Positions 1 through 64,000 of a stretch of 64,000 nt of DNA are shown here, in pieces; the stretch's first letter is position 1; every line of letters starts with the position of its first letter. The notes beneath the pieces are model-generated. The model did not search any database, had not been told where the DNA came from, and worked only from the letters and a program-made list of their open reading frames with translations. The DNA is from Deltaproteobacteria bacterium (GTDB lineage Bacteria > Desulfobacterota_D > UBA1144 > Nemesobacterales > Nemesobacteraceae). Where the stretch lies: the NCBI GenBank assembly GCA_029262295.1, contig JAJCZR010000065.1:1-64000 (forward strand), written 5' to 3'. The position numbers were made by a program, and so were the translations under genes.

Positions 1-108
1 TTCTGTATTTTCTGGGTACCATGATCTAGGAATAACATGATCTAAAGTTAGATCATCAAAAAATTTTAAACAATAAACACATCTGCCATTACGAGATTTT
101 TTTGACAT
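1..108 (-). CDS. HNH endonuclease-like protein, N-terminal fragment cut by window edge
   Basis: Reverse-strand translation MSKKSRNGRCVYCLKFFDDLTLDHVIPRSWYPENTE... with CxxC and LDHVIPRS HNH signature; open to window start. Confidence 0.7.
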   Translation of the reverse strand, partial: MSKKSRNGRCVYCLKFFDDLTLDHVIPRSWYPENTE

Positions 109-129
109 ATTTAGAAGTAAATATTTTTA

Positions 130-561
130 TCACTCCAAAAACCTTTCTTTTTCTTCCGGGGTTGGAAGGCGGCAGGCATCTCTTTTCCCGAACCACTTAT
201 AGCGGTTTTTTGCTATGAATTTATAGACAGGATTTCTGATTAATTTTGGAACATAAAGAAGAACTCCCAAAGCTCCCCAGGTTCCGCCAAGTTTTTCAAA
301 AATCTTAAGTGAAGCGGTTGATCTTTCATGAAGGCCGTTTTCATCTAGCAGAAACATAGTCCACTCTTCAGCATCTTCATCTAATTCTGGCAAATACTTT
401 TTGGCAGTCTCACCCTGAAGTGGTGCATAGTAAAACTTTTGATCTGTATCCTTTTTCAACACAAAATTAAGAAAATGATTACATAGCCCGCAAACCCCAT
501 CGAAAAAAATAATCGGTTTTTCTATTTCAGTTATGATTCCGTCTTTGTCTTTTATTTCCAT
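130..561 (-). CDS. DCC family thiol-disulfide oxidoreductase (DUF393)
   Basis: PIIFFDGVCGLCNHFLNFVLKKD motif near N-terminus. Confidence 0.85.
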   Translation of the reverse strand: MEIKDKDGIITEIEKPIIFFDGVCGLCNHFLNFVLKKDTDQKFYYAPLQGETAKKYLPELDEDAEEWTMFLLDENGLHERSTASLKIFEKLGGTWGALGVLLYVPKLIRNPVYKFIAKNRYKWFGKRDACRLPTPEEKERFLE

Positions 562-568
562 AAATTTA

Positions 569-1042
569 TCAGGTTAAATCCTGAATTATCCCTTTGTGTT
601 GTGGCCACTTCTCAATTAGTTCTTCTCGATTTCCAAGCTCAAAATCCTCAAACTCAAAACCGGGAGCTACAGTTGTGCCCATAAATGCAAACTTATTCTC
701 GCTTTCAATCAGCATAGCTCCAATCCATGTTCCTTTAGGAACTACAAGCTGAGGTTTTTGGCTTGATAATATATTAGTTCCCATAAAAAGCACTCTCGAT
801 TCACCATCGGGATATAAAAGAAGCATCTGCACAGGATCTCCAAAATAATAATGAAATATCTCGTCCGATTTAAGCCTGTGCATTTTCGAGTTTTCTCCAC
901 TCTTTAGTAGATAGTAAATAGCTGTTGATAAACTTCTATCACCATCAACTTTTTCCTCACTTCTATAAGTCTCCTTATAATAACCTCCCTCATCAGGAAG
1001 CCTTTGAAGCCCCATTCTCTGTATTAAATGATCTGCGTCCAT
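569..1042 (-). CDS. cupin domain protein (DUF985 family)
   Basis: GYYKETYRS...STAIYYLL...MHRLKSDEIFHYYFGDP...LVVPKGTWIGA pattern. Confidence 0.85.
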   Translation of the reverse strand: MDADHLIQRMGLQRLPDEGGYYKETYRSEEKVDGDRSLSTAIYYLLKSGENSKMHRLKSDEIFHYYFGDPVQMLLLYPDGESRVLFMGTNILSSQKPQLVVPKGTWIGAMLIESENKFAFMGTTVAPGFEFEDFELGNREELIEKWPQHKGIIQDLT

Positions 1043-1143
1043 AATTACTCTCCAAATTTTATTATATAAGTTTCAATTAAGTTACATTAGATTTTTAATA
1101 ATGTAACTTGGCTTTGAGTTTCAACTATTAATTGAAGCTGCAA

Positions 1144-1170
1144 TTTACAATATATTAATAATGTTATAAT
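1144..1170 (+). promoter_or_regulatory. candidate sigma70-type promoter TTTACA-N15-TATAAT
   Basis: Hexamers read directly at 1144-1149 and 1165-1170; upstream of the 1196 start with GGAGG. Confidence 0.45.
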
Positions 1171-1195
1171 AATGAATAAAAAAATGGAGGAAAAA

Positions 1196-1609
1196 ATGTC
1201 AGAACAGGAAAACCCGAACCAGGGTCAAGCACCAAATGAAGATGAAAACTTCATGAACTCGATAAATATGGCTTTCAACATGGGAGTATCAGCAAATCAG
1301 ACCTATAAACACACAAAAAGTGTTGTGGAAGTTGGAGCTGAGATGGGAGAACAAATCTATCAAAACCTCACTCAGGCTTACGGCGCGGATGTTGATGAAA
1401 ACTTTTTAAGGGCCAATACAGAATATTTTCTTCAAATAGCACTCATGGGATTCGTAGTACCAACAATCTGCACATTCGAACCTGATTTTAAAGACAGGCT
1501 ATTAAATCTGATCTTTACCAAGACAAAACAGGATCAGGAAAAAAGAGCCGCTTCAGGAGATGAAGGCGGAAGTAGTGGAAGCGGTGGCGGAGGCAGAATA
1601 ATCACATAA
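1196..1609 (+). CDS. hypothetical protein with Gly/Ser-rich C-terminus
   Basis: ORF; ATG 1196 preceded by GGAGG, so preferred over ATG 1172 in the ORF track. Confidence 0.7.
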   Translation: MSEQENPNQGQAPNEDENFMNSINMAFNMGVSANQTYKHTKSVVEVGAEMGEQIYQNLTQAYGADVDENFLRANTEYFLQIALMGFVVPTICTFEPDFKDRLLNLIFTKTKQDQEKRAASGDEGGSSGSGGGGRIIT

Positions 1610-1610
1610 T

Positions 1611-2738
1611 ATGGGAAAAGTGCTCGGTGGAAAAGACAGGGTAAAAGTGGCAGTAGCACAGGCAAGTCCGGTTTTTTTGGATAAAGATAAAACTATAGAA
1701 AAAGCCTGCAAACTCATTGAAGAAGCAGGAAATAATGGTGCTGAGCTCCTTGCATTCCCAGAAGCATTTATCCCCGGTTATCCGGCATATTATACAGTTG
1801 GCTATGAAACCAACCCGCACGAGTGGACTGATTATATGATTGCACTTCAGGAAAATGCACTTTCAATACCAAGTGAAGATACCGACATTCTTTGCCATGC
1901 AGCAAGAGAAGCTGATATTCACGTGGTGGTCGGATGCAGTGAACTTGACGACAGAAAGGGAAGCTCAAGTATTTTCAATTCGCTCCTTTTTATTTCACGT
2001 GAAGGAAAGATTCTAGGGAAACATAGAAAACTGATGCCCACTTACACTGAAAGATTATATTGGGCGCAGGGTGATGGAAGTGATCTTGAAGTTTATGAAA
2101 CAGATATAGGAAGAATCGGAGGGCTTATCTGCTGGGAAAACCATATGGTTCTTGTCAGGGCACAAATGGTATACAGCGGACAGGATTTTCATATTGCAGT
2201 ATGGCCTGGCAACTGGAAGAGAGGGAATGAGAAACTATTGGACTCAGACACAAGCCCGCTTGGAGCATCTTGCAATCTTCAATCACTAATAAGAGTGCAT
2301 GCTTTTGAATCAGGCTCTTTTGTTCTTAGTGCATGTGGATATCTTGATTCAGAAGATTTCCCGGAAAGGTGGCACTACATAAGAGATAATGATCATATTA
2401 ACTATGATTGGGCGAGAGGTGGAAGTGCAATTGTAAACCCTGCAGGAAGATACCTTTTTGAACCCATATTTGAAAAAGATGCAATTCTTTATGCCGACTG
2501 TTATGCAAACCAGATAAAAGCTGTAAAAGCTGTGTTTGATTCTTTAGGACATTATTCGAGGTTTGATGTTGCAAAATTAGTTTACAACAAGGAAAGACTT
2601 GACCCCGTGATTAAAAACAGGCCGAAAGTTGATATAAAAATCAAAACAGAAGATATAAATAGAATTTCTGATGAGCATGAGATATCAAAAGAAAGTCTTG
2701 AACTGATAGTAGAAGAGCTAAAACAACTTATAAACTGA
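1611..2738 (+). CDS. carbon-nitrogen hydrolase, nitrilase family
   Basis: AFPEAFIPGYP (Glu), HRKLMPTYTERLYWAQG (Lys), GGLICWENHMVLVR (Cys) catalytic triad motifs. Confidence 0.9.
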   Translation: MGKVLGGKDRVKVAVAQASPVFLDKDKTIEKACKLIEEAGNNGAELLAFPEAFIPGYPAYYTVGYETNPHEWTDYMIALQENALSIPSEDTDILCHAAREADIHVVVGCSELDDRKGSSSIFNSLLFISREGKILGKHRKLMPTYTERLYWAQGDGSDLEVYETDIGRIGGLICWENHMVLVRAQMVYSGQDFHIAVWPGNWKRGNEKLLDSDTSPLGASCNLQSLIRVHAFESGSFVLSACGYLDSEDFPERWHYIRDNDHINYDWARGGSAIVNPAGRYLFEPIFEKDAILYADCYANQIKAVKAVFDSLGHYSRFDVAKLVYNKERLDPVIKNRPKVDIKIKTEDINRISDEHEISKESLELIVEELKQLIN

Positions 2739-2752
2739 TGTCCATTACTTAA

Positions 2753-4042
2753 ATGAAAAACAAACTCATAAAGGGAAGCCCATCCGTATTTAAAGGTGAG
2801 ATTACTCCTCCGGGTGATAAATCTATCTCTCACAGGGCAATAATGATCGGCTCACTTGCAGAAGGCAAAACAAAAGTAAGCGGTTTTTTAAATGGTGGAG
2901 ATACTCTTTGCACAGTTGATGCTTTTAGAAAACTTGGAATTGATATCAAAGTTTCTAATACAAATGTAGTAATTGAAGGCAAAGGTCTTCATGGATTAGG
3001 AGAACCAAATGAGATAATAGATGCTGGTAACTCTGGAACCACTACAAGACTTATTACAGGACTTTTAGCCGCCCAAAATTTCAATTCCGAGATTACAGGC
3101 GACAAATATCTTCAAAAGCGTCCAATGGCTAGAATAGTCGAACCTCTAACCAAAATGGGAGCTGATATAACTGGAAGGGATAACAATAACCTCCTGCCAC
3201 TTAAAATTAGAGGCAGAAAACTCAAAGGAATAAAGTATGAAGTGCCTGTTGCAAGCGCACAGGTTAAATCATGCCTTATTCTTGCCGGTCTTTTTGCGGA
3301 TGGTGTAACAGAAATTATTGAGCCACAGAAAACCAGGGACCATACGGAAAGAATGCTTGCTCACTTTGGAGCTAATCTCGATATAAATGGAAACAATATA
3401 AAAGTACAAAATCCCGATCAGTTTCAATCGAGTGAACTTATTGTACCTTCGGATATATCATCGGCAGCTTTTTTTATAGTTGCCGCTCTTATAAACCCTG
3501 GGTCAGAGTTGCTAATAAGAAATGTAGGTCTTAATCCTGAACGCACTGGAGTTTTAGACATTCTTAAATTAATGGGAGCAAACATATTAATTGAAAATGA
3601 AAGGATTGATTGTGGCGAACCGGTTGGGGATATAGTTGCAAAATACTCTGACCTTAAAGGAATAGAAATAAAAGGAAAACTAATACCAAAAGCTATAGAT
3701 GAACTTCCCATAGTTTCGGTAGCCGCTTGTTTTGCAGAAGGAAAGACAGTTATAAGCGAAGCAAAAGAGTTAAGAGTTAAGGAAACTGATCGCATAAAAG
3801 CTATGGTTACAGAACTAAAAAAGCTTGGAGCTGATATTGAAGAGCTTCCTGACGGAATGATTGTTAACGGTTCAGAAAAATTAAAAGGTGCAAAATGTTC
3901 AAGCTGGGGCGATCACAGAATTGCAATGTCTATTGCAGTTGCTGCAACACGGGCAAAGGGAGAAACAGCCATAGAAGATTCAGGATGTGTTGCAATTTCA
4001 TTTCCTGAGTTTTTTGATTTGCTGGAGAGGCTTAGAACATAG
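2753..4042 (+). CDS. aroA: 3-phosphoshikimate 1-carboxyvinyltransferase (EPSP synthase)
   Basis: GDKSISHRAIMIGSLAEG, DAGNSGTTTRL, KETDRI motifs. Confidence 0.97.
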   Translation: MKNKLIKGSPSVFKGEITPPGDKSISHRAIMIGSLAEGKTKVSGFLNGGDTLCTVDAFRKLGIDIKVSNTNVVIEGKGLHGLGEPNEIIDAGNSGTTTRLITGLLAAQNFNSEITGDKYLQKRPMARIVEPLTKMGADITGRDNNNLLPLKIRGRKLKGIKYEVPVASAQVKSCLILAGLFADGVTEIIEPQKTRDHTERMLAHFGANLDINGNNIKVQNPDQFQSSELIVPSDISSAAFFIVAALINPGSELLIRNVGLNPERTGVLDILKLMGANILIENERIDCGEPVGDIVAKYSDLKGIEIKGKLIPKAIDELPIVSVAACFAEGKTVISEAKELRVKETDRIKAMVTELKKLGADIEELPDGMIVNGSEKLKGAKCSSWGDHRIAMSIAVAATRAKGETAIEDSGCVAISFPEFFDLLERLRT

Positions 4043-4059
4043 TTAAATTCATTGTTGTC

Positions 4060-4085
4060 GTCATTCTGAACTTGTTTCAGCATCT
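4060..4085 (+). repeat. hairpin repeat, GTCATTCTGAACTTGTTTCAGCATCT
   Basis: Stem ATTCTGAA / TTCAGCAT with one mismatch, loop CTTGT. Confidence 0.7.
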
Positions 4086-4259
4086 ATAAAAAATTACAGC
4101 TAAAAAACTCTAAATAGCTTTTCTGTGAATTAAAATTCTAATTCATTTTTAGCTAAATTTTTGCAAGGCCATTGAGAATAAAATATATATTGTAACACTC
4201 CTGCTTAAAGAACTTTAAACTCTTTTCTAATACCAGCAATCAAGTAACTTTTTCCAAAC

Positions 4260-4925
4260 ATGAGTGAAAAGAAAATTATTATCACAATTGATGGCCCTTC
4301 AGGAGTTGGAAAAGGAACTATTGCAAAAAAAGTTGCAGAAAAACTTGGATTTTCTTATCTTGACACTGGGGCAATGTATAGGGCAGTTGCACTCAAAATC
4401 TCAAACTTAAACATCAATTTTGATTCTGAGAAAGAACTTCAATCAATTTTAGATTCCACAGAAATTAGTTTTTCGGAAGATAAAATTTTTCTTGAGTCTG
4501 AAGATATTTCTAAAAAGATTAGAACTGAGGATATCTCAAAGCTTGCGTCAACACTTGCTACAAAAAAGATAGTTAGAGAGTTTCTCGTTAATTTACAAAG
4601 AAAAATTGGAGAAAGCGGAAATATAGTTGTTGAAGGAAGAGATATGGGAACATATGTGTTTCCCGGTGCTGATTTCAAATTTTATTTGGATGCCAATCTT
4701 CACGAAAGAGCCAAAAGACGCTACCTTCAACTCAAAGATAATGATAAAAGTATTGATCTAGAGACAGTTAAAAAAGACATTGAAAAAAGGGATACTCAGG
4801 ATTCAGAGAGAAAAGAATCTCCCTTGCATCCTGCTTTGAATGCTGTCATAATAGATACATCTGACATGGGTAAGTCAGAAGTCGTAAAAGAAATCCTTCT
4901 ACGTATCGGAGGCTCCTTTAAGTAG
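4260..4925 (+). CDS. cmk: cytidylate kinase
   Basis: IDGPSGVGKGTIAKKVAEKLGFSYLDTGAMYRAVAL; GRDMGTYVFP. Confidence 0.96.
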   Translation: MSEKKIIITIDGPSGVGKGTIAKKVAEKLGFSYLDTGAMYRAVALKISNLNINFDSEKELQSILDSTEISFSEDKIFLESEDISKKIRTEDISKLASTLATKKIVREFLVNLQRKIGESGNIVVEGRDMGTYVFPGADFKFYLDANLHERAKRRYLQLKDNDKSIDLETVKKDIEKRDTQDSERKESPLHPALNAVIIDTSDMGKSEVVKEILLRIGGSFK

Positions 4926-5044
4926 TGTTACGGAATATTATTTTAAGTATTAATACTTTTAACCTATTCTTTTAGAATCTGATTCTTTAGATAGTCTCCT
5001 TGAATATTTACCTAAAATTTAAAATGGAAAAGGCATAAAACGTT

Positions 5045-6829
5045 ATGAGTGAAAATAGTGATTTTACAAGTTCAGTTAAAAGAGAAGAAACTGCGGATAA
5101 TACTGCACAAAACTCAACTGAAGAAAATTTACCACAGAAGGAAACTTCTGGTGAAAAAAGCTTCGAGGAGCTTTTGGACGAAAGTTTAAACGAGCAGGCA
5201 AGTGAAGTTGAAAAAAGCCAGCTTGTTACTGGGACAGTAATAAGGATAGAAGAAGAATATGTTTTTATTGATCTTGGATATAAATCTGAAGGAATAATCC
5301 CAGTTATTGAATTTCACAACAAAGAAGGAGAACCAGATGTTGAGATTGGTTCTGAAGTTGAAGTGCTTGTTGAAAAAACAGGTTCAGCTCTGCCAAAAGT
5401 TTCAAAACAAAAAGCCGATTTTTTCAAAGAAAAACAAATAATAAAAGATAAATTTGATAGTGGCGAGCTGATTGATGCAAGAATTCTAACAAGGGTAAAA
5501 GGCGGGCTCACCTGTGATATTGGAATCAAAACAAACTTTAAAGCCTTTCTGCCTGGCTCACAAATTGATGTAAGACCCGTATCAAATTTTGATGAGTATG
5601 TAGGACAAACTCTTAGGGTAAAAATAATTCAGCACGACGACAACGGAATAGTTGTTTCAAGAAGGGCGCATCTTGAAAAAGAAAGAGAAGCAATGAAAAA
5701 AGAAACTCTTTCTAAACTCGAACAAAATGATCTTATTTCAGGAGATGTTGTAAAAATAATAGATAGAGGAGCTTTTGTTGATATTGGAGGGCTTGAAGGT
5801 TTTATTCCATTGTCTGAAGTATCCTGGGGAAGAATAAGAAACCCCGGGGAAATTATTAAAGAAGGCGAAGAAGTGCAAGTACAGGTATTAAAAATTGAAA
5901 ATGGAAGAGTTACACTCGGCCACAAACAAACGCTTCCAGATCCTTGGGATAATATCGAACAGAAATATCAAGTCGGCTCAAATGTAAATGGAAAAGCTGT
6001 ATCAACTACAGATTTTGGAATATTTGTGGAACTTGAACCTGGAATTGAAGGGCTTGTGCATATAAGTGAGCTTTCCTGGACTAAAAATTTCAGGCACCCA
6101 AAAGAGATAGTAAGCACTGGAACTGAAATAGAAGTTAAAGTGCTTGATATTAATGCTAAAGACAAAAGAATATCTCTCAGTCTTAAACAGATAGAAAAAA
6201 GCCCATGGGAAACATTTAAAGAAAACAACAAGCCGGGCACTAAAATGGAAGGAACAATAAAAAATGTAAACGAGATTGGAATATTTGTTGAAGTTGCAGA
6301 AGATCTGGTCGGGCTTATAAGACCTGAGAATATTTCCTGGCAGGGCAATGTAAAACCAACCGATGTATACAACCCATCACAAGTTGGGGAAAAGATTGAA
6401 GTAGCTGTTCTCAATGTTGCACCAAAAAGTGAGAGGATTGCACTTGGCATTAAGCAGCTTGCATCAGATCCCTGGGCAGATACACTCAAAAAATATAAAT
6501 CAAATCAAACTGTTGTTACTGCTAAAATCTCAGAAATTCAGGATCGCGGCATTGTTGTTGATCTTGGAGATGAAATTAAAGGTTATTATCAGGCAAGGGA
6601 TTTATCCGATGATCCTGGAAATGATGCCCTTAAATCATACAAGGTTGGAGATGAGGTCACGGGTGTTGTTACCGGTTTTGATAAATCAAAACGCCAGGTA
6701 AACCTGAGCAAAAAAAGGCATGAACAAAAACAAGAAAAAACAAGTCTAAATGAGTTTGTTTCCTCTCAAGGAGAATCAGGGTTTAAACTTGGGAATCTTC
6801 TCAGTGAAAAACTAAAAACCCTGGATTAA
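5045..6829 (+). CDS. rpsA: 30S ribosomal protein S1
   Basis: Multiple S1 RNA-binding repeats; downstream of cmk. Confidence 0.96.
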   Translation: MSENSDFTSSVKREETADNTAQNSTEENLPQKETSGEKSFEELLDESLNEQASEVEKSQLVTGTVIRIEEEYVFIDLGYKSEGIIPVIEFHNKEGEPDVEIGSEVEVLVEKTGSALPKVSKQKADFFKEKQIIKDKFDSGELIDARILTRVKGGLTCDIGIKTNFKAFLPGSQIDVRPVSNFDEYVGQTLRVKIIQHDDNGIVVSRRAHLEKEREAMKKETLSKLEQNDLISGDVVKIIDRGAFVDIGGLEGFIPLSEVSWGRIRNPGEIIKEGEEVQVQVLKIENGRVTLGHKQTLPDPWDNIEQKYQVGSNVNGKAVSTTDFGIFVELEPGIEGLVHISELSWTKNFRHPKEIVSTGTEIEVKVLDINAKDKRISLSLKQIEKSPWETFKENNKPGTKMEGTIKNVNEIGIFVEVAEDLVGLIRPENISWQGNVKPTDVYNPSQVGEKIEVAVLNVAPKSERIALGIKQLASDPWADTLKKYKSNQTVVTAKISEIQDRGIVVDLGDEIKGYYQARDLSDDPGNDALKSYKVGDEVTGVVTGFDKSKRQVNLSKKRHEQKQEKTSLNEFVSSQGESGFKLGNLLSEKLKTLD

Positions 6830-6846
6830 TTATCGGAGCAATTTTA

Positions 6847-7731
6847 TTGAGACTCTTTTTTAAATCCATCCTTACCATTTTTATCTTATTAATAATTTTG
6901 ATAGTGGGAATCGCTATTGGTGCTTTCTTCTCAGGAAATAAAAACTTTTCAGGAAAAGACAAAATTGCCGTAATTAATGTAAATAGCGTAATAACCCAGT
7001 CAAAAGATTATCTCGATAGTATAAAAAAAATAAGGGATAACGATAAAATAAAAGGTGTACTTGTAAGGATAAACTCGCCTGGTGGTGCAGTTGGGCCTTC
7101 ACAGGAAATATTCAGTGAACTGGAAGCCCTTAGCAAAGAAATGCCCGTTGTGGCAAGTATGGGAAATGTGGCAGCTTCAGGTGGATACTATATTGCTTGT
7201 GCAGCAGACACTATTTATGCAAATCCAGGCACAATCACAGGAAGCATTGGGGTAATTGCACAATTTGCCAACTATAAAGACCTTTTGGAGTGGGCAAAAG
7301 TGGATGTGGAAGTTATTAAAAGTGGAAAACTGAAAGACATAGGGTCCCCTTTTAAAGAAATGTCTTCGGAAGACAAGGCCTACATACAATCTTTAATTGA
7401 AAATGTGCATTCTCAGTTTAAAGAAGTGGTTTCCAAAAAAAGAAAAATTAAAGATGAAAAACTTTCAACTCTTACGGATGGAAGAATATTCACAGGGCAG
7501 CAAGCAAAGGAGCTGAACCTTATTGATGAACTGGGCAACTACAACGTGGCATTAAATAAGGCAGCTGAGCTTGCAGGAATTGAAAAAGACCCAGAGGTAA
7601 TTGAATTTCCTAAAGCAAGGTCTCCCTTATATGATCTTCTTTTATCAAGAAGTAGTACTACGGCAAAGCTGCTCGGTAATCCCGTTAAAACAAACTTTGG
7701 GCTTTTTTATATAGCAAACATTGGCTACTAG
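6847..7731 (+). CDS. sppA: signal peptide peptidase SppA (TTG start)
   Basis: N-terminal TM segment; RINSPGGAVGPSQEI, MGNVAASGGYYIACAAD, IKSGKLKDIGSPF. Confidence 0.93.
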   Translation: MRLFFKSILTIFILLIILIVGIAIGAFFSGNKNFSGKDKIAVINVNSVITQSKDYLDSIKKIRDNDKIKGVLVRINSPGGAVGPSQEIFSELEALSKEMPVVASMGNVAASGGYYIACAADTIYANPGTITGSIGVIAQFANYKDLLEWAKVDVEVIKSGKLKDIGSPFKEMSSEDKAYIQSLIENVHSQFKEVVSKKRKIKDEKLSTLTDGRIFTGQQAKELNLIDELGNYNVALNKAAELAGIEKDPEVIEFPKARSPLYDLLLSRSSTTAKLLGNPVKTNFGLFYIANIGY

Positions 7732-7820
7732 AATATAGCTCTTATTAACTTAATTATTGGATTCTATAAAATTAAATTGGTATTATAAATTATAGTTAAA
7801 AAATAAGTGAGAGGTGGAAA

Positions 7821-8186
7821 ATGAGGTTTTTGAGAATACTTTTTGTACTAATATTCATAATTTTTATTTGTGTTCTATATATTCAAAACCAGGAAATAGT
7901 AAATCACGTTTTTAAGTTTAAGCTGGATCTTTTATTTACAGAGTATGGCCCGATAGGGGTTTACAATGTCGGGATTATAGCAGTTTCATTTGTACTTGGT
8001 GTAATACTCTCAGCACTTTTTGGGGCTTTTAGTTCAGGTGGGAAAGGATCTGTGGTAAAGAGGCAGAACAAAACAATTAAAGATCTTGAGAATGAGATTA
8101 TCCATCTTGAGAATAAAGTAAGGGATATTGAAAATCAAAGCTCCACTTCTGAAAGCAGTACATTTTCAGTGCCTGGATCTTCATAA
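7821..8186 (+). CDS. LapA family (DUF1049) membrane protein
   Basis: Two TM helices, lipopolysaccharide-assembly-protein-A-like pattern, C-terminal coiled coil. Confidence 0.75.
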   Translation: MRFLRILFVLIFIIFICVLYIQNQEIVNHVFKFKLDLLFTEYGPIGVYNVGIIAVSFVLGVILSALFGAFSSGGKGSVVKRQNKTIKDLENEIIHLENKVRDIENQSSTSESSTFSVPGSS

Positions 8187-8202
8187 GAAGAAGTAAAGCA
8201 TA

Positions 8203-9126
8203 ATGCAAAACAGAAGAAAGCCTTCTTGGATAAAGGCTAAAATACCTGGCGGTCCCAACTACAATCAACTCAAGGGATTAGTTAAAGAATTAAAACTGAA
8301 TACTGTATGTGAAGAGGCTAAGTGTCCTAACATTGGGGAATGCTGGGGTGCAGGAACACTTACCTTTATGATCCTTGGAGACACTTGCACAAGAAGCTGC
8401 GGCTTTTGTCATGTAAAAACCGGAAAAGGTGGAGAGCTTGATTGGGATGAACCTAAAAGAGTTGCAGAAGCTGTTGGAAAATTAAAAAACAACAATGCCT
8501 ATATCACTCACTTAGTAATAACTTCGGTTAACAGGGACGATAAAAATTATGAAAGTGCCTGTATATTCGCCGAGACTGTAGAAAAAGTAAGGGAAGCAAA
8601 CCCAGACATCAAAATTGAAGTATTAATTCCCGACTTTAAAGGTGAGAATAAAGCTATTGAAAAGATAATAAAGTCAAAACCCGACGTGCTTAACCATAAT
8701 ATTGAAACAGTACCCAGGCTTTATAATCACCCTCAAATATCCGAATCGGGAAAAACAAGGTACGTTAGGCCACAGGCAATCTATGAAAGATCACTTGATC
8801 TTCTCCTAAAATGCAAAGAAGAAGGTCACTCAGATATGTTAACCAAGTCTGGAATTATGATTGGACTAAGTGAATCTTATGACGAAATACTCGTAACCTT
8901 GTGCGATCTAAATGATGCAAAGTGTGATATTGTTACAATTGGTCAGTATCTTCAACCCACAATAGATCATATTCCTGTATCAAAATTTTATCATCCTACA
9001 GAGTTTGAATCACTTAAGAGTTATGGTGAAAGAATAATTGGCCTTCCCCATATTGAATCAGGGCCTCTCGTAAGAAGCTCTTACCATGCTGAGAAACAAG
9101 TCTTAAAACTAGCGGAGAACTTTTAG
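8203..9126 (+). CDS. lipA: lipoyl synthase
   Basis: CEEAKCPNIGECW and CTRSCGFCHVKTGK dual FeS motifs. Confidence 0.97.
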   Translation: MQNRRKPSWIKAKIPGGPNYNQLKGLVKELKLNTVCEEAKCPNIGECWGAGTLTFMILGDTCTRSCGFCHVKTGKGGELDWDEPKRVAEAVGKLKNNNAYITHLVITSVNRDDKNYESACIFAETVEKVREANPDIKIEVLIPDFKGENKAIEKIIKSKPDVLNHNIETVPRLYNHPQISESGKTRYVRPQAIYERSLDLLLKCKEEGHSDMLTKSGIMIGLSESYDEILVTLCDLNDAKCDIVTIGQYLQPTIDHIPVSKFYHPTEFESLKSYGERIIGLPHIESGPLVRSSYHAEKQVLKLAENF

Positions 9127-9128
9127 AT

Positions 9129-9506
9129 ATGTCTGAAAAAGAAGCAAAAAATGTACTTGATGGAACTCTTGAAGATTGCAGTCTTGATCCAATAACAGGA
9201 TTTTTCAGAGACGGCTGCTGCAGAACCAATGAACAGGATATTGGCCGCCATATTGTTTGTGCTGAAATGACTGAGGAGTTTCTCGAATTTTCTAAAGAAA
9301 AAGGAAATGATCTTTCCACTCCAAGGCCTGAGTTTCACTTTCCAGGGCTTAAACCAGGTGATAGATGGTGCGTCTGTGCCCTTAGATGGAAAGAGGCTTA
9401 CGATGCAGGAGTAGCCCCTCCTATTTGTTTATTGTCCACAGATAAGTCCGCACTTGAAGTCCTTTCACTTGAAGAACTTAAAAAACACGCAATAGATCTT
9501 TTGTAG
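9129..9506 (+). CDS. DUF2237 family protein
   Basis: CSLDPITGFFRDGCCRT...HIVCAEMTEEFL...LKPGDRWCVCALRWKEA. Confidence 0.85.
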   Translation: MSEKEAKNVLDGTLEDCSLDPITGFFRDGCCRTNEQDIGRHIVCAEMTEEFLEFSKEKGNDLSTPRPEFHFPGLKPGDRWCVCALRWKEAYDAGVAPPICLLSTDKSALEVLSLEELKKHAIDLL

Positions 9507-9529
9507 ACGAATCTATACTTAAATTTTAC

Positions 9530-9544
9530 TTGACAACTTGTCAA
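9530..9544. promoter_or_regulatory. perfect 7-1-7 palindrome TTGACAACTTGTCAA, candidate autoregulatory operator
   Basis: Read directly; 19 bp upstream of antitoxin ATG. Confidence 0.55.
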
Positions 9545-9563
9545 GAAACTTTATTTTATATGT

Positions 9564-9800
9564 ATGATTACAAAAACAGTTGGAGAATTTAAAGCAAAGT
9601 TTTCCGAAGTAATAAAAGAAATAAAAAAAGGCAATGAGATTTTAATTTCTTATGGAAAGAAGAAAGAAAAGCTTGCTGTTTTAGTCCCGTTTGACAAATA
9701 CAAACAAAAAAAAAGACAAATTGGGATTTTGGATGGAAAAGCATTTGCTGAATTTTCAGAGGATTTTAAAATGACTGATGAAGAATTCCTCAATAGCTAA
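9564..9800 (+). CDS. Phd/YefM-type antitoxin
   Basis: TVGEFKAKFSEVIKEIKKGNEILISYGKKKEKLAVLVPFDKY; paired with PIN ORF. Confidence 0.85.
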   Translation: MITKTVGEFKAKFSEVIKEIKKGNEILISYGKKKEKLAVLVPFDKYKQKKRQIGILDGKAFAEFSEDFKMTDEEFLNS

Positions 9801-9805
9801 ATACA

Positions 9806-10207
9806 TTGAATATAATTATAGACACTCATATTTTGGTTTGGTCAATACTTGAATCACATAAACTCAAAAAGAGCGAAATTGAACTTTTATTGGATCAAAG
9901 AAATAATATTTTTGTAAGTATTGTTTCTCTTTGGGAAATATCCCTAAAATACTCAATTGGAAAATTAAAACTAACCAATATAAAGCCTGATGAAATACCT
10001 GATTTAACAAAAAAAATTGGATTTATGTTACTAAATCTCAGGGTAGAAGAAGCTACTGAATTTTACAAAATGGAAAATGAAAAAGTATTAGATCCTTTTG
10101 ATAAGATGTTAATGTTTCAAGCAATAAAGAACGATTTTAAATTTTTTACTAAAGATAATGAAATAAAAAAGCATCCCCCTGAAAGTCTTAAAATACTAGA
10201 GCTATAA
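9806..10207 (+). CDS. PIN domain toxin (VapC-like), TTG start
   Basis: IIDTHILVWSILES...VSIVSLWEISLKYSIGKL...DPFDKMLMFQA. Confidence 0.88.
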   Translation: MNIIIDTHILVWSILESHKLKKSEIELLLDQRNNIFVSIVSLWEISLKYSIGKLKLTNIKPDEIPDLTKKIGFMLLNLRVEEATEFYKMENEKVLDPFDKMLMFQAIKNDFKFFTKDNEIKKHPPESLKILEL

Positions 10208-10213
10208 ATCTAT

Positions 10214-11017
10214 ATGGATAAATACAGAGTAAAACCCGGAAGCAAAGTAAATCTCAAAAAATGGGATCCGGATGATAGGAGTGAATTCGATCTTAGCAAG
10301 GAAGAGAGAGATGAGGCGCTTTATCCATTAAATAGAAAACTTGAAACTCTTCAGGAACTACTTTACGCCGAGGGAAAACATAAAATCCTTATTGTATTTC
10401 AGGCAATGGATGCCGGAGGAAAAGATGGCACAATCCGTCAGGTTTTTGAAGGTGCGAACCCGCAGGGAGTAAAGGTTGCAAGTTTCAAAAAACCTACACA
10501 CAAAGAATTAAGCCACGACTATCTTTGGCGCGTTCACAAACATACTCCCGCTAATGGTGAGATAGCAATCTTTAACCGGAGCCATTATGAAGACGTTCTG
10601 GTTGTGCGCGTGGAAGACCTTGTTTCAAAGAAAGTTTGGAAAAAGAGATATGAGCATATTAATAACTTTGAAAAAATGCTTGCAGATGAAGGGACAACTA
10701 TTTTAAAGTTTTATCTAAATATAAGTAAAGATGAACAAAAAGAACGTTTCGAGGAAAGACTAGATAAAAAAGAAAAAAACTGGAAGTTCAGTTTGGGAGA
10801 TCTAGAAGTAAGAAAAAAATGGAATAATTACATGAAAGCTTATGAAGATATGCTTGAAAAAACCAGCACCAAATATGCCCCTTGGTATATTATTCCTTCC
10901 AATAGAAAATGGTATAGAAATCTTGTGATTGCCAGTATTATTATAGATAAACTTGAAAAATTAAAGATGGAATTCCCCGAACCGCAAGATGACCTGAGTG
11001 GAGTAAGAATCACATAA
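10214..11017 (+). CDS. polyphosphate kinase 2 family protein
   Basis: VFQAMDAGGKDGTIRQVFEGANPQGV, FNRSHYEDVLVVRV. Confidence 0.93.
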   Translation: MDKYRVKPGSKVNLKKWDPDDRSEFDLSKEERDEALYPLNRKLETLQELLYAEGKHKILIVFQAMDAGGKDGTIRQVFEGANPQGVKVASFKKPTHKELSHDYLWRVHKHTPANGEIAIFNRSHYEDVLVVRVEDLVSKKVWKKRYEHINNFEKMLADEGTTILKFYLNISKDEQKERFEERLDKKEKNWKFSLGDLEVRKKWNNYMKAYEDMLEKTSTKYAPWYIIPSNRKWYRNLVIASIIIDKLEKLKMEFPEPQDDLSGVRIT

Positions 11018-11024
11018 ATTAAAA

Positions 11025-11219
11025 ATGACAAACTGGATATCAGGAATTACAGGAATACTCTGGGGCGCAGGGCTTATAATATTTAGAATTTTTGAGAAAA
11101 TCTCGGAAGGCCAGCAGTTTTTTACAACTGGAAGAATAGTTGGACTTCTTCTGGGAATATTTCTTTTCTCATATGGAATTATTTTTATAAGACGGGCATT
11201 AAGACAAAGAAAAAAATAA
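11025..11219 (+). CDS. small membrane protein, hypothetical
   Basis: Two predicted TM segments; ORF between PPK2 and lipoprotein. Confidence 0.55.
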   Translation: MTNWISGITGILWGAGLIIFRIFEKISEGQQFFTTGRIVGLLLGIFLFSYGIIFIRRALRQRKK

Positions 11220-11239
11220 ATTCACGGGAGAGTGGAACA

Positions 11240-11809
11240 ATGAAAAGATTTGCAATTTTAACCGGAATGGTTTTAGCCCTGGCAGTTGCAGGATGTGCTT
11301 CAAAGGGCGCAAGCCCCAAGGCAAAACGGGAAAACATTAATCAAGAACGTCAGGAAATACTTAATACTCTTTATAAAGAAGAACCTCAAGCTAGAAAACA
11401 AATAGCTACTGCCCCGGGCTACGGAGTATTTAGTAATATCAATGTAAATATCATATTTGCCAGCTTTGGTGGGGGCTATGGAGTTGTAAGGGATAACACA
11501 TCCGGCCTTGATACTTATATGAGGGTTGGGGAAGCAGGAATTGGGATTGGTGCCGGAGCAAAGGACTACCGTCTTATCTTTGTATTCCATAATGAGTGGG
11601 CATTAAAAAGATTTATTGATAAAGGCTGGAACTTTGGGGCACAGGCCGATGCTGCAGCAAAATCAAGTGATAAAGGTGGTGCAGCAGGTGGCGAGGATTC
11701 GTTTTATAACAACGTTACTGTATATGAAATCACAGAAACGGGACTGGCTCTACAGGCAACATTGAAAGGGATGAAATTTTGGAAAGATAATTCCCTTAAT
11801 TACAACTAA
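11240..11809 (+). CDS. SYLF/YSC84-like domain lipoprotein
   Basis: Lipobox AVAGCASKG; GYGVFSNINVN...FGGGYGVVRD...GEAGIGIGAGAKDYRLIFVF. Confidence 0.7.
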   Translation: MKRFAILTGMVLALAVAGCASKGASPKAKRENINQERQEILNTLYKEEPQARKQIATAPGYGVFSNINVNIIFASFGGGYGVVRDNTSGLDTYMRVGEAGIGIGAGAKDYRLIFVFHNEWALKRFIDKGWNFGAQADAAAKSSDKGGAAGGEDSFYNNVTVYEITETGLALQATLKGMKFWKDNSLNYN

Positions 11810-11878
11810 TTGTTAATAAATAATTTTGCTGGATAAAACCTGCAATTTATTATACAATGAGAATAGGAGGTAATTATT

Positions 11879-12058
11879 ATGAAAGTAAACTGGGATAGCG
11901 AAACATGTATACATGCAGGGGAGTGCGTAGGTAACTCACCAAATGTATTTAAAATAGTGAATGATGAGTTTGTTATTGATGAGTCTGGTGCATCCGATGA
12001 GGAAATCAGGGCAACTGTTGCAAAATGCCCCTCTGGTGCATTAACCATTTCAGAATAA
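11879..12058 (+). CDS. short divergent 4Fe-4S ferredoxin (59 aa), absent from ORF track
   Basis: Own translation MKVNWDSETCIHAGECVGNSPNVFKIVNDEFVIDESGASDEEIRATVAKCPSGALTISE*; AGGAGG SD upstream; CxxxxxC...CPxGAL motif. Confidence 0.85.
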   Translation: MKVNWDSETCIHAGECVGNSPNVFKIVNDEFVIDESGASDEEIRATVAKCPSGALTISE

Positions 12059-12204
12059 GAGATTTATTCTGGTATTGCTTGGAAAATAAACTTTTAAATC
12101 TTTAGATGTTTTTTATTTAAAATCCAAATTATCAATAGGTTTATACTTAATAAATCTTTTTTCTGCATTTTAATTACAATCTATTAAAGAATTATTGCTT
12201 TTTC

Positions 12205-12235
12205 TATACACATGATTTAAATTGTTATGTGTATA
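12205..12235. promoter_or_regulatory. perfect 9-bp inverted repeat TATACACAT-N13-ATGTGTATA, candidate VapB operator
   Basis: Arms at 12205-12213 and 12227-12235, read directly; 17 bp before vapB ATG. Confidence 0.6.
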
Positions 12236-12251
12236 AAGCAAAGAGGGAAAA

Positions 12252-12452
12252 ATGATTAGAACCAATATTGTTATTGATGAAGATTTAATTGAAAAAGGTT
12301 TAAACTTAACCGGGTTGAAGACACGTAGGGAATTGGTAGACTTTGCATTAAGAGAACTGTTGAGAAAAGAACGGCAGACAAAAATCTTGGAACTCGAAGG
12401 AAAAATAAACTGGGAAGGTAACTTAGCTAAGCTCAGAAAAAATAGGGCTTAA
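12252..12452 (+). CDS. vapB: VapB-type antitoxin
   Basis: MIRTNIVIDEDLIEKGLNLTGLKTRRELVDFALRELLRK ribbon-helix-helix pattern. Confidence 0.9.
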   Translation: MIRTNIVIDEDLIEKGLNLTGLKTRRELVDFALRELLRKERQTKILELEGKINWEGNLAKLRKNRA

Positions 12453-12453
12453 A

Positions 12454-12852
12454 ATGATCCTGGTAGATACAACTGTTTGGATCGACTTTTTTAAAGGCAA
12501 TTTAACAAAGCAGGTAAAGTACCTCAAAAAATTTGTTGAAGAAAAAGAAGATTTAGCAATTTGCGGCATTATCCTCACAGAAATACTTCAGGGAATAAGA
12601 TCTGAAGATCAATATAAAAAAGTAAAAAACTATTTTGAACCATTAGTTCTACTTGAGATTGGTTATGAAGAATATATTCAGGCAGCAAACATTTTCAGAG
12701 TAACAAGATCAAAAGGTTATACCGTAAGAAATACTATTGATTGTATAATCGCAGCCACAGCCATCACAAACGCAACAAAATTGCTTCATAGTGATAAAGA
12801 TTTCAAGGTAATTGATAAATTTACAGAATTAGAAGTAATAGAGAATTTTTGA
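12454..12852 (+). CDS. vapC: VapC-type PIN domain toxin
   Basis: MILVDTTVWIDFFKG...GIILTEILQGI...TIDCIIAATAI. Confidence 0.92.
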   Translation: MILVDTTVWIDFFKGNLTKQVKYLKKFVEEKEDLAICGIILTEILQGIRSEDQYKKVKNYFEPLVLLEIGYEEYIQAANIFRVTRSKGYTVRNTIDCIIAATAITNATKLLHSDKDFKVIDKFTELEVIENF

Positions 12853-12871
12853 TACACTGAGAATTAAGACA

Positions 12872-13084
12872 TTAAAAACTTTTGAGACTATCGCTAAAAA
12901 CTCCGTCTTTATCAATTCTGTCATTATAAGATGAAATGGCTTTACTATTTGCTTCAAACCATTTTTGTTCTTTCTCTACCTTAATTTCTTGAACCAGAGC
13001 TCTTTTAGTGGTTATGGAATATTGGTCTTTAATTCTTTGGTCATTTTCAATAAATTGCTGTTCACAATTAATCTGATTGGGGTT
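12872..13084 (-). pseudogene. remnant of CcdA-type antitoxin, no start codon and no adjacent ccdB
   Basis: Reverse-strand open frame NPNQINCEQQFIENDQRIKDQYSITTKRALVQEIKVEKEQKWFEANSKAISSYNDRIDKDGVFSDSLKSF*; C-terminus resembles CcdA (W..N..AI..YN..i...GvFSD.L.SF). Confidence 0.65.
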
Positions 13085-13228
13085 TTAAAATTATGATTAT
13101 AGATATTTTAGACCGATTTCTTACAAAGAGTATTTATAAAGACAAGATATTCCTAATTATTAACAAAGATGAATATAAAAGCTTTACTTGTTTGACTAAT
13201 AAAGATTTCCATTTAATCTCATAGCCTT

Positions 13229-14434
13229 ATGAAATATGTGCTTTTACAGGGTGATGGGATGCCCGATCACAAACTACCTGAACTTGATAATAAAACCCCT
13301 TTGGAAGTTGCAAACACGCCGAATCTCGACTTTATTGCTAAAAGTGCTGAGAAATTTGGGATGGTAAAAACAATTCCCGATCCACTTCCTCCAGGAAGTG
13401 ATGTGGGGAACCTTACCGTCTTAGGATACGACCCGATGGTTTACTACACAGGCAGATCTCCACTTGAAGCTGCAAGTATTGGTGTTGAGCTTTCGCCTTC
13501 AGATGTAACTCTCAGATGCAATCTTGTAACCCTTAAAGATCAAGACGGTCAAACTATTATGGAAGACTACAGTGCTGGACATATAAGCACTTCTGAATCC
13601 ACTCAAATTATCAATGATTTAAAGAAAGAGCTTGAAGAAGAAGGCTTTATCTTTCACCCCGGAATCAGCTACAGACATCTTCTAGTTTGGGAAAATGGTA
13701 ATTATGAGATAAATACAACACCCCCACATGACATTTCAGATAAACCAATTGATTCATATTTACCAAATGGGAAAGGGACTACTAAGCTAAATGAATTCAT
13801 TAGTAGATCGCGCGTGTTTCTAAAAGATCATCCGGTAAACAAGAAAAGGGTTGCAAACGGAGATAATCCGGCAAACAGTATATGGCTCTGGGGGCAGGGG
13901 ACTAAACCTACGATGCCAAGTTTTGAAGATCTTTACGGAGTAACAGGTTCTATCATTTCAGCAGTAGATTTAGTGAAAGGAATTGGAAAATTTGCCAAGA
14001 TGAAAGTAATTGATGTTCCGGGTGCCACAGGTTATCTCGATACAAACTACAAAGGTAAGGTCGATTATGCGCTTGAGTCCCTGAATGAAGTTGATCTTAC
14101 AATGATCCATATTGAGGCAACTGATGAAACAGGTCATGTTGGAATAGCAGAACTCAAAATTCAGGCAATTGAAGATTTTGATAATAAGGTCGTAGGCCCC
14201 GTGTTGGAAGGAATTAAAAAGTTTGATGAATACAGAATACTTGTAATGTCAGACCACCCTACTCCTATTGATTTAAGAACCCATGTTAATGAACCAGTTC
14301 CTTTTGCAATTCTTGATTCAAAGGATCTATCAGAAAAAAACAGTTCTTTTGTTTACACTGAAGGCTCCGCAGACAGTTCTGGCATATATATTCATGACGG
14401 CTGGAAACTGCTTGGCATGCTTTTAGATAAATAA
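13229..14434 (+). CDS. apgM: 2,3-bisphosphoglycerate-independent phosphoglycerate mutase, archaeal type
   Basis: LLQGDGMPDHKLPELDNKTPLEVANTPNLDFIAK; PLPPGSDVGNLTVLGYDP; HIEATDETGH. Confidence 0.92.
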   Translation: MKYVLLQGDGMPDHKLPELDNKTPLEVANTPNLDFIAKSAEKFGMVKTIPDPLPPGSDVGNLTVLGYDPMVYYTGRSPLEAASIGVELSPSDVTLRCNLVTLKDQDGQTIMEDYSAGHISTSESTQIINDLKKELEEEGFIFHPGISYRHLLVWENGNYEINTTPPHDISDKPIDSYLPNGKGTTKLNEFISRSRVFLKDHPVNKKRVANGDNPANSIWLWGQGTKPTMPSFEDLYGVTGSIISAVDLVKGIGKFAKMKVIDVPGATGYLDTNYKGKVDYALESLNEVDLTMIHIEATDETGHVGIAELKIQAIEDFDNKVVGPVLEGIKKFDEYRILVMSDHPTPIDLRTHVNEPVPFAILDSKDLSEKNSSFVYTEGSADSSGIYIHDGWKLLGMLLDK

Positions 14435-14436
14435 TT

Positions 14437-15483
14437 TCAGAACATCTCGAGCTGGTTTTCCACAGGCTTTCTAAACTGAGAACAGTCAAATTTAAAACTG
14501 TTTCCCAATATACCTGCTTTTTTACAGGATAGATTAAACAAATCTTTTACCTGCTCAGCAAAGATACCATCACCTTTCATACGGTTAAAAAACTTAGTTG
14601 AATTAAGTTTTCCATCCCTTACAGATTCTATTCTGTGAATTATTTTGTTTTTTCTATCTGGATAGTGATTATCAATCCAATCTGAAAAAAGCTCTTTCAC
14701 ACCATAAGGAAGCCTGAGCATTACATATCCGGCACCACTTGCTCCGGCATTCACAGATTCCTTTATAATTTTGGGTATTTCATGATCTGTGAGCCCGGGA
14801 ATTACAGGAGCAATTAAAACCATTACAGGTATGCCATTTTCTGTTAGCTTCTCAATCGCTTTTAACCTATATGAAGGTTGAGAAGCCCTGGGTTCCATCT
14901 TTCTTGCAAGCTTTGGATCCAGGGTTGTTATAGAGATGGCAACATGCATTCCGCCAAACTCAAAGAGTTCTTTTAAAACATCTATATCTCTTGTAATTAA
15001 ATAATTTTTGGTAACTATTCCTGCGGGATTTTTAAACTCTGCTAAGACTTTCAAACATTCTCTTGTGATCCTAAAATGTTTTTCACAAGGCTGATAACAG
15101 TCAGTCACGCCACTCATTGTAATTGGTTTTGGCACCCATTTTTTTGCTGAAAGTTCTTTTCTTAATAATAAAGGAGCGTCTTCTTTTACAAATATCTTTG
15201 TCTCAAAATCAAGACCGGCAGATAAACCCAAATATTCATGGTTTGGCCTTGCATAACAATAAATACAGCCATGTTCACAACCTCTATAGGGATTTATACT
15301 TGCTTCAAAAGGAATATCAGGGCTGTTATTGTGTGTGATTATCTTTTTAGTTTTATCTTTATAAAAAACTGTCTTTGGTCTGTCCAGATTTCCAATCTCT
15401 TCTTCGGATGGAATAAAATCAATCTTTTCAAATCTGTTGGCAGGATTTTCTCCCGTCCCTCTTCCCTTTATTTTTAGAGCCAT
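14437..15483 (-). CDS. radical SAM protein (SplB-like / PA0069 family)
   Basis: INPYRGCEHGCIYCYARPNHEYLGLSAGLDFETKIFVK. Confidence 0.9.
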   Translation of the reverse strand: MALKIKGRGTGENPANRFEKIDFIPSEEEIGNLDRPKTVFYKDKTKKIITHNNSPDIPFEASINPYRGCEHGCIYCYARPNHEYLGLSAGLDFETKIFVKEDAPLLLRKELSAKKWVPKPITMSGVTDCYQPCEKHFRITRECLKVLAEFKNPAGIVTKNYLITRDIDVLKELFEFGGMHVAISITTLDPKLARKMEPRASQPSYRLKAIEKLTENGIPVMVLIAPVIPGLTDHEIPKIIKESVNAGASGAGYVMLRLPYGVKELFSDWIDNHYPDRKNKIIHRIESVRDGKLNSTKFFNRMKGDGIFAEQVKDLFNLSCKKAGILGNSFKFDCSQFRKPVENQLEMF

Positions 15484-15560
15484 AATCTGTTTATAAAATA
15501 AAAAAGGCCATTTGGCAATACAACCAAACAGCCTTTTAGATTAACTACTTTAAACTTATA

Positions 15561-17981
15561 TTAATTTATATTTTCAGGTGCTGATTCGCCTCCCAGAAAA
15601 TCAGGTTTACCGTGAGGTACCACAAAATTTCTGATAACCGGTTCATCTGAAACAATAACTTCGCCCAATACCTCGTCCATGTGTTCAACAACCTTGATCT
15701 CAACTTCATCTTTAATATTTTGAGGTATATCTTTTAAGTCCTTTTCATTATCCTTTGGAATAAGAATCTTTTTAACTCTTCCTCTGTGGGCAGCTAAAAT
15801 CTTTTCTTTAAGCCCACCAATCTGAAGTACTCTTCCTCGAAGTGTAATTTCACCTGTCATAGCAAGCTCTCTATCAATTGGTTTTCTGATAAGTGCACTC
15901 ACAATTGCACTTGCAATTGCAATACCAGCGCTTGGCCCATCTTTGGGGGTTGCACCTTCAGGAACGTGAATATGAATGTCCACATTTTGGTAAAAATATC
16001 TCTCTAAACCAAGATGCTGAGCCCTACTTCTTACATAGCTCATAGCTGCTCTTGTTGATTCCTGCATAACTTCACCAAGCTTACCTGTGACAGTGAAGTT
16101 TCCTTTTCCAGGCACAATAGATACCTCAATTGTTAGAAGCTCACCACCAACCTCAGTCCATGCAAGACCTGTGGCAGCACCGATTTGATCGGTTTCTTCA
16201 ATCTCACCATGCTTATACTTGGGTATATCAAGGTATTTTTGAAGATTTTTTGCTGTAATGCTTATATTATGGTCTCTTCCATGCTCAACAACTTCCCTTG
16301 CAATTTTTCTGCAAAGAGATGCAAGCTCTCTCTCAAGCGTTCTGACACCACTTTCTTTTGTGTACCTGCGAATAAGAGTTAGAAGACCATTATCTGTAAT
16401 ATTCATGTTTTCTTCTTTTAGGCCGTGATTCTCAAGCTGCCTTTCCATAAGAAACTTTTTTGCTATTTGAAGCTTTTCATTCTCTGTGTACCCGGGAACT
16501 CTTATAATTTCCATTCTGTCCTGAAGTGCCCATGGGATTGTGTGAAGAACATTAGCTGTAGTAATAAAAAGCACATTTGAAAGATCGTAATCGGCTTCAA
16601 TAAAATGATCGTTAAATGTGCTATTCTGTTCTGGATCAAGCGCTTCAAGAAGTGCAGAAGATGGATCACCTCTGAAATCTGAACCAATTTTATCTATCTC
16701 ATCAAGAAGAAACACTGGATTTTTTGTGCCTGCTTTTCTCATTCCCTGAATAATTTTTCCGGGAAGGGCTCCAATATAGGTTCTTCTGTGTCCCCTGATT
16801 TCAGCTTCATCTCTAATACCACCAAGAGAAATCCTTACAAACTTTCTTCCCATTGCCCTTGCTATGGATTTTGCAAGTGAAGTCTTACCCACTCCGGGAG
16901 GCCCTACAAAGCAAAGTATTGGCCCTTTCAACTTCTCTGTGAGCACTCTTACAGCAAGATATTCAAGGATCCTTTCCTTCGGTTTATCAAGACCATAGTG
17001 ATCTTCATTTAGTATCTTTGAAGCTGCATCAATATCGAGCGTGTCTTCTGTAAATTCGTTTGCCCACGGAATCTCTAAAAGCCAGTCTATATAATTTCTC
17101 ACGACTGTAGCTTCTGCAGACATTGAAGACATCATCTTTAGTTTTTTGATCTCCCTTTTTATTCGTTGTTCAACTTCTTCGGGAAGACCTTTATCTTTTA
17201 TCTTTTCTTCAAATTCATCAATCTCACTTTTCAGATCGTCTTTTTCACCAAGCTCTTTTTGGATGGCTTTCATCTGCTCTGTGAGATAATACTCCCTTTG
17301 GGCCTTTTCCATCTGTTTTTTAACTCTTTTCCCAATTCTCTTTTCAATCTGAAGAATCTCCACTTCCGACTGCATTTTTTCGTAAAGTTTTTCTAGCCTT
17401 TCGAGTGGATCCAGCACTTGCAAAACTTCCTGCTTGTCTGGCAATTTCATATTAAGATGCGAAGCCACTGTGTCAGCAAGCCTGCCTGCATCATCAATAG
17501 ACATTATTGTGGCAAGTGTTTCTGAAGGGATTTTCTTATTGAGTTTTACATAACCTTCAAAAGCTTTAACAATAGATCTCATGAGTGCTTCAGCTTCAAC
17601 ACCTTCTTTAGACTCTTCTGAAACTTCTTGTACCTGAACTACAAAAAAGCTTTTTCCTGAAATAAATTTTGAAATTTTTCCCCTTTTCTTTCCTTCTACA
17701 AGCACTTTTACTGTGCCATCAGGAAGTCTTAGCATCTGTACAATAGAACCAATTGTTCCAAGTTCATAAATATCTTTTTCTTTAGGTTCATTTACTTTTG
17801 CTTCTTTTTGCGCAGAAAGAAAAATCTCTTTGCTGCCTTTCATTGCTTCTTCAAGTGCTTTGATTGATTTGTCGCGCCCTACGAAAAGAGGGGCAACCAT
17901 ATGTGGATAGATAACTACATCCCTGAGTGGCAAAAGGGGAATTTCTTTTTCCGAGCTGACATTATCGATAATACTTGTCAT
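15561..17981 (-). CDS. lon: ATP-dependent protease Lon
   Basis: [59 protein letters not shown] catalytic Ser. Confidence 0.98.
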
Positions 17982-18219
17982 TTAGGCATCTCCTTTTCTA
18001 ACGTATTCTGAGTTAATATCATAATAAGATGTTAATGAAAATCTCCAGATTCAAAAATCAAAGATCAATAAATCATAAAAAATGTCTATATCTATATATA
18101 ATGTTGATTTAACTATTTTCAATACTTTTTGTTAATATACTATTAATTATAACATAAAGTTGGTCTTTCTTTTCCGTAACAGGATAAAAATAGCAATATT
18201 AATGTTTGTTAAACCTAGT

Positions 18220-18234
18220 TGGTAATTATTACCA
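18220..18234. promoter_or_regulatory. 7-1-7 palindrome TGGTAATTATTACCA, candidate Fur/PerR-family operator
   Basis: Perfect inverted repeat read directly; partial second copy TGGTAATTACTTGAA at 18237-18251. Confidence 0.55.
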
Positions 18235-18246
18235 TGTGGTAATTAC

Positions 18247-18274
18247 TTGAATTTAGATAAGCTAAGTATATAAT
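18247..18274 (+). promoter_or_regulatory. sigma70-type promoter TTGAAT-N16-TATAAT for ferritin
   Basis: Hexamers read directly; AAGGAGG RBS at about 18291. Confidence 0.6.
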
Positions 18275-18304
18275 AAAATATAATTTTCAGAAGGAGGAAT
18301 TAAA

Positions 18305-18808
18305 ATGATAGTTAGCGATATACAAGATGCGATAAACACACAAATAAAAAATGAATATTACTCTTCATACCTATATCTTTCGATGGCGGCTTACTGCGAA
18401 ACAAAGAACTACCCAGGTTTTGCAAGCTGGCTTAGAAACCAAAGCGATGAAGAACTTGACCATGCAATGAGGCTTTATGACTATATTCTGGATAGAGACG
18501 GAAAAGTGATCCTGGAAGCAATAGATCAACCACCTTCTGAGTTTGGAACCCTTGAAGAGATGTTTGAAGAAGTGCTGGAACATGAAAAAGAGGTTAGCAG
18601 CATGATAAATAATCTTTATGAACTGGCATTAAGCCATAATGATCATGCAACTTCTGTAGAACTTCAATGGTTTATTCAGGAGCAGGTAGAAGAAGAGAAA
18701 ACAGCTTCTGATCTTGTTGAACAGATAAAACAGGCTGATGGCAACAAAGCTGCACTTTTGATGTTGGATAGGGAAGTTAATGGCGGTGCCACTGAAACTA
18801 GTGAATAA
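18305..18808 (+). CDS. ftnA: ferritin
   Basis: INTQIKNEYYSSYLYLSMAAYCETKNYPGFASWLRNQSDEELDHAMRLYDYI; EWF..EQVEEE pattern. Confidence 0.96.
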   Translation: MIVSDIQDAINTQIKNEYYSSYLYLSMAAYCETKNYPGFASWLRNQSDEELDHAMRLYDYILDRDGKVILEAIDQPPSEFGTLEEMFEEVLEHEKEVSSMINNLYELALSHNDHATSVELQWFIQEQVEEEKTASDLVEQIKQADGNKAALLMLDREVNGGATETSE

Positions 18809-18815
18809 TTCTTAT

Positions 18816-18844
18816 GCCTGCAAGCTAATTTTTAGTTTGCAGGC
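18816..18844 (+). terminator. 13-bp hairpin with TTT loop after ferritin
   Basis: GCCTGCAAGCTAA-TTT-TTAGTTTGCAGGC (one G-T pair); no strong U-tract follows. Confidence 0.55.
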
Positions 18845-18983
18845 AACCTAAAATTGTCCCAAACTAGAATCCAAAAGTACAAATAAACCATCCTAAAAAT
18901 ATTAATTCTGAATTAAATCTTTTGTTTTTATCAAACTTTTTCACTAAACTTGTATGTTATAATTTTCAAAGTTGAGGAGATAA

Positions 18984-20291
18984 ATGTCTTTAGTTACAGA
19001 AAAAATCAGTAATACCAGTTTAAAAAATGGTGATCTATCCAGAGAGAACCTGGCGTTAAATTACAAGCGTGTGAGGGATTTCTCTCACCATCTTGCCTCT
19101 CCATTAACAACGGAAGACTATGTGATTCAGTCTATGCCGGATGTAAGTCCTACAAAATGGCACCTTGCCCACACAAGCTGGTTTTTTGAAGAATTTGTGC
19201 TTTCCAAATTATATAAAGACTATCAATCTATAAATCCAAAATATAAATTTCTTTTTAATTCTTATTATGTGCAGGTTGGTGAACGCCACTGCCGCCCGAA
19301 AAGAGGGCTCATATCCAGGCCTACTGTAGATGAAATATATGAGTACAGGGAATTTGTTAATAAAAACATGGAAAAGCTTTTCAACAATGTTGACGATAAA
19401 GACTTCTCTCGGATTGCAGCAGTAATACAGATTGGTATTCACCATGAGCAGCAACATCAAGAACTTGTATTAACCGACATTAAACATATTTTTTCTGAAA
19501 ACCCTCTTGATCCTGTTTATTCAAAGAGGCCCGATTCTAATAGTGATGTAACTACTGGCAATCTCAAATGGATTAAATTTGAAGAAGGTATTTATAACAT
19601 AGGTAATAATGGGAGCTCATTTGGTTATGACAATGAATTTCCAGAGCATAAATCACTTGTGCAGGGATTTTATCTAGCCTCAAGATTAGTGACCAATGGA
19701 GAATACTTGGAATTTATTAATGATGGCGGATACCAAAAAACTGAACTTTGGCTTTCAGATGGCTGGAGCACTGTGTCATCAAATGGCTGGCGTGCACCTC
19801 TTTATTGGGATGATACACAAGGAGAATGGTGGCAGTTTACCCTTAATGGATTTAAAAAAGTGAATCCTGATGAACCAGTTTCGCACATAAGTTTTTATGA
19901 AGCTGAAGCTTTTGCAAGATGGTCAGGGGCAAGGCTTCCGAGCGAGTTTGAGTGGGAAGTTGCTTCAAAGGGGCTTCCGATTGATGGCAACTTTGTAGAA
20001 AAAGGTCATTTTAATCCGGTTGCAACAGATAGTAATGAAAAAAACTTACAGCAGATGTATGGTGACGTTTGGGAATGGACAAGAAGCCCATACTCTCCTT
20101 ATCCGGGATATAAAACACTTCCCGGGGCCCTTGGGGAATACAACGGTAAATTCATGTGCAACCAAATGGTGTTAAGGGGCGGTTCATGTGCAACATCCGA
20201 AACCCATATTAGAAATACTTACAGAAATTTCTTTCCACCTGAATCAAGATGGCAATTTATGGGACTAAGGCTGGCTAAAGATGAAAACTAA
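18984..20291 (+). CDS. egtB: ergothioneine biosynthesis protein EgtB
   Basis: DinB-type HLAHTSWFFEEF, GIHHEQQHQELVLTDI; FGE-sulfatase domain VTNGEYLEFI..GGY, ARLPSEFEWE. Confidence 0.94.
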   Translation: MSLVTEKISNTSLKNGDLSRENLALNYKRVRDFSHHLASPLTTEDYVIQSMPDVSPTKWHLAHTSWFFEEFVLSKLYKDYQSINPKYKFLFNSYYVQVGERHCRPKRGLISRPTVDEIYEYREFVNKNMEKLFNNVDDKDFSRIAAVIQIGIHHEQQHQELVLTDIKHIFSENPLDPVYSKRPDSNSDVTTGNLKWIKFEEGIYNIGNNGSSFGYDNEFPEHKSLVQGFYLASRLVTNGEYLEFINDGGYQKTELWLSDGWSTVSSNGWRAPLYWDDTQGEWWQFTLNGFKKVNPDEPVSHISFYEAEAFARWSGARLPSEFEWEVASKGLPIDGNFVEKGHFNPVATDSNEKNLQQMYGDVWEWTRSPYSPYPGYKTLPGALGEYNGKFMCNQMVLRGGSCATSETHIRNTYRNFFPPESRWQFMGLRLAKDEN

Positions 20292-21243
20292 CCTTGCAAA
20301 AGAAGAATATTACACACCTGAGCAGGAGGCTATTGTTGAAGAAATAATAGAATCTTTGAGCCAGGCTCAAAAAACCCTTTCATGTAAATACTTTTATGAT
20401 GAAAAAGGTTCAGATCTTTTTGAAGAGATCGTAGAGCTTGATGAATACTACTTAACAAGAACCGAGACCTCTATTATGAACAATAATATAGAAGAGATTT
20501 CCAGGCTTATTGGTAAAAACTGTATTTTAATTGAACCCGGTAGTGGAAGCGGGCAAAAAATAAAGATACTTCTCGACAACTTAATATTCCCCTCAGCATA
20601 TGTGCCTATAGATATCTCTGAGTCGTATGTGAAAGATTCTGCCAATAAACTTTCAAAGAACTATCCCGATTTGAAGATCCTGCCAATCATTGCAGACTAC
20701 ACAGGAGAATTCAAACTGCCAGGGTTTAACTTTGAGCATGAAAATCTTGTTGTTTACTATCCGGGATCAACAATTGGGAACTTTAGTCCTGAAAAAGCAA
20801 AGGAATTTCTCAAAAAAATTGCACACATGTGTGGGAAAGACAGTTACCTTCTACTTGGAATTGACTTAAAAAAAGATAAAGAGGTTCTTGAAAAAGCCTA
20901 CAATGATGGATCAGGAATTACGAGAAAATTCAATATAAACATACTTGAAAACCTTAACAATCTTATAGAATCCAATTTCGAGTTAGATCAATGGGCACAT
21001 AAAGCCTTTTTTAATGAAGATAAAAGTAGGATTGAAATGCATCTTGTAAGCAAAGAAAAGCAAAATGTGAATATCAATGGGTATACTGTTTCTTTTAACA
21101 AGGGTGAGACAATACATACCGAGAATTCACATAAATATAGTATTGATAAATTTTGTGAACTTATCTCGGATGATTACAGAATGAATAAAGTGTGGACTGA
21201 TAAAGAAAATAAATTTGCAGTTCTATTATTCCAGTCAATTTAA
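20281..21243 (+). CDS. egtD: L-histidine N(alpha)-methyltransferase EgtD
   Basis: LSCKYFYDEKGSDLFEEIVELDEYYLTRTE; IEPGSGSGQKIKILLD; overlaps egtB by 11 nt. Confidence 0.95.
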   Translation: MKTNLAKEEYYTPEQEAIVEEIIESLSQAQKTLSCKYFYDEKGSDLFEEIVELDEYYLTRTETSIMNNNIEEISRLIGKNCILIEPGSGSGQKIKILLDNLIFPSAYVPIDISESYVKDSANKLSKNYPDLKILPIIADYTGEFKLPGFNFEHENLVVYYPGSTIGNFSPEKAKEFLKKIAHMCGKDSYLLLGIDLKKDKEVLEKAYNDGSGITRKFNINILENLNNLIESNFELDQWAHKAFFNEDKSRIEMHLVSKEKQNVNINGYTVSFNKGETIHTENSHKYSIDKFCELISDDYRMNKVWTDKENKFAVLLFQSI

Positions 21244-21309
21244 AAATCTCTTGAAATACAGTAAATAGTGCTCATATTAAAGCAGCATTTTAAAGAAGGG
21301 CTGAACAAA

Positions 21310-22611
21310 ATGGGAATCGAGCAAATAAAACCACAGGTAAACAGGGAAATTAAAAATCTCCTTGTTAATAATTATGGAGTTATCGTTACCTCCATTGTAA
21401 AAGAGTTTGGACTATCAAGTCTTGAGCATGTTCAAAAGGTAGCCAAAAACTCAATTGAAGAAGCCAAAAAGGATTGGTCGCAAAATGGGATTCCTGATAA
21501 TCCCGAACTAAATATTTGGGAAAGTATTCTTGAAAACTCAAATAGGCTTTTTTGTAAAAAGATCAACTATCTTCAACAACATGGAAATAAAATTGACGTT
21601 ACAAAATTTCATTTTGACTACCCAAAAACTCATTACGCAACTAAAAACCAAATAGAGTTTTTATTTTCTATTTTTGATGAGAACATTGATGAAACTGTAA
21701 GAAAATATCTTCTTCTCAACATTCTATGTGGATTTTCATACTCCTCTCTTGCAAGGATTTTTGAGAAAAATGAAAAACATCTCGAAACTCAAATATTTAA
21801 TGAAAAAAAGAAAATAATGTACGAAGAAGTAAGGTTAAATACCCCGAGTGGGAAGCATAACAATTTAAAGCTGCAATCTGTTTTAAATATCGCAAAAGAA
21901 ATTTTTGATAAGGGTTATAGCTGCAATAACAATGAAAAGACTCTTTTCCCCGAACTATGCCATTCTGCAATTAAAATTGTTGGCCTACTTGCAAACTTCC
22001 CCGCAACCTCAATACCTGAAAGCCATGCACTTTTAGCCTGGATGCTATTTAGTGCTTCAAGATTAAATGCAATGCAGGATGAAAGAGGAAGTGTTTTAAC
22101 ACTACAGGAACAGGATAGATCAATCTGGAACACAAAGATGATTGAGAAAGGGCTTGTTCACCTGCATGAATCTGCAAATGGTGAAGAGGTTACAATTATT
22201 CATCTTGAAGCCGGCGTTTCTGCTATACATTCACTTGCTTCTGACTACAGATCAACAAACTGGAACCGCATAGTTTCACTTTATGACAACTACCTTGCTT
22301 ATAACAACTGCCCTTCAGTTGAGCTTGAAAAGGCAATTGCAATATCCAAGCAAAAAGGGCCCACAGAAGGAATAAATGCAATAAATAGCATACAAAGAAA
22401 AGAGAATCTGGATTCAGACGATCTTTTATATTCAACTCTTGGAAACTTAAATTTCCAGCTCCACAAATATGAAACAGCTATTTCGAATTTTAGACATGCA
22501 ATTGACCTTTCTGATGAATCATTCGACAGATCGTTTTACTCAAAGAAAATCAAGATCTGCCAGCAAAGAATTAATATGTCTAAAAAGTACGGCCACAGCC
22601 TATCCTTTTAA
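21310..22611 (+). CDS. ECF42-like sigma factor / DUF6596 protein with degenerate sigma regions
   Basis: SIEEAKKDWSQNGIPDNPELNIWESILENSNRL matches the ECF42 region-2 layout; LALM-like ALLAWMLFSASRLNAMQDERGSVLTLQEQDRSIWNTKMIEKGL; GPTEGINAINSI. ATG 21310 chosen over GTG 21268. Confidence 0.7.
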   Translation: MGIEQIKPQVNREIKNLLVNNYGVIVTSIVKEFGLSSLEHVQKVAKNSIEEAKKDWSQNGIPDNPELNIWESILENSNRLFCKKINYLQQHGNKIDVTKFHFDYPKTHYATKNQIEFLFSIFDENIDETVRKYLLLNILCGFSYSSLARIFEKNEKHLETQIFNEKKKIMYEEVRLNTPSGKHNNLKLQSVLNIAKEIFDKGYSCNNNEKTLFPELCHSAIKIVGLLANFPATSIPESHALLAWMLFSASRLNAMQDERGSVLTLQEQDRSIWNTKMIEKGLVHLHESANGEEVTIIHLEAGVSAIHSLASDYRSTNWNRIVSLYDNYLAYNNCPSVELEKAIAISKQKGPTEGINAINSIQRKENLDSDDLLYSTLGNLNFQLHKYETAISNFRHAIDLSDESFDRSFYSKKIKICQQRINMSKKYGHSLSF

Positions 22612-22620
22612 ATCTAACGA

Positions 22621-23049
22621 ATGTCTAGAATGACCAAAGAAGAGTATTTAAAGTTTCTTTCAGAAGGAACTAAAACCGCTCATCTTGCAACAGTTAGAGA
22701 AGATGGACGACCTCATGTTGTGCCTATTTGGTTTGTTATGGATGGAGATAAACTTGTATTTAATACCGGCGTAAACACTGTAAAAGGAAAAAACCTAAAA
22801 AGAAATCCCGAAGTCTGTATTTCAGTAGATAATCCAAATCCACCTTATGATTTTGTACAGATTCAGGGAAAAGCAAAAATATCAGAAGACCTTGATGAAA
22901 TGTTAATTTGGGCGACAATAATAGGAGCTAGATATATGGGTGTGGATAAAGCTGAAAAATTCGGAAAAAGAAATGCTGTTCCCGGCGAGCTTCTTGTAAA
23001 AGTTAACCCAACTAAAATTATTGCCGAAAAGAATGTTACCGCCTGGTAA
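22621..23049 (+). CDS. pyridoxamine 5'-phosphate oxidase-like (PPOX class) flavin/F420-binding protein
   Basis: TAHLATVREDGRPHVVPIWFVMDGDKLVFNTG. Confidence 0.88.
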   Translation: MSRMTKEEYLKFLSEGTKTAHLATVREDGRPHVVPIWFVMDGDKLVFNTGVNTVKGKNLKRNPEVCISVDNPNPPYDFVQIQGKAKISEDLDEMLIWATIIGARYMGVDKAEKFGKRNAVPGELLVKVNPTKIIAEKNVTAW

Positions 23050-23058
23050 CTATCCTTC

Positions 23059-23080
23059 ATTCTGAACTTGTTTCAAAATC
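23059..23080 (+). repeat. hairpin repeat, ATTCTGAACTTGTTTCAAAATC
   Basis: Same family, one stem mismatch. Confidence 0.7.
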
Positions 23081-23090
23081 TATACTTAAT

Positions 23091-23144
23091 GTCATACTCG
23101 AATGCTTAAACCTGTGCTGAGCAAAGTCGAAGTATCGGGTATCC
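23091..23144 (+). repeat. composite repeat: GTCATACTCGA ... TATCGGGTATCC with CCTGTGCTGAGCAAAGTCGAAG in the loop
   Basis: Outer stem ATACTCGA/TCGGGTAT; inner motif related to CCTGAGCTTGTCGAAG. Confidence 0.55.
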
Positions 23145-23162
23145 ATTCTTTTAAATATTATA

Positions 23163-23191
23163 GATTCCCGCTAGAGAATTGCGAGAATGAC
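23163..23191 (-). repeat. hairpin repeat, GATTCCCGCTAGAGAATTGCGAGAATGAC
   Basis: Reverse complement GTCATTCTCGC...GCGGGAATC; same frame, different stem. Confidence 0.6.
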
Positions 23192-23206
23192 ATTTTGGTT
23201 AATCTA

Positions 23207-23231
23207 GTTACTCTGAACTCATTTCAGAATC
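23207..23231 (+). repeat. hairpin repeat, GTTACTCTGAACTCATTTCAGAATC
   Basis: Left copy of a 27-bp direct repeat (core 23212-23238). Confidence 0.7.
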
Positions 23232-23354
23232 TATTCTTTTCAGTCAATTTGAGCATGCTTGTCTTGAGGACATTCGAGAGTTAATCACTTTAAACTATTA
23301 GATTTAATCTCTGGTATAAAATATAATTATTAATAAAGAGAGCAGAATAAATCC

Positions 23355-23648
23355 ATGAACAAACTGACTAAGACAAAACAAATATTAAAAGACCTGAAAC
23401 CTGAGCTCAAAAGTAATTACATGGTTAAAGAAATCAGTATATTCGGTTCTTATGTGAGAGAAGAACAAACAATAGGAAGTGATATTGATATCCTGGTTGA
23501 ATTTGAAAGACCGGTAAGTCTTCTAAAAATTGTTTCTCTTGAAAACTATTTATCAGATATTCTGGAAATGAAAGTTGATATTGTTCCAAAAAACAATATC
23601 AGAAAAGAATTAAAAAAATACATATTGAAAGAAGCTGAGCTTGTATGA
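23355..23648 (+). CDS. MNT-type minimal nucleotidyltransferase (MntA-like antitoxin)
   Basis: EISIFGSYVREEQTIGSDIDILVEFERPVSLL; GS-DxD motif. Confidence 0.9.
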   Translation: MNKLTKTKQILKDLKPELKSNYMVKEISIFGSYVREEQTIGSDIDILVEFERPVSLLKIVSLENYLSDILEMKVDIVPKNNIRKELKKYILKEAELV

Positions 23649-23815
23649 AAAGAAATACAACTCTGTATATCTCCGATATTATTGAATATATAGAAAGAGC
23701 AGAAAACTATATAAAAGATCTAAGTTATAAAGAATTTTTCGATGATTGCAGAACCATAGACAAAATATTAGGTCGGAACAAACTTAATTATTCTCTTTTA
23801 AATAATTGCATTTAG
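23645..23815 (+). pseudogene. truncated HepT-like HEPN toxin (56 aa)
   Basis: Own translation MKRNTTLYISDIIEYIERAENYIKDLSYKEFFDDCRTIDKILGRNKLNYSLLNNCI*; HepT-like N-terminus, about half of normal length; ATGA overlap with MNT gene. Confidence 0.75.
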
Positions 23816-23832
23816 AGAAGAAAACGATGTAC

Positions 23833-23854
23833 ATTCTGAACTCATTTCAGAATC
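23833..23854 (+). repeat. hairpin repeat, ATTCTGAACTCATTTCAGAATC
   Basis: Perfect 8-bp stem; right copy of the 27-bp direct repeat (core 23835-23861). Confidence 0.75.
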
Positions 23855-25128
23855 TATTCTTCTTCATTTTCATCTTCAGACTCTTCGGTTGACGACAACT
23901 CTAAAGCTTTTACAGACTGAATGGCATTGCCTGCTATACCTTTTATGGAACCATACATGTCAGTTGTGTTTAAAAGTACTTTTTCAATCTGTTTTTCTCT
24001 TTGCTTCCATATTCTTTGCATTGAGCGTTTTTCACTTTCCATATCTGATTTCATCTGGGTAAACCCTTCAACTATTGCTTCCACCTGCATCCTGAAAGTA
24101 TTACTTGTGAGATAATCATAAAGCATGTGCATCTTGTCGCCCCTGTTTTCCTGCGAACTTATTGTCATACTAAGCTGCACAATTGATTCTCTTAACACAG
24201 TGCAAAGCCCTTTAAACTCTTCATAGCTACAAACCCATACCCCATCTTTATTGCCCATTCTATCAAAATCAGATGGCATTGCTTCAGTCACGATAACACC
24301 AATATCAGCATCTTTGTCTCTCATATCGGCTTTAAACTTCTCAATCCAACTAGGCTGAAAATCCTTAGTGCGCTTACTTTCATAGTAAATCTTTCCGCAG
24401 TTTTGACGAGTTCTGGTATTAACAATCTGAATACAGTCGCCACCTCTTGCACCTTTTTTAATTTCCTCGATTGTATCTAATGGAAATTGAGCAGCAAGCC
24501 ATTCCTCTATTCCCAGCTCTTGCACTTCTCCCTGAAGCTGCATTGAGCCCTGCTGCTGTTTACGACTCATTTCAGCTGTTAATTTTTTCTGATCTTCAAG
24601 CTGTTTGTCCTTCTCTTTTAAACGTAATTCAAATTTTTCTTCAAAAGATTTTTGTATCTTATCTTTTTCAGCCAATAACACTTCATTCAGTTTTTTCTGG
24701 GCTTCAGCTTCAACAGCTTCTTTTAGTTCATCCTTTTCACGCTTTAATTTTTCTATCTCAGCTTTTGTACGATTGAGTTCTTTTATCTGTTCTGATTTTT
24801 CATTTAACTCTTTTTGCAGAGCCTCGAATTGATCTGAGTTTTCTCCTTGAATCTTCAACTTCAGTTTTTCTTCAATGGATTTTCTTTCTTCTTTAAGCTG
24901 CTTATCAAGCCGCTCTTGAAATAGTTCATCCTGCTTTTTCTTTTCCAGCTCAAATGCTTCTTTGGATTTATTTAGGTTTTCAAAATCTTTATTGAACTTT
25001 TGTTTTTGTTCAGCAAGCTGAGCTTCGTATTTTTGCTTAATCTCATCTTCGAGCTGATGTGAAAGAATATCCTGCACATCAATAGATTCGCCGCAATTCG
25101 GGCATTTTATTTGGGTTTCGTTACTCAT
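23854..25128 (-). CDS. DUF2130 domain protein with long coiled coil
   Basis: IKCPNCGESIDVQDIL zinc-ribbon-like start; EWLAAQFPLDTIEEIKKGARGGDCIQIV; GVWVCSYEEFKGLCTVLRE. Confidence 0.88.
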   Translation of the reverse strand: MSNETQIKCPNCGESIDVQDILSHQLEDEIKQKYEAQLAEQKQKFNKDFENLNKSKEAFELEKKKQDELFQERLDKQLKEERKSIEEKLKLKIQGENSDQFEALQKELNEKSEQIKELNRTKAEIEKLKREKDELKEAVEAEAQKKLNEVLLAEKDKIQKSFEEKFELRLKEKDKQLEDQKKLTAEMSRKQQQGSMQLQGEVQELGIEEWLAAQFPLDTIEEIKKGARGGDCIQIVNTRTRQNCGKIYYESKRTKDFQPSWIEKFKADMRDKDADIGVIVTEAMPSDFDRMGNKDGVWVCSYEEFKGLCTVLRESIVQLSMTISSQENRGDKMHMLYDYLTSNTFRMQVEAIVEGFTQMKSDMESEKRSMQRIWKQREKQIEKVLLNTTDMYGSIKGIAGNAIQSVKALELSSTEESEDENEEE

Positions 25129-25339
25129 TTGATTATTTCCCTGATTATTGCATATATAATTGGATAAAACTTACTGGAATATATTTGAAGGTAAACTGCT
25201 TGTAAAAGTTACTCCGTGGCAAGAACTTATCAACCTGAACTAAAGACAGTACCTATTTATTCTTAATTGAATCTCTTTTCATATAAATTTAACAATAGCT
25301 AATGTTTAAAGTACATTAATTAGCTGTATAGGATAATAA

Positions 25340-26435
25340 ATGAGTAAAGATTTTCATGATAAACCTTTTGATGATGCAACTAAAACTAAACTTGAGCTTT
25401 ATCAAAAATATGTTGAAGAGTGGTTACCAGTATTCATAAAATATAAGATTAAAAATATCAATATTTTCGATTTTTTTTTGCGGTCCAGGTCTAGATAGTA
25501 AAAACAATTTTGGAAGCCCTCTTTTAGCCATTGAAACAATCAAATCATTTGAAGAGCTTGTTATTAAAGAGAATTTAAAAATAAATCTTTACCTAAATGA
25601 TAATAAGAGAGACAAAACAAGCAATTTACTCAGATTATTGCATTCAAGAAAAACAGATAAGATTGAATATTTGAACATTAATGTTACAAATCATAAGTTC
25701 GAATATATTTTTGATAAATATTATTCACAAATTATGAATCGGAGATATTCTGCAAATTTAATATTTATAGACCAAACTGGAATAAAACATGTTACAAGTG
25801 ATAGATTCTTAAAAATTATGAATTTAAATAGAACAGACTTTCTTTTTTTTATTTCATCTTCAGCAATTAAAAGATTTATTAAAGAAGAAGGATTTAGAAA
25901 TCATTTTGGTAATATTTCACAAGAGATAAGAAAAACTAATCCAAACAACATACACAGAGAAGTTGCGAAATTTTATAGAAGTTTAATTCCTAAAAATACC
26001 GAGATGCATTTAATCCCATTTACTTTAAAAAAAGGTAAAAATTACTACGGACTAATTTTTGCAACAAAACACATACGTGGAGCAGAGAAATTCCTGAAAG
26101 TATGTTGGGATAAAGATAAAATAACAGGAGATGCTAACTTTGATATTGATAATTCCAAAATTGATTTAGATAAACCCGCATTATTTGATGAAATGAACAA
26201 ATCCACTAAATTAAATGAATTTGAAAAAGAATTAAGAGGAAAAATTCTCGAAAAAAATTTAAAAACTAATGTTGAAATTTTTAAATTTACAATATCAAAT
26301 GCTTTTTTAGCAGAACATGCAAGAGAAGTCATTAGAATCCTAAAAAAGGATAAATTAATAGAAAAAAAAGTTAATATATCTTATGATTCTTGCATAAAGA
26401 AAAAGAAGGAAGAAAAAATAAATGTCCTCAAATAG
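25340..26435 (+). pseudogene. tcmP: three-Cys-motif partner protein TcmP, split by +1 nt in a T9 tract (frameshifted or phase-variable)
   Basis: ORF1 25340-25498 MSKDFHDKPFDDATKTKLELYQKYVEEWLPVFIKYKIKNINIFDFF then LRSRSR*; removing one T at 25471-25479 gives IFDFFCGPGLDSKNNFGSPLLAIETI... joining the 25638-26435 frame. Confidence 0.8.
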
Positions 26436-27168
26436 CAAAATAGAATGGACTGAAGCAACTTGGAATCCAGTAACAGGTTGCAATAAAGTAAGTCAAGGTT
26501 GCAAATTCTGTTATGCAGAAAGGCTAGCCTATCGTTTAAAGAGAATGGGGAATATTCGTTACAGAAATGAATTTGAAGTTACTCTTCACAATGATCTCAC
26601 AGAATTGCCTATTAAATGGAAAAAACCCAGAATAATTTTTGTGAATTCAATGAGCGATTTATTCCACGAGAAAGTACCTTTGGAATTTATTCAAAAAGTT
26701 TTTAAGACAATGGAAAAAACTCCACAGCATATCTATCAAATACTTACAAAACGAAGTTCTAGATTGAAAGAGCTCTCACCTGAACTTAAATGGCCTCATA
26801 ATGTCTGGATGGGAGTTAGCGTTGAAGACATGAGAGTTGTAAATAGAATTTCTGATCTTTTAGAAGTTAATGCTTTCGTAAAATTCCTTTCACTTGAACC
26901 TTTAATTGGACCACTGGATTCATTACAACTAAACGGAATTAATTGGGTAATTGTTGGTGGAGAATCAGGCCCAGGATCTAGACCAATGAAAAAAAGTTGG
27001 GTCGAATCTATTCTATCGCAATGTAAAGATGCAGAAGTACCTTTCTTTTTTAAACAATGGGGTGGGGTTCGAAAAGATTTAACTGGTAGAAAACTTAATG
27101 GAAGGACATATGATGAAATGCCTTCTACAAATAATGACAACCAATTACTATTAGCAAGTAGCTATTAA
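26422..27168 (+). CDS. DUF5131 (phage Gp37/Gp68) family three-Cys radical-SAM-like protein
   Basis: [54 protein letters not shown]; overlaps tcmP by 14 nt. Confidence 0.92.
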
Positions 27169-27208
27169 AAACAACTTCTTAGATTTTTTTCACCATTGAA
27201 TTAATGTC

Positions 27209-28927
27209 ATGAGAATCTTACAAAACATTTTTATTCTTTTTCTTATTTTTACTTTCTCAATCCAATCTTCAAACTCAGTAGAACCCCTAGACTTCCCCAA
27301 CTCCATCCACAAACCTATAATAGCTCAAAACGGAATGGTTGTTTCTGAAGATAGTTATGCAACCAAAGCAGGATTGGAAGTATTGAAAGAAGGTGGGAAT
27401 GCGGTGGATGCAGCAGTGACAATGGGATTTGTGATGGCTGTGACATTTCCAAGAGCAGGAAATCTTGGCGGCGGTGGCTTCATGATGGTTCTTAATAAAG
27501 AATCTGATGAGATTATTGCAATTGATTACAGGGAAAAAGCTCCGAAAGCTGCAACAAAAGATTTATTCTTGGATGAAACTGGAAATGTAGATAAAGAAAA
27601 ATCTCGGCACAGCATCTATTCAGCAGGTGTTCCGGGAACAGTTGCTGGTTTGGCACTTGCACTCGAGAAGTACGGCACTATAACGCTTAAAGAAGCATTA
27701 GAGCCTGCAATTAGGCTTGCAAAGAAAGGTTTTCCCGTCTCTTATGAATTCAGAGAATCACTTAAAGATTCAAAAGAGTATATGAAGAGGTCTTCTGAGA
27801 GCCTTTCCAATTACTATAAAGAAGATGGAAGTAATTTTGAAGTTGGTGAAGTTTTAAAACAAAAAAACCTAGCATGGAGTTTAAAACAGATAAAAAAACA
27901 TGGCCCAAAAACATTTTATGAAGGAAAGGTTGCCGACAAAATTGTAGATTTTATGGAAGCTGAAAATGGCTTAATAACAAAAGATGATCTCAAATCCTAT
28001 GAACCAAAGACTAGAAAACCAATAACTGGAAGTTATAAAGGTTATGAGATTTACTCAATTCCCCCTCCAAGCTCTGGCGGAGTACATATTATCCAGATGC
28101 TGAATATCCTTGAGCAGTTTCCTTTAAACACCTACGGACATAACTCTGCTGATTATATCCATCTTGTTTCAGAAGTAATGAAACTTGCATATGCCGACAG
28201 ATCAAAATATCTTGGGGATCCTGATTTTGTGGATGTCCCAATTAAAGAACTAACTTCAAAAGAGTATGCCAAAAAACTTTCAAAAAAAATTAAGCTCAAA
28301 AAGGCAACTCCATCAAAGAAAATAAAACCTGGAAAGATTATCTCTGAAGGACCGAGCACAACTCATTTCTCAGTGATGGATAAATATGGAAATGTAGTTT
28401 CAAACACATATACGCTTAATTTTTCTTACGGCTCAAAAATATCTGTTCCAGGCACTGGAATACTCTTAAATAACGAGATGGATGACTTTTCAGCAAAAGC
28501 CGGAGTACCAAATGCTTATGGATTGATTGGCGGCGAGTTCAACTCTATTGAACCTGAGAAAAGAATGCTTAGCTCAATGAGCCCCACCATTGTTTTAAAA
28601 GACGGAAAACCTTTTCTTGCAACAGGAAGCCCGGGAGGTAGCAGGATTATCACTACTGTTTTACAAATTATCTTAAATACTGCAACTAATGATATGAATA
28701 TTTCTGAGGCCACTCATGCCCCAAGATTTCATCATCAATGGTTTCCCGACAAGCTCTTTGTCGAAAACGGGATAAGTAAAGACACACTTAATATTCTAGA
28801 GAAAAGAGGACACAAAATAGAGAAGAACAGAACTATAGGTAGTGCTCAAAGTATTGTTAAAATTGGTAATTACTTTTACGGATCAACTGACCCGAGAAGG
28901 CCGGGCGGCCTTGCTGACGGGTATTAA
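27209..28927 (+). CDS. ggt: gamma-glutamyltransferase
   Basis: GGNAVDAAVTMGFVM; STTHFSVMDKYGNVVSNTYTLN catalytic Thr; signal peptide. Confidence 0.95.
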   Translation: MRILQNIFILFLIFTFSIQSSNSVEPLDFPNSIHKPIIAQNGMVVSEDSYATKAGLEVLKEGGNAVDAAVTMGFVMAVTFPRAGNLGGGGFMMVLNKESDEIIAIDYREKAPKAATKDLFLDETGNVDKEKSRHSIYSAGVPGTVAGLALALEKYGTITLKEALEPAIRLAKKGFPVSYEFRESLKDSKEYMKRSSESLSNYYKEDGSNFEVGEVLKQKNLAWSLKQIKKHGPKTFYEGKVADKIVDFMEAENGLITKDDLKSYEPKTRKPITGSYKGYEIYSIPPPSSGGVHIIQMLNILEQFPLNTYGHNSADYIHLVSEVMKLAYADRSKYLGDPDFVDVPIKELTSKEYAKKLSKKIKLKKATPSKKIKPGKIISEGPSTTHFSVMDKYGNVVSNTYTLNFSYGSKISVPGTGILLNNEMDDFSAKAGVPNAYGLIGGEFNSIEPEKRMLSSMSPTIVLKDGKPFLATGSPGGSRIITTVLQIILNTATNDMNISEATHAPRFHHQWFPDKLFVENGISKDTLNILEKRGHKIEKNRTIGSAQSIVKIGNYFYGSTDPRRPGGLADGY

Positions 28928-28934
28928 AAATAGT

Positions 28935-28960
28935 TGTCATTCCAAACTTGATTTGGAATC
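28935..28960 (+). repeat. left 26-bp inverted repeat, itself a hairpin (ATTCCAAA-CTTGA-TTTGGAAT)
   Basis: Read directly. Confidence 0.95.
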
Positions 28961-28980
28961 CAGTATATTGGGAAAAAGCA

Positions 28981-29268
28981 ATGAAGTCCTATTTTATATA
29001 TATTATAGCAAGTAAAAAGAACGGGACTATCTATATAGGCGTTACTAATGATTTGATAAAAAGAGTTTACCAACATAAGAATGACTTGGTAGAAGGATTC
29101 TCAAAGAAATATAAAACACACAACCTTGTTTATTATGAGGTATGTAGTGAGATAAATTCTGCAATTAAAAGAGAAAAAACTATAAAAGCTTGGAAAAGAA
29201 AATGGAAAGTAGATTTAATTGAGAGTAAAAATAATGGTTGGAGAGATTTGTATAAAAACCTTATCTGA
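28981..29268 (+). CDS. GIY-YIG endonuclease family protein (UPF0213/YhbQ-like)
   Basis: MKSYFIYIIASKKNGTIYIGVTNDLIKRVYQHKN...YYE...AIKREKTIKAWKR; ATG 28981 preferred over TTG 28948, which lies inside the repeat. Confidence 0.92.
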   Translation: MKSYFIYIIASKKNGTIYIGVTNDLIKRVYQHKNDLVEGFSKKYKTHNLVYYEVCSEINSAIKREKTIKAWKRKWKVDLIESKNNGWRDLYKNLI

Positions 29269-29274
29269 ATCCTA

Positions 29275-29300
29275 GATTCCAAATCAAGTTTGGAATGACA
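29275..29300 (-). repeat. right 26-bp inverted repeat
   Basis: Exact reverse complement of 28935-28960. Confidence 0.95.
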
Positions 29301-29340
29301 GGAAAAAATGAATTTTTAATTGTGATTTTAAGTGACTTTT

Positions 29341-29393
29341 TATTTGGATGCCTTATTACTTCGACAAGCTCATCACAGGCAAGTACGGAATGA
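29341..29393 (-). repeat. composite repeat, CTTCGACAAGCTCATCACAGGCAAGTACGGAATGAC type
   Basis: Reverse complement GTCATTCCGTACTTGCCTGTGATGAGCTTGTCGAAG; related to the 23091 and 52347 copies. Confidence 0.55.
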
Positions 29394-29400
29394 CAAACTT

Positions 29401-30357
29401 TCAATCCAAAGCAGATATCTCAAGCATCCTATCAATAGAAAGTTTGGCTTTATGTGCAATATTTTCAGGCACTTTTACTTCATAGATCTCTTCCTGAAGT
29501 GATCTTAAAACCTTTTCGATTGTTATCATTTTCATATACTCACAAACCGCATTTTCACTTGCAGGATAGAATTTTTTAGTAGGATTATCTTTTCTGAGAC
29601 TGTGAAGCATTCCCGTCTCAGTTGCAATAATAAACTCATCGGAATCTGATTCTTCTGCAAATTTTCTCATGCCACCTGTCGAAAGAAACTTTATGTCAGC
29701 AGTGGATTTTTCATCTTTAATGCTGTGATACAGAAATGAAGTAGTACAGCCACATTCAGGATGGACAACCATCTCAGCCTTGGGGCGTTCATCACGCATT
29801 TTCTGTATATCTTTTGGTCTGATACCAGCGTGAACATGACACTCACCCGGCCAAAGATGCATCTTTCTTCCTGTTTTTTTTGCAACATAAGATCCAAGGA
29901 ACATGTCGGGAAGAAAAAGAATCTCCTTATCTTCAGGTATTGCATTTACTACCTTTATTGCATTTGAAGATGTAACGCAGTAATCAGTCTCAGACTTTAC
30001 CTCTGCCGTTGTATTCACGTAAGAAACTACCACTGCTCCCGGATGTTCGTCTTTCCATTCTTTTAGTTGTTTTAAATTTATTGTGTCTGCAAGAGAACAA
30101 CCGGCATCTGTATCTGGAATTAACACTTTTTTATGGGGTGAAATAATTGAAGCGGTTTCGGCCATGAAATGCACGCCGCAAAATACAATTATATCTGCAT
30201 CAGTTTCAGCCGCCTGTTGGGAAAGTCCAAGAGAATCGCCCGTATAATCAGCAATATCCTGCACTTCTCCTATCTGGTAGTTATGTGCAAGAATCACAGC
30301 ATTCTTCTCTTTTCTGAGACGATTTATTTCTTCATTTATGGCTTTTAGATTACTCAT
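29401..30357 (-). CDS. nadA: quinolinate synthase
   Basis: VILAHNYQIGEVQDIADYTGDSLGLSQQAA; VHPECGCTTSFLYH. Confidence 0.97.
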   Translation of the reverse strand: MSNLKAINEEINRLRKEKNAVILAHNYQIGEVQDIADYTGDSLGLSQQAAETDADIIVFCGVHFMAETASIISPHKKVLIPDTDAGCSLADTINLKQLKEWKDEHPGAVVVSYVNTTAEVKSETDYCVTSSNAIKVVNAIPEDKEILFLPDMFLGSYVAKKTGRKMHLWPGECHVHAGIRPKDIQKMRDERPKAEMVVHPECGCTTSFLYHSIKDEKSTADIKFLSTGGMRKFAEESDSDEFIIATETGMLHSLRKDNPTKKFYPASENAVCEYMKMITIEKVLRSLQEEIYEVKVPENIAHKAKLSIDRMLEISALD

Positions 30358-30395
30358 TAGTTAACACCCACACCTAATATAAGGTTAGATGCTAA

Positions 30396-31241
30396 CTATA
30401 ACATATCGATGCTTAGGTCTAAAGCATTTGCTGAGTGTGTGAGTGCACCAACAGAGATAAAATCAACCCCCGTTTCAGCTACTTTTCTTACATTTTCAAG
30501 TGTTATTCCACCTGAAGCTTCAATCAATGCCTTGCCTGAAATTAGTTCAACAGCTTCACTCATTGTATCAGTATCCATATTATCAAGCATTATAATATCC
30601 ACGCCAGATGAAAGAGCTTCTTCAACTTCTTTGAGGTTGGTAGTTTCAACTTCTATTTTGAATTTATTGCCAAGTTTAGAACGAACTTTTTCTACAGAAT
30701 TTTTAATACTTCCTGCTAATTTTATATGATTGTCCTTTATCATAACCCCGTCAAATAGCCCAAATCTGTGATTGTATCCACCACCAACTGTCACAGCATA
30801 CTTCTCAAGCACCCTTATTCCGGGCACTGTCTTTCTGGTATCAACTATTTTTGCTTTTAAGCCCGAAACTTCTTCAACATATTTAGATGTAAGTGTGGAA
30901 ATTCCACTCATCCTTTGAAGAATGTTGAGTGCAACCCTTTCAGCTGTTAGCAGATGTCTTTGATTTCCTTTTATATTTGCAAGAATATCACCAACGCAAA
31001 GGCTGTGACCGTCACTCTTTTCTTCTTCCCACTCTATAGAACTATCAAATTTCTCAAATACAAGCCTGGCAACACTAATCCCTGAGAGAATCCCGGCTTC
31101 TTTTGCTTTAATTATTGCTTTACAGTCTATATCTTCAGAAAAAAGAGAATCAGTGGTTATATCTCCATCCTGTATATCTTCATGAAGTGCATTTTCAATT
31201 ATTTTATCAACCTGATTCAGATCTAATTCATAAATTTTCAT
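30396..31241 (-). CDS. nadC: nicotinate-nucleotide pyrophosphorylase (carboxylating)
   Basis: EDIQDGDITTDSLF; VDTRKTVPGIRVLEKYAVTVGGGYNHRFGLFDGVMIKDNH. Confidence 0.97.
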   Translation of the reverse strand: MKIYELDLNQVDKIIENALHEDIQDGDITTDSLFSEDIDCKAIIKAKEAGILSGISVARLVFEKFDSSIEWEEEKSDGHSLCVGDILANIKGNQRHLLTAERVALNILQRMSGISTLTSKYVEEVSGLKAKIVDTRKTVPGIRVLEKYAVTVGGGYNHRFGLFDGVMIKDNHIKLAGSIKNSVEKVRSKLGNKFKIEVETTNLKEVEEALSSGVDIIMLDNMDTDTMSEAVELISGKALIEASGGITLENVRKVAETGVDFISVGALTHSANALDLSIDML

Positions 31242-31244
31242 CAG

Positions 31245-32837
31245 TTAATTTACTTCAACCTCATATGGTTCAGAATCATTTTTAAAAACAAAATGATTTA
31301 CAAAATTTTCATCTTCTTTTGGAAAATCATCTCTTTGGTGTGCTCCCCTCGATTCTTTTCGTTTAAGAGCAGCCTTTGTCATAAGTATGCAAACATCAAG
31401 CATAGTATTTAATTTGAAATTAAACCATCCTTTTGTCCTTGATGCGTCTTCTTTAAGTTCACCAAGCAGACATGAAAATTTCTCCAGGTCATCACCAATC
31501 CTTATTATTCCAAGAGTACTCGTGGTGCTTTCCATTATCTCTTTTTTAAGGATATTAAACAGCTCTTCATCCCCACTATTTGTTTCAGCCAGTGGATGGC
31601 CGGAAAACTCATTTATATAATCGTTTTCTTTAGAAATAAAATTATCTTTTGCACCATCAATGGCCCTTTTGGCAAACACGATACATTCTAAAAGAGAATT
31701 GCTTGCAAGTCGGTTTGCACCATGAACTCCAGTGTTTGAAACTTCACCACATGCATAAAACCCTTTTATATTTGTCTCACCCATAAGCCCTGTCTTTACT
31801 CCACCGATTGTATAATGCGCTGCAGGCGCAACCGGTATAAGATCAGAAGCAAGATCAAATCCATGCGTGAGGCAACGGTTATATATATTGGAAAACCTGT
31901 CTCTAATAAAATTTTTGTTTAGATGGCCAAGACTGAGATAAACATGGGTCCTACCCGAGTTTTTTGTCTCATTATAAATAGCTTTAGACACAACATCCCT
32001 GGGAGCAAGTTCTTCTTTTGGATGATAATCTTTCATAAACCTTTTACCGCTTATATTTACAAGATGAGCTCCCTCACCTCTTACAGCCTCAGTTATAAGA
32101 AAAGTCTCACCTTCATGAGTATAAAAAGCTGTGGGATGAAACTGGACAAATTCCATATCAGAAATTTCTGCCCCGGCATTATAAGCTAAAGATATTCCTT
32201 CGCCAGTGGCCCCTTCCGGATTGGTTGTGCGGGTAAATATCGCTGAAGCACCACCTGTGGCAAGAATTGTGGTACTTGCATTTATTTTAAGATACTCATC
32301 AGTATCCTGTTTATATCCCCATGCTCCGAAACAGTTTTCACCATCTGAAATAATATTAGTAATAGTTGTTAACTCCAGTATTTCTATTTGTGAATTCGTT
32401 TCAACGGAAGATATTAGAAACTCCACCATTTTCTTTCCTGTGGAATTTCCACCTGCGTGCAGCACCCTTCTTTTTGAATGCCCGCCTTCTAGTCCGAGCA
32501 AAAGTCCTTCCTCATTTGAATCAAACTTCATTCCCAGCGCGATCAAGTCAATCACCCTGTCTTTTCCTTCTTCCACAAGAATATTCACAGCTTCCACATT
32601 ACAAAGCCCTCTTCCAGCAACGAGGGTATCTTCTTTATGGGAAATCGGCGAGTCTTCAGGATCAACAGCTGCTGCAATGCCTCCCTGGGCCCAATAAGAA
32701 TTACTCTGTTGAAGTGTTTGCTTAGTCGCAACTATGCACTTTCCAAACTGAGATGCATAAAAAGCAGCATAAAGCCCTGCAAGTCCGCTTCCAATAATCA
32801 GAAAATCGCATTTTAAATCTTTTATATTTTTTTTCAT
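31245..32837 (-). CDS. nadB: L-aspartate oxidase
   Basis: DFLIIGSGLAGLYAA; SYWAQGGIAAA; EFVQFHPTAF; ACGEVSNTGVHGANRLASNSLLE. Confidence 0.96.
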   Translation of the reverse strand: MKKNIKDLKCDFLIIGSGLAGLYAAFYASQFGKCIVATKQTLQQSNSYWAQGGIAAAVDPEDSPISHKEDTLVAGRGLCNVEAVNILVEEGKDRVIDLIALGMKFDSNEEGLLLGLEGGHSKRRVLHAGGNSTGKKMVEFLISSVETNSQIEILELTTITNIISDGENCFGAWGYKQDTDEYLKINASTTILATGGASAIFTRTTNPEGATGEGISLAYNAGAEISDMEFVQFHPTAFYTHEGETFLITEAVRGEGAHLVNISGKRFMKDYHPKEELAPRDVVSKAIYNETKNSGRTHVYLSLGHLNKNFIRDRFSNIYNRCLTHGFDLASDLIPVAPAAHYTIGGVKTGLMGETNIKGFYACGEVSNTGVHGANRLASNSLLECIVFAKRAIDGAKDNFISKENDYINEFSGHPLAETNSGDEELFNILKKEIMESTTSTLGIIRIGDDLEKFSCLLGELKEDASRTKGWFNFKLNTMLDVCILMTKAALKRKESRGAHQRDDFPKEDENFVNHFVFKNDSEPYEVEVN

Positions 32838-32857
32838 ATAAATCCCGCAATATAAAT

Positions 32858-35506
32858 TTAATTGCTGTTAATTGCTTCAAGAAGAGATGATTTTATTTTC
32901 TCGATCTGTTTTTCGTTTTCAATTTTTTTACCTTTTTTATCACGTACATAAAAAGCATCTACCACCTGATCCACTTTTGTCGAGACCTTTGCATAATCAA
33001 TTGTGAGACCCAAATTTCTAAGTGTATTTGTAATATCAAAAAGTAAAGCCTCCCTGTCATGAGTATAGACATCAACCACAGTGGAGCTATCTGAAGATTT
33101 ATTGTCAATTACTATTTTTGAAGGATATTTGGGCACTTTTTTTCTATAACTCATATTTCCTGTGTTTCGTTTATCAAGAAGCTTTTCCACATCAATTTTA
33201 TTATTTGTCACACTTTCTACATCCTCTCTAACTTTATCCCAGAGCTTGTTATTCTCCGAAGTAGATTTACCAAGTCGGTTGACATAAAAAATATCTAATA
33301 TCCTGTCATCTGAGGTTGTTACTATCCTTGCACCCATTATATTGAGGCCATTTAAGCTCATTATTCCACACAACTTTGAGAAAATCCCTTCATTATTAAA
33401 TCCCCAAAGTGTAAATTCGTCATAACCCTCTTTTTTATAGTTAATAATTTCAGAACCTAGGCCCTTTCCAGATGAATTAATAAGCATGACATGCCTTGAA
33501 ATATTTTTTGGTGAAAAACCTTCAAAATAAGATGCAGGCTTTTTCTTTAATATTTTTTTTACCTTTGTATCTTTTAGTTTGTCTCCAGTGATCTTTACAA
33601 CTTCATTAACAATTCTTTCTCTTCGTTGTTCGACTGTCTCTTTTTTGTAATCCTCCACTTCTATCATTCGCGCCGTTCGCAAATAAAGTTCTGTCAGGAG
33701 CATACCCTTCCAGTTTGTCCAAACCTCGGGGCCTACCGATCTTATATCGGCAAAAGTCAATAAATAAAGAAGTGATAGAGTTTCAAGGCTCTTAACGGAT
33801 CTGGCGAACCTCTCAATCAAAGTTGGATCGTTCATATCCCTTCTTTGAGAAAAATGAGGCATTACGAGATGATGCCTAACCAGAAATTCGAGCTGCTCAG
33901 CATCAACTTTATTTAATCCCATCCTCTCAGCAATTTTGGGAATCATTGCAGCCCCTTTCTGTGAGTGGTTTTTGCCGCTTCCCTTCCCCATGTCATGAAA
34001 TAAACATGCTAAAAAAAGCACATGCCTTTTGGTAAGTGATTCTGCAGTTTTAGTTAGTAGTTTGAATTCTTCGTGATACTCATAGTTAATAAGTTTTTCT
34101 ATCTCTTTCACCATAAATATTGAATGAACATCAACTGTGTAAACATGATATGAATCATACTGTACCATGCAGACAATCTTTCCAAATTCAGGAATGTAAT
34201 GACTAAGAAGCCGAAGCTCGTTCATCTCAAAAAACATTTTAGAAACATTCTTTGCTTTTCTTAGAAGTGATAGGAATATTCTATTAAAACTTACGTCTTT
34301 TCTCACACTTTCATCTACAAGTGAGACACTATCCCTTATAAGCCATACAAGATAACGGCTCATCTTCACTTCATGTTTATTAACATATTCAAAAGCCCTT
34401 AATAGATTGCAAGGATCCTCCCTAAATACGTTTTTACTGGTAACGGATAGAAACCCGCCCTGAATTATAAAACCGTGATCTAGGTGAATTGTCTTTCTTG
34501 AACTTCTGCCCCTTGCTTTTTGTGTGCACTTATCAATTATTTTTTGGGATTGCTGCTTTACCACACTTGCCCTTAGGTAGTAAACCCGCATAAACCTTTC
34601 AACAGCTTTAAGGTCTGCATCCTTGTAACCAAAAAATTTTGCTATTTTTTCCTGAAAAGAAAAAGTGAGGTTATCCTCCCTTCTTTCTGCAAGGTAATGA
34701 AGTTCAGCCCTTACAAGAAGAAGGAAATTTTCACACTTCTGCATTACTCGAAACTCTTTTTGAGATAAAAAACCTTTTTGAAGGATTTCATTCAGGTTTT
34801 TAACCTTATACTTCGACTGTGCAATCCAGATTGCACTTTGCAAGTCTCTTAACCCTCCCTCACTTTCTTTCACATTGGGTTCAAGAAGATAAACAGTCTT
34901 ACCAAATCTACTGATCCTGTTTTCTTTTTCTTCCAGCTTTTTTTTTATATAGTTAGAAGAGTTTCTGGGAAGAAGTTCATTGTAAATCTCGTTTTCAAGG
35001 GAAGAATAAAGATTTAAATCGCCAAATATAAACCTGCTATCTAGAAGAGAAGTTAGGATTGTTGTGTCTTCATCATCGTAGGAAAGCTCAACACATTCTT
35101 CAATTGTTCTTACTGAATGACCCACATCGAGTTTTAAGTCCCAAAGAAAATACAAAACTGATTCAGCTACATCTTTTGCAAGTGTCTTGCTTCTGTTTTT
35201 ATAGAGAAAAAGAAGATCAACATCAGAGTGGGGTGAAAGCTCACATCTTCCGTAGCCTCCCAGTGCAACTACAGATACACCCATAAGATCACTGTAACCA
35301 TTTATCTCTAAAGACCTTTCTATCACAGCATCAACCGTTTTTGTTCTTTCTCTTGCCAGATTATGTCCGGTTAAAGCTTTATTCTTTTTTGTTTTTCTTC
35401 TGTGTTTTTGCTTTATTTCATCAAAAGATTGTTTGAAGAATTTTTCAATATTTTTTTTGGTTTCTTTTGTTTTTGTGGCAGTAGAAATAATTGGCATAGA
35501 GTTCAC
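32858..35506 (-). CDS. glnD: [protein-PII] uridylyltransferase / uridylyl-removing enzyme
   Basis: ALGGYGRCELSPHSDVDLLFLY NT motif; HDMGKG HD motif; C-terminal ACT repeats. Confidence 0.95.
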   Translation of the reverse strand: MNSMPIISTATKTKETKKNIEKFFKQSFDEIKQKHRRKTKKNKALTGHNLARERTKTVDAVIERSLEINGYSDLMGVSVVALGGYGRCELSPHSDVDLLFLYKNRSKTLAKDVAESVLYFLWDLKLDVGHSVRTIEECVELSYDDEDTTILTSLLDSRFIFGDLNLYSSLENEIYNELLPRNSSNYIKKKLEEKENRISRFGKTVYLLEPNVKESEGGLRDLQSAIWIAQSKYKVKNLNEILQKGFLSQKEFRVMQKCENFLLLVRAELHYLAERREDNLTFSFQEKIAKFFGYKDADLKAVERFMRVYYLRASVVKQQSQKIIDKCTQKARGRSSRKTIHLDHGFIIQGGFLSVTSKNVFREDPCNLLRAFEYVNKHEVKMSRYLVWLIRDSVSLVDESVRKDVSFNRIFLSLLRKAKNVSKMFFEMNELRLLSHYIPEFGKIVCMVQYDSYHVYTVDVHSIFMVKEIEKLINYEYHEEFKLLTKTAESLTKRHVLFLACLFHDMGKGSGKNHSQKGAAMIPKIAERMGLNKVDAEQLEFLVRHHLVMPHFSQRRDMNDPTLIERFARSVKSLETLSLLYLLTFADIRSVGPEVWTNWKGMLLTELYLRTARMIEVEDYKKETVEQRRERIVNEVVKITGDKLKDTKVKKILKKKPASYFEGFSPKNISRHVMLINSSGKGLGSEIINYKKEGYDEFTLWGFNNEGIFSKLCGIMSLNGLNIMGARIVTTSDDRILDIFYVNRLGKSTSENNKLWDKVREDVESVTNNKIDVEKLLDKRNTGNMSYRKKVPKYPSKIVIDNKSSDSSTVVDVYTHDREALLFDITNTLRNLGLTIDYAKVSTKVDQVVDAFYVRDKKGKKIENEKQIEKIKSSLLEAINSN

Positions 35507-36148
35507 CTAAATTTTTACGCTCAAGGAAATACCATCTCTAAGGGGGATTATTGTAGATAAAAAACCGGTCTTTGAAAAAAGAGACTCATTATATTTTTTT
35601 ATCCCCTTTGTGCTAGGAAGTCCGTCATCATCCACAACTCTTCCAGACCAAAGAACGTTATCTGATACTAAAAGACCACCCGGGTTTAATTTCTCATAAG
35701 CAATATCAATCACGCGAGGATAAAAATCTTTATCCACATCATTAAAGATTATATCAAATTTATCATTGGTATCTTTAAGAATATTGAGTGAATTACCAAC
35801 TTTGAAATCAATTTTTTTACTCACACCTGCTTTTTCAAAATAGTCTTGTGCGAGTTTTGCTTTTGCTTCCGCAAAATCAGAACAGAGAATAGTAGCATTA
35901 ACAGGAAGGGTAATGGCAAACCAAAGTGCGGAATAACCAAATCCAGATCCCAGTTCAAAAATTTTTGAAGGTTGCTTAATTAAAGATATTTGAGATAAAA
36001 GCCTTCCAACCAAAGGCCCAACAATTGGCACTTCTTTCTTAGCAGCATACTCTTCCATCTCTTTGAATATCCCGCTACTTTCACCGTAAAGGTTTGATAT
36101 ATACTCATCAATTTTGGGATCAACAATGTCGGCATAAAACTTTTTCAT
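35507..36148 (-). CDS. O-methyltransferase (caffeoyl-CoA OMT-like)
   Basis: IFELGSGFGYSALWFA; FDIIFNDVDKDFYPRVIDIAYEKLNPGGLLVSDNVLWSGRV. Confidence 0.9.
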   Translation of the reverse strand: MKKFYADIVDPKIDEYISNLYGESSGIFKEMEEYAAKKEVPIVGPLVGRLLSQISLIKQPSKIFELGSGFGYSALWFAITLPVNATILCSDFAEAKAKLAQDYFEKAGVSKKIDFKVGNSLNILKDTNDKFDIIFNDVDKDFYPRVIDIAYEKLNPGGLLVSDNVLWSGRVVDDDGLPSTKGIKKYNESLFSKTGFLSTIIPLRDGISLSVKI

Positions 36149-36195
36149 CTTTTATTACTTTATAAATACTAAGCTTAAATTTAGGCTATCTTCAT

Positions 36196-36600
36196 TTAAC
36201 TTAATATTCCTATATTCATAATATCTATCCCAAGATTAGGTGCTTTTGAAAGTGGCCCGTCAGCAGTAATTAAGGTTGCATTATAAAACTTGGCTGCAGC
36301 AACATAGAAAGCATCATATGCACTAACATTTTCTCTGTGCCCCCATGCTTCTTTCACAAGGATCTTATGTGGAATTCGCTCAATTTCCCAATCTACAAGA
36401 TCATCCAACGCCATAAGTGCCCTATCGTGTTTTAATTTATTTAAAAGAACTGCCCTCCTTAAAACTGAGAGAACTTCCACTTCCATTAACTCAGGTGCCA
36501 TGAGAAAAGATTTATTGATTATATCAGAAATTTTAAGACCGGACTTTGTTTGAAGTAAGTATTCTACTGCCACTGAAGCATCAATTACCAGCCTGTTCAC
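36196..36600 (-). CDS. PIN domain toxin (VapC/FitB-like)
   Basis: MNRLVIDASVAVEYLLQTKSG...VSAYDAFYVAAAKFYNATLITADGPLSKAP. Confidence 0.92.
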   Translation of the reverse strand: MNRLVIDASVAVEYLLQTKSGLKISDIINKSFLMAPELMEVEVLSVLRRAVLLNKLKHDRALMALDDLVDWEIERIPHKILVKEAWGHRENVSAYDAFYVAAAKFYNATLITADGPLSKAPNLGIDIMNIGILS

Positions 36601-36830
36601 TTGAAGTTATCCGTGCGTTCCTCCCGCGTTTGCTCAAGCAGGGATGCAGCTGAAACTCCAAGGTTTGTTTCAGGTCGTTTGGAAAAGCGTTCCTGCCATT
36701 CGTTTCTTGATAATTCACGTTTCACTGCTTGCAAAATAAAATCACTAAGAGTACGGTTCTGTTTTTTTGCAATAAGCCGGATACGGTTATGTAGTTTTTC
36801 TGGAATGTTTTTAACCTGTAAATTAGCCAT
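36597..36830 (-). CDS. FitA/VapB-like antitoxin
   Basis: MANLQVKNIPEKLHNRIRLIAKKQNRTLSDFILQAVKREL; internal ATG at 36830 preferred to the 36959 start in the track. Confidence 0.9.
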   Translation of the reverse strand: MANLQVKNIPEKLHNRIRLIAKKQNRTLSDFILQAVKRELSRNEWQERFSKRPETNLGVSAASLLEQTREERTDNFK

Positions 36831-36841
36831 AAAATCATGGT

Positions 36842-36860
36842 AGCATGCTAAAAGCATGCT
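36842..36860. promoter_or_regulatory. double palindrome AGCATGCT-AAA-AGCATGCT, candidate antitoxin operator
   Basis: Two identical self-complementary octamers 11 bp apart, 12 bp upstream of antitoxin start. Confidence 0.6.
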
Positions 36861-36891
36861 GTCAATATTAAACACTATTAAAAAACATTGT

Positions 36892-37455
36892 TTATTTTCC
36901 AAAATCAACAGAAATTTCATCAAAACCACTTCTTTTATTATCAACTCTTGCCAGAACAAAAAGAAGATCTGAAAGCCTGTTTAAATAAATTAAAACATTT
37001 TTGTTAATATCCTCGGATTTTGAGAGATGAGCAACCTTTCTTTCGGCCCTTCTACAAACCGTGCGTGCCAGATGAAGATAAGCACCACCTTCATTGCCAG
37101 CAGGGAGAATAAATTCTTTTAGATCACCCACTTCTGATAAAAACTTATCAATAAGTTCCTCAAGCGTGCCCGCCATTTTTGAAGTTACTCTTGGCACATT
37201 AAATTCCGAATCGTTTGGAGTGGCAAGGTCACCTCCCATTATAAAAAGGTCGTTCTGAATAAAACGTATAATATCATTTAACTCAAATTCGTTGGTTTTT
37301 GCCCTTGAAATTCCCAATACTGAGTTTAACTCGTCAACATCCCCATAAGAATCAACCCTTTTTGAAGCCTTACTTACCCTTTTTCCACCCACAAGTGAGG
37401 TCTCACCATCATCACCTGTTTTGGTATACACTTTTGTTATTCTTTTTTTAGCCAT
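36892..37455 (-). CDS. cob(I)yrinic acid a,c-diamide adenosyltransferase, PduO type
   Basis: KVYTKTGDDGETSLVGGKRVSKASKRVDSYGDVDELNSVLG; ARTVCRRAERKV. Confidence 0.95.
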   Translation of the reverse strand: MAKKRITKVYTKTGDDGETSLVGGKRVSKASKRVDSYGDVDELNSVLGISRAKTNEFELNDIIRFIQNDLFIMGGDLATPNDSEFNVPRVTSKMAGTLEELIDKFLSEVGDLKEFILPAGNEGGAYLHLARTVCRRAERKVAHLSKSEDINKNVLIYLNRLSDLLFVLARVDNKRSGFDEISVDFGK

Positions 37456-37599
37456 TTATAAAATTCTAACCGAAAAAAAAGCTGAAGAAAGACCGAAGGA
37501 GCAGGTTTAAAAAGCATTTATAAGTTCAATTCAACTTCCTTGAACATAGCTTTATATATGTTACTTTTAATCTTTATTTTGCACTATGGAGATTCATAA

Positions 37600-38073
37600 A
37601 TGTATTTCTCAGCTGAGCTTAAAAACAGGATTGATACAATAGTAAGCGAACATGAAACAAACCTCTCCGCTTTACTGCCAGTTTTACGGGAAGTGCAAAA
37701 TAAACATGGCTGGCTTTCAAAAGAATCTATGGATGAGATATCCGAGATTCTCGATATTCCCGCCTCAAATGTACAAAATGTTGCCACTTTTTATACAATG
37801 TATTTCACTGAACCAGTTGGAAAACACATTATCTGGCAATGCAGAACTCTTTCCTGCGCATTAAAGGGAGCGGAGCACGTGGAACATTATCTTTGCGAAA
37901 AGCTTGGTGTAAAAATTGGTGAGACAACTAGCGATGACAAAATAACACTTATGGAAGCAGAGTGCCTTGCTTCTTGTGGCACAGCACCCGCTATGCTTGT
38001 TGATAATACACTTCACGAAAATCTGACAAAGGCCAAAGTGGATAAAATAATTGAAGATCTTAAAAATGAGTGA
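37600..38073 (+). CDS. nuoE: NADH dehydrogenase subunit E-like 2Fe-2S protein
   Basis: LPVLREVQNKHGWLSKESMDEISEILDIP...VATFYTMYF; CRTLSCALKGAEHV; EAECLASCGTAPAMLV. Confidence 0.93.
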   Translation: MYFSAELKNRIDTIVSEHETNLSALLPVLREVQNKHGWLSKESMDEISEILDIPASNVQNVATFYTMYFTEPVGKHIIWQCRTLSCALKGAEHVEHYLCEKLGVKIGETTSDDKITLMEAECLASCGTAPAMLVDNTLHENLTKAKVDKIIEDLKNE

Positions 38074-38088
38074 TCAAGTAAATATAAT

Positions 38089-39423
38089 ATGAGCGAAGAA
38101 AAACTGAGAGAACATGCACATTTACTTTTCAATGAAGCTATAGATGAAGTTAATCCCAAAAAATGTGTTCTGGAACATTCAAGCCTCAAAAAAAATATTT
38201 TAAAAATCAACTCCAAGAAATACAACCTTGAAAATTTTAATTCAATATATGTAGTAGCTTTTGGAAAAGCTGCCCCTGCTATGGCTAATGCCGTGGAAGA
38301 ACTTCTAAGCGATCGGATCACAAACGGAGTTGTAGTCTCAAACAACAAATCAGACTTCTCATTTAAAAACATGGAGTTTTGCCTTTCAAGTCATCCTGTT
38401 CCAGATAAAAAAAGCGTGGATGCCGCAGAAAAAGTAATAACCCTGCTCGACAAATCCACTAAAAATGATCTTGTAATCTTTTTAATCTCTGGAGGGGGAA
38501 GCTCCATACTTGCTCTTCCGTCTGAAGGGCTTTCAATCGAGGATATAAGAAAAGTTACTCAAAGATTAATGCTTTCGGGCGTTGACACAAATGGCCTTAA
38601 CACAATAAGAAAAAAACTTTCCCAAATTAAAGGTGGTGGCCTTCTAAAAAGGGCTTTACCTTCAGAAGTTGCAACACTCATTCTCTCTGACGTTGTTGGC
38701 GACAAACTGGAGTTTATTGCATCAGGGCCAACTGTATATGACACTACAACATTCGAAGATGCATGGCGAATTATTGATGCACTTGATCTGGAACATAAAA
38801 TTCCACCAAAAGTTGTTGTACATCTTGAAAAAGGAAGAAAATTAAATTCTTCCCCTTTAATTACAAAAGAGGAAATAGACAAAAAAAGAGTTCAGACAAT
38901 TGTTGTAGGAAACAATAGAAAGGCAATATCCGCAGTTGAGAAAAAAGCAAAGAAACTTGGCTACAAAACTTTAATCCTTTCTTCCCAGATATCCGGTGAG
39001 GCAAGAGAGGTTGCTAAAGTACTTGCCGGCATTGCCTTTGATATTCAAAAGTTTGAGCACCCTATAAAAAAACCGGCCTGTATTATTTTTGGTGGAGAAA
39101 CAACTGTTAATGTGATTGGAAAAGGGAAAGGTGGCAGAAACACTGAAACTGCGCTTTCTTTTTGTTTTGAAATAATTGGCAGAAAAAACATTGTGGGGCT
39201 TTTCGCGGGCACAGATGGAATTGATGGGCCTACAGATGCAGCTGGGGCAGTTTGCGATGGAAGGTCAAGGCTTGTGGCAAGAAAGATGGGAGTGAGCGCA
39301 AGGGACCATCTTGCAAATAATAACTCTTACAATTTTTTCAAGAAAACAGGTGATCTTATCAAAACAGGTGCAACTGGTACAAATGTAATGGATATAGGGA
39401 TTATCCTTATAGCAAAAGATTAA
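38089..39423 (+). CDS. glycerate 2-kinase (MOFRL family)
   Basis: VVAFGKAAPAMANAVEELL; FLISGGGSSILALPSEGLSI; GRNTETALSF; AGTDGIDGPTDAAGA. Confidence 0.93.
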   Translation: MSEEKLREHAHLLFNEAIDEVNPKKCVLEHSSLKKNILKINSKKYNLENFNSIYVVAFGKAAPAMANAVEELLSDRITNGVVVSNNKSDFSFKNMEFCLSSHPVPDKKSVDAAEKVITLLDKSTKNDLVIFLISGGGSSILALPSEGLSIEDIRKVTQRLMLSGVDTNGLNTIRKKLSQIKGGGLLKRALPSEVATLILSDVVGDKLEFIASGPTVYDTTTFEDAWRIIDALDLEHKIPPKVVVHLEKGRKLNSSPLITKEEIDKKRVQTIVVGNNRKAISAVEKKAKKLGYKTLILSSQISGEAREVAKVLAGIAFDIQKFEHPIKKPACIIFGGETTVNVIGKGKGGRNTETALSFCFEIIGRKNIVGLFAGTDGIDGPTDAAGAVCDGRSRLVARKMGVSARDHLANNNSYNFFKKTGDLIKTGATGTNVMDIGIILIAKD

Positions 39424-39466
39424 TCTTTGCCCACTCTTTAAATATCTTTTATAATCTTAAAACCTT

Positions 39467-40825
39467 ATGCAAAACCTAACAAAACCGCTTCCTCAAAACG
39501 ATGAAGCTGAAAAAGCTGTTTTAGGTGCAATTTTAATTGAAAACAGCATCATTAATCAGGTTTTAGAGATTCTTACCCCTGAAGATTTCTATAAGGATTC
39601 TCATAGCAAGATTTTCAGCTGCATGATAGACCTTGATAAAGAGAATAACCCTATCGATGTGCTCACTCTTTATGAATACATGGGAAATAAGGGAAGCCTC
39701 CTGGAAGATGTGGGCGGAAGCGCTTATCTTACATATCTTACTGATATTGTGCCGACAGCTGCCAATGTTGCCCACTACGCAAGAATAGTTAAAGATAAAT
39801 CTATTTTAAGAAAACTTGTGCTTGCAGCTACTGATATAGCACATAGGGGATATGAGCAGCCTGATAATGTAGACGATTATATTGACAGGGCAGAAATGGC
39901 AATCCTTAATATTGCTCAAAATAAAATTAAACCAAGCTTTTATCACTCAAGAGAGTTGGCAGGGCAAGCCCTTGAGCTCGTTGAGAAGCTACATGAAAAT
40001 AAGGAACTTATTACCGGGGTATCAACCGGGTTTGAAAAAATAGATTATATGACAGCAGGCCTACAGCCTTCTGACCTGATAATCATTGCAGCAAGGCCTG
40101 GAGTTGGAAAAACATCTTTTTGTCTTAACGTCACAAGCAATGCAGCACTTAATGAAGGGCTTTCAGTCGGAATGTTTTCCTTAGAGATGACAAAAGAGCA
40201 GCTAATGCTAAGGCTTCTATCAATAAAAGCTAAAGTGAGTTTTTCAACAATAAGAAGTGGTTATATAAAAGACTCGGAACTCAAAGACATTTATAAAGCT
40301 GCGGAAGAGTATGGAAATGCCAACATTTTTATTGATGACACACCCGCACTTACAGTCCTTGAAGTAAGGGCAAAAGCAAGAAGGCTTAAAAGAGACAGGG
40401 GGCTTGATCTTATGATAGTCGACTATCTGCAACTTATGAGGGGAAGTGGATCAAGGAATGAAAGCCGTGAACGTGAGATTGCAGAAATATCAGGTTCTCT
40501 AAAAGCCCTTGCAAAAGAACTAAGCATTCCTGTAATAGGAATATCCCAGCTTAGCCGACAGACTGAAACCAGGTCAGACAGAAGACCTCAACTTTCTGAT
40601 CTCAGGGAAAGTGGAGCAATAGAGCAGGATGCAGATGTGGTAATGTTTATTCACAGGCCTGATATTTATAAAAAGGATGCTGAAGAAAAAGACGGCTTGG
40701 CAGAGATTATTATTGGTAAACAAAGAAATGGCCCGATAGGCACAGCCAAGCTTGCATTTCTTGATCAAAGGGGAGTGCCAAGCTTTGAGAACCTTGCGGA
40801 TGATTTTGAAGAAGATTTTGCGTAA
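39467..40825 (+). CDS. dnaB: replicative DNA helicase
   Basis: PQNDEAEKAVLGAIL; ARPGVGKTSFCLN; DLMIVDYLQLM; SQLSRQ; DLRESGAIEQDADVV. Confidence 0.98.
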   Translation: MQNLTKPLPQNDEAEKAVLGAILIENSIINQVLEILTPEDFYKDSHSKIFSCMIDLDKENNPIDVLTLYEYMGNKGSLLEDVGGSAYLTYLTDIVPTAANVAHYARIVKDKSILRKLVLAATDIAHRGYEQPDNVDDYIDRAEMAILNIAQNKIKPSFYHSRELAGQALELVEKLHENKELITGVSTGFEKIDYMTAGLQPSDLIIIAARPGVGKTSFCLNVTSNAALNEGLSVGMFSLEMTKEQLMLRLLSIKAKVSFSTIRSGYIKDSELKDIYKAAEEYGNANIFIDDTPALTVLEVRAKARRLKRDRGLDLMIVDYLQLMRGSGSRNESREREIAEISGSLKALAKELSIPVIGISQLSRQTETRSDRRPQLSDLRESGAIEQDADVVMFIHRPDIYKKDAEEKDGLAEIIIGKQRNGPIGTAKLAFLDQRGVPSFENLADDFEEDFA

Positions 40826-40891
40826 TTAATACAGTTTTACTTAAAGATTTTAATTTGACATCTTTTAACAATTTATTAACTATAAACAATT

Positions 40892-41674
40892 ATGGCACAA
40901 TCTGTTTTAATGGTTTACGAGTATCTTGACGCATTAAAAGAAAACAACTACTGGATGGAGTATATCAACTTTTATCTTAAGTTTTGGGATGGCCCCGCAA
41001 CACCAAAATCCACATGGTGGGGAAGAGAGTATCATGAGTTTAGACAATCCCTTTCAAATCATTTAGACCTGGATGAAAAATACCTTAAAGACTGCTTCTT
41101 TATTAAAGATAAAGATGAGAAGTATTATGTATGTCCAATCGGCACCGATATAAAAAACCTTAACATCCTGGCTGCTGAAAATAGAATCCCTTATGAGTGG
41201 TTTTTACTCTTTGGAAATGAAGAAAAAAACTATTTTTATACTCATACGGGTTTTGGTGCAATTCACCACGATTCAATATATTACAGCACAAAAATAGAAC
41301 AATCCCTTGAAAGAATAGAAAATGCAGAAAAACTCATTTCTGATAACCTTGAAATTTTAGGTGATGATATTAATGGCTTTCAATCACTAAAAAAATTACA
41401 TCTCATAAAAGACGGGATTTTTAATATTAAAGACTGGATATCAGGATTTAATGGTAAAGGCATTTTAATACTTAACTATGGAGAAATATGCTCTTTTATT
41501 GAGCAAAATTCCCTTAAAGATGAAAACTCTGTGGGCAATCTTTGGGAAATTCTTGATAGTATTAAAAGCGGTGAACTTGAGAAAGCCGATTCTGATCTCA
41601 GGTTTTTGGATATAAAGTGGATGGATATATCATCAAATGCTGCGGGCACTTTTGAAATTTCTTCCCTTCAGTAA
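40892..41674 (+). CDS. hypothetical protein
   Basis: Long ORF in the intergenic space between dnaB and a CPBP protease gene; no family recognised. Confidence 0.6.
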   Translation: MAQSVLMVYEYLDALKENNYWMEYINFYLKFWDGPATPKSTWWGREYHEFRQSLSNHLDLDEKYLKDCFFIKDKDEKYYVCPIGTDIKNLNILAAENRIPYEWFLLFGNEEKNYFYTHTGFGAIHHDSIYYSTKIEQSLERIENAEKLISDNLEILGDDINGFQSLKKLHLIKDGIFNIKDWISGFNGKGILILNYGEICSFIEQNSLKDENSVGNLWEILDSIKSGELEKADSDLRFLDIKWMDISSNAAGTFEISSLQ

Positions 41675-41718
41675 ACTTGCACTATAATTAATTGAGAAAA
41701 TAAAATTGGTGCAATATT

Positions 41719-42519
41719 TTGAGTCAAAACAACCCCTTTAAAGCTCCCCTGTATAAAGAAGTTCAAAATAATAATGAACAAAAACGAAAACTAAACGCAA
41801 AAAGTGCTGTATTAATATTCGCTTCCTATCTCGGTATTCAAATTTTATCTGGAATTATAGCAGGGATAGTATTTGCCGTTTATTTTGCAGCTAAAAATTC
41901 AGGTTTTAATAGCGAAGAATTTCAGCTTTTTTTTAAAGGATACACACTTCCAATTCTTATATTCTCACTTCTTTCTTCGGGTTTTATAATGTTGGCTTTG
42001 AGCTTAAAATATGGGAAAGACCTCATTAAAGATACAAGCACAACGGGAATAGCATTAAATACAGGAAAAACAAAGAACCTGCTCTTTTCTATATTTCTTG
42101 GGATATTAATTGCCCTTCTTTATTCTTCTTTTGCTGTTTTCATCTATCCGCCCGATCCAGATGCAGAGGTTGGCCCTCTTACGCAGATGCTCATCACCCC
42201 GGGGCCCACAAGAATATTCTGGATATTTCTTGCACTATTTTTTGCACCGTTTGTTGAAGAATTTTTGTTCAGGGGCGTAATGATAGCAGGCTTTGCATAC
42301 TCATATGGAATAACAAGGGCCGCGATCATTGTTACTTTTCTTTTTGTCGTGATCCACTCATTCGAAGCTATTCACTACCCACCCGCTTTCGGTGGAATAA
42401 CACTTATCGCAATTGTCGTTCTTTACCTGCGATTAAGATACAAATCACTTGGCCCACCAATAGCTGCACACTTTGGATACAATTTGGTAATTGCTTCGGC
42501 CACTTTTGTAGGCGGGTAG
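41719..42519 (+). CDS. CPBP family intramembrane glutamic endopeptidase (TTG start)
   Basis: VEEFLFRGVMIAGF; VIHSFEAIHYPPAF; multiple TM. Confidence 0.88.
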   Translation: MSQNNPFKAPLYKEVQNNNEQKRKLNAKSAVLIFASYLGIQILSGIIAGIVFAVYFAAKNSGFNSEEFQLFFKGYTLPILIFSLLSSGFIMLALSLKYGKDLIKDTSTTGIALNTGKTKNLLFSIFLGILIALLYSSFAVFIYPPDPDAEVGPLTQMLITPGPTRIFWIFLALFFAPFVEEFLFRGVMIAGFAYSYGITRAAIIVTFLFVVIHSFEAIHYPPAFGGITLIAIVVLYLRLRYKSLGPPIAAHFGYNLVIASATFVGG

Positions 42520-42539
42520 GAAAGTATTTATAGAATATT

Positions 42540-43841
42540 TTACTGAAACACAGCTAACAACATTCCGGCAGCAACAGCAGATCCTACTACACCTGCGACA
42601 TTAGGACCCATGGCATGCATTAAAAGCATATTCTGAGGATCTTCCTTTGCACCGACATCCTGGGAAACCCTTGCAGCCATAGGGACGGCTGATACTCCTG
42701 CAGAACCTATTAAAGGATTTATTTTATTCTGAGAGAAAACATTCATAAGTTTTGCCATCAAAACTCCTGAGGCTGTTCCAATACTAAAAGCAATAATTCC
42801 TAAAAGAAGTATTCCAAGTGTTTCAGCTGACAAAAACTCACCTGCAGAAAGTTTGGAACCAACTCCAAGTCCTAAGAATATGGTTGTAATATTTATTAAC
42901 GCATTTCTTACTGTATCTGAAAGTCTTTCAACCACACCACATTCCCTCATCAAATTACCAAACATAAAAAACCCTATCAAAGGGGCAGCTGATGGTAAAA
43001 GTAATAAGCAAATTGTTAGGGCAAGAAGAGGAAATATTATCTTTTCGGTTTTGCCAACCGGCCTAAGCTGTTTCATCCTAATTATTCTTTCTTCTTTTGT
43101 AGTTAATGCCTTCATTATCGGAGGTTGAATTAATGGCACTAAAGCCATATACGAATATGCAGCAACAGAAATTGCTCCCAGCAACCTCGGAGAAAGTTGT
43201 GAAGAAAGAAAAATTGCTGTTGGGCCATCTGCACCGCCAATAATTCCTATTGATGCAGCATCTTGAAGAGAAAAATTAATCTGGGGAACATACTGAGTTA
43301 GTGCGATAGCACCGACAAGAGTTGTAAAAATACCAAACTGCGCAGCCCCCCCGAGGAGTATTGTTTTTGGGTTCGCCAGAAGCGGGCCAAAATCAGTTAA
43401 TGCACCAACTCCCATAAAAATTATAAGTGGAAAAACCCCTGTCTTTATCCCTATTTCGTATACGTAGTAAAGAATACCGCCCGGCTCATTAATTCCGGCA
43501 AGCGGAATATTTGATAGAATACAACCAAAGGCTATTGTAACAAGCAGCAAAGGTTCAAACTTTTTGGCAATTCCAAGATACAAGAGGAGAAAACCAACAA
43601 GTATCATTACCAAACGTCCAAACCCGTTTGTCCAACTCTCTTCATTACCTTCAATAAAACCAACAACCCCTGTTGACTTTAATATGCTTTTTAATAAAAC
43701 CCCAATTGAAGGAAGTGACTCAACCTGCTCGGTTTGCTGAACAACATGATCGGTTTGAGCAGCTTCCCCAAATACAACCGTTGGTGTAAATAGCCCGAAT
43801 ACGACTAATAAAAGTAATAAAATTAAACTGTGATTTTTCAT
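42540..43841 (-). CDS. oadB: sodium ion-translocating decarboxylase subunit beta
   Basis: [60 protein letters not shown]. Confidence 0.95.
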
Positions 43842-43845
43842 GAGA

Positions 43846-45636
43846 TTATGAAGGATTGATCGTCATTAAAATATCACCTGCTTCAACGACATCCCCCTGG
43901 TTAATTTCAATTGAAGCAACCTCTCCGTCACAAGGTGAGGCCACAGGTGTTTCCATTTTCATTGCTTCAAGCACAACAAGTGGTTCATTTTCTTTTACCT
44001 TATCCCCAACTCCGACAACCAGTCGCAACACATTTCCCGGCACCCCGGCTATAACTTCGGTTGAACCGCCTGTGGGAGCTGAAGGAGCATTTTTGGGTTT
44101 TGAGGTTTCACTAACAGACTGCACTTCGGAGGTGCCTTCTTTTACTGTAACGTTATAATCGCTGCCATTAACTGTGACAACAAAATTTTCTGGGCCAGGT
44201 GATTTTGAAGCAGCTGGTGCTTTAGCCTGCTCAGCTTCCACATTTTTTCTTACATTCACAGTAAAATCACCTTTTAGAAAATCAAGGCCTTTATTACCAC
44301 CCGCAGTCGCAAGCGCACCAACAATAAAAATATTTTCGTCGGTTACCGGGAGTCCTTCTTTTTCAAGTATTTCTTTTGCCTTTGGAATACCGGGGTCAAG
44401 AATATCAACTGGATTGCCATCAAATTTAGGTTTTCCGAGTTGCTCAGATGCAATTTTTACAATCTCCGGATCAGGTTCAACAGGAGTTCTTCCAAAATAA
44501 CCGAGTACCATTTGACCATAACCATCAGTCATTTTTTTCCATGGGCCTTGAGTTACATTTGCAAAAGCCTGTTGAAAATAAAACTGCGAAACGGGTGTAA
44601 CAGAGGTCCCGAAACCACCTTTTGCAACACACTCAGACATAGCTTCAATTACCTTTGGATAAAGTTTAAGTGTGCCTGTGTCTCGCATCATCATTGTGTT
44701 GGCAGTAAGGGCACCACCTGGCATTGGGGATAAAAGCACTTCTGAAGATACTTTTAGTGCTTCAGGTGGAAAATAATATTCACTCATTGCTTCTTTAAAT
44801 ACTGCATTTGCCTCAAGAATTTTCGCTACATCTATATCGAGTGTGTATTCCGTGTCTTTAAGGGCATTCCACATTGAAATTAGATCGGGCTGCGCCGTTC
44901 CCCCCGACACTGGTGCCCTTGCAACGCATATTCCATCACAACCGCCATGAATTGCACCCATATACTGATGCACTCCCTGTGCAGCTGTTTCATGGGTATG
45001 CATCCAGAGAATCACATCATCGCCAACAAGTTTTCTGGCAGCTTTAAATGTTTTATGTACTTTTTCTGGATTGGAGGTCCCGGAAGCATCTTTAAAACAG
45101 ATTGAATCAAAAGGAAGGCCGGAATCAAGGATTTTTTTAAGCCTGTCAATATAAAAATCTACATCATGCGCCCCACTGCAACCAGGGGGAAGCTCCATCA
45201 TTGTAATAACCACTTGATGATGAAGGCCCGCATTTGTGATACACTCACCTGAATACTCAAGATTTCTTACATCATTAAGGGCATCAAAATTTCTTATGTG
45301 TGACATTCCATGCTTTTTAAACATCTTGGCGTGAAGGTCAATCATATCTTTTGGTTGTTGTGAAAGGGCAACCACATTTATACCCCTTGCAAGGGTTTGC
45401 AGATTTGCATCCGGGCCAACCGCTTCGCGAAACTTATCCATCATATCGAATGCAGATTCCCCGCAGTAAAGAAAAAGGCTCTGAAACCTTGCCCCGCCCC
45501 CTGCTTCAAAATGTGTAATACCTGCATGTGCCGCTGCTTCAACTGCTGGAATGAAATCTTCAGTTAAAACTCTGGCACCAAAAACCGATTGAAATCCATC
45601 ACGAAATGATGTGTCTTGAAATAAAATTTTCTTCAT
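43846..45636 (-). CDS. oadA: oxaloacetate decarboxylase alpha-type subunit with biotinyl domain
   Basis: [50 protein letters not shown] biotin site. Confidence 0.9.
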
Positions 45637-45661
45637 CTTTTTATAACCCTTTTCAAATTAT

Positions 45662-45880
45662 TTATTTTGCCTTTCTAACCCTATAGGCCGCAATTGCGGC
45701 AGAAATTACGGCAGTAATTTCACCATTTTTAATATTGGTTTTTCTGTTTTTAGGGGCTATTGCTGCAGCCTTTCCCTTGAAAATTTTTGAAGAAAGTATA
45801 ACAAGCAGCATTAATACGATAAGAAATATATAAACGATGATCATGCCTATGACCATCAGCTTCAATCCTTCAATAATCAT
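45662..45880 (-). CDS. OadG-like gamma subunit
   Basis: Single N-terminal TM helix, size and position before alpha/beta genes. Confidence 0.7.
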   Translation of the reverse strand: MIIEGLKLMVIGMIIVYIFLIVLMLLVILSSKIFKGKAAAIAPKNRKTNIKNGEITAVISAAIAAYRVRKAK

Positions 45881-46025
45881 ATTTTAATTAGACCCCTATG
45901 TGGAATTAGTTGAAATTAATTATTCGCAAGAATTAATTTATTGTCAATTCCAAAGAAGTGATATTATCCGAAATTGTGCTTAAAAATATGGGAAGTAAGT
46001 ATTAAGGAAAAAGCGCTAATAGCAA

Positions 46026-46733
46026 TTAACTTTCACGAAGATTACTCAATTCATCATCAAAGCTGTTTTTAAATTTCAATACCTTGGATACATAACGCGG
46101 CATTAAATTTTTATTGTTATGTTTCTTTATAAGCCTGTTAAATTTGTGCGGGCCATAGTTATACGCCCCCAAAGCATGGTTAAGGCTATTATACTGCTCT
46201 TCAAGTTCGGAAAGGTAGGCTATTCCAAGCCTTACATTAATCTCAGGATCGTAAAGCTGTTTTCTTGTTACAAGGCTGATGCCTTCCTGCTTGGCAATAT
46301 ATCTGCCTGTGCTTGGCATGATCTGCATCAGGCCCATTGCACCTTTATTTGAGATCGCTTTGGGACGAAAACGGCTTTCAACCATTATTACCCCCAAAAC
46401 CACTGATGGATCAATTCCCTTTCTATAAGATTCCATGTTAATGACATTTGCAAGGTTATATGCCTCTGATGGGCTAAGGGAATCTGTATTGCGAAGAATT
46501 AACCTGAATATTTCAATTTCACTATCATCGAAATTCTTTGTGTTAACCTTAGTAACGGTTGTATTAATTTTATTTAGATATCCAAGGCTTGAGTGCTCAT
46601 ACCTGCTACCCGAACTTATAAACAAAAATCCAACTGCAAAGATTGCAAATACAAAAGTAAAAACAATTGCTGTGAATGATACTACAAGCTCTTTAAGAAT
46701 AAATGATTTTTCATTTGATAAGCTTTTTTTCAT
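46026..46733 (-). CDS. lytic transglycosylase (SLT domain)
   Basis: MVESRFRPKAISNKGAMGLMQIMPSTGRYIA; ALGAYNYGP. Confidence 0.92.
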   Translation of the reverse strand: MKKSLSNEKSFILKELVVSFTAIVFTFVFAIFAVGFLFISSGSRYEHSSLGYLNKINTTVTKVNTKNFDDSEIEIFRLILRNTDSLSPSEAYNLANVINMESYRKGIDPSVVLGVIMVESRFRPKAISNKGAMGLMQIMPSTGRYIAKQEGISLVTRKQLYDPEINVRLGIAYLSELEEQYNSLNHALGAYNYGPHKFNRLIKKHNNKNLMPRYVSKVLKFKNSFDDELSNLRES

Positions 46734-46908
46734 TTTATATAGAGTGCCCTTAAATATTTTGATACAGTATAATTATTGTCGATTCAATTTTTTTGGAGTT
46801 TTTGTTCTTCAGGAGTAGTTTTTGCTATACATTGTATGTAAATATCAATAAAAAACAAGTTTTTTTTCTTGACGTTTAAATAGAATCATGTTAAGTTGAC
46901 CGCTTATC

Positions 46909-47058
46909 ATGAAAAGAACTTATCAACCGCATGTTATAAAAAGATTAAGAAAGCATGGGTTTCGTGCCAGATTAAAAACAAAAGGCGGAAGAAACTTACT
47001 AAAAAGAAGAATTGCCAAAGGCAGATACAGCCTGGCAGTGGAGAAATGGAAAAAATAA
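46909..47058 (+). CDS. rpmH: 50S ribosomal protein L34, absent from ORF track
   Basis: Own translation [49 protein letters not shown]. Confidence 0.97.
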
Positions 47059-47399
47059 ACCATTTTTCAAATCAATCCTTTCCAAAAAATCTTAGAATAA
47101 TTAAATCTGATCATTTTAAACAAATATTTAAGTCTGGAAGAAAAATCTATTCTGCAAATTTTGTTATTTACGTATTATCCAATCAACTTGATTTCCCGAG
47201 AATCGGTATATCCGTTGGAAGAAGAGTCTCCACAAAAGCAACTGATAGAAATAAAATCAAAAGGCTTATAAGGGAAGTTTTTAGAACAAACAAAAATATT
47301 TTTGATAAAAATGATATAGTTTTAGTAGTGAAAAATAATGTTAAAGATGTAAAGGGCAAAGATTTATTCGAGGAAATAAAAAAAGCGTTGAGAAAGTAA
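47046..47399 (+). CDS. rnpA: ribonuclease P protein component
   Basis: [27 protein letters not shown]...[32 protein letters not shown] 47046 overlaps rpmH by 13 nt. Confidence 0.93.
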
Positions 47400-47401
47400 A
47401 A

Positions 47402-47635
47402 TTGATATTGGATAGGATTATTTCAAAAATTACGATTTCAATAATAAAAGCATATAAGGCTTTTATCTCACCTATTTTACCATTTAGTTGTAGATTTCAT
47501 CCCAGCTGCTCTGCATATACCATTGAGGCAATTAAAATTCATGGATCTTTTCGAGGCCTTCAGATGGGGGTTAAAAGGTTATTTAAGTGTCACCCTTTTA
47601 ATAAAGGGGGTTACGATCCAGTAAAAAAAGAGTAA
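47402..47635 (+). CDS. yidD: membrane protein insertion efficiency factor YidD (TTG start)
   Basis: IIKAYKAFISPILPFSCRFHPSCSAYTIEAIKIHGSFRGLQMGVKRLFKCHPFNKGGYDPV. Confidence 0.97.
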   Translation: MILDRIISKITISIIKAYKAFISPILPFSCRFHPSCSAYTIEAIKIHGSFRGLQMGVKRLFKCHPFNKGGYDPVKKE

Positions 47636-47710
47636 AATTTGATGTTTGATATTCAATATAATAAAATTCTGTATTATAATTAAAACAATCTATATAGGTT
47701 ACAAGAAATT

Positions 47711-49558
47711 ATGTTACTCGATATTGCAAAATTATTGCTCCAAAAAAATCTGGTTAATTACCAGAACATAAAAAATGTTCTCGAGAAGAACGATAGTATC
47801 ACTATCAAAAGCTTTAAAGACTCTTTAATAAGCTCGGGACTTATTGACAGAAATGTTCTTGAAGACCAGATTAGAAGAAACTTCGGGGCAAACATTGAAG
47901 ATATAAAAAATATTGAGATTGATAAAGAAATACTTCAGCACATAAGAAAAGAAACGGCTGCAGGACATTTGGTTTTACCATTAAGGATATCAGACTCAAA
48001 GCTTGTTGTTGCAATGGCTGATCCATCCGACCTTTTTTTACTTGATCAACTTGGATTTGAATCAGGCCTTGGAATTACCCCTGTGATGGCTTCAAAGGAA
48101 ACTATCAGAAATGCCGTTATAAAAAATTATAAAATTGATTTTAATGATCAGCATGTCGAAATTGAGTCACTCGACTTTTCAAATTCAACTGAAAATATTA
48201 TAAGTGAGCTAAAAGAGTACGAGAATAATGATGGAAATGGACATGCGAGTGAAACTTCACACACAGAAACAACTGAGAAAATTGAAGAACCAATAACGCA
48301 GCCAAAACCAGAAATAGAAGCTGGAAAAAATATTGAAAGTTCAAACAGTCATGAAATAGCTTTAGGGTTAGAACCTAAAATAGATGGCGCTGAAGAAGCA
48401 CAAAGCTCACCATCAAATGCTGAAAAAACTGTTGGTTCTGAATTCGCCCCTTTTAAAAGCTCTCTTTCAGAAAGCACCTCTGAAAATATTGAGATTGAAA
48501 GAAACCCTGAAGTTCTGGAAAACAGATCACAAAACGACAACTTACAGGATTTAGCTAAGCAACCAATAGATGATGATATTATCCTGCTTGACGATAAAGT
48601 CGCTGAAAAAGAAAAAAATGATTTAAATAATTCAAATCCATTTACAAGTGCTCTCAATAAAGACGAACTGATTCCTGAGGTAACTGAAGAGCTAACCCCC
48701 TTTGTTCGTGAAGAGCAACCACTGCAGGAAGGGGAAGTTGAAGTTGAACAGCTCAGTGAAGAAAAAGAGCCTTCAGATAATAACCAGTCAAACCTGTTTA
48801 CAAGTGCTGTATCAACAACAAAGGAAATAAATGATAATAAACCTCTTGAAGAAGTAACAGAAGATCTCTCCCCCATTCTTCATAAAAATGAAGCTTTTCA
48901 TAAAGAAGAATCTGAATATAAAGAAATTGAAGAGCTAAAAGCAGATGAAATTATTTCTGAACCCATTAGTAAGGAATCAAACCCTTTTGCAAGCCCAATA
49001 AAAAAGGATCCCGAAAACAACCTTGATGAAATAAGTGATGGCCCTTTTGTAGAAAAAAACCCTTTTGATCTTGCTCCTGATACTGTATTAACAAATACCA
49101 TCGATGAATCAACCGAACAAATTCTGGAAAAAGAGCCTATAAAAGATCAAATTGATCTTACAAAAGATGAGCTTCCAAAAGCTGCCCCTGAAGATATTAA
49201 TATTTTAATAGTTGATAAAAGCGTCACTATGCAAAGGGTAATGACGCAAACACTTGAGAAAATAGGCTACAATGTCGTAAACTCAGATAATGCTATTGAT
49301 GCAATATCCAAGATAAATAACAGTAAGCCTGATCTGATTGTAATAGATATTAAACTTCCACACATGGATGGTTATCAGCTTTGTAAGACAATAAAGAAAA
49401 ATGCTGATACAAAAGATATACCGATAGTTATGCTTTCTGGAAAAGATGGTATTTTAGATAAAATGAAGGGTAAAATGGCTGGGGCCAATGCATATATTAC
49501 AAAACCTTTTAAACCAAACCGATTAACATCCATAATTGAAGAACTAACCTCAAACTAG
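47711..49558 (+). CDS. fusion of N-terminal MshEN (PilB/GspE N-domain-like) and C-terminal PilG-like receiver with long acidic repeat linker
   Basis: N-term SGLIDRNVLEDQIRRNFGANIEDI...LVVAMADPSDLFLLDQLGFESG; C-term ILIVDKSVTMQRVMTQTLEKIGYNVV...VIDIKLPHMDGYQLCKTIKKN...MLSGKDGILDKMKGKMAGANAYITKPF. Confidence 0.82.
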   Translation: MLLDIAKLLLQKNLVNYQNIKNVLEKNDSITIKSFKDSLISSGLIDRNVLEDQIRRNFGANIEDIKNIEIDKEILQHIRKETAAGHLVLPLRISDSKLVVAMADPSDLFLLDQLGFESGLGITPVMASKETIRNAVIKNYKIDFNDQHVEIESLDFSNSTENIISELKEYENNDGNGHASETSHTETTEKIEEPITQPKPEIEAGKNIESSNSHEIALGLEPKIDGAEEAQSSPSNAEKTVGSEFAPFKSSLSESTSENIEIERNPEVLENRSQNDNLQDLAKQPIDDDIILLDDKVAEKEKNDLNNSNPFTSALNKDELIPEVTEELTPFVREEQPLQEGEVEVEQLSEEKEPSDNNQSNLFTSAVSTTKEINDNKPLEEVTEDLSPILHKNEAFHKEESEYKEIEELKADEIISEPISKESNPFASPIKKDPENNLDEISDGPFVEKNPFDLAPDTVLTNTIDESTEQILEKEPIKDQIDLTKDELPKAAPEDINILIVDKSVTMQRVMTQTLEKIGYNVVNSDNAIDAISKINNSKPDLIVIDIKLPHMDGYQLCKTIKKNADTKDIPIVMLSGKDGILDKMKGKMAGANAYITKPFKPNRLTSIIEELTSN

Positions 49559-49818
49559 TACTTAATAATCTTTTATCTTTTTCACCAAACCCTTAGAAGT
49601 TTTAAAAATTAATCTTAAAGACAAATTAACATCGAAAACAACTTTTATTATTTATATCCATTATTTTCGTGTATATTTCTCCTTTCAAAATTCTATCTAT
49701 AACTTTACTCTGAAAGATTTTCGTAAATGTTGTGAGGAGAAACACAAAGACCGGCGCAATTTCCATAGTGCTTTTTTCACTTTATTACCTCAACGCTTAA
49801 ACACAGGAACCCCTTTAA

Positions 49819-51507
49819 ATGAACAATAGCAGCCTTAAAAAAAATTATATTCTGTTTTTAGTGCTTTCCACAATTATTATATTTGGTTACTCATTCTTTT
49901 TTTATAAACCTGCGCCCAAAAAACCAATAGCAGAAAAAACAACTGAGCAACCGGTTATCAATCCCAGGCTTGAAGAGATTAATGAGATTGAAGAAATAAA
50001 TATCAATCCGATTGATAATACACCTGAGGCAAAAAAGCTTGATAGCAATTATTTAAGTAAGACAATTACGGTTGAAACAAAAAAGTATATTGCAAAGATC
50101 GATACACTTGGTGGAAGAATAGTTGAGTTTGAATTAAAGGGTTTCGACGATACAACTGCAGAGAATTCACCGCAAGTAAAAGTGGTGGATGAATCAAAAA
50201 ATTCTTTTCACAACATCTTGAGATTGACAGGTGTGGATGTGCCGCCAAGAATTCCCTACAACTATAATGGTAACGAGTTTATAAATGTTGATTCTGAAAG
50301 TTTTAATCTTAACATGGCATGGAATAGCAGCTCTGGTGTAACTGTCAAAAAAACTATCAGATTTTTTGACTCTGAATACTTTATTGAAGAAAATTTTGAG
50401 GTTGAAAACAACACAGCAGCCACGATTGAAGAAAAACTTTATATAAGCTGGTTAAACAGGGTTAATGAAAGCAGCGATACAGCCAGCAACTACAAGTTTG
50501 TCTCAATGGTTGATAATGATGTCGACCGAATAAAAAAGCCTCCAAAAGAGCCCGAAAACTTTAAAGGCACAATCAACTGGTTCGGTTTTTCAGGCAAATA
50601 TTTTTTCAATGCCTTTTTGCCTGAAATAGGTGGCTCATCAAACCTTAATGTTGAAAAAACAAGCGAAAAGGGTTTTGTTAAGTCAACTTTTTCCTATCCG
50701 TCAAAACAAATAACTTCTGGCAACAGCTCACAGAAAAAATGGAGAATGTACCTGGGCCCCAAAAACAAAGAGGATCTTGTCCGCGCTGGTTATAACCTTG
50801 AAGAATCAATCGACTATGGATATGCAGGAGTGCTCACAAAGGTTGCTGTGGGCGTACTTAAATTTGTAAACAAATACATCAAAAACTATGGTGTATCAAT
50901 TATAATAACCACCATTTTTCTTCGTCTGATCTTTTTACCCCTTACAGTAAAAAGCATGAGGTCAATGAAAGAAGTTCAGATGAAAATGCAGGCATTAAAA
51001 CCAAAAATTAATGCCCTAAAAGAAAAATATAAAGACGACAAACAAACCCAGCAAACTGAAATGATGAAGCTTTATTCAAGCAACGGTGTTAACCCACTTA
51101 GTAGCCTGGGTGGATGCCTTCCACTTCTACTTCAGTTTCCGGTGTTTATTGCACTTTACTTTGCACTTTTATATTCGATAGATCTTCGTCATACACCTTT
51201 TCTATGGATAAATGATTTGTCGGAACCTGAACATCTATTCGATATTCTTGGAATTCCATTCAGGATACTGCCATTACTAATGGGTGTTTCGTGGTTTTTC
51301 TCACAGAAACTTACACCTACCACGGCACCTGGAAGCGAAACTATGCAACTGCAGATGAAAATGATGCAATTTATGCCTATAATATTTACGGTTATGTTTT
51401 GGGGATTACCATCTGGTTTGATACTATATTGGACGGTAAGCAATATCATATCAATTGGGCAACAACTTTATATTAACCGCGGAACTACCATACAGACAGG
51501 AGGATAA
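49819..51507 (+). CDS. yidC: membrane protein insertase YidC
   Basis: VSIIITTIFLRLIFLPLTVKSMRSMKEVQMKMQALKPKINALKEKYKDDKQTQQTEMMKLY; GGCLPLLLQFPVFIALYFAL. Confidence 0.97.
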   Translation: MNNSSLKKNYILFLVLSTIIIFGYSFFFYKPAPKKPIAEKTTEQPVINPRLEEINEIEEININPIDNTPEAKKLDSNYLSKTITVETKKYIAKIDTLGGRIVEFELKGFDDTTAENSPQVKVVDESKNSFHNILRLTGVDVPPRIPYNYNGNEFINVDSESFNLNMAWNSSSGVTVKKTIRFFDSEYFIEENFEVENNTAATIEEKLYISWLNRVNESSDTASNYKFVSMVDNDVDRIKKPPKEPENFKGTINWFGFSGKYFFNAFLPEIGGSSNLNVEKTSEKGFVKSTFSYPSKQITSGNSSQKKWRMYLGPKNKEDLVRAGYNLEESIDYGYAGVLTKVAVGVLKFVNKYIKNYGVSIIITTIFLRLIFLPLTVKSMRSMKEVQMKMQALKPKINALKEKYKDDKQTQQTEMMKLYSSNGVNPLSSLGGCLPLLLQFPVFIALYFALLYSIDLRHTPFLWINDLSEPEHLFDILGIPFRILPLLMGVSWFFSQKLTPTTAPGSETMQLQMKMMQFMPIIFTVMFWGLPSGLILYWTVSNIISIGQQLYINRGTTIQTGG

Positions 51508-51512
51508 CTAAC

Positions 51513-52169
51513 ATGTCGATAGAACTTGAAAAAGAAGGAAAAACTGTTTCAGAAGCAACAATCAGTGCATGCGAGGAACTTGGAGTAGCAAGAGACGATA
51601 TAGAAGTAGAAGTTTTACAGAAAGGATCCAAAGGCGTTTTGGGAATAGGCAGTAAAAATGCCATAGTAAAAGTAAAAGTTAAGGCTAAAGAAAAAGCTAA
51701 AGAAAAAGGCTCTAGCGAAAAAGGGCAAAAAGCAAAAGAAGCCCTTGAGACACTTCTCAGCCATCTTGTTTCAACGCAAAATGTAAACATTGTTGAATCG
51801 GATAGAAGAATAAAACTTGAAATCAAAGAGACTGAAGATAAAGGCCTTCTAATTGGAAAAGGCGGGGAGATGATAAGGGCCCTTGAGTATATTGTTGGAA
51901 AGATATCATCAAGGAACTGTTCTGACGGAAGGGAAAAAAGAATATCTATTGATGTTGATGGATATAAAAACAGAAGGGAATCAGGGGTTTCAAGAAAAGT
52001 GGTTGATGCCATAAAAAGAGTTAAAAAGACAAATGAACCATATACGCTTGAAAGGCTTTCCTCTTATGAAAGAAGAATTGCTTATATAACAATAAAAAAC
52101 GAAAGTGGTATTAAATACGATACTGTTATAGATGGTAATCATAAAAAGATTATTATTAGCCCGAGTTAA
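51513..52169 (+). CDS. jag: Jag/SpoIIIJ-associated R3H-KH RNA-binding protein
   Basis: Jag-N LGVARDDIEVEVLQKGSKGVLGIGSKNAIVKV; KH GLLIGKGGEMIRALEYIV; R3H region. Confidence 0.93.
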   Translation: MSIELEKEGKTVSEATISACEELGVARDDIEVEVLQKGSKGVLGIGSKNAIVKVKVKAKEKAKEKGSSEKGQKAKEALETLLSHLVSTQNVNIVESDRRIKLEIKETEDKGLLIGKGGEMIRALEYIVGKISSRNCSDGREKRISIDVDGYKNRRESGVSRKVVDAIKRVKKTNEPYTLERLSSYERRIAYITIKNESGIKYDTVIDGNHKKIIISPS

Positions 52170-52191
52170 AAAAGCACTCTGAGAACATATC

Positions 52192-52216
52192 GTCATTCTG
52201 AACTTGTTTCAGAATC
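52192..52216 (+). repeat. hairpin repeat GTCATTCTGAACTTGTTTCAGAATC
   Basis: Perfect 8-bp stem, loop CTTGT. Confidence 0.85.
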
Positions 52217-52225
52217 TTTTTATAT

Positions 52226-52250
52226 GTCATCCCAGACTTGATCTGGGATC
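52226..52250 (+). repeat. hairpin repeat GTCATCCCAGACTTGATCTGGGATC
   Basis: Perfect 8-bp stem, loop CTTGA, compensated stem changes. Confidence 0.85.
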
Positions 52251-52346
52251 CAGAATGTTGACTAGAAATATAAATACATCCCTGGATTAACTAGATTGCT
52301 ACAAAACTAAGTGTTAGCTAATAAATCATTCTTTCTCACCACTCTG

Positions 52347-52396
52347 GATTCCGGCTCGAAGGCCGGAATGACCCTTCGACAAGCTCAGGGCAGGCT
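52347..52396 (-). repeat. hairpin repeat GATTCCGGCTCGAAGGCCGGAATGAC fused to CCTTCGACAAGCTCAGGGCAGGC
   Basis: Perfect 8-bp stem ATTCCGGC/GCCGGAAT, opposite orientation. Confidence 0.8.
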
Positions 52397-52438
52397 CTTT
52401 GCATCATGAATTTTAACCCATAGTCACCCCCATCCTCA

Positions 52439-52461
52439 CCTTCCCCCATCAAGAGGGAAGG
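52439..52461. repeat. second hairpin type CCTTCCC-CCATCAAGA-GGGAAGG
   Basis: Perfect 7-bp stem read directly. Confidence 0.6.
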
Positions 52462-52476
52462 GATTAATAGGGAAAC

Positions 52477-52929
52477 TTACTTTCTAATACCTTCAAAAAA
52501 CTCTTTTAAAATAGCGCCACACTCTTTTTCAAGAACACTTTCTGTAAACTCAATTTTGTGGTTTAGCTTTTTATCCCAGCCAATCTCATAATTGCTGATC
52601 AGGGCCCCTGCTTTTGGGTCTTTTGCCCCAAATACAACCCTTTTTATCCTGGAATTAATAATTGCACCCATACACATCACGCAGGGCTCAAGAGTAACAT
52701 AAAGAGTGGTATCAATTAATCTCCAGCTTTGGAGTTTTTCAGAAGCTTCTTTTATAGCAAGAATCTCAGCATGAGCTGTGGGGTCATTTCTTGATTCTCT
52801 AAGATTATGGGATTTTGAAAGGATGGAATTATTTGAGCCGATTATTACGCAGCCGACTGGCACTTCATTAATACGCCTGGCCTCTTTTGCTTCTTCGAGG
52901 GCCAGGCGCATAAATTTTTCGTCATTCAC
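52477..52929 (-). CDS. tadA: tRNA-specific adenosine deaminase
   Basis: DPTAHAEILAIKEA; TLEPCVMCMGAIINSRI. Confidence 0.94.
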   Translation of the reverse strand: MNDEKFMRLALEEAKEARRINEVPVGCVIIGSNNSILSKSHNLRESRNDPTAHAEILAIKEASEKLQSWRLIDTTLYVTLEPCVMCMGAIINSRIKRVVFGAKDPKAGALISNYEIGWDKKLNHKIEFTESVLEKECGAILKEFFEGIRK

Positions 52930-52934
52930 AAATT

Positions 52935-54656
52935 TTATTTTCTAGCACTAAATTTGATACCAGATTCATTTCTGTCCCAGGTATTGTCTGTTATTTCTTT
53001 GATTTCAGCAACTTTAACCTTTTGAGTGGCAGTCATTGGAAAACCATCTTCAAACACCTCAATAAATCTTGGCACCATGGCAACCATTACCCTTTCTGCC
53101 ATCCATTTACAAAACTCAATAGGATCGAAGTTTTCACCTTTCTTTGTAGTTACGCAAAGTTTAATTTCATCATCTGAAACATTCGGGAGCCTTATACCAA
53201 CTGCAATAGCTTCCTGGATTGCTGGATACTGCATAGCTTCATCACTAACAGCAACGGGGTCAACATTTTCACCTGAAACCCTGATTCTGCTGAAACGTCC
53301 TACAAAATAAAATCTTCCATCAATTCCTTTTGCAAATATATCGTCAGAGTTAAAAAAGCCTTCATCATCAAAAGCTTCATTTGTTCTTTTTTCATCTTTA
53401 AAATACTCATTTAGAGTTGTGTTTGGAACAAGTGGTTTAACAAAAAGAAGACCTTTTGCATCATCAGGAGGAGTAATATCGTCAGTTGAATCCCAAAAAG
53501 GCCTTACAACATCATCAATATCATCAGGATTTCTGAGCTCCACGTAGTAACCTTCCATTGGGAAACCAGATGATCCGGGCCTGTGGTCTTCAGGGTCTTT
53601 CCAAAGGACCATACCCATCTCAGTTGAACCATATCCATCTATTACCCTCACACCAAACCTTTTCTGAAATTCCACAAGGTTTCTGGGGGCAGGAGAACCA
53701 AGCATTATTCTTACTTTGTGTTTCTGGTCCCACTCAGATTCTGGGGCTGCCCAGAGATATTCTGCAACCGCACCAAGCATATTCACTCCTGTTGCACCAC
53801 AATTCGCCGCCCATTTCCAAAAATTAGAAGCTGAAAAACGTGGAAAGAATACAGCCGTTGCCCCACTTCCCATTGCACTGAAAAGACACATAACCTGTGC
53901 ATTGGCATGGCCAAGTGAAAGTATACTCATAAGAGTATCTTCACTCCTTACACCCTGCTGCTGAAGATAGGCGCGCACTGTCATAAGAACCCCGCCGTGA
54001 TCCCTTGCCACACCTTTGGGCATACCAGTAGTTCCGGATGTAAACATACATCTCTCCATATCTGATACAGATATCTTCACTCCAGGGTTGGAAGCATCAT
54101 TTCCGTCAAAAGCAGAAAATGGAAGGGTTTTAATATCACCTATTTTTTCAGGTGGATTATCCGAAGTTACAAAAATTACTTCGAGGTTTTCAAGGTCAGT
54201 GGCTATATCCTGAATAAAAGGAACACTTCCTTCATCAATAATAAGCGCCTTCATATCAGAATAGTTAATTACGTATGCTAACCTTTCACCTTTTTCATCT
54301 TTGTTTATAGGCACTTGCACTGCGCCTGATTTATGAATAGCAATGATTGAAACAACATACTGTGAGCAGTTGAGCATATACATACCAACTTTTTCACCTT
54401 TTTTAACCCCAAAGTCTTTGATTAGGCCATTTGATATTTTGTTTGCCCATTCATTTGTTTCTTTATAAGTGTAGCTTTCAATAATATTTCCATCGGGATC
54501 ACCAACTTTATACATTACTTTGTCTGGAAACATCTCTGCACCTTTTTCAAGGCATTTTGTAATTGGTTCCCATTTTGATGTATCTTCAAAATTTCCAAAG
54601 GGAAGAGTCCCTTCTCCAAGATAGGCTGTGTCACGTGGTTTGAATAGTAAACGCAT
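52935..54656 (-). CDS. AMP-dependent acyl-CoA synthetase/ligase, paralog 1
   Basis: MFTSGTTGMPKGV; DGYGSTEMGMVLWKDPEDHRPGSSGFP; FVGRFSRIRVSGENVDP. Confidence 0.92.
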   Translation of the reverse strand: MRLLFKPRDTAYLGEGTLPFGNFEDTSKWEPITKCLEKGAEMFPDKVMYKVGDPDGNIIESYTYKETNEWANKISNGLIKDFGVKKGEKVGMYMLNCSQYVVSIIAIHKSGAVQVPINKDEKGERLAYVINYSDMKALIIDEGSVPFIQDIATDLENLEVIFVTSDNPPEKIGDIKTLPFSAFDGNDASNPGVKISVSDMERCMFTSGTTGMPKGVARDHGGVLMTVRAYLQQQGVRSEDTLMSILSLGHANAQVMCLFSAMGSGATAVFFPRFSASNFWKWAANCGATGVNMLGAVAEYLWAAPESEWDQKHKVRIMLGSPAPRNLVEFQKRFGVRVIDGYGSTEMGMVLWKDPEDHRPGSSGFPMEGYYVELRNPDDIDDVVRPFWDSTDDITPPDDAKGLLFVKPLVPNTTLNEYFKDEKRTNEAFDDEGFFNSDDIFAKGIDGRFYFVGRFSRIRVSGENVDPVAVSDEAMQYPAIQEAIAVGIRLPNVSDDEIKLCVTTKKGENFDPIEFCKWMAERVMVAMVPRFIEVFEDGFPMTATQKVKVAEIKEITDNTWDRNESGIKFSARK

Positions 54657-54849
54657 TTTATAATTTTCCTCCTGAGTTTTTAAGCATTTAGTAATAAAAA
54701 TGCCCCATAAATATAGACCATGAGCTTAATTTTTCAAATCTCAAAACACATAAACAGTTTTACAATTAATCTCAGCTAATTTATAAACTTCTAATTCAAA
54801 CAGATTATGTGATAATAATGTCCACAAAAATTATCTTAAAACTGCCTAT

Positions 54850-55797
54850 ATGGACTTTACTTTCATAATAATAAACCTCTCGCTATTCCTTGTCGGTCTC
54901 ACGCTGCTTCTAATAGGAGGGGAATTCCTCGTAAGGGGATCATCAAACTTTGCAAGATCTCTTGGAATAAGCCCCATAGTTATTGGACTTACCGTTGTGG
55001 CTTTTGGAACTTCATCACCTGAATTCCTTGTGTGCCTCACTGCTGCTATTAAAGGATCAAGTGATATTGCACTTGGAAATATAGTGGGAAGCAATATCTC
55101 AAATATTGGGCTTATTTTAGGAATGACAGCAATTTTATATCCCATTTTAATTAACAAAAAGATATTTAGACTTGAACTGCCAATAATGGTGATACTCACT
55201 ATTGCCCTTGTCGCTCTTTGCTACAGGCTCGAGCTTGGAAGGGTTGAGGGAATAATTATTTTTTTGATGCTCCCCGCTTTTGTAATTCTGAGTTACAAAA
55301 AATCTAAAAAAGTTATTTTTGAGAATGAGATTAATGAGTTTGGCCCCAACACCTTTAATCAGAAATTAAAATATATTGCATATATAGTTTTTGGGCTTGC
55401 AGGACTTATTTTAGGTGCCAATTTAATAGTAGAAAAATCAATCTTGTTTGCACGGTCTATGGGAGTAAGTGAACTCGTTATAGGAATAACTGCTGTAGCA
55501 ATCGGAACATCGCTTCCGGAGCTTTCCGCATCAATAATCGCTGCAATAAAAAAAGAACATGATTTAATAATCGGAAACATTATAGGAAGCAATATATTCA
55601 ATATCGGGATACTGGGCCTTGTGTCTGCTATTCAGCCTATATCCGTTAATACTGCAATGTTTAAACGCGAACTTCCAGTCTTACTTTTATTTACATTAAT
55701 TCTGGTTCCGATCATGAGAACCGGTTTTAAAATAAGCAGAATTGAAGGATTTATATTCCTGATTTTATATGGCAGCTTTGTTTATATTCTTTTTTAG
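54850..55797 (+). CDS. CaCA family Na+/Ca2+ antiporter-like protein
   Basis: Two alpha-repeats GTSSPEFLVCLTAAIKGSSDIALGNIVGSNISNIGLILG and GTSLPELSASIIAAIKKEHDLIIGNIIGSNIFNIG. Confidence 0.94.
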   Translation: MDFTFIIINLSLFLVGLTLLLIGGEFLVRGSSNFARSLGISPIVIGLTVVAFGTSSPEFLVCLTAAIKGSSDIALGNIVGSNISNIGLILGMTAILYPILINKKIFRLELPIMVILTIALVALCYRLELGRVEGIIIFLMLPAFVILSYKKSKKVIFENEINEFGPNTFNQKLKYIAYIVFGLAGLILGANLIVEKSILFARSMGVSELVIGITAVAIGTSLPELSASIIAAIKKEHDLIIGNIIGSNIFNIGILGLVSAIQPISVNTAMFKRELPVLLLFTLILVPIMRTGFKISRIEGFIFLILYGSFVYILF

Positions 55798-55805
55798 AAA
55801 AACTT

Positions 55806-57242
55806 TTAGGCACTACAGCCTCTCTTCCTAACCTTTTCAATCGGCCTAAAGTTCATCAATTTACGAATAGCAAAAGGAATAGGTTTATTAAACATTAGAT
55901 CATTTTCAGCGTTTATTACATTGTAAAATTTTCCATTCTTTTCATATTCAACCTGAATACCCTTAACACTTTTTTTGGTTTCCAGATAAACAATAAGTCT
56001 GAGCTGAAAAAAAGGTATTACTAAATCCCTGTTTTGAATTTTCTTTAATTCTTTGATATTTGTACTTTTAATTGATACTAGATCGTCCTGGTAATCAAAA
56101 ATCCTTATCCATTTTCCAAGAAAGAAATGATTGGGATTTATCCCTTCTGTTCTTAGGTTGCTGTACATGGATAATGTATTATGGGTTTTTAAACCTAAAT
56201 ATGGCTGAAAAGAGTGAATTGCAAGTAAAAACGGAATAAGCAAAATTATAATATTTGTTTTAAAAAAACCATTTTTCCATATAAATTCCTTTTCTTTAAG
56301 ATTTGTAAATAAATAGAACACAACAGCTGCACAATAAATATAAAAACCTAATTTTAGCAGGTCATTTATAAATACTCTTATTATAAAACCGCTCTCAGAT
56401 ATTAAATAAATGGATTTGGAAAATAATTTAAAGGCCAGAAACAAAAGCAGACTTAAAAAAACAATAATATATGGGGCTTTTAACTTTACTACATAACTTC
56501 TAATCCCTAAAATAAATTGTGATAATGTCTGCTTTCCAAAGAAATTATCTGGAAGAAAAAGACTTAAAAGTGCAAACATTATATAGCTAAACCTTCTATA
56601 TCCAAGTATTCCAAGAATTATCTGAAATAAAACGCCTAAAACAATTCCAATCATTCTGGTTCTTTTAAATATCAATAAAACGGGGATAAAAAATTCAAAA
56701 CCGACACTTACAAACATCATTGAGTTTATAATTGAATTACTTGTCGAAAGAAACGGGATTTTATTTGCCAGGTTAAGATACTGCTGAACTCCACAACTAA
56801 CATCCGGTGAGAAATAATCAAAGTTGAGCTTATGAACAAATGAAGCAAAATAAATTACAAGAAGCTCAAGCCTAAGTGCCGGGGCAAAAATACGAAAAAG
56901 AACATCTGCTGATATTTCTTTTTTTCTAAACAAAAGTATTAAGTATGAAAAAACTACAGTTGACGATATAAAAATAGTTGTATACCAGTGATGGTTATTA
57001 ATAGGAAGAAGGGTAACAACTGTGAATACTTGAAGCACTGCCTGAAAAAAGAAGAGCCTTAAATCGTAAGGTCTGAATAAATTTAAAACTGCAAGAAGAG
57101 TTAAAGAAAAATCAAAGAATGAATTGAATATATCCCTGTAAAATACTTGGTGGGCTATAACAGCAATAGACCAAAGAAATATAAAGAGTGTAAAATTTTG
57201 ATTGTTTGATGATCTGGTCCTGACAAAGTTCCTAAAATACAC
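55806..57242 (-). CDS. polytopic membrane protein, possibly HTTM/vitamin K-dependent carboxylase-like
   Basis: Many TM helices; FVHKLNFDYFSPDVSCGVQQYLNL motif. Confidence 0.6.
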   Translation of the reverse strand: MYFRNFVRTRSSNNQNFTLFIFLWSIAVIAHQVFYRDIFNSFFDFSLTLLAVLNLFRPYDLRLFFFQAVLQVFTVVTLLPINNHHWYTTIFISSTVVFSYLILLFRKKEISADVLFRIFAPALRLELLVIYFASFVHKLNFDYFSPDVSCGVQQYLNLANKIPFLSTSNSIINSMMFVSVGFEFFIPVLLIFKRTRMIGIVLGVLFQIILGILGYRRFSYIMFALLSLFLPDNFFGKQTLSQFILGIRSYVVKLKAPYIIVFLSLLLFLAFKLFSKSIYLISESGFIIRVFINDLLKLGFYIYCAAVVFYLFTNLKEKEFIWKNGFFKTNIIILLIPFLLAIHSFQPYLGLKTHNTLSMYSNLRTEGINPNHFFLGKWIRIFDYQDDLVSIKSTNIKELKKIQNRDLVIPFFQLRLIVYLETKKSVKGIQVEYEKNGKFYNVINAENDLMFNKPIPFAIRKLMNFRPIEKVRKRGCSA

Positions 57243-57247
57243 AGCAA

Positions 57248-58966
57248 CTATTTTCTAGATTTTAATTTCAAATCTGTATTATTTCTATCCCATGTGTTAT
57301 CGGATCTTCTTTTAAGCTCCGACACAGCTATTTTTTGTGTGGAAGTAACAGGGTAGTTTTCATAAATTTCAATAAACCTGGGCACCATTGCCACCATTAC
57401 TTTTCTTGCCATCCACTCGCTAAAATCAACGGGGTCAAAGTCTTCACCTTTTTTAAGAATTATATTAAGTTTAATTTCATCATCGGAAACATTTGGAAGC
57501 CTTATTCCAACTGCCATTGCATCATGAATTGCTGGATATCCAAGTGCCAAATCTGCTATTGCAACTGGATCCACATTTTCACCCGAAACCCTGATTCTGC
57601 TGTACCTTCCCTGAAAGTAATATCTGCCGTCTATACCTACTGCAAAAAGATCATCTGAATTAAAAAAACCATCCTGATCAAAAGCCTCACTGGTTCTTTT
57701 CTCATCTTTGAAATACTCGTTAAGAGTAGTGTGCGGAACAAGCGGCCTTATAAAAAGAAGCCCCTTTGCTTCTTCAGGAGGAGTAGGCTCATTATCAGGA
57801 TCCCAAAAATACCTTACGACTTTATCAGTGTTTTCAGGGTCTCTTAACTCTAAATAATATCCCTCAAGCGGAAATCCTGCAGACCCCGGCCTTTCATCTT
57901 CAGGGTCTTTCCAGAGCACCATTCCCATCTCTGTTGATCCATAGCCTTCCATTACTTTTGTATTAAACCTTTTTTCAAATTCTTCTAAATTCTTTGGAGC
58001 AGGAGCTGCGAGGACAAACCTTATATTATGCTTTTTATCCCACTCAGACTCAGGGGCAGCCCAAACATACTCTCCCACAGCACCAAGCATATTTACACCT
58101 GTAGCGCCAGAATTTGCTGCCCACTTCCAAAACTTTGAAGCTGAAAACTTGGGATAAAAAACGCATGAACATCCTGCGGCAATTGAAGCAAACAGGCAAA
58201 GCACCTGTGCATTTGCATGGCCCAGAGACAAAATAGACATGAGCATATCTTCGCTTCTAAGCCCCTCCTGCTGAATAAAGGAGCGAACAGTCATTATTAC
58301 CCCACCGTGATTTCTTATTACACCTTTTGGTAGACCTGTGGTGCCGGAGGTAAACATGCACCTCTCCATATCCGCAATTGTTACGCCCACACTCGGATTA
58401 AATTTCTCATAGTTATCAAATACAGAAAAAGGTGCTGCATCTATTTCCCCAATTTTTTCTGGCACCTCACCTGATGTTATAAATATGGTTTCAAGGTTTT
58501 TGAGTTTGTCTGATATTTCAAGAATATAAGGAAGGCTTTCTTTATCAACTATAAGTGCTTTCACCTCAGAATAATTTATTACATAGGCAAGCCTTTCGCC
58601 TTTTTCATCCTTATTAATCGGCACCTGCACACCACCCGTTTTATGGACTGCAATTATTGATAGCACATACTCAGAGCAGTTGAGCATATACATACCAACT
58701 TTATCACCTTTTTTTATATCAAAAGCCTTGATTAAACCACTTGCAATCTGATTTGCCCTTTGATTGGTCTCGCAGTAGGTATGGCTTTCAACAATATTCC
58801 CTTCGCTGTCAGCCATTTTAAACATCAATCTGTCGGGATAAGCATCCGCTCCCTTTTCAAGGTATCTTGTGATTGGAAGCCAGCTGTTGGTGTTTTCAAA
58901 AGTGCCGTTTGGAATATTTCCCTTTCCAATATATTTTTTATCTCTTGGTTTGAAAAGTAAACGCAT
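57248..58966 (-). CDS. AMP-dependent acyl-CoA synthetase/ligase, paralog 2
   Basis: MFTSGTTGLPKGV; EGYGSTEMGMVLWKDPEDERPGSAGFP; strongly similar to 52935-54656 along full length. Confidence 0.92.
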   Translation of the reverse strand: MRLLFKPRDKKYIGKGNIPNGTFENTNSWLPITRYLEKGADAYPDRLMFKMADSEGNIVESHTYCETNQRANQIASGLIKAFDIKKGDKVGMYMLNCSEYVLSIIAVHKTGGVQVPINKDEKGERLAYVINYSEVKALIVDKESLPYILEISDKLKNLETIFITSGEVPEKIGEIDAAPFSVFDNYEKFNPSVGVTIADMERCMFTSGTTGLPKGVIRNHGGVIMTVRSFIQQEGLRSEDMLMSILSLGHANAQVLCLFASIAAGCSCVFYPKFSASKFWKWAANSGATGVNMLGAVGEYVWAAPESEWDKKHNIRFVLAAPAPKNLEEFEKRFNTKVMEGYGSTEMGMVLWKDPEDERPGSAGFPLEGYYLELRDPENTDKVVRYFWDPDNEPTPPEEAKGLLFIRPLVPHTTLNEYFKDEKRTSEAFDQDGFFNSDDLFAVGIDGRYYFQGRYSRIRVSGENVDPVAIADLALGYPAIHDAMAVGIRLPNVSDDEIKLNIILKKGEDFDPVDFSEWMARKVMVAMVPRFIEIYENYPVTSTQKIAVSELKRRSDNTWDRNNTDLKLKSRK

Positions 58967-58990
58967 ACTATTTTTCCTTATTGTTTGGAG

Positions 58991-59566
58991 TTAAATACTT
59001 CGGGCAATCTCAATAAAGTTTTTTAAAAGTTCCCTTCCACAATCCGTAAGCACTGATTCGGGGTGAAATTGCACTCCTTCCATCGTCAATTTTTTATGCT
59101 TTATTCCCATAATTTCATCTTCTTTTGTCCAGGCAGTAACCTCAAAATCATCGGGAAGAGACCCCTTTTCTATTAGTAAAGAGTGATACCTTGTGGCCTC
59201 AAAAGGGTTTGGGAGGCCTTTGAATACGCCTTTGCCATTATGGTGAATTGGAGAAGTCTTGCCATGAAGTAGCCTTTCAGCACGAATAATATTGGCCCCA
59301 TAAGCATGGGCAATTGATTGATGGCCAAGGCAGACACCCAGTATTGGTTTTTTCCCGGCATATTTTTTTATAATATCCACAGATAATCCTGCTTCATTGG
59401 GTGTGCAGGGGCCAGGAGAAATAACTATGAATTCAGGATCAAGAGAATCGATAGTATCAAAATCAAGTTTGTCATTTCTGTAGACTTCCACTTTTTCTCC
59501 AAGCTCACCGAAATAATGAACAAGGTTGTATGTGAAAGAGTCATAATTATCAATCATTAAAATCAT
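58991..59566 (-). CDS. trpG: anthranilate/aminodeoxychorismate synthase glutamine amidotransferase subunit
   Basis: [58 protein letters not shown]. Confidence 0.94.
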
Positions 59567-59577
59567 TTTTTAATCCT

Positions 59578-61062
59578 TTACAAACCGGCTTCAGCGAGCT
59601 CAACTGCTTTAACCAAAGCCCTTACCTTATTAACCGTTTCCTGATACTCAGTCTCAGGGACTGAATCGGCAACAATTCCGGCCCCAGCCTGAATATATAT
59701 TTTATTGTTTTTTATTACAAAAGTCCTGATTGTGATACAGCTATCCATATTACCGGAAAAGCTAAAGTATCCGATTGCCCCGCCATAAGCCCCTCTTCTT
59801 GAGGGTTCAGTTTCCTCAATAATTTCCATCGCCCTAACCTTTGGTGCACCAGATAAAGTGCCAGCAGGAAATGTGGCTTTTATCACATCGAAGGCATCTT
59901 TGTTTTCACTAAGATCTGCAATCACATTTGAAACTATATGCATAACGTGAGAGTATCTCTCAATTGTCATAAGTTCATCAACTTTCACAGTGCCCACTTT
60001 TGCCACTCTCCCAAGATCATTTCTTGCAAGATCAACAAGCATAATATGTTCTGCCCTTTCTTTGGGATCGGCTAGTAGGTCTTTTTCAAATCGGAGATCT
60101 TCTTGTTTATCTTTGCCTCTGGGCCTTGTGCCTGCAATAGGTCTGTTTTCAATTTTACTTCCTTCCACTCTTACCATTACTTCAGGGGAAGAGCCCACAA
60201 TTTTCTGATCACCCATATTTAAATAAAACATATATGGAGATGGATTTAGCACTCGCAGGGCACGGTAAAGATCAAAAGCATCAACATTGAGATCAGTTTT
60301 CCATCTCTGTGATATTACAGCCTGAATTATATCCCCGGATTTTATATACTCTTTGGTTTTTAAAACGGCTTCCTTAAATTGCTCCGGCTCAAAATTGGAT
60401 TCGAGTTTTATACTTTTATTGTTTGTATTTGATGCTGAACTTGTGAGGAAACTCTCATTTATACTACTTTGCAGCTTTTGTTTTAACTCAGCAATTTTAT
60501 CGACAGCATTTTTATATTCAGCCTCTGCATCCCCTTTATTTGGTACATAGGCATTGGCAATAATTTTTATTTTGTGATTTATATTATCAAAAACAAGCAC
60601 GGAGTCCGTAATCATATAAACTGAGTCCCAAAGCTCGAGCTCATCTTCGCCAATCTTTGGCAACTCTTCAATAAACCTGACTGTATCATAGCTAAAATAA
60701 CCAACTGCACCGCCATGAAACCTGGGAATATCGTCTGAGACAACAGGCTTATATCTTGACAAAAGATCTCTCAAGGCATCAATTGGATTTCCAGTAAACT
60801 TTTTCACCTCTCCTTTCTCAATGATCTCAATATCGCAACCTTTTGAGCGAAACACAACCGATGGATCAGTGCCTAAAAAACTGTACTGGGCCCATTTCTC
60901 TCCGCCTTCCACACTTTCAAGCAAAAAGGAATAATCAGAAGAATCTATTTTTCTAAAAGCGGAAACGGGTGTATCATAATCTGCAAGTATTTCTTCCCAA
61001 ACGGGAATTAAATTGCCTTTTTCCAGCTTTTCCAGATATTCATCATAAGAAGGTGAGATCAT
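59578..61062 (-). CDS. trpE: anthranilate synthase component I
   Basis: PSPYMFYLNMGDQKIVGSSPEVMVRVEGSKIENRPIAGTRPRG; FPAGTLSGAPKVRAMEII. Confidence 0.94.
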   Translation of the reverse strand: MISPSYDEYLEKLEKGNLIPVWEEILADYDTPVSAFRKIDSSDYSFLLESVEGGEKWAQYSFLGTDPSVVFRSKGCDIEIIEKGEVKKFTGNPIDALRDLLSRYKPVVSDDIPRFHGGAVGYFSYDTVRFIEELPKIGEDELELWDSVYMITDSVLVFDNINHKIKIIANAYVPNKGDAEAEYKNAVDKIAELKQKLQSSINESFLTSSASNTNNKSIKLESNFEPEQFKEAVLKTKEYIKSGDIIQAVISQRWKTDLNVDAFDLYRALRVLNPSPYMFYLNMGDQKIVGSSPEVMVRVEGSKIENRPIAGTRPRGKDKQEDLRFEKDLLADPKERAEHIMLVDLARNDLGRVAKVGTVKVDELMTIERYSHVMHIVSNVIADLSENKDAFDVIKATFPAGTLSGAPKVRAMEIIEETEPSRRGAYGGAIGYFSFSGNMDSCITIRTFVIKNNKIYIQAGAGIVADSVPETEYQETVNKVRALVKAVELAEAGL

Positions 61063-61158
61063 GGTTTGAAAATCATAAAAGGCATTAACTTAAAGTCAAG
61101 ATAACATCTGATAAATTACCAATGAAAAACTACCATTATTTTTTAAGGAGCGTTTAAA

Positions 61159-62520
61159 ATGACAAAACTGGATCCCGAAATATTCAGGGAATACGACATA
61201 AGAGGTATTGCCGGTGAGGTATTAAATGAGCAGGTGGTTGAAACAATTGGAAAAGCCTATGGCACTATGGTTAAAAATAAGAATGTGAAAAAAGTTTCAG
61301 TGGGCCGCGACTGCAGGGAAACTTCTCCAGCATACTCAAAAGCTTTAATTAGAGGGCTTAATTCCACCGGTATTGATGTTTTGGATATTGGCCTTGTTAC
61401 AACACCTTTGGTTTACTTTTCGCTTTTCAATACAGATGTGGATGGTGGAATTATGGTAACTGCAAGCCATAACCCAGGTGAATATAATGGACTTAAACTT
61501 TGCATACGAAAAGACTCACTTTTTGGAGAAGGTATTCAGGAATTAAGAAAAGTTGCTGAAGCTGGAAATTTTGAATCAGGAAATGGAACCGTAGAACAAA
61601 CTAATCTTTTAGAAGATTACTTTAAATATTTAGAAAAAAATGTTGAGATAAAACCAGGCTTAAAAGTAGTTGTGGATGGTGGCAATGGGACAGGTGGATT
61701 AACTGCACCGCAAATCCTTAAAAGGTTTGGATGTGAGGTTATTGAACTTTACACAGAGCTTGACGGTAATTTTCCTAACCACCATCCTGACCCAACTGTT
61801 GAAGAAAACCTCATTGATCTAATAAAAACTGTGAAAGAAAACAACTATGATGTTGGACTTGCATTTGATGGCGATGCCGACCGAATAGGCGTTGTGGATG
61901 AGAACGGAGAGATAATCTGGGGTGACATGCTTGTTTTAATTTATGCGCTTGATGTTTTGGAACAGAATAAAGGTGCAACAATTGTGGGGGATGTTAAATG
62001 CTCGTCAAACCTTTTTAACGGAATCAAAAAAGCGGGTGGCAATCCTATTATGTGGAAAACCGGACATTCCCTAATAAAGAGCAAGATAAAAGAGGAAAAC
62101 GCTGCCCTTGCCGGAGAGATGAGTGGGCATATTTTCTTTAATGATAAGTTTTTTGGCTACGATGATGCTGTTTATGCGGGGCTTCGTCTTTTGGAAATAA
62201 TGTCAAAGACCGGAAAAAAAGTTTCAGAACTTTTATCTGATATACCAAAGACATATTCTACTCCTGAGATAAGGGTTGACTGTCCGGATGATATCAAATT
62301 TAAAGTTACTGAGATTGTGAAAAACAAATTGAGCGTGGGTAATGAAGTAGTTGATATTGATGGGGTAAGAGTTGAATACCCAGATGGATGGGGGCTGCTA
62401 CGTGCATCAAACACGCAGCCTGCTTTAGTGCTAAGATTTGAAGCCGAGTCTGAAAAAAGATTAAATGAGATCAGGAATAAAGTGGAATCAACTTTAGAGG
62501 AAGCGAAAAAAGAGGCGTAA
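61159..62520 (+). CDS. phosphomannomutase/phosphoglucomutase
   Basis: FREYDIRGIAGEVL; GIMVTASHNPGEYNGLKLC; AFDGDADRIGVVDE; GEMSGHIFF. Confidence 0.95.
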   Translation: MTKLDPEIFREYDIRGIAGEVLNEQVVETIGKAYGTMVKNKNVKKVSVGRDCRETSPAYSKALIRGLNSTGIDVLDIGLVTTPLVYFSLFNTDVDGGIMVTASHNPGEYNGLKLCIRKDSLFGEGIQELRKVAEAGNFESGNGTVEQTNLLEDYFKYLEKNVEIKPGLKVVVDGGNGTGGLTAPQILKRFGCEVIELYTELDGNFPNHHPDPTVEENLIDLIKTVKENNYDVGLAFDGDADRIGVVDENGEIIWGDMLVLIYALDVLEQNKGATIVGDVKCSSNLFNGIKKAGGNPIMWKTGHSLIKSKIKEENAALAGEMSGHIFFNDKFFGYDDAVYAGLRLLEIMSKTGKKVSELLSDIPKTYSTPEIRVDCPDDIKFKVTEIVKNKLSVGNEVVDIDGVRVEYPDGWGLLRASNTQPALVLRFEAESEKRLNEIRNKVESTLEEAKKEA

Positions 62521-62523
62521 GAA

Positions 62524-63453
62524 TCAATCCTTTTCCTTTAAATCTTTAGGAACATAAGGAACCAGACTATAGTAATAAAAAAGATGCAGATACTTGGCTT
62601 CAGAATCACCGCAGCTTGGTAAAACCTTAACAGCATCATTTAGCACAATTGAATTTACACTGTAAACAAGACCTTTTGATTCAACCCTGAATTCAACAGA
62701 AGTATAGACATCTCTATCTTTTTCATATTCCCACTCAATATCATAAATCCCAAGGTCTTTGATTTTCTCCCTTAAAAAATAATCTGAAACCTGTGAAGTC
62801 TGAGAATAGCAAGATCTTCCGCGAAAACAGTCAAGATAAATTTCTTCTTTTAAGTGGGATCCAATAAGAGAATTTACATTTTCAGGGTTAACCCTTCCAT
62901 AATAAATACCTTCGGGAAGTGTTACCAGATTAGCCGAAAATCTGTGAGCACCCACGTGTGTTGAATTCCAAGCTGAAATATTCTTATTATCTTTAATGCT
63001 GTTATAAACCGGTACACCTAGTTTGCCACAGCAAGTGTCATAAGCACCGTGAGTGCAGACTAAAACAATTTTTTCATCTGATTCAGAATCCCTTATTTCC
63101 CCTGTTTCTATAAGGTTTTTTATATCAAGGTTAATAATATCTTCGTAGCTGTTTAGTGAAAACTTATAGAGCTTTGGCTCAAACTCAGTGGATTTTGCAT
63201 AGTAAAAGCCGATATTCTGCAAATCTTTTGTATCTTTTTTAATAAACTGAAGTCTTGAATTAGGAAAAGAATCCAAAAACTTATTTATACATTCCTTTAT
63301 ATCTTCCGAAAGTGAACTACTTAAAAGTGCATCTTTATTCCAGTTGCCATTATATTCGAGCAAAAACCAGTTATCCACTCTCGGAGCAGTGCCGAATAGC
63401 TGCTCACCTGATTCAGCGGATAGCTCGGAACATGATTTTCTTTTCTCAGACAA
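62524..63453 (-). CDS. sucrase/ferredoxin-like family protein
   Basis: VLVCTHGAYDTCCGKLGVPVY; STHVGAHRFSANLVTLPEGIYYGRV. Confidence 0.88.
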   Translation of the reverse strand: MSEKRKSCSELSAESGEQLFGTAPRVDNWFLLEYNGNWNKDALLSSSLSEDIKECINKFLDSFPNSRLQFIKKDTKDLQNIGFYYAKSTEFEPKLYKFSLNSYEDIINLDIKNLIETGEIRDSESDEKIVLVCTHGAYDTCCGKLGVPVYNSIKDNKNISAWNSTHVGAHRFSANLVTLPEGIYYGRVNPENVNSLIGSHLKEEIYLDCFRGRSCYSQTSQVSDYFLREKIKDLGIYDIEWEYEKDRDVYTSVEFRVESKGLVYSVNSIVLNDAVKVLPSCGDSEAKYLHLFYYYSLVPYVPKDLKEKD

Positions 63454-63616
63454 AGTACAACCTCAAATTAAAAAAGATATATGAATATAACCTTGAATAT
63501 ATCATTCTAAAAATCATTAAGTCGGTATTCAATGGGAATTATGATAAAGCAAATCTGTCAACGAATTACTTAACTTTTACAATATCATAAAATTTGGTTT
63601 TCTTTGAAAAAATTTA

Positions 63617-64000
63617 TTAGTTATCAAATTTCAATAATGCCTTGCCATGGGTTTGGTTTGCAATTTCATTTGATAACTCAGTTAATACAGCTTCAGATAC
63701 TTCAATTTGTATAATCACATCATCAGCGTAATTAACTTCTTTAACTTCAACATTCACTGAAGATAAGAGATTCCTTATTGCATTTTCATATTCATAAGAA
63801 AAAGTGATGCTCACGGATATAAGCGGAACATATTCAATAAGCTTAAGCTCATCGAGAGCAAGTTGAAGTGAACTGGAATAAGCTCGCACAAGACCGCCTG
63901 TGCCTAGTTTTGTCCCTCCAAAATAACGTGTGACAACAACAACTATCTCGCCAATTGTCTTATGCTGAAGAATATTGAGCATTGGCATTCCGGCTGTACC
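63617..64000 (-). CDS. IMPACT/YigZ family protein, N-terminus beyond window edge
   Basis: GTAGMPMLNILQHKTIGEIVVVVTRYFGGTKLGTGGLVRAYSSSLQLAL; frame open to base 64000. Confidence 0.93.
   Translation of the reverse strand, partial: GTAGMPMLNILQHKTIGEIVVVVTRYFGGTKLGTGGLVRAYSSSLQLALDELKLIEYVPLISVSITFSYEYENAIRNLLSSVNVEVKEVNYADDVIIQIEVSEAVLTELSNEIANQTHGKALLKFDN

Follow-up and report, generated by a model that had tools for sequence, protein, structure and literature searches.

The window analysed here, a stretch of bacterial DNA of 64,000 nucleotides, contains an open reading frame whose product joins a domain of the MshEN family to a C-terminal response-regulator receiver (REC) domain through a long acidic linker (Table 1). 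The frame is preceded by rpmH, rnpA and yidD and followed by yidC and jag. Its exact coordinates and the names of these five neighbours had all been given correctly in an earlier interpretation made from the letters alone (below, the sequence-only reading).

Table 1. Coordinates of the fusion gene, its parts and its neighbours in the window.
Feature	Position	Strand	Basis
rpmH (context)	46909..47058	+	read from sequence
rnpA (context)	47046..47399	+	read from sequence; orthologues in relatives
yidD (context)	47402..47635	+	survey of yidD-yidC loci
MshEN-linker-REC fusion gene, 615 aa	47711..49558	+	open frame, ATG start; Pfam MshEN and Response_reg; orthologues in 13 relatives
PilB-type N-domain (MshEN, aa 1-145): four-helix N-subdomain and C-subdomain; degenerate c-di-GMP motif, aa 4-27 and 34-57	47711..48145	+	
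Short helix after the MshEN domain, aa 160-173 (ENIISELKEYENN)	48188..48229	+	helix in predicted model
Acidic disordered linker, aa 175-489 (~310 aa), 26% D+E, with NPFTS / NLFTS / NPFAS repeats	48233..49177	+	pLDDT <50; composition
Receiver domain, aa 497-613; CheY D13 position = Lys503; Asp546, Ser576 and Lys598 kept	49199..49549	+	Pfam; residue alignment; Foldseek
Spacer before yidC, 260 bp	49559..49818	+	promoter/terminator scan; spacer comparison
yidC (context)	49819..51507	+	
jag (context)	51513-52169		

The domain search proposed by the sequence-only reading bore out both of its assignments, with hmmscan against Pfam placing the N-terminal part in the MshEN family (PF05157, aa 61-141, 62.5 bits against a cut-off of 23.1) and the C-terminal part in the Response_reg family (PF00072, aa 498-609, 93.8 bits against a cut-off of 30.2). 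The PilB equivalog model TIGR02538 stretches the N-terminal similarity to aa 5-173, the nearest solved structures in a PDB search are PilB proteins (top match Myxococcus xanthus PilB, 3e-18), and the domain is 29% identical to the PilB of the same genome (E 7e-22). AlphaFold2, given an alignment of 13 fusions, predicts helices and strands for the N-domain with a pLDDT mostly of 75-90, models the receiver at about 90 and leaves aa 175-489 disordered. The receiver matches CheY-like receiver domains with Foldseek TM-scores of up to 0.96 and retains the invariants of the REC family. Its resemblance to PilG, as proposed earlier, is a fair description, with REC matches from a Pirellulaceae chemosensory cluster and from Pseudanabaena proteins that we labelled PilG-type by eye, and the type IV pilus flavour of the fusion is likewise supported.

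Between the two domains, the helix motif ENIISELKEYENN recurs in 8 of 14 fusions in a pattern search. Within the linker, aa 309-428 (window 48635-48994) contain repeated NPFTS, NLFTS and NPFAS, to which relatives of family f5 add NPFVA and DPFRS; these repeats are possible short binding motifs.

The order to which the organism belongs was sampled by 44 genomes from 7 families, with the window genome (G000) in family f1. Defined as a REC match with an E value below 1e-29 together with an MshEN match in the same frame, the fusion is present in 14 of these genomes (the window genome, G015, G016, G017, G021, G026, G027, G031, G034, G035, G039, G040, G042 and G043), the G042 copy being counted although a contig end cuts it and its MshEN part is unseen. 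By our own count from the T2SSE table, the fusion occurs in 13 of the 20 genomes that encode a PilT-type ATPase and in 1 of the 24 others (G043, 59% complete). All 14 sister-genus genomes (f1/g2) are devoid of the fusion, of PilT-type ATPases and of GGDEF proteins. From this and the split above we conclude that the gene accompanies type IV pili. Pili in general do not require it, since a PilT-type ATPase occurs without the fusion in seven genomes. The window genome encodes pilB-pilT-pilC-pilS-pilR on one contig (pilC, pilS and pilR named by eye) as well as PilM, two PilZ matches and three GGDEF proteins. A second MshEN protein of 168 aa, which stands alone and has no ATPase domain, is encoded at L095:6641-7147 (G000:C61).

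The position of the fusion invites a different interpretation, namely that it is a functional part of the rnpA-yidD-yidC operon that couples signalling to membrane protein insertion. It is co-directional with its neighbours, begins 75 bp downstream of yidD, ends 260 bp upstream of yidC, and is separated from them by no terminator-like site that we could find on the + strand. A promoter scan returned fewer sites than in shuffled sequences and none that was convincing in the spacer before yidC, which is not clearly alignable with sister-genus spacers. We nevertheless consider the operon interpretation highly improbable. None of the 13 fusion-bearing relatives carries the fusion beside yidC, and it is absent likewise from the other yidD-yidC loci examined. 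The survey of these loci that the sequence-only reading had called for showed that, among the other families covered, yidD and yidC are 9-18 bp apart; most sister-genus genomes have a fusion-free gap of 178-195 bp. With no relative carrying the fusion beside yidC and so short a gap in other families, the data do not support a functional link to YidC, and the suggested connection to membrane insertion was rejected because of where the fusion lies in relatives. In the sister-genus genome G003, the gap measures 1192 bp and holds an unrelated antisense ORF of 305 aa without a Pfam match (L069:3163-4354); the yidD-yidC site therefore tolerates insertions.

The description of the gene as inserted in a conserved cluster thus holds for this genome and for none of the 13 fusion-bearing relatives, and the fusion lacks the conserved presence that would make it a member of the rnpA-yidD-yidC cluster. 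The sequence-only reading had named absence from this position in all relatives as an outcome that would count against it; for the position this is what we found, whereas the gene itself is conserved at other sites. Judged from gene order, the place between yidD and yidC appears to be incidental, an accident of rearrangement. The yidC setting itself is unimportant, and the case is a caution that a gene within a widely conserved cluster can sit there by chance.

The location of the fusion varies between clades. In 8 of the 13 relatives it is oriented divergently from glnB-glnA, in G026 it lies between glnB and rnc, and in G034 it adjoins rnc; contig ends truncate the loci of G042 and G043, and in G015 neither glnB nor rnc falls within the annotated stretch. 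The genes ntrC-rnc-glnB-glnA follow one another without a fusion in between in the window genome, four genomes of the sister genus and G020 (family f7). Because G020 and five f1 genomes, the window genome included, keep rnc and glnB adjacent without the fusion, it is equally possible that the gene moved out of this site here or was gained at it in the other clade. The REC tree does not place the branch of the window protein and therefore does not decide between a move to yidC and a separate gain there. The window also contains two near-alike acyl-CoA ligase-like genes (52935-54656 and 57248-58966; 573 and 572 aa), separated by about 2.6 kb, and the fusion locus of G026 holds an acyl-CoA ligase-like gene that is 76% identical.

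Some MshEN domains sense c-di-GMP through a pair of 24-residue repeats in which Arg, Leu, Gly, Gly, Leu, Leu and Gln are conserved (PMC5013675), and the sequence-only reading had considered c-di-GMP sensing by the fusion. The residues do not support this. The two repeats of the fusion, separated by a 6-residue spacer, keep 1/7 and 2/7 of the key residues (3/14), compared with 4/7 and 7/7 (11/14) in the PilB of the same genome; both Arg are replaced, the first-Gly positions are Ala and Lys, and both Gln are Asn, so that the region fails to qualify as a c-di-GMP motif. Single substitutions at the conserved hydrophobic residues of MshE each cut binding more than 10-fold (PMC5013675). On these residues, c-di-GMP binding by the fusion is doubtful. 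We accordingly regard as improbable a two-input regulator in which MshEN binds c-di-GMP, the receiver takes a phosphoryl group and the two signals are linked, even though the MshEN fold is confirmed, Asp546, Ser576 and Lys598 of the receiver are intact, and the genome encodes the GGDEF proteins and PilZ matches mentioned above. Besides the loss of binding residues, the direct Mg2+ ligand of the receiver is replaced by Lys.

This replacement is the VDK that had been flagged as a damaged acidic pocket. It corresponds to aa 501-503, with Lys503 at the position of CheY D13 (a direct Mg2+ ligand, DD2), while Asp502, Asp546 (in VIDIKLP), Ser576 and Lys598 are present. Because DD2 is Lys, the domain departs from a canonical receiver, in which D, DD, T/S and K are all present, at this one of the five residues, and it is a pseudo-receiver under the definition of a receiver fold minus any one of them (PMC12632262). 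Both acids are kept by 16 of the 17 other receivers of the window genome. Among the fusions, the acid pair is intact in four (G015, G017, G026 and G034), whereas Phe, Val, His or Asn occupies the D13 position in the nine of family f3, and G039 and G042 additionally have Glu in place of the phosphorylated Asp (D57E). The YidC tree groups f1 with f6/f7 and f3 with f4/f5/f2, with support of only 81-82%; on this grouping, the acid was probably lost separately in the f1 and f3 lineages.

The same position and residue are altered in constitutively active CheY, in which D13K/Y106W locks the flagellar motor (PMC11528121), and Lys503 might therefore mimic CheY D13K, hold the receiver in an active-like state and send a constitutive signal to the pilus machine. 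The D57E change in G039 and G042 would fit. However, the D13K and D58E variants of M. xanthus EpsW are inactive rather than activating (PMC4671073), and because of this result a locked-on receiver stays a rival only, despite the match to CheY. The f3 relatives carry Phe, Val, His or Asn and never Lys, and a non-acidic DD2 is simply frequent among pseudo-receivers (about 80%; PMC12632262). We therefore judge a locked-on receiver unlikely.

In pairwise comparisons among f3 relatives, to which these measurements are confined since the window gene has no close relative, dN/dS was 0.05-0.12 for the degenerate receivers, 0.10-0.27 for MshEN and 0.39-0.91 for the linker. The degenerate receivers of f3 are under strong purifying selection; thus, a receiver that is unable to use Mg2+ normally is still selected in this family.

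The fusions of only two of the 13 relatives are followed by chemosensory genes. In G017, the fusion precedes a 192-aa partner and then an intact CheW, and in G026 it precedes the same partner (with one internal stop) and then a CheA spread over three frames. The latter, at L042:9405-11528, comprises H-kinase_dim, HATPase and CheW pieces and is apparently a chemosensory kinase in decay or the product of assembly errors. Only 4 of the 44 sampled genomes yielded a CheW, the window genome not among them, in a search whose control gave a signal in 7 of 14 reference genomes. The CheA/CheW pathway that characterizes a Chp/PilG output regulator is accordingly represented by CheW in G017 and by pieces in G026 but was not detected in the window genome. 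A close REC match in the Pirellulaceae contig L038 lies in an apparent chemosensory cluster of REC, CheW, receptor and CheA (neighbours named by eye). Because of this cluster and the neighbours in G017 and G026, we infer that the fusion family likely arose as a chemosensory (CheA/CheW) output regulator. We also considered that pocket loss tracks kinase loss, since CheA or CheW is adjacent to 2 of the 4 fusions with an intact pocket and to 0 of the 10 degenerate ones, and rejected it, as these cases are too few and non-independent; G015 and G034 have an intact pocket yet no CheW, and the correspondence is therefore not clean.

The partner belongs to an all-helical family of ~190 aa that is encoded immediately after the fusion in 11 relatives (L043:4411-4989, L047:7473-8048 and 9 further loci), is confined to these 11 fusion-bearing genomes and is absent from the window genome. 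It has an invariant LLH...NR.S..T..NLY.GW-type motif, no significant Pfam match and, for its helical model, no convincing PDB match. Weak, partial similarity links it to a 218-aa Pirellulaceae protein that adjoins a chemosensory REC. A degenerate CheW was ruled out as its identity (hhalign probability 0.3%).

With the pocket, the c-di-GMP motif, the partner gene and CheW all lost, absent or degraded in the window genome, and with the CheA beside the G026 orthologue broken, the fusion could be a functionless remnant, now in decay, of a chemosensory pathway that has been lost. We think this quite improbable because the 615-aa frame is intact, both folds are predicted well, the REC invariants are retained and the equally degenerate f3 receivers are under strong purifying selection.

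We favour, with slightly better than even confidence, the interpretation of the fusion as a type IV pilus regulator in which a phosphorylation-independent pseudo-receiver serves as an adaptor for the pilus motor. The ~145-residue copy of the N-domain of the PilB extension motor would dock where PilB's own N-domain docks, on PilM/PilZ-type partners or on the PilB ring, and the long, flexible acidic linker would tether it to the PilG-type receiver. Because no CheW was found in the genome and the Mg2+ ligand is Lys, the receiver would work without regulated Asp phosphorylation and be recognised through its surface. Several observations weigh against this adaptor: the receiver keeps its active-site Asp, Ser and Lys, and some residual phosphorylation can persist in receivers with changes in the DD pair (PMC12632262); G015 and G034, with intact pockets, also lack CheW; the selection measured is that of f3 relatives; and seven genomes with a PilT-type ATPase do without the fusion. 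A bolder version, which we hold to be rather unlikely, is that the PilB-N/receiver adaptor of this order, its kinase lost, twice separately dropped Mg2+-dependent phosphorylation (through Lys in one case and Phe/Val/His/Asn in the other, once with Asp57 to Glu), that the receiver is selected as a constitutively 'read' surface, and that the f1 version is a natural CheY D13K locked-on mutant.

The fusions form a graded natural series within one family, from an intact pocket beside chemosensory genes to a degenerate pocket without them. This series makes the transition from a phosphorylation-driven pilus regulator to a pseudo-receiver testable, and with it the question whether a stand-alone PilB N-domain can serve as an adaptor for the pilus motor or compete at it.

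The pseudo-receiver of M. xanthus FrzS, a protein of type IV pilus motility, is among the Foldseek matches of the fusion receiver. FrzS consists of a receiver plus a coiled coil. Its control of pilus-based motility does not depend on Asp phosphorylation (PMC1974792). The phosphorylated Asp is missing from FrzS but kept in the fusion, which has Lys at DD2 and carries a PilB N-domain copy before a disordered linker. The cyanobacterial PATAN-REC regulators PixG, PilG and TaxP2 share with the fusion an N-terminal adaptor and a C-terminal PilG-type receiver, and their adaptor binds PilB (PMC10519157). The fusion has no PATAN domain (no Pfam match at E up to 1) and is thus not a PATAN-REC protein; its adaptor is instead a copy of the PilB N-domain, and its genome yielded no CheW. 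FrzS as a pseudo-receiver in pilus motility and the PATAN-REC proteins as PilB-binding adaptors are precedents for the adaptor that we propose, which would resemble them in function. Compared with the PilB extension ATPase, with whose N1 domain it shares the MshEN fold, the fusion lacks the ATPase (T2SSE) domain and has a degenerate c-di-GMP motif. The MshEN-REC architecture itself is already known, since REC is one of the partner domains with which MshEN has been recorded (Wang et al. 2016, PMC5013675); going by the description in that paper, the same two domains occur in one protein. MshEN is presented there as a c-di-GMP receptor, whereas the fusion has lost most of the binding residues and has an altered receiver pocket, making it a degenerate-pocket variant of that architecture.
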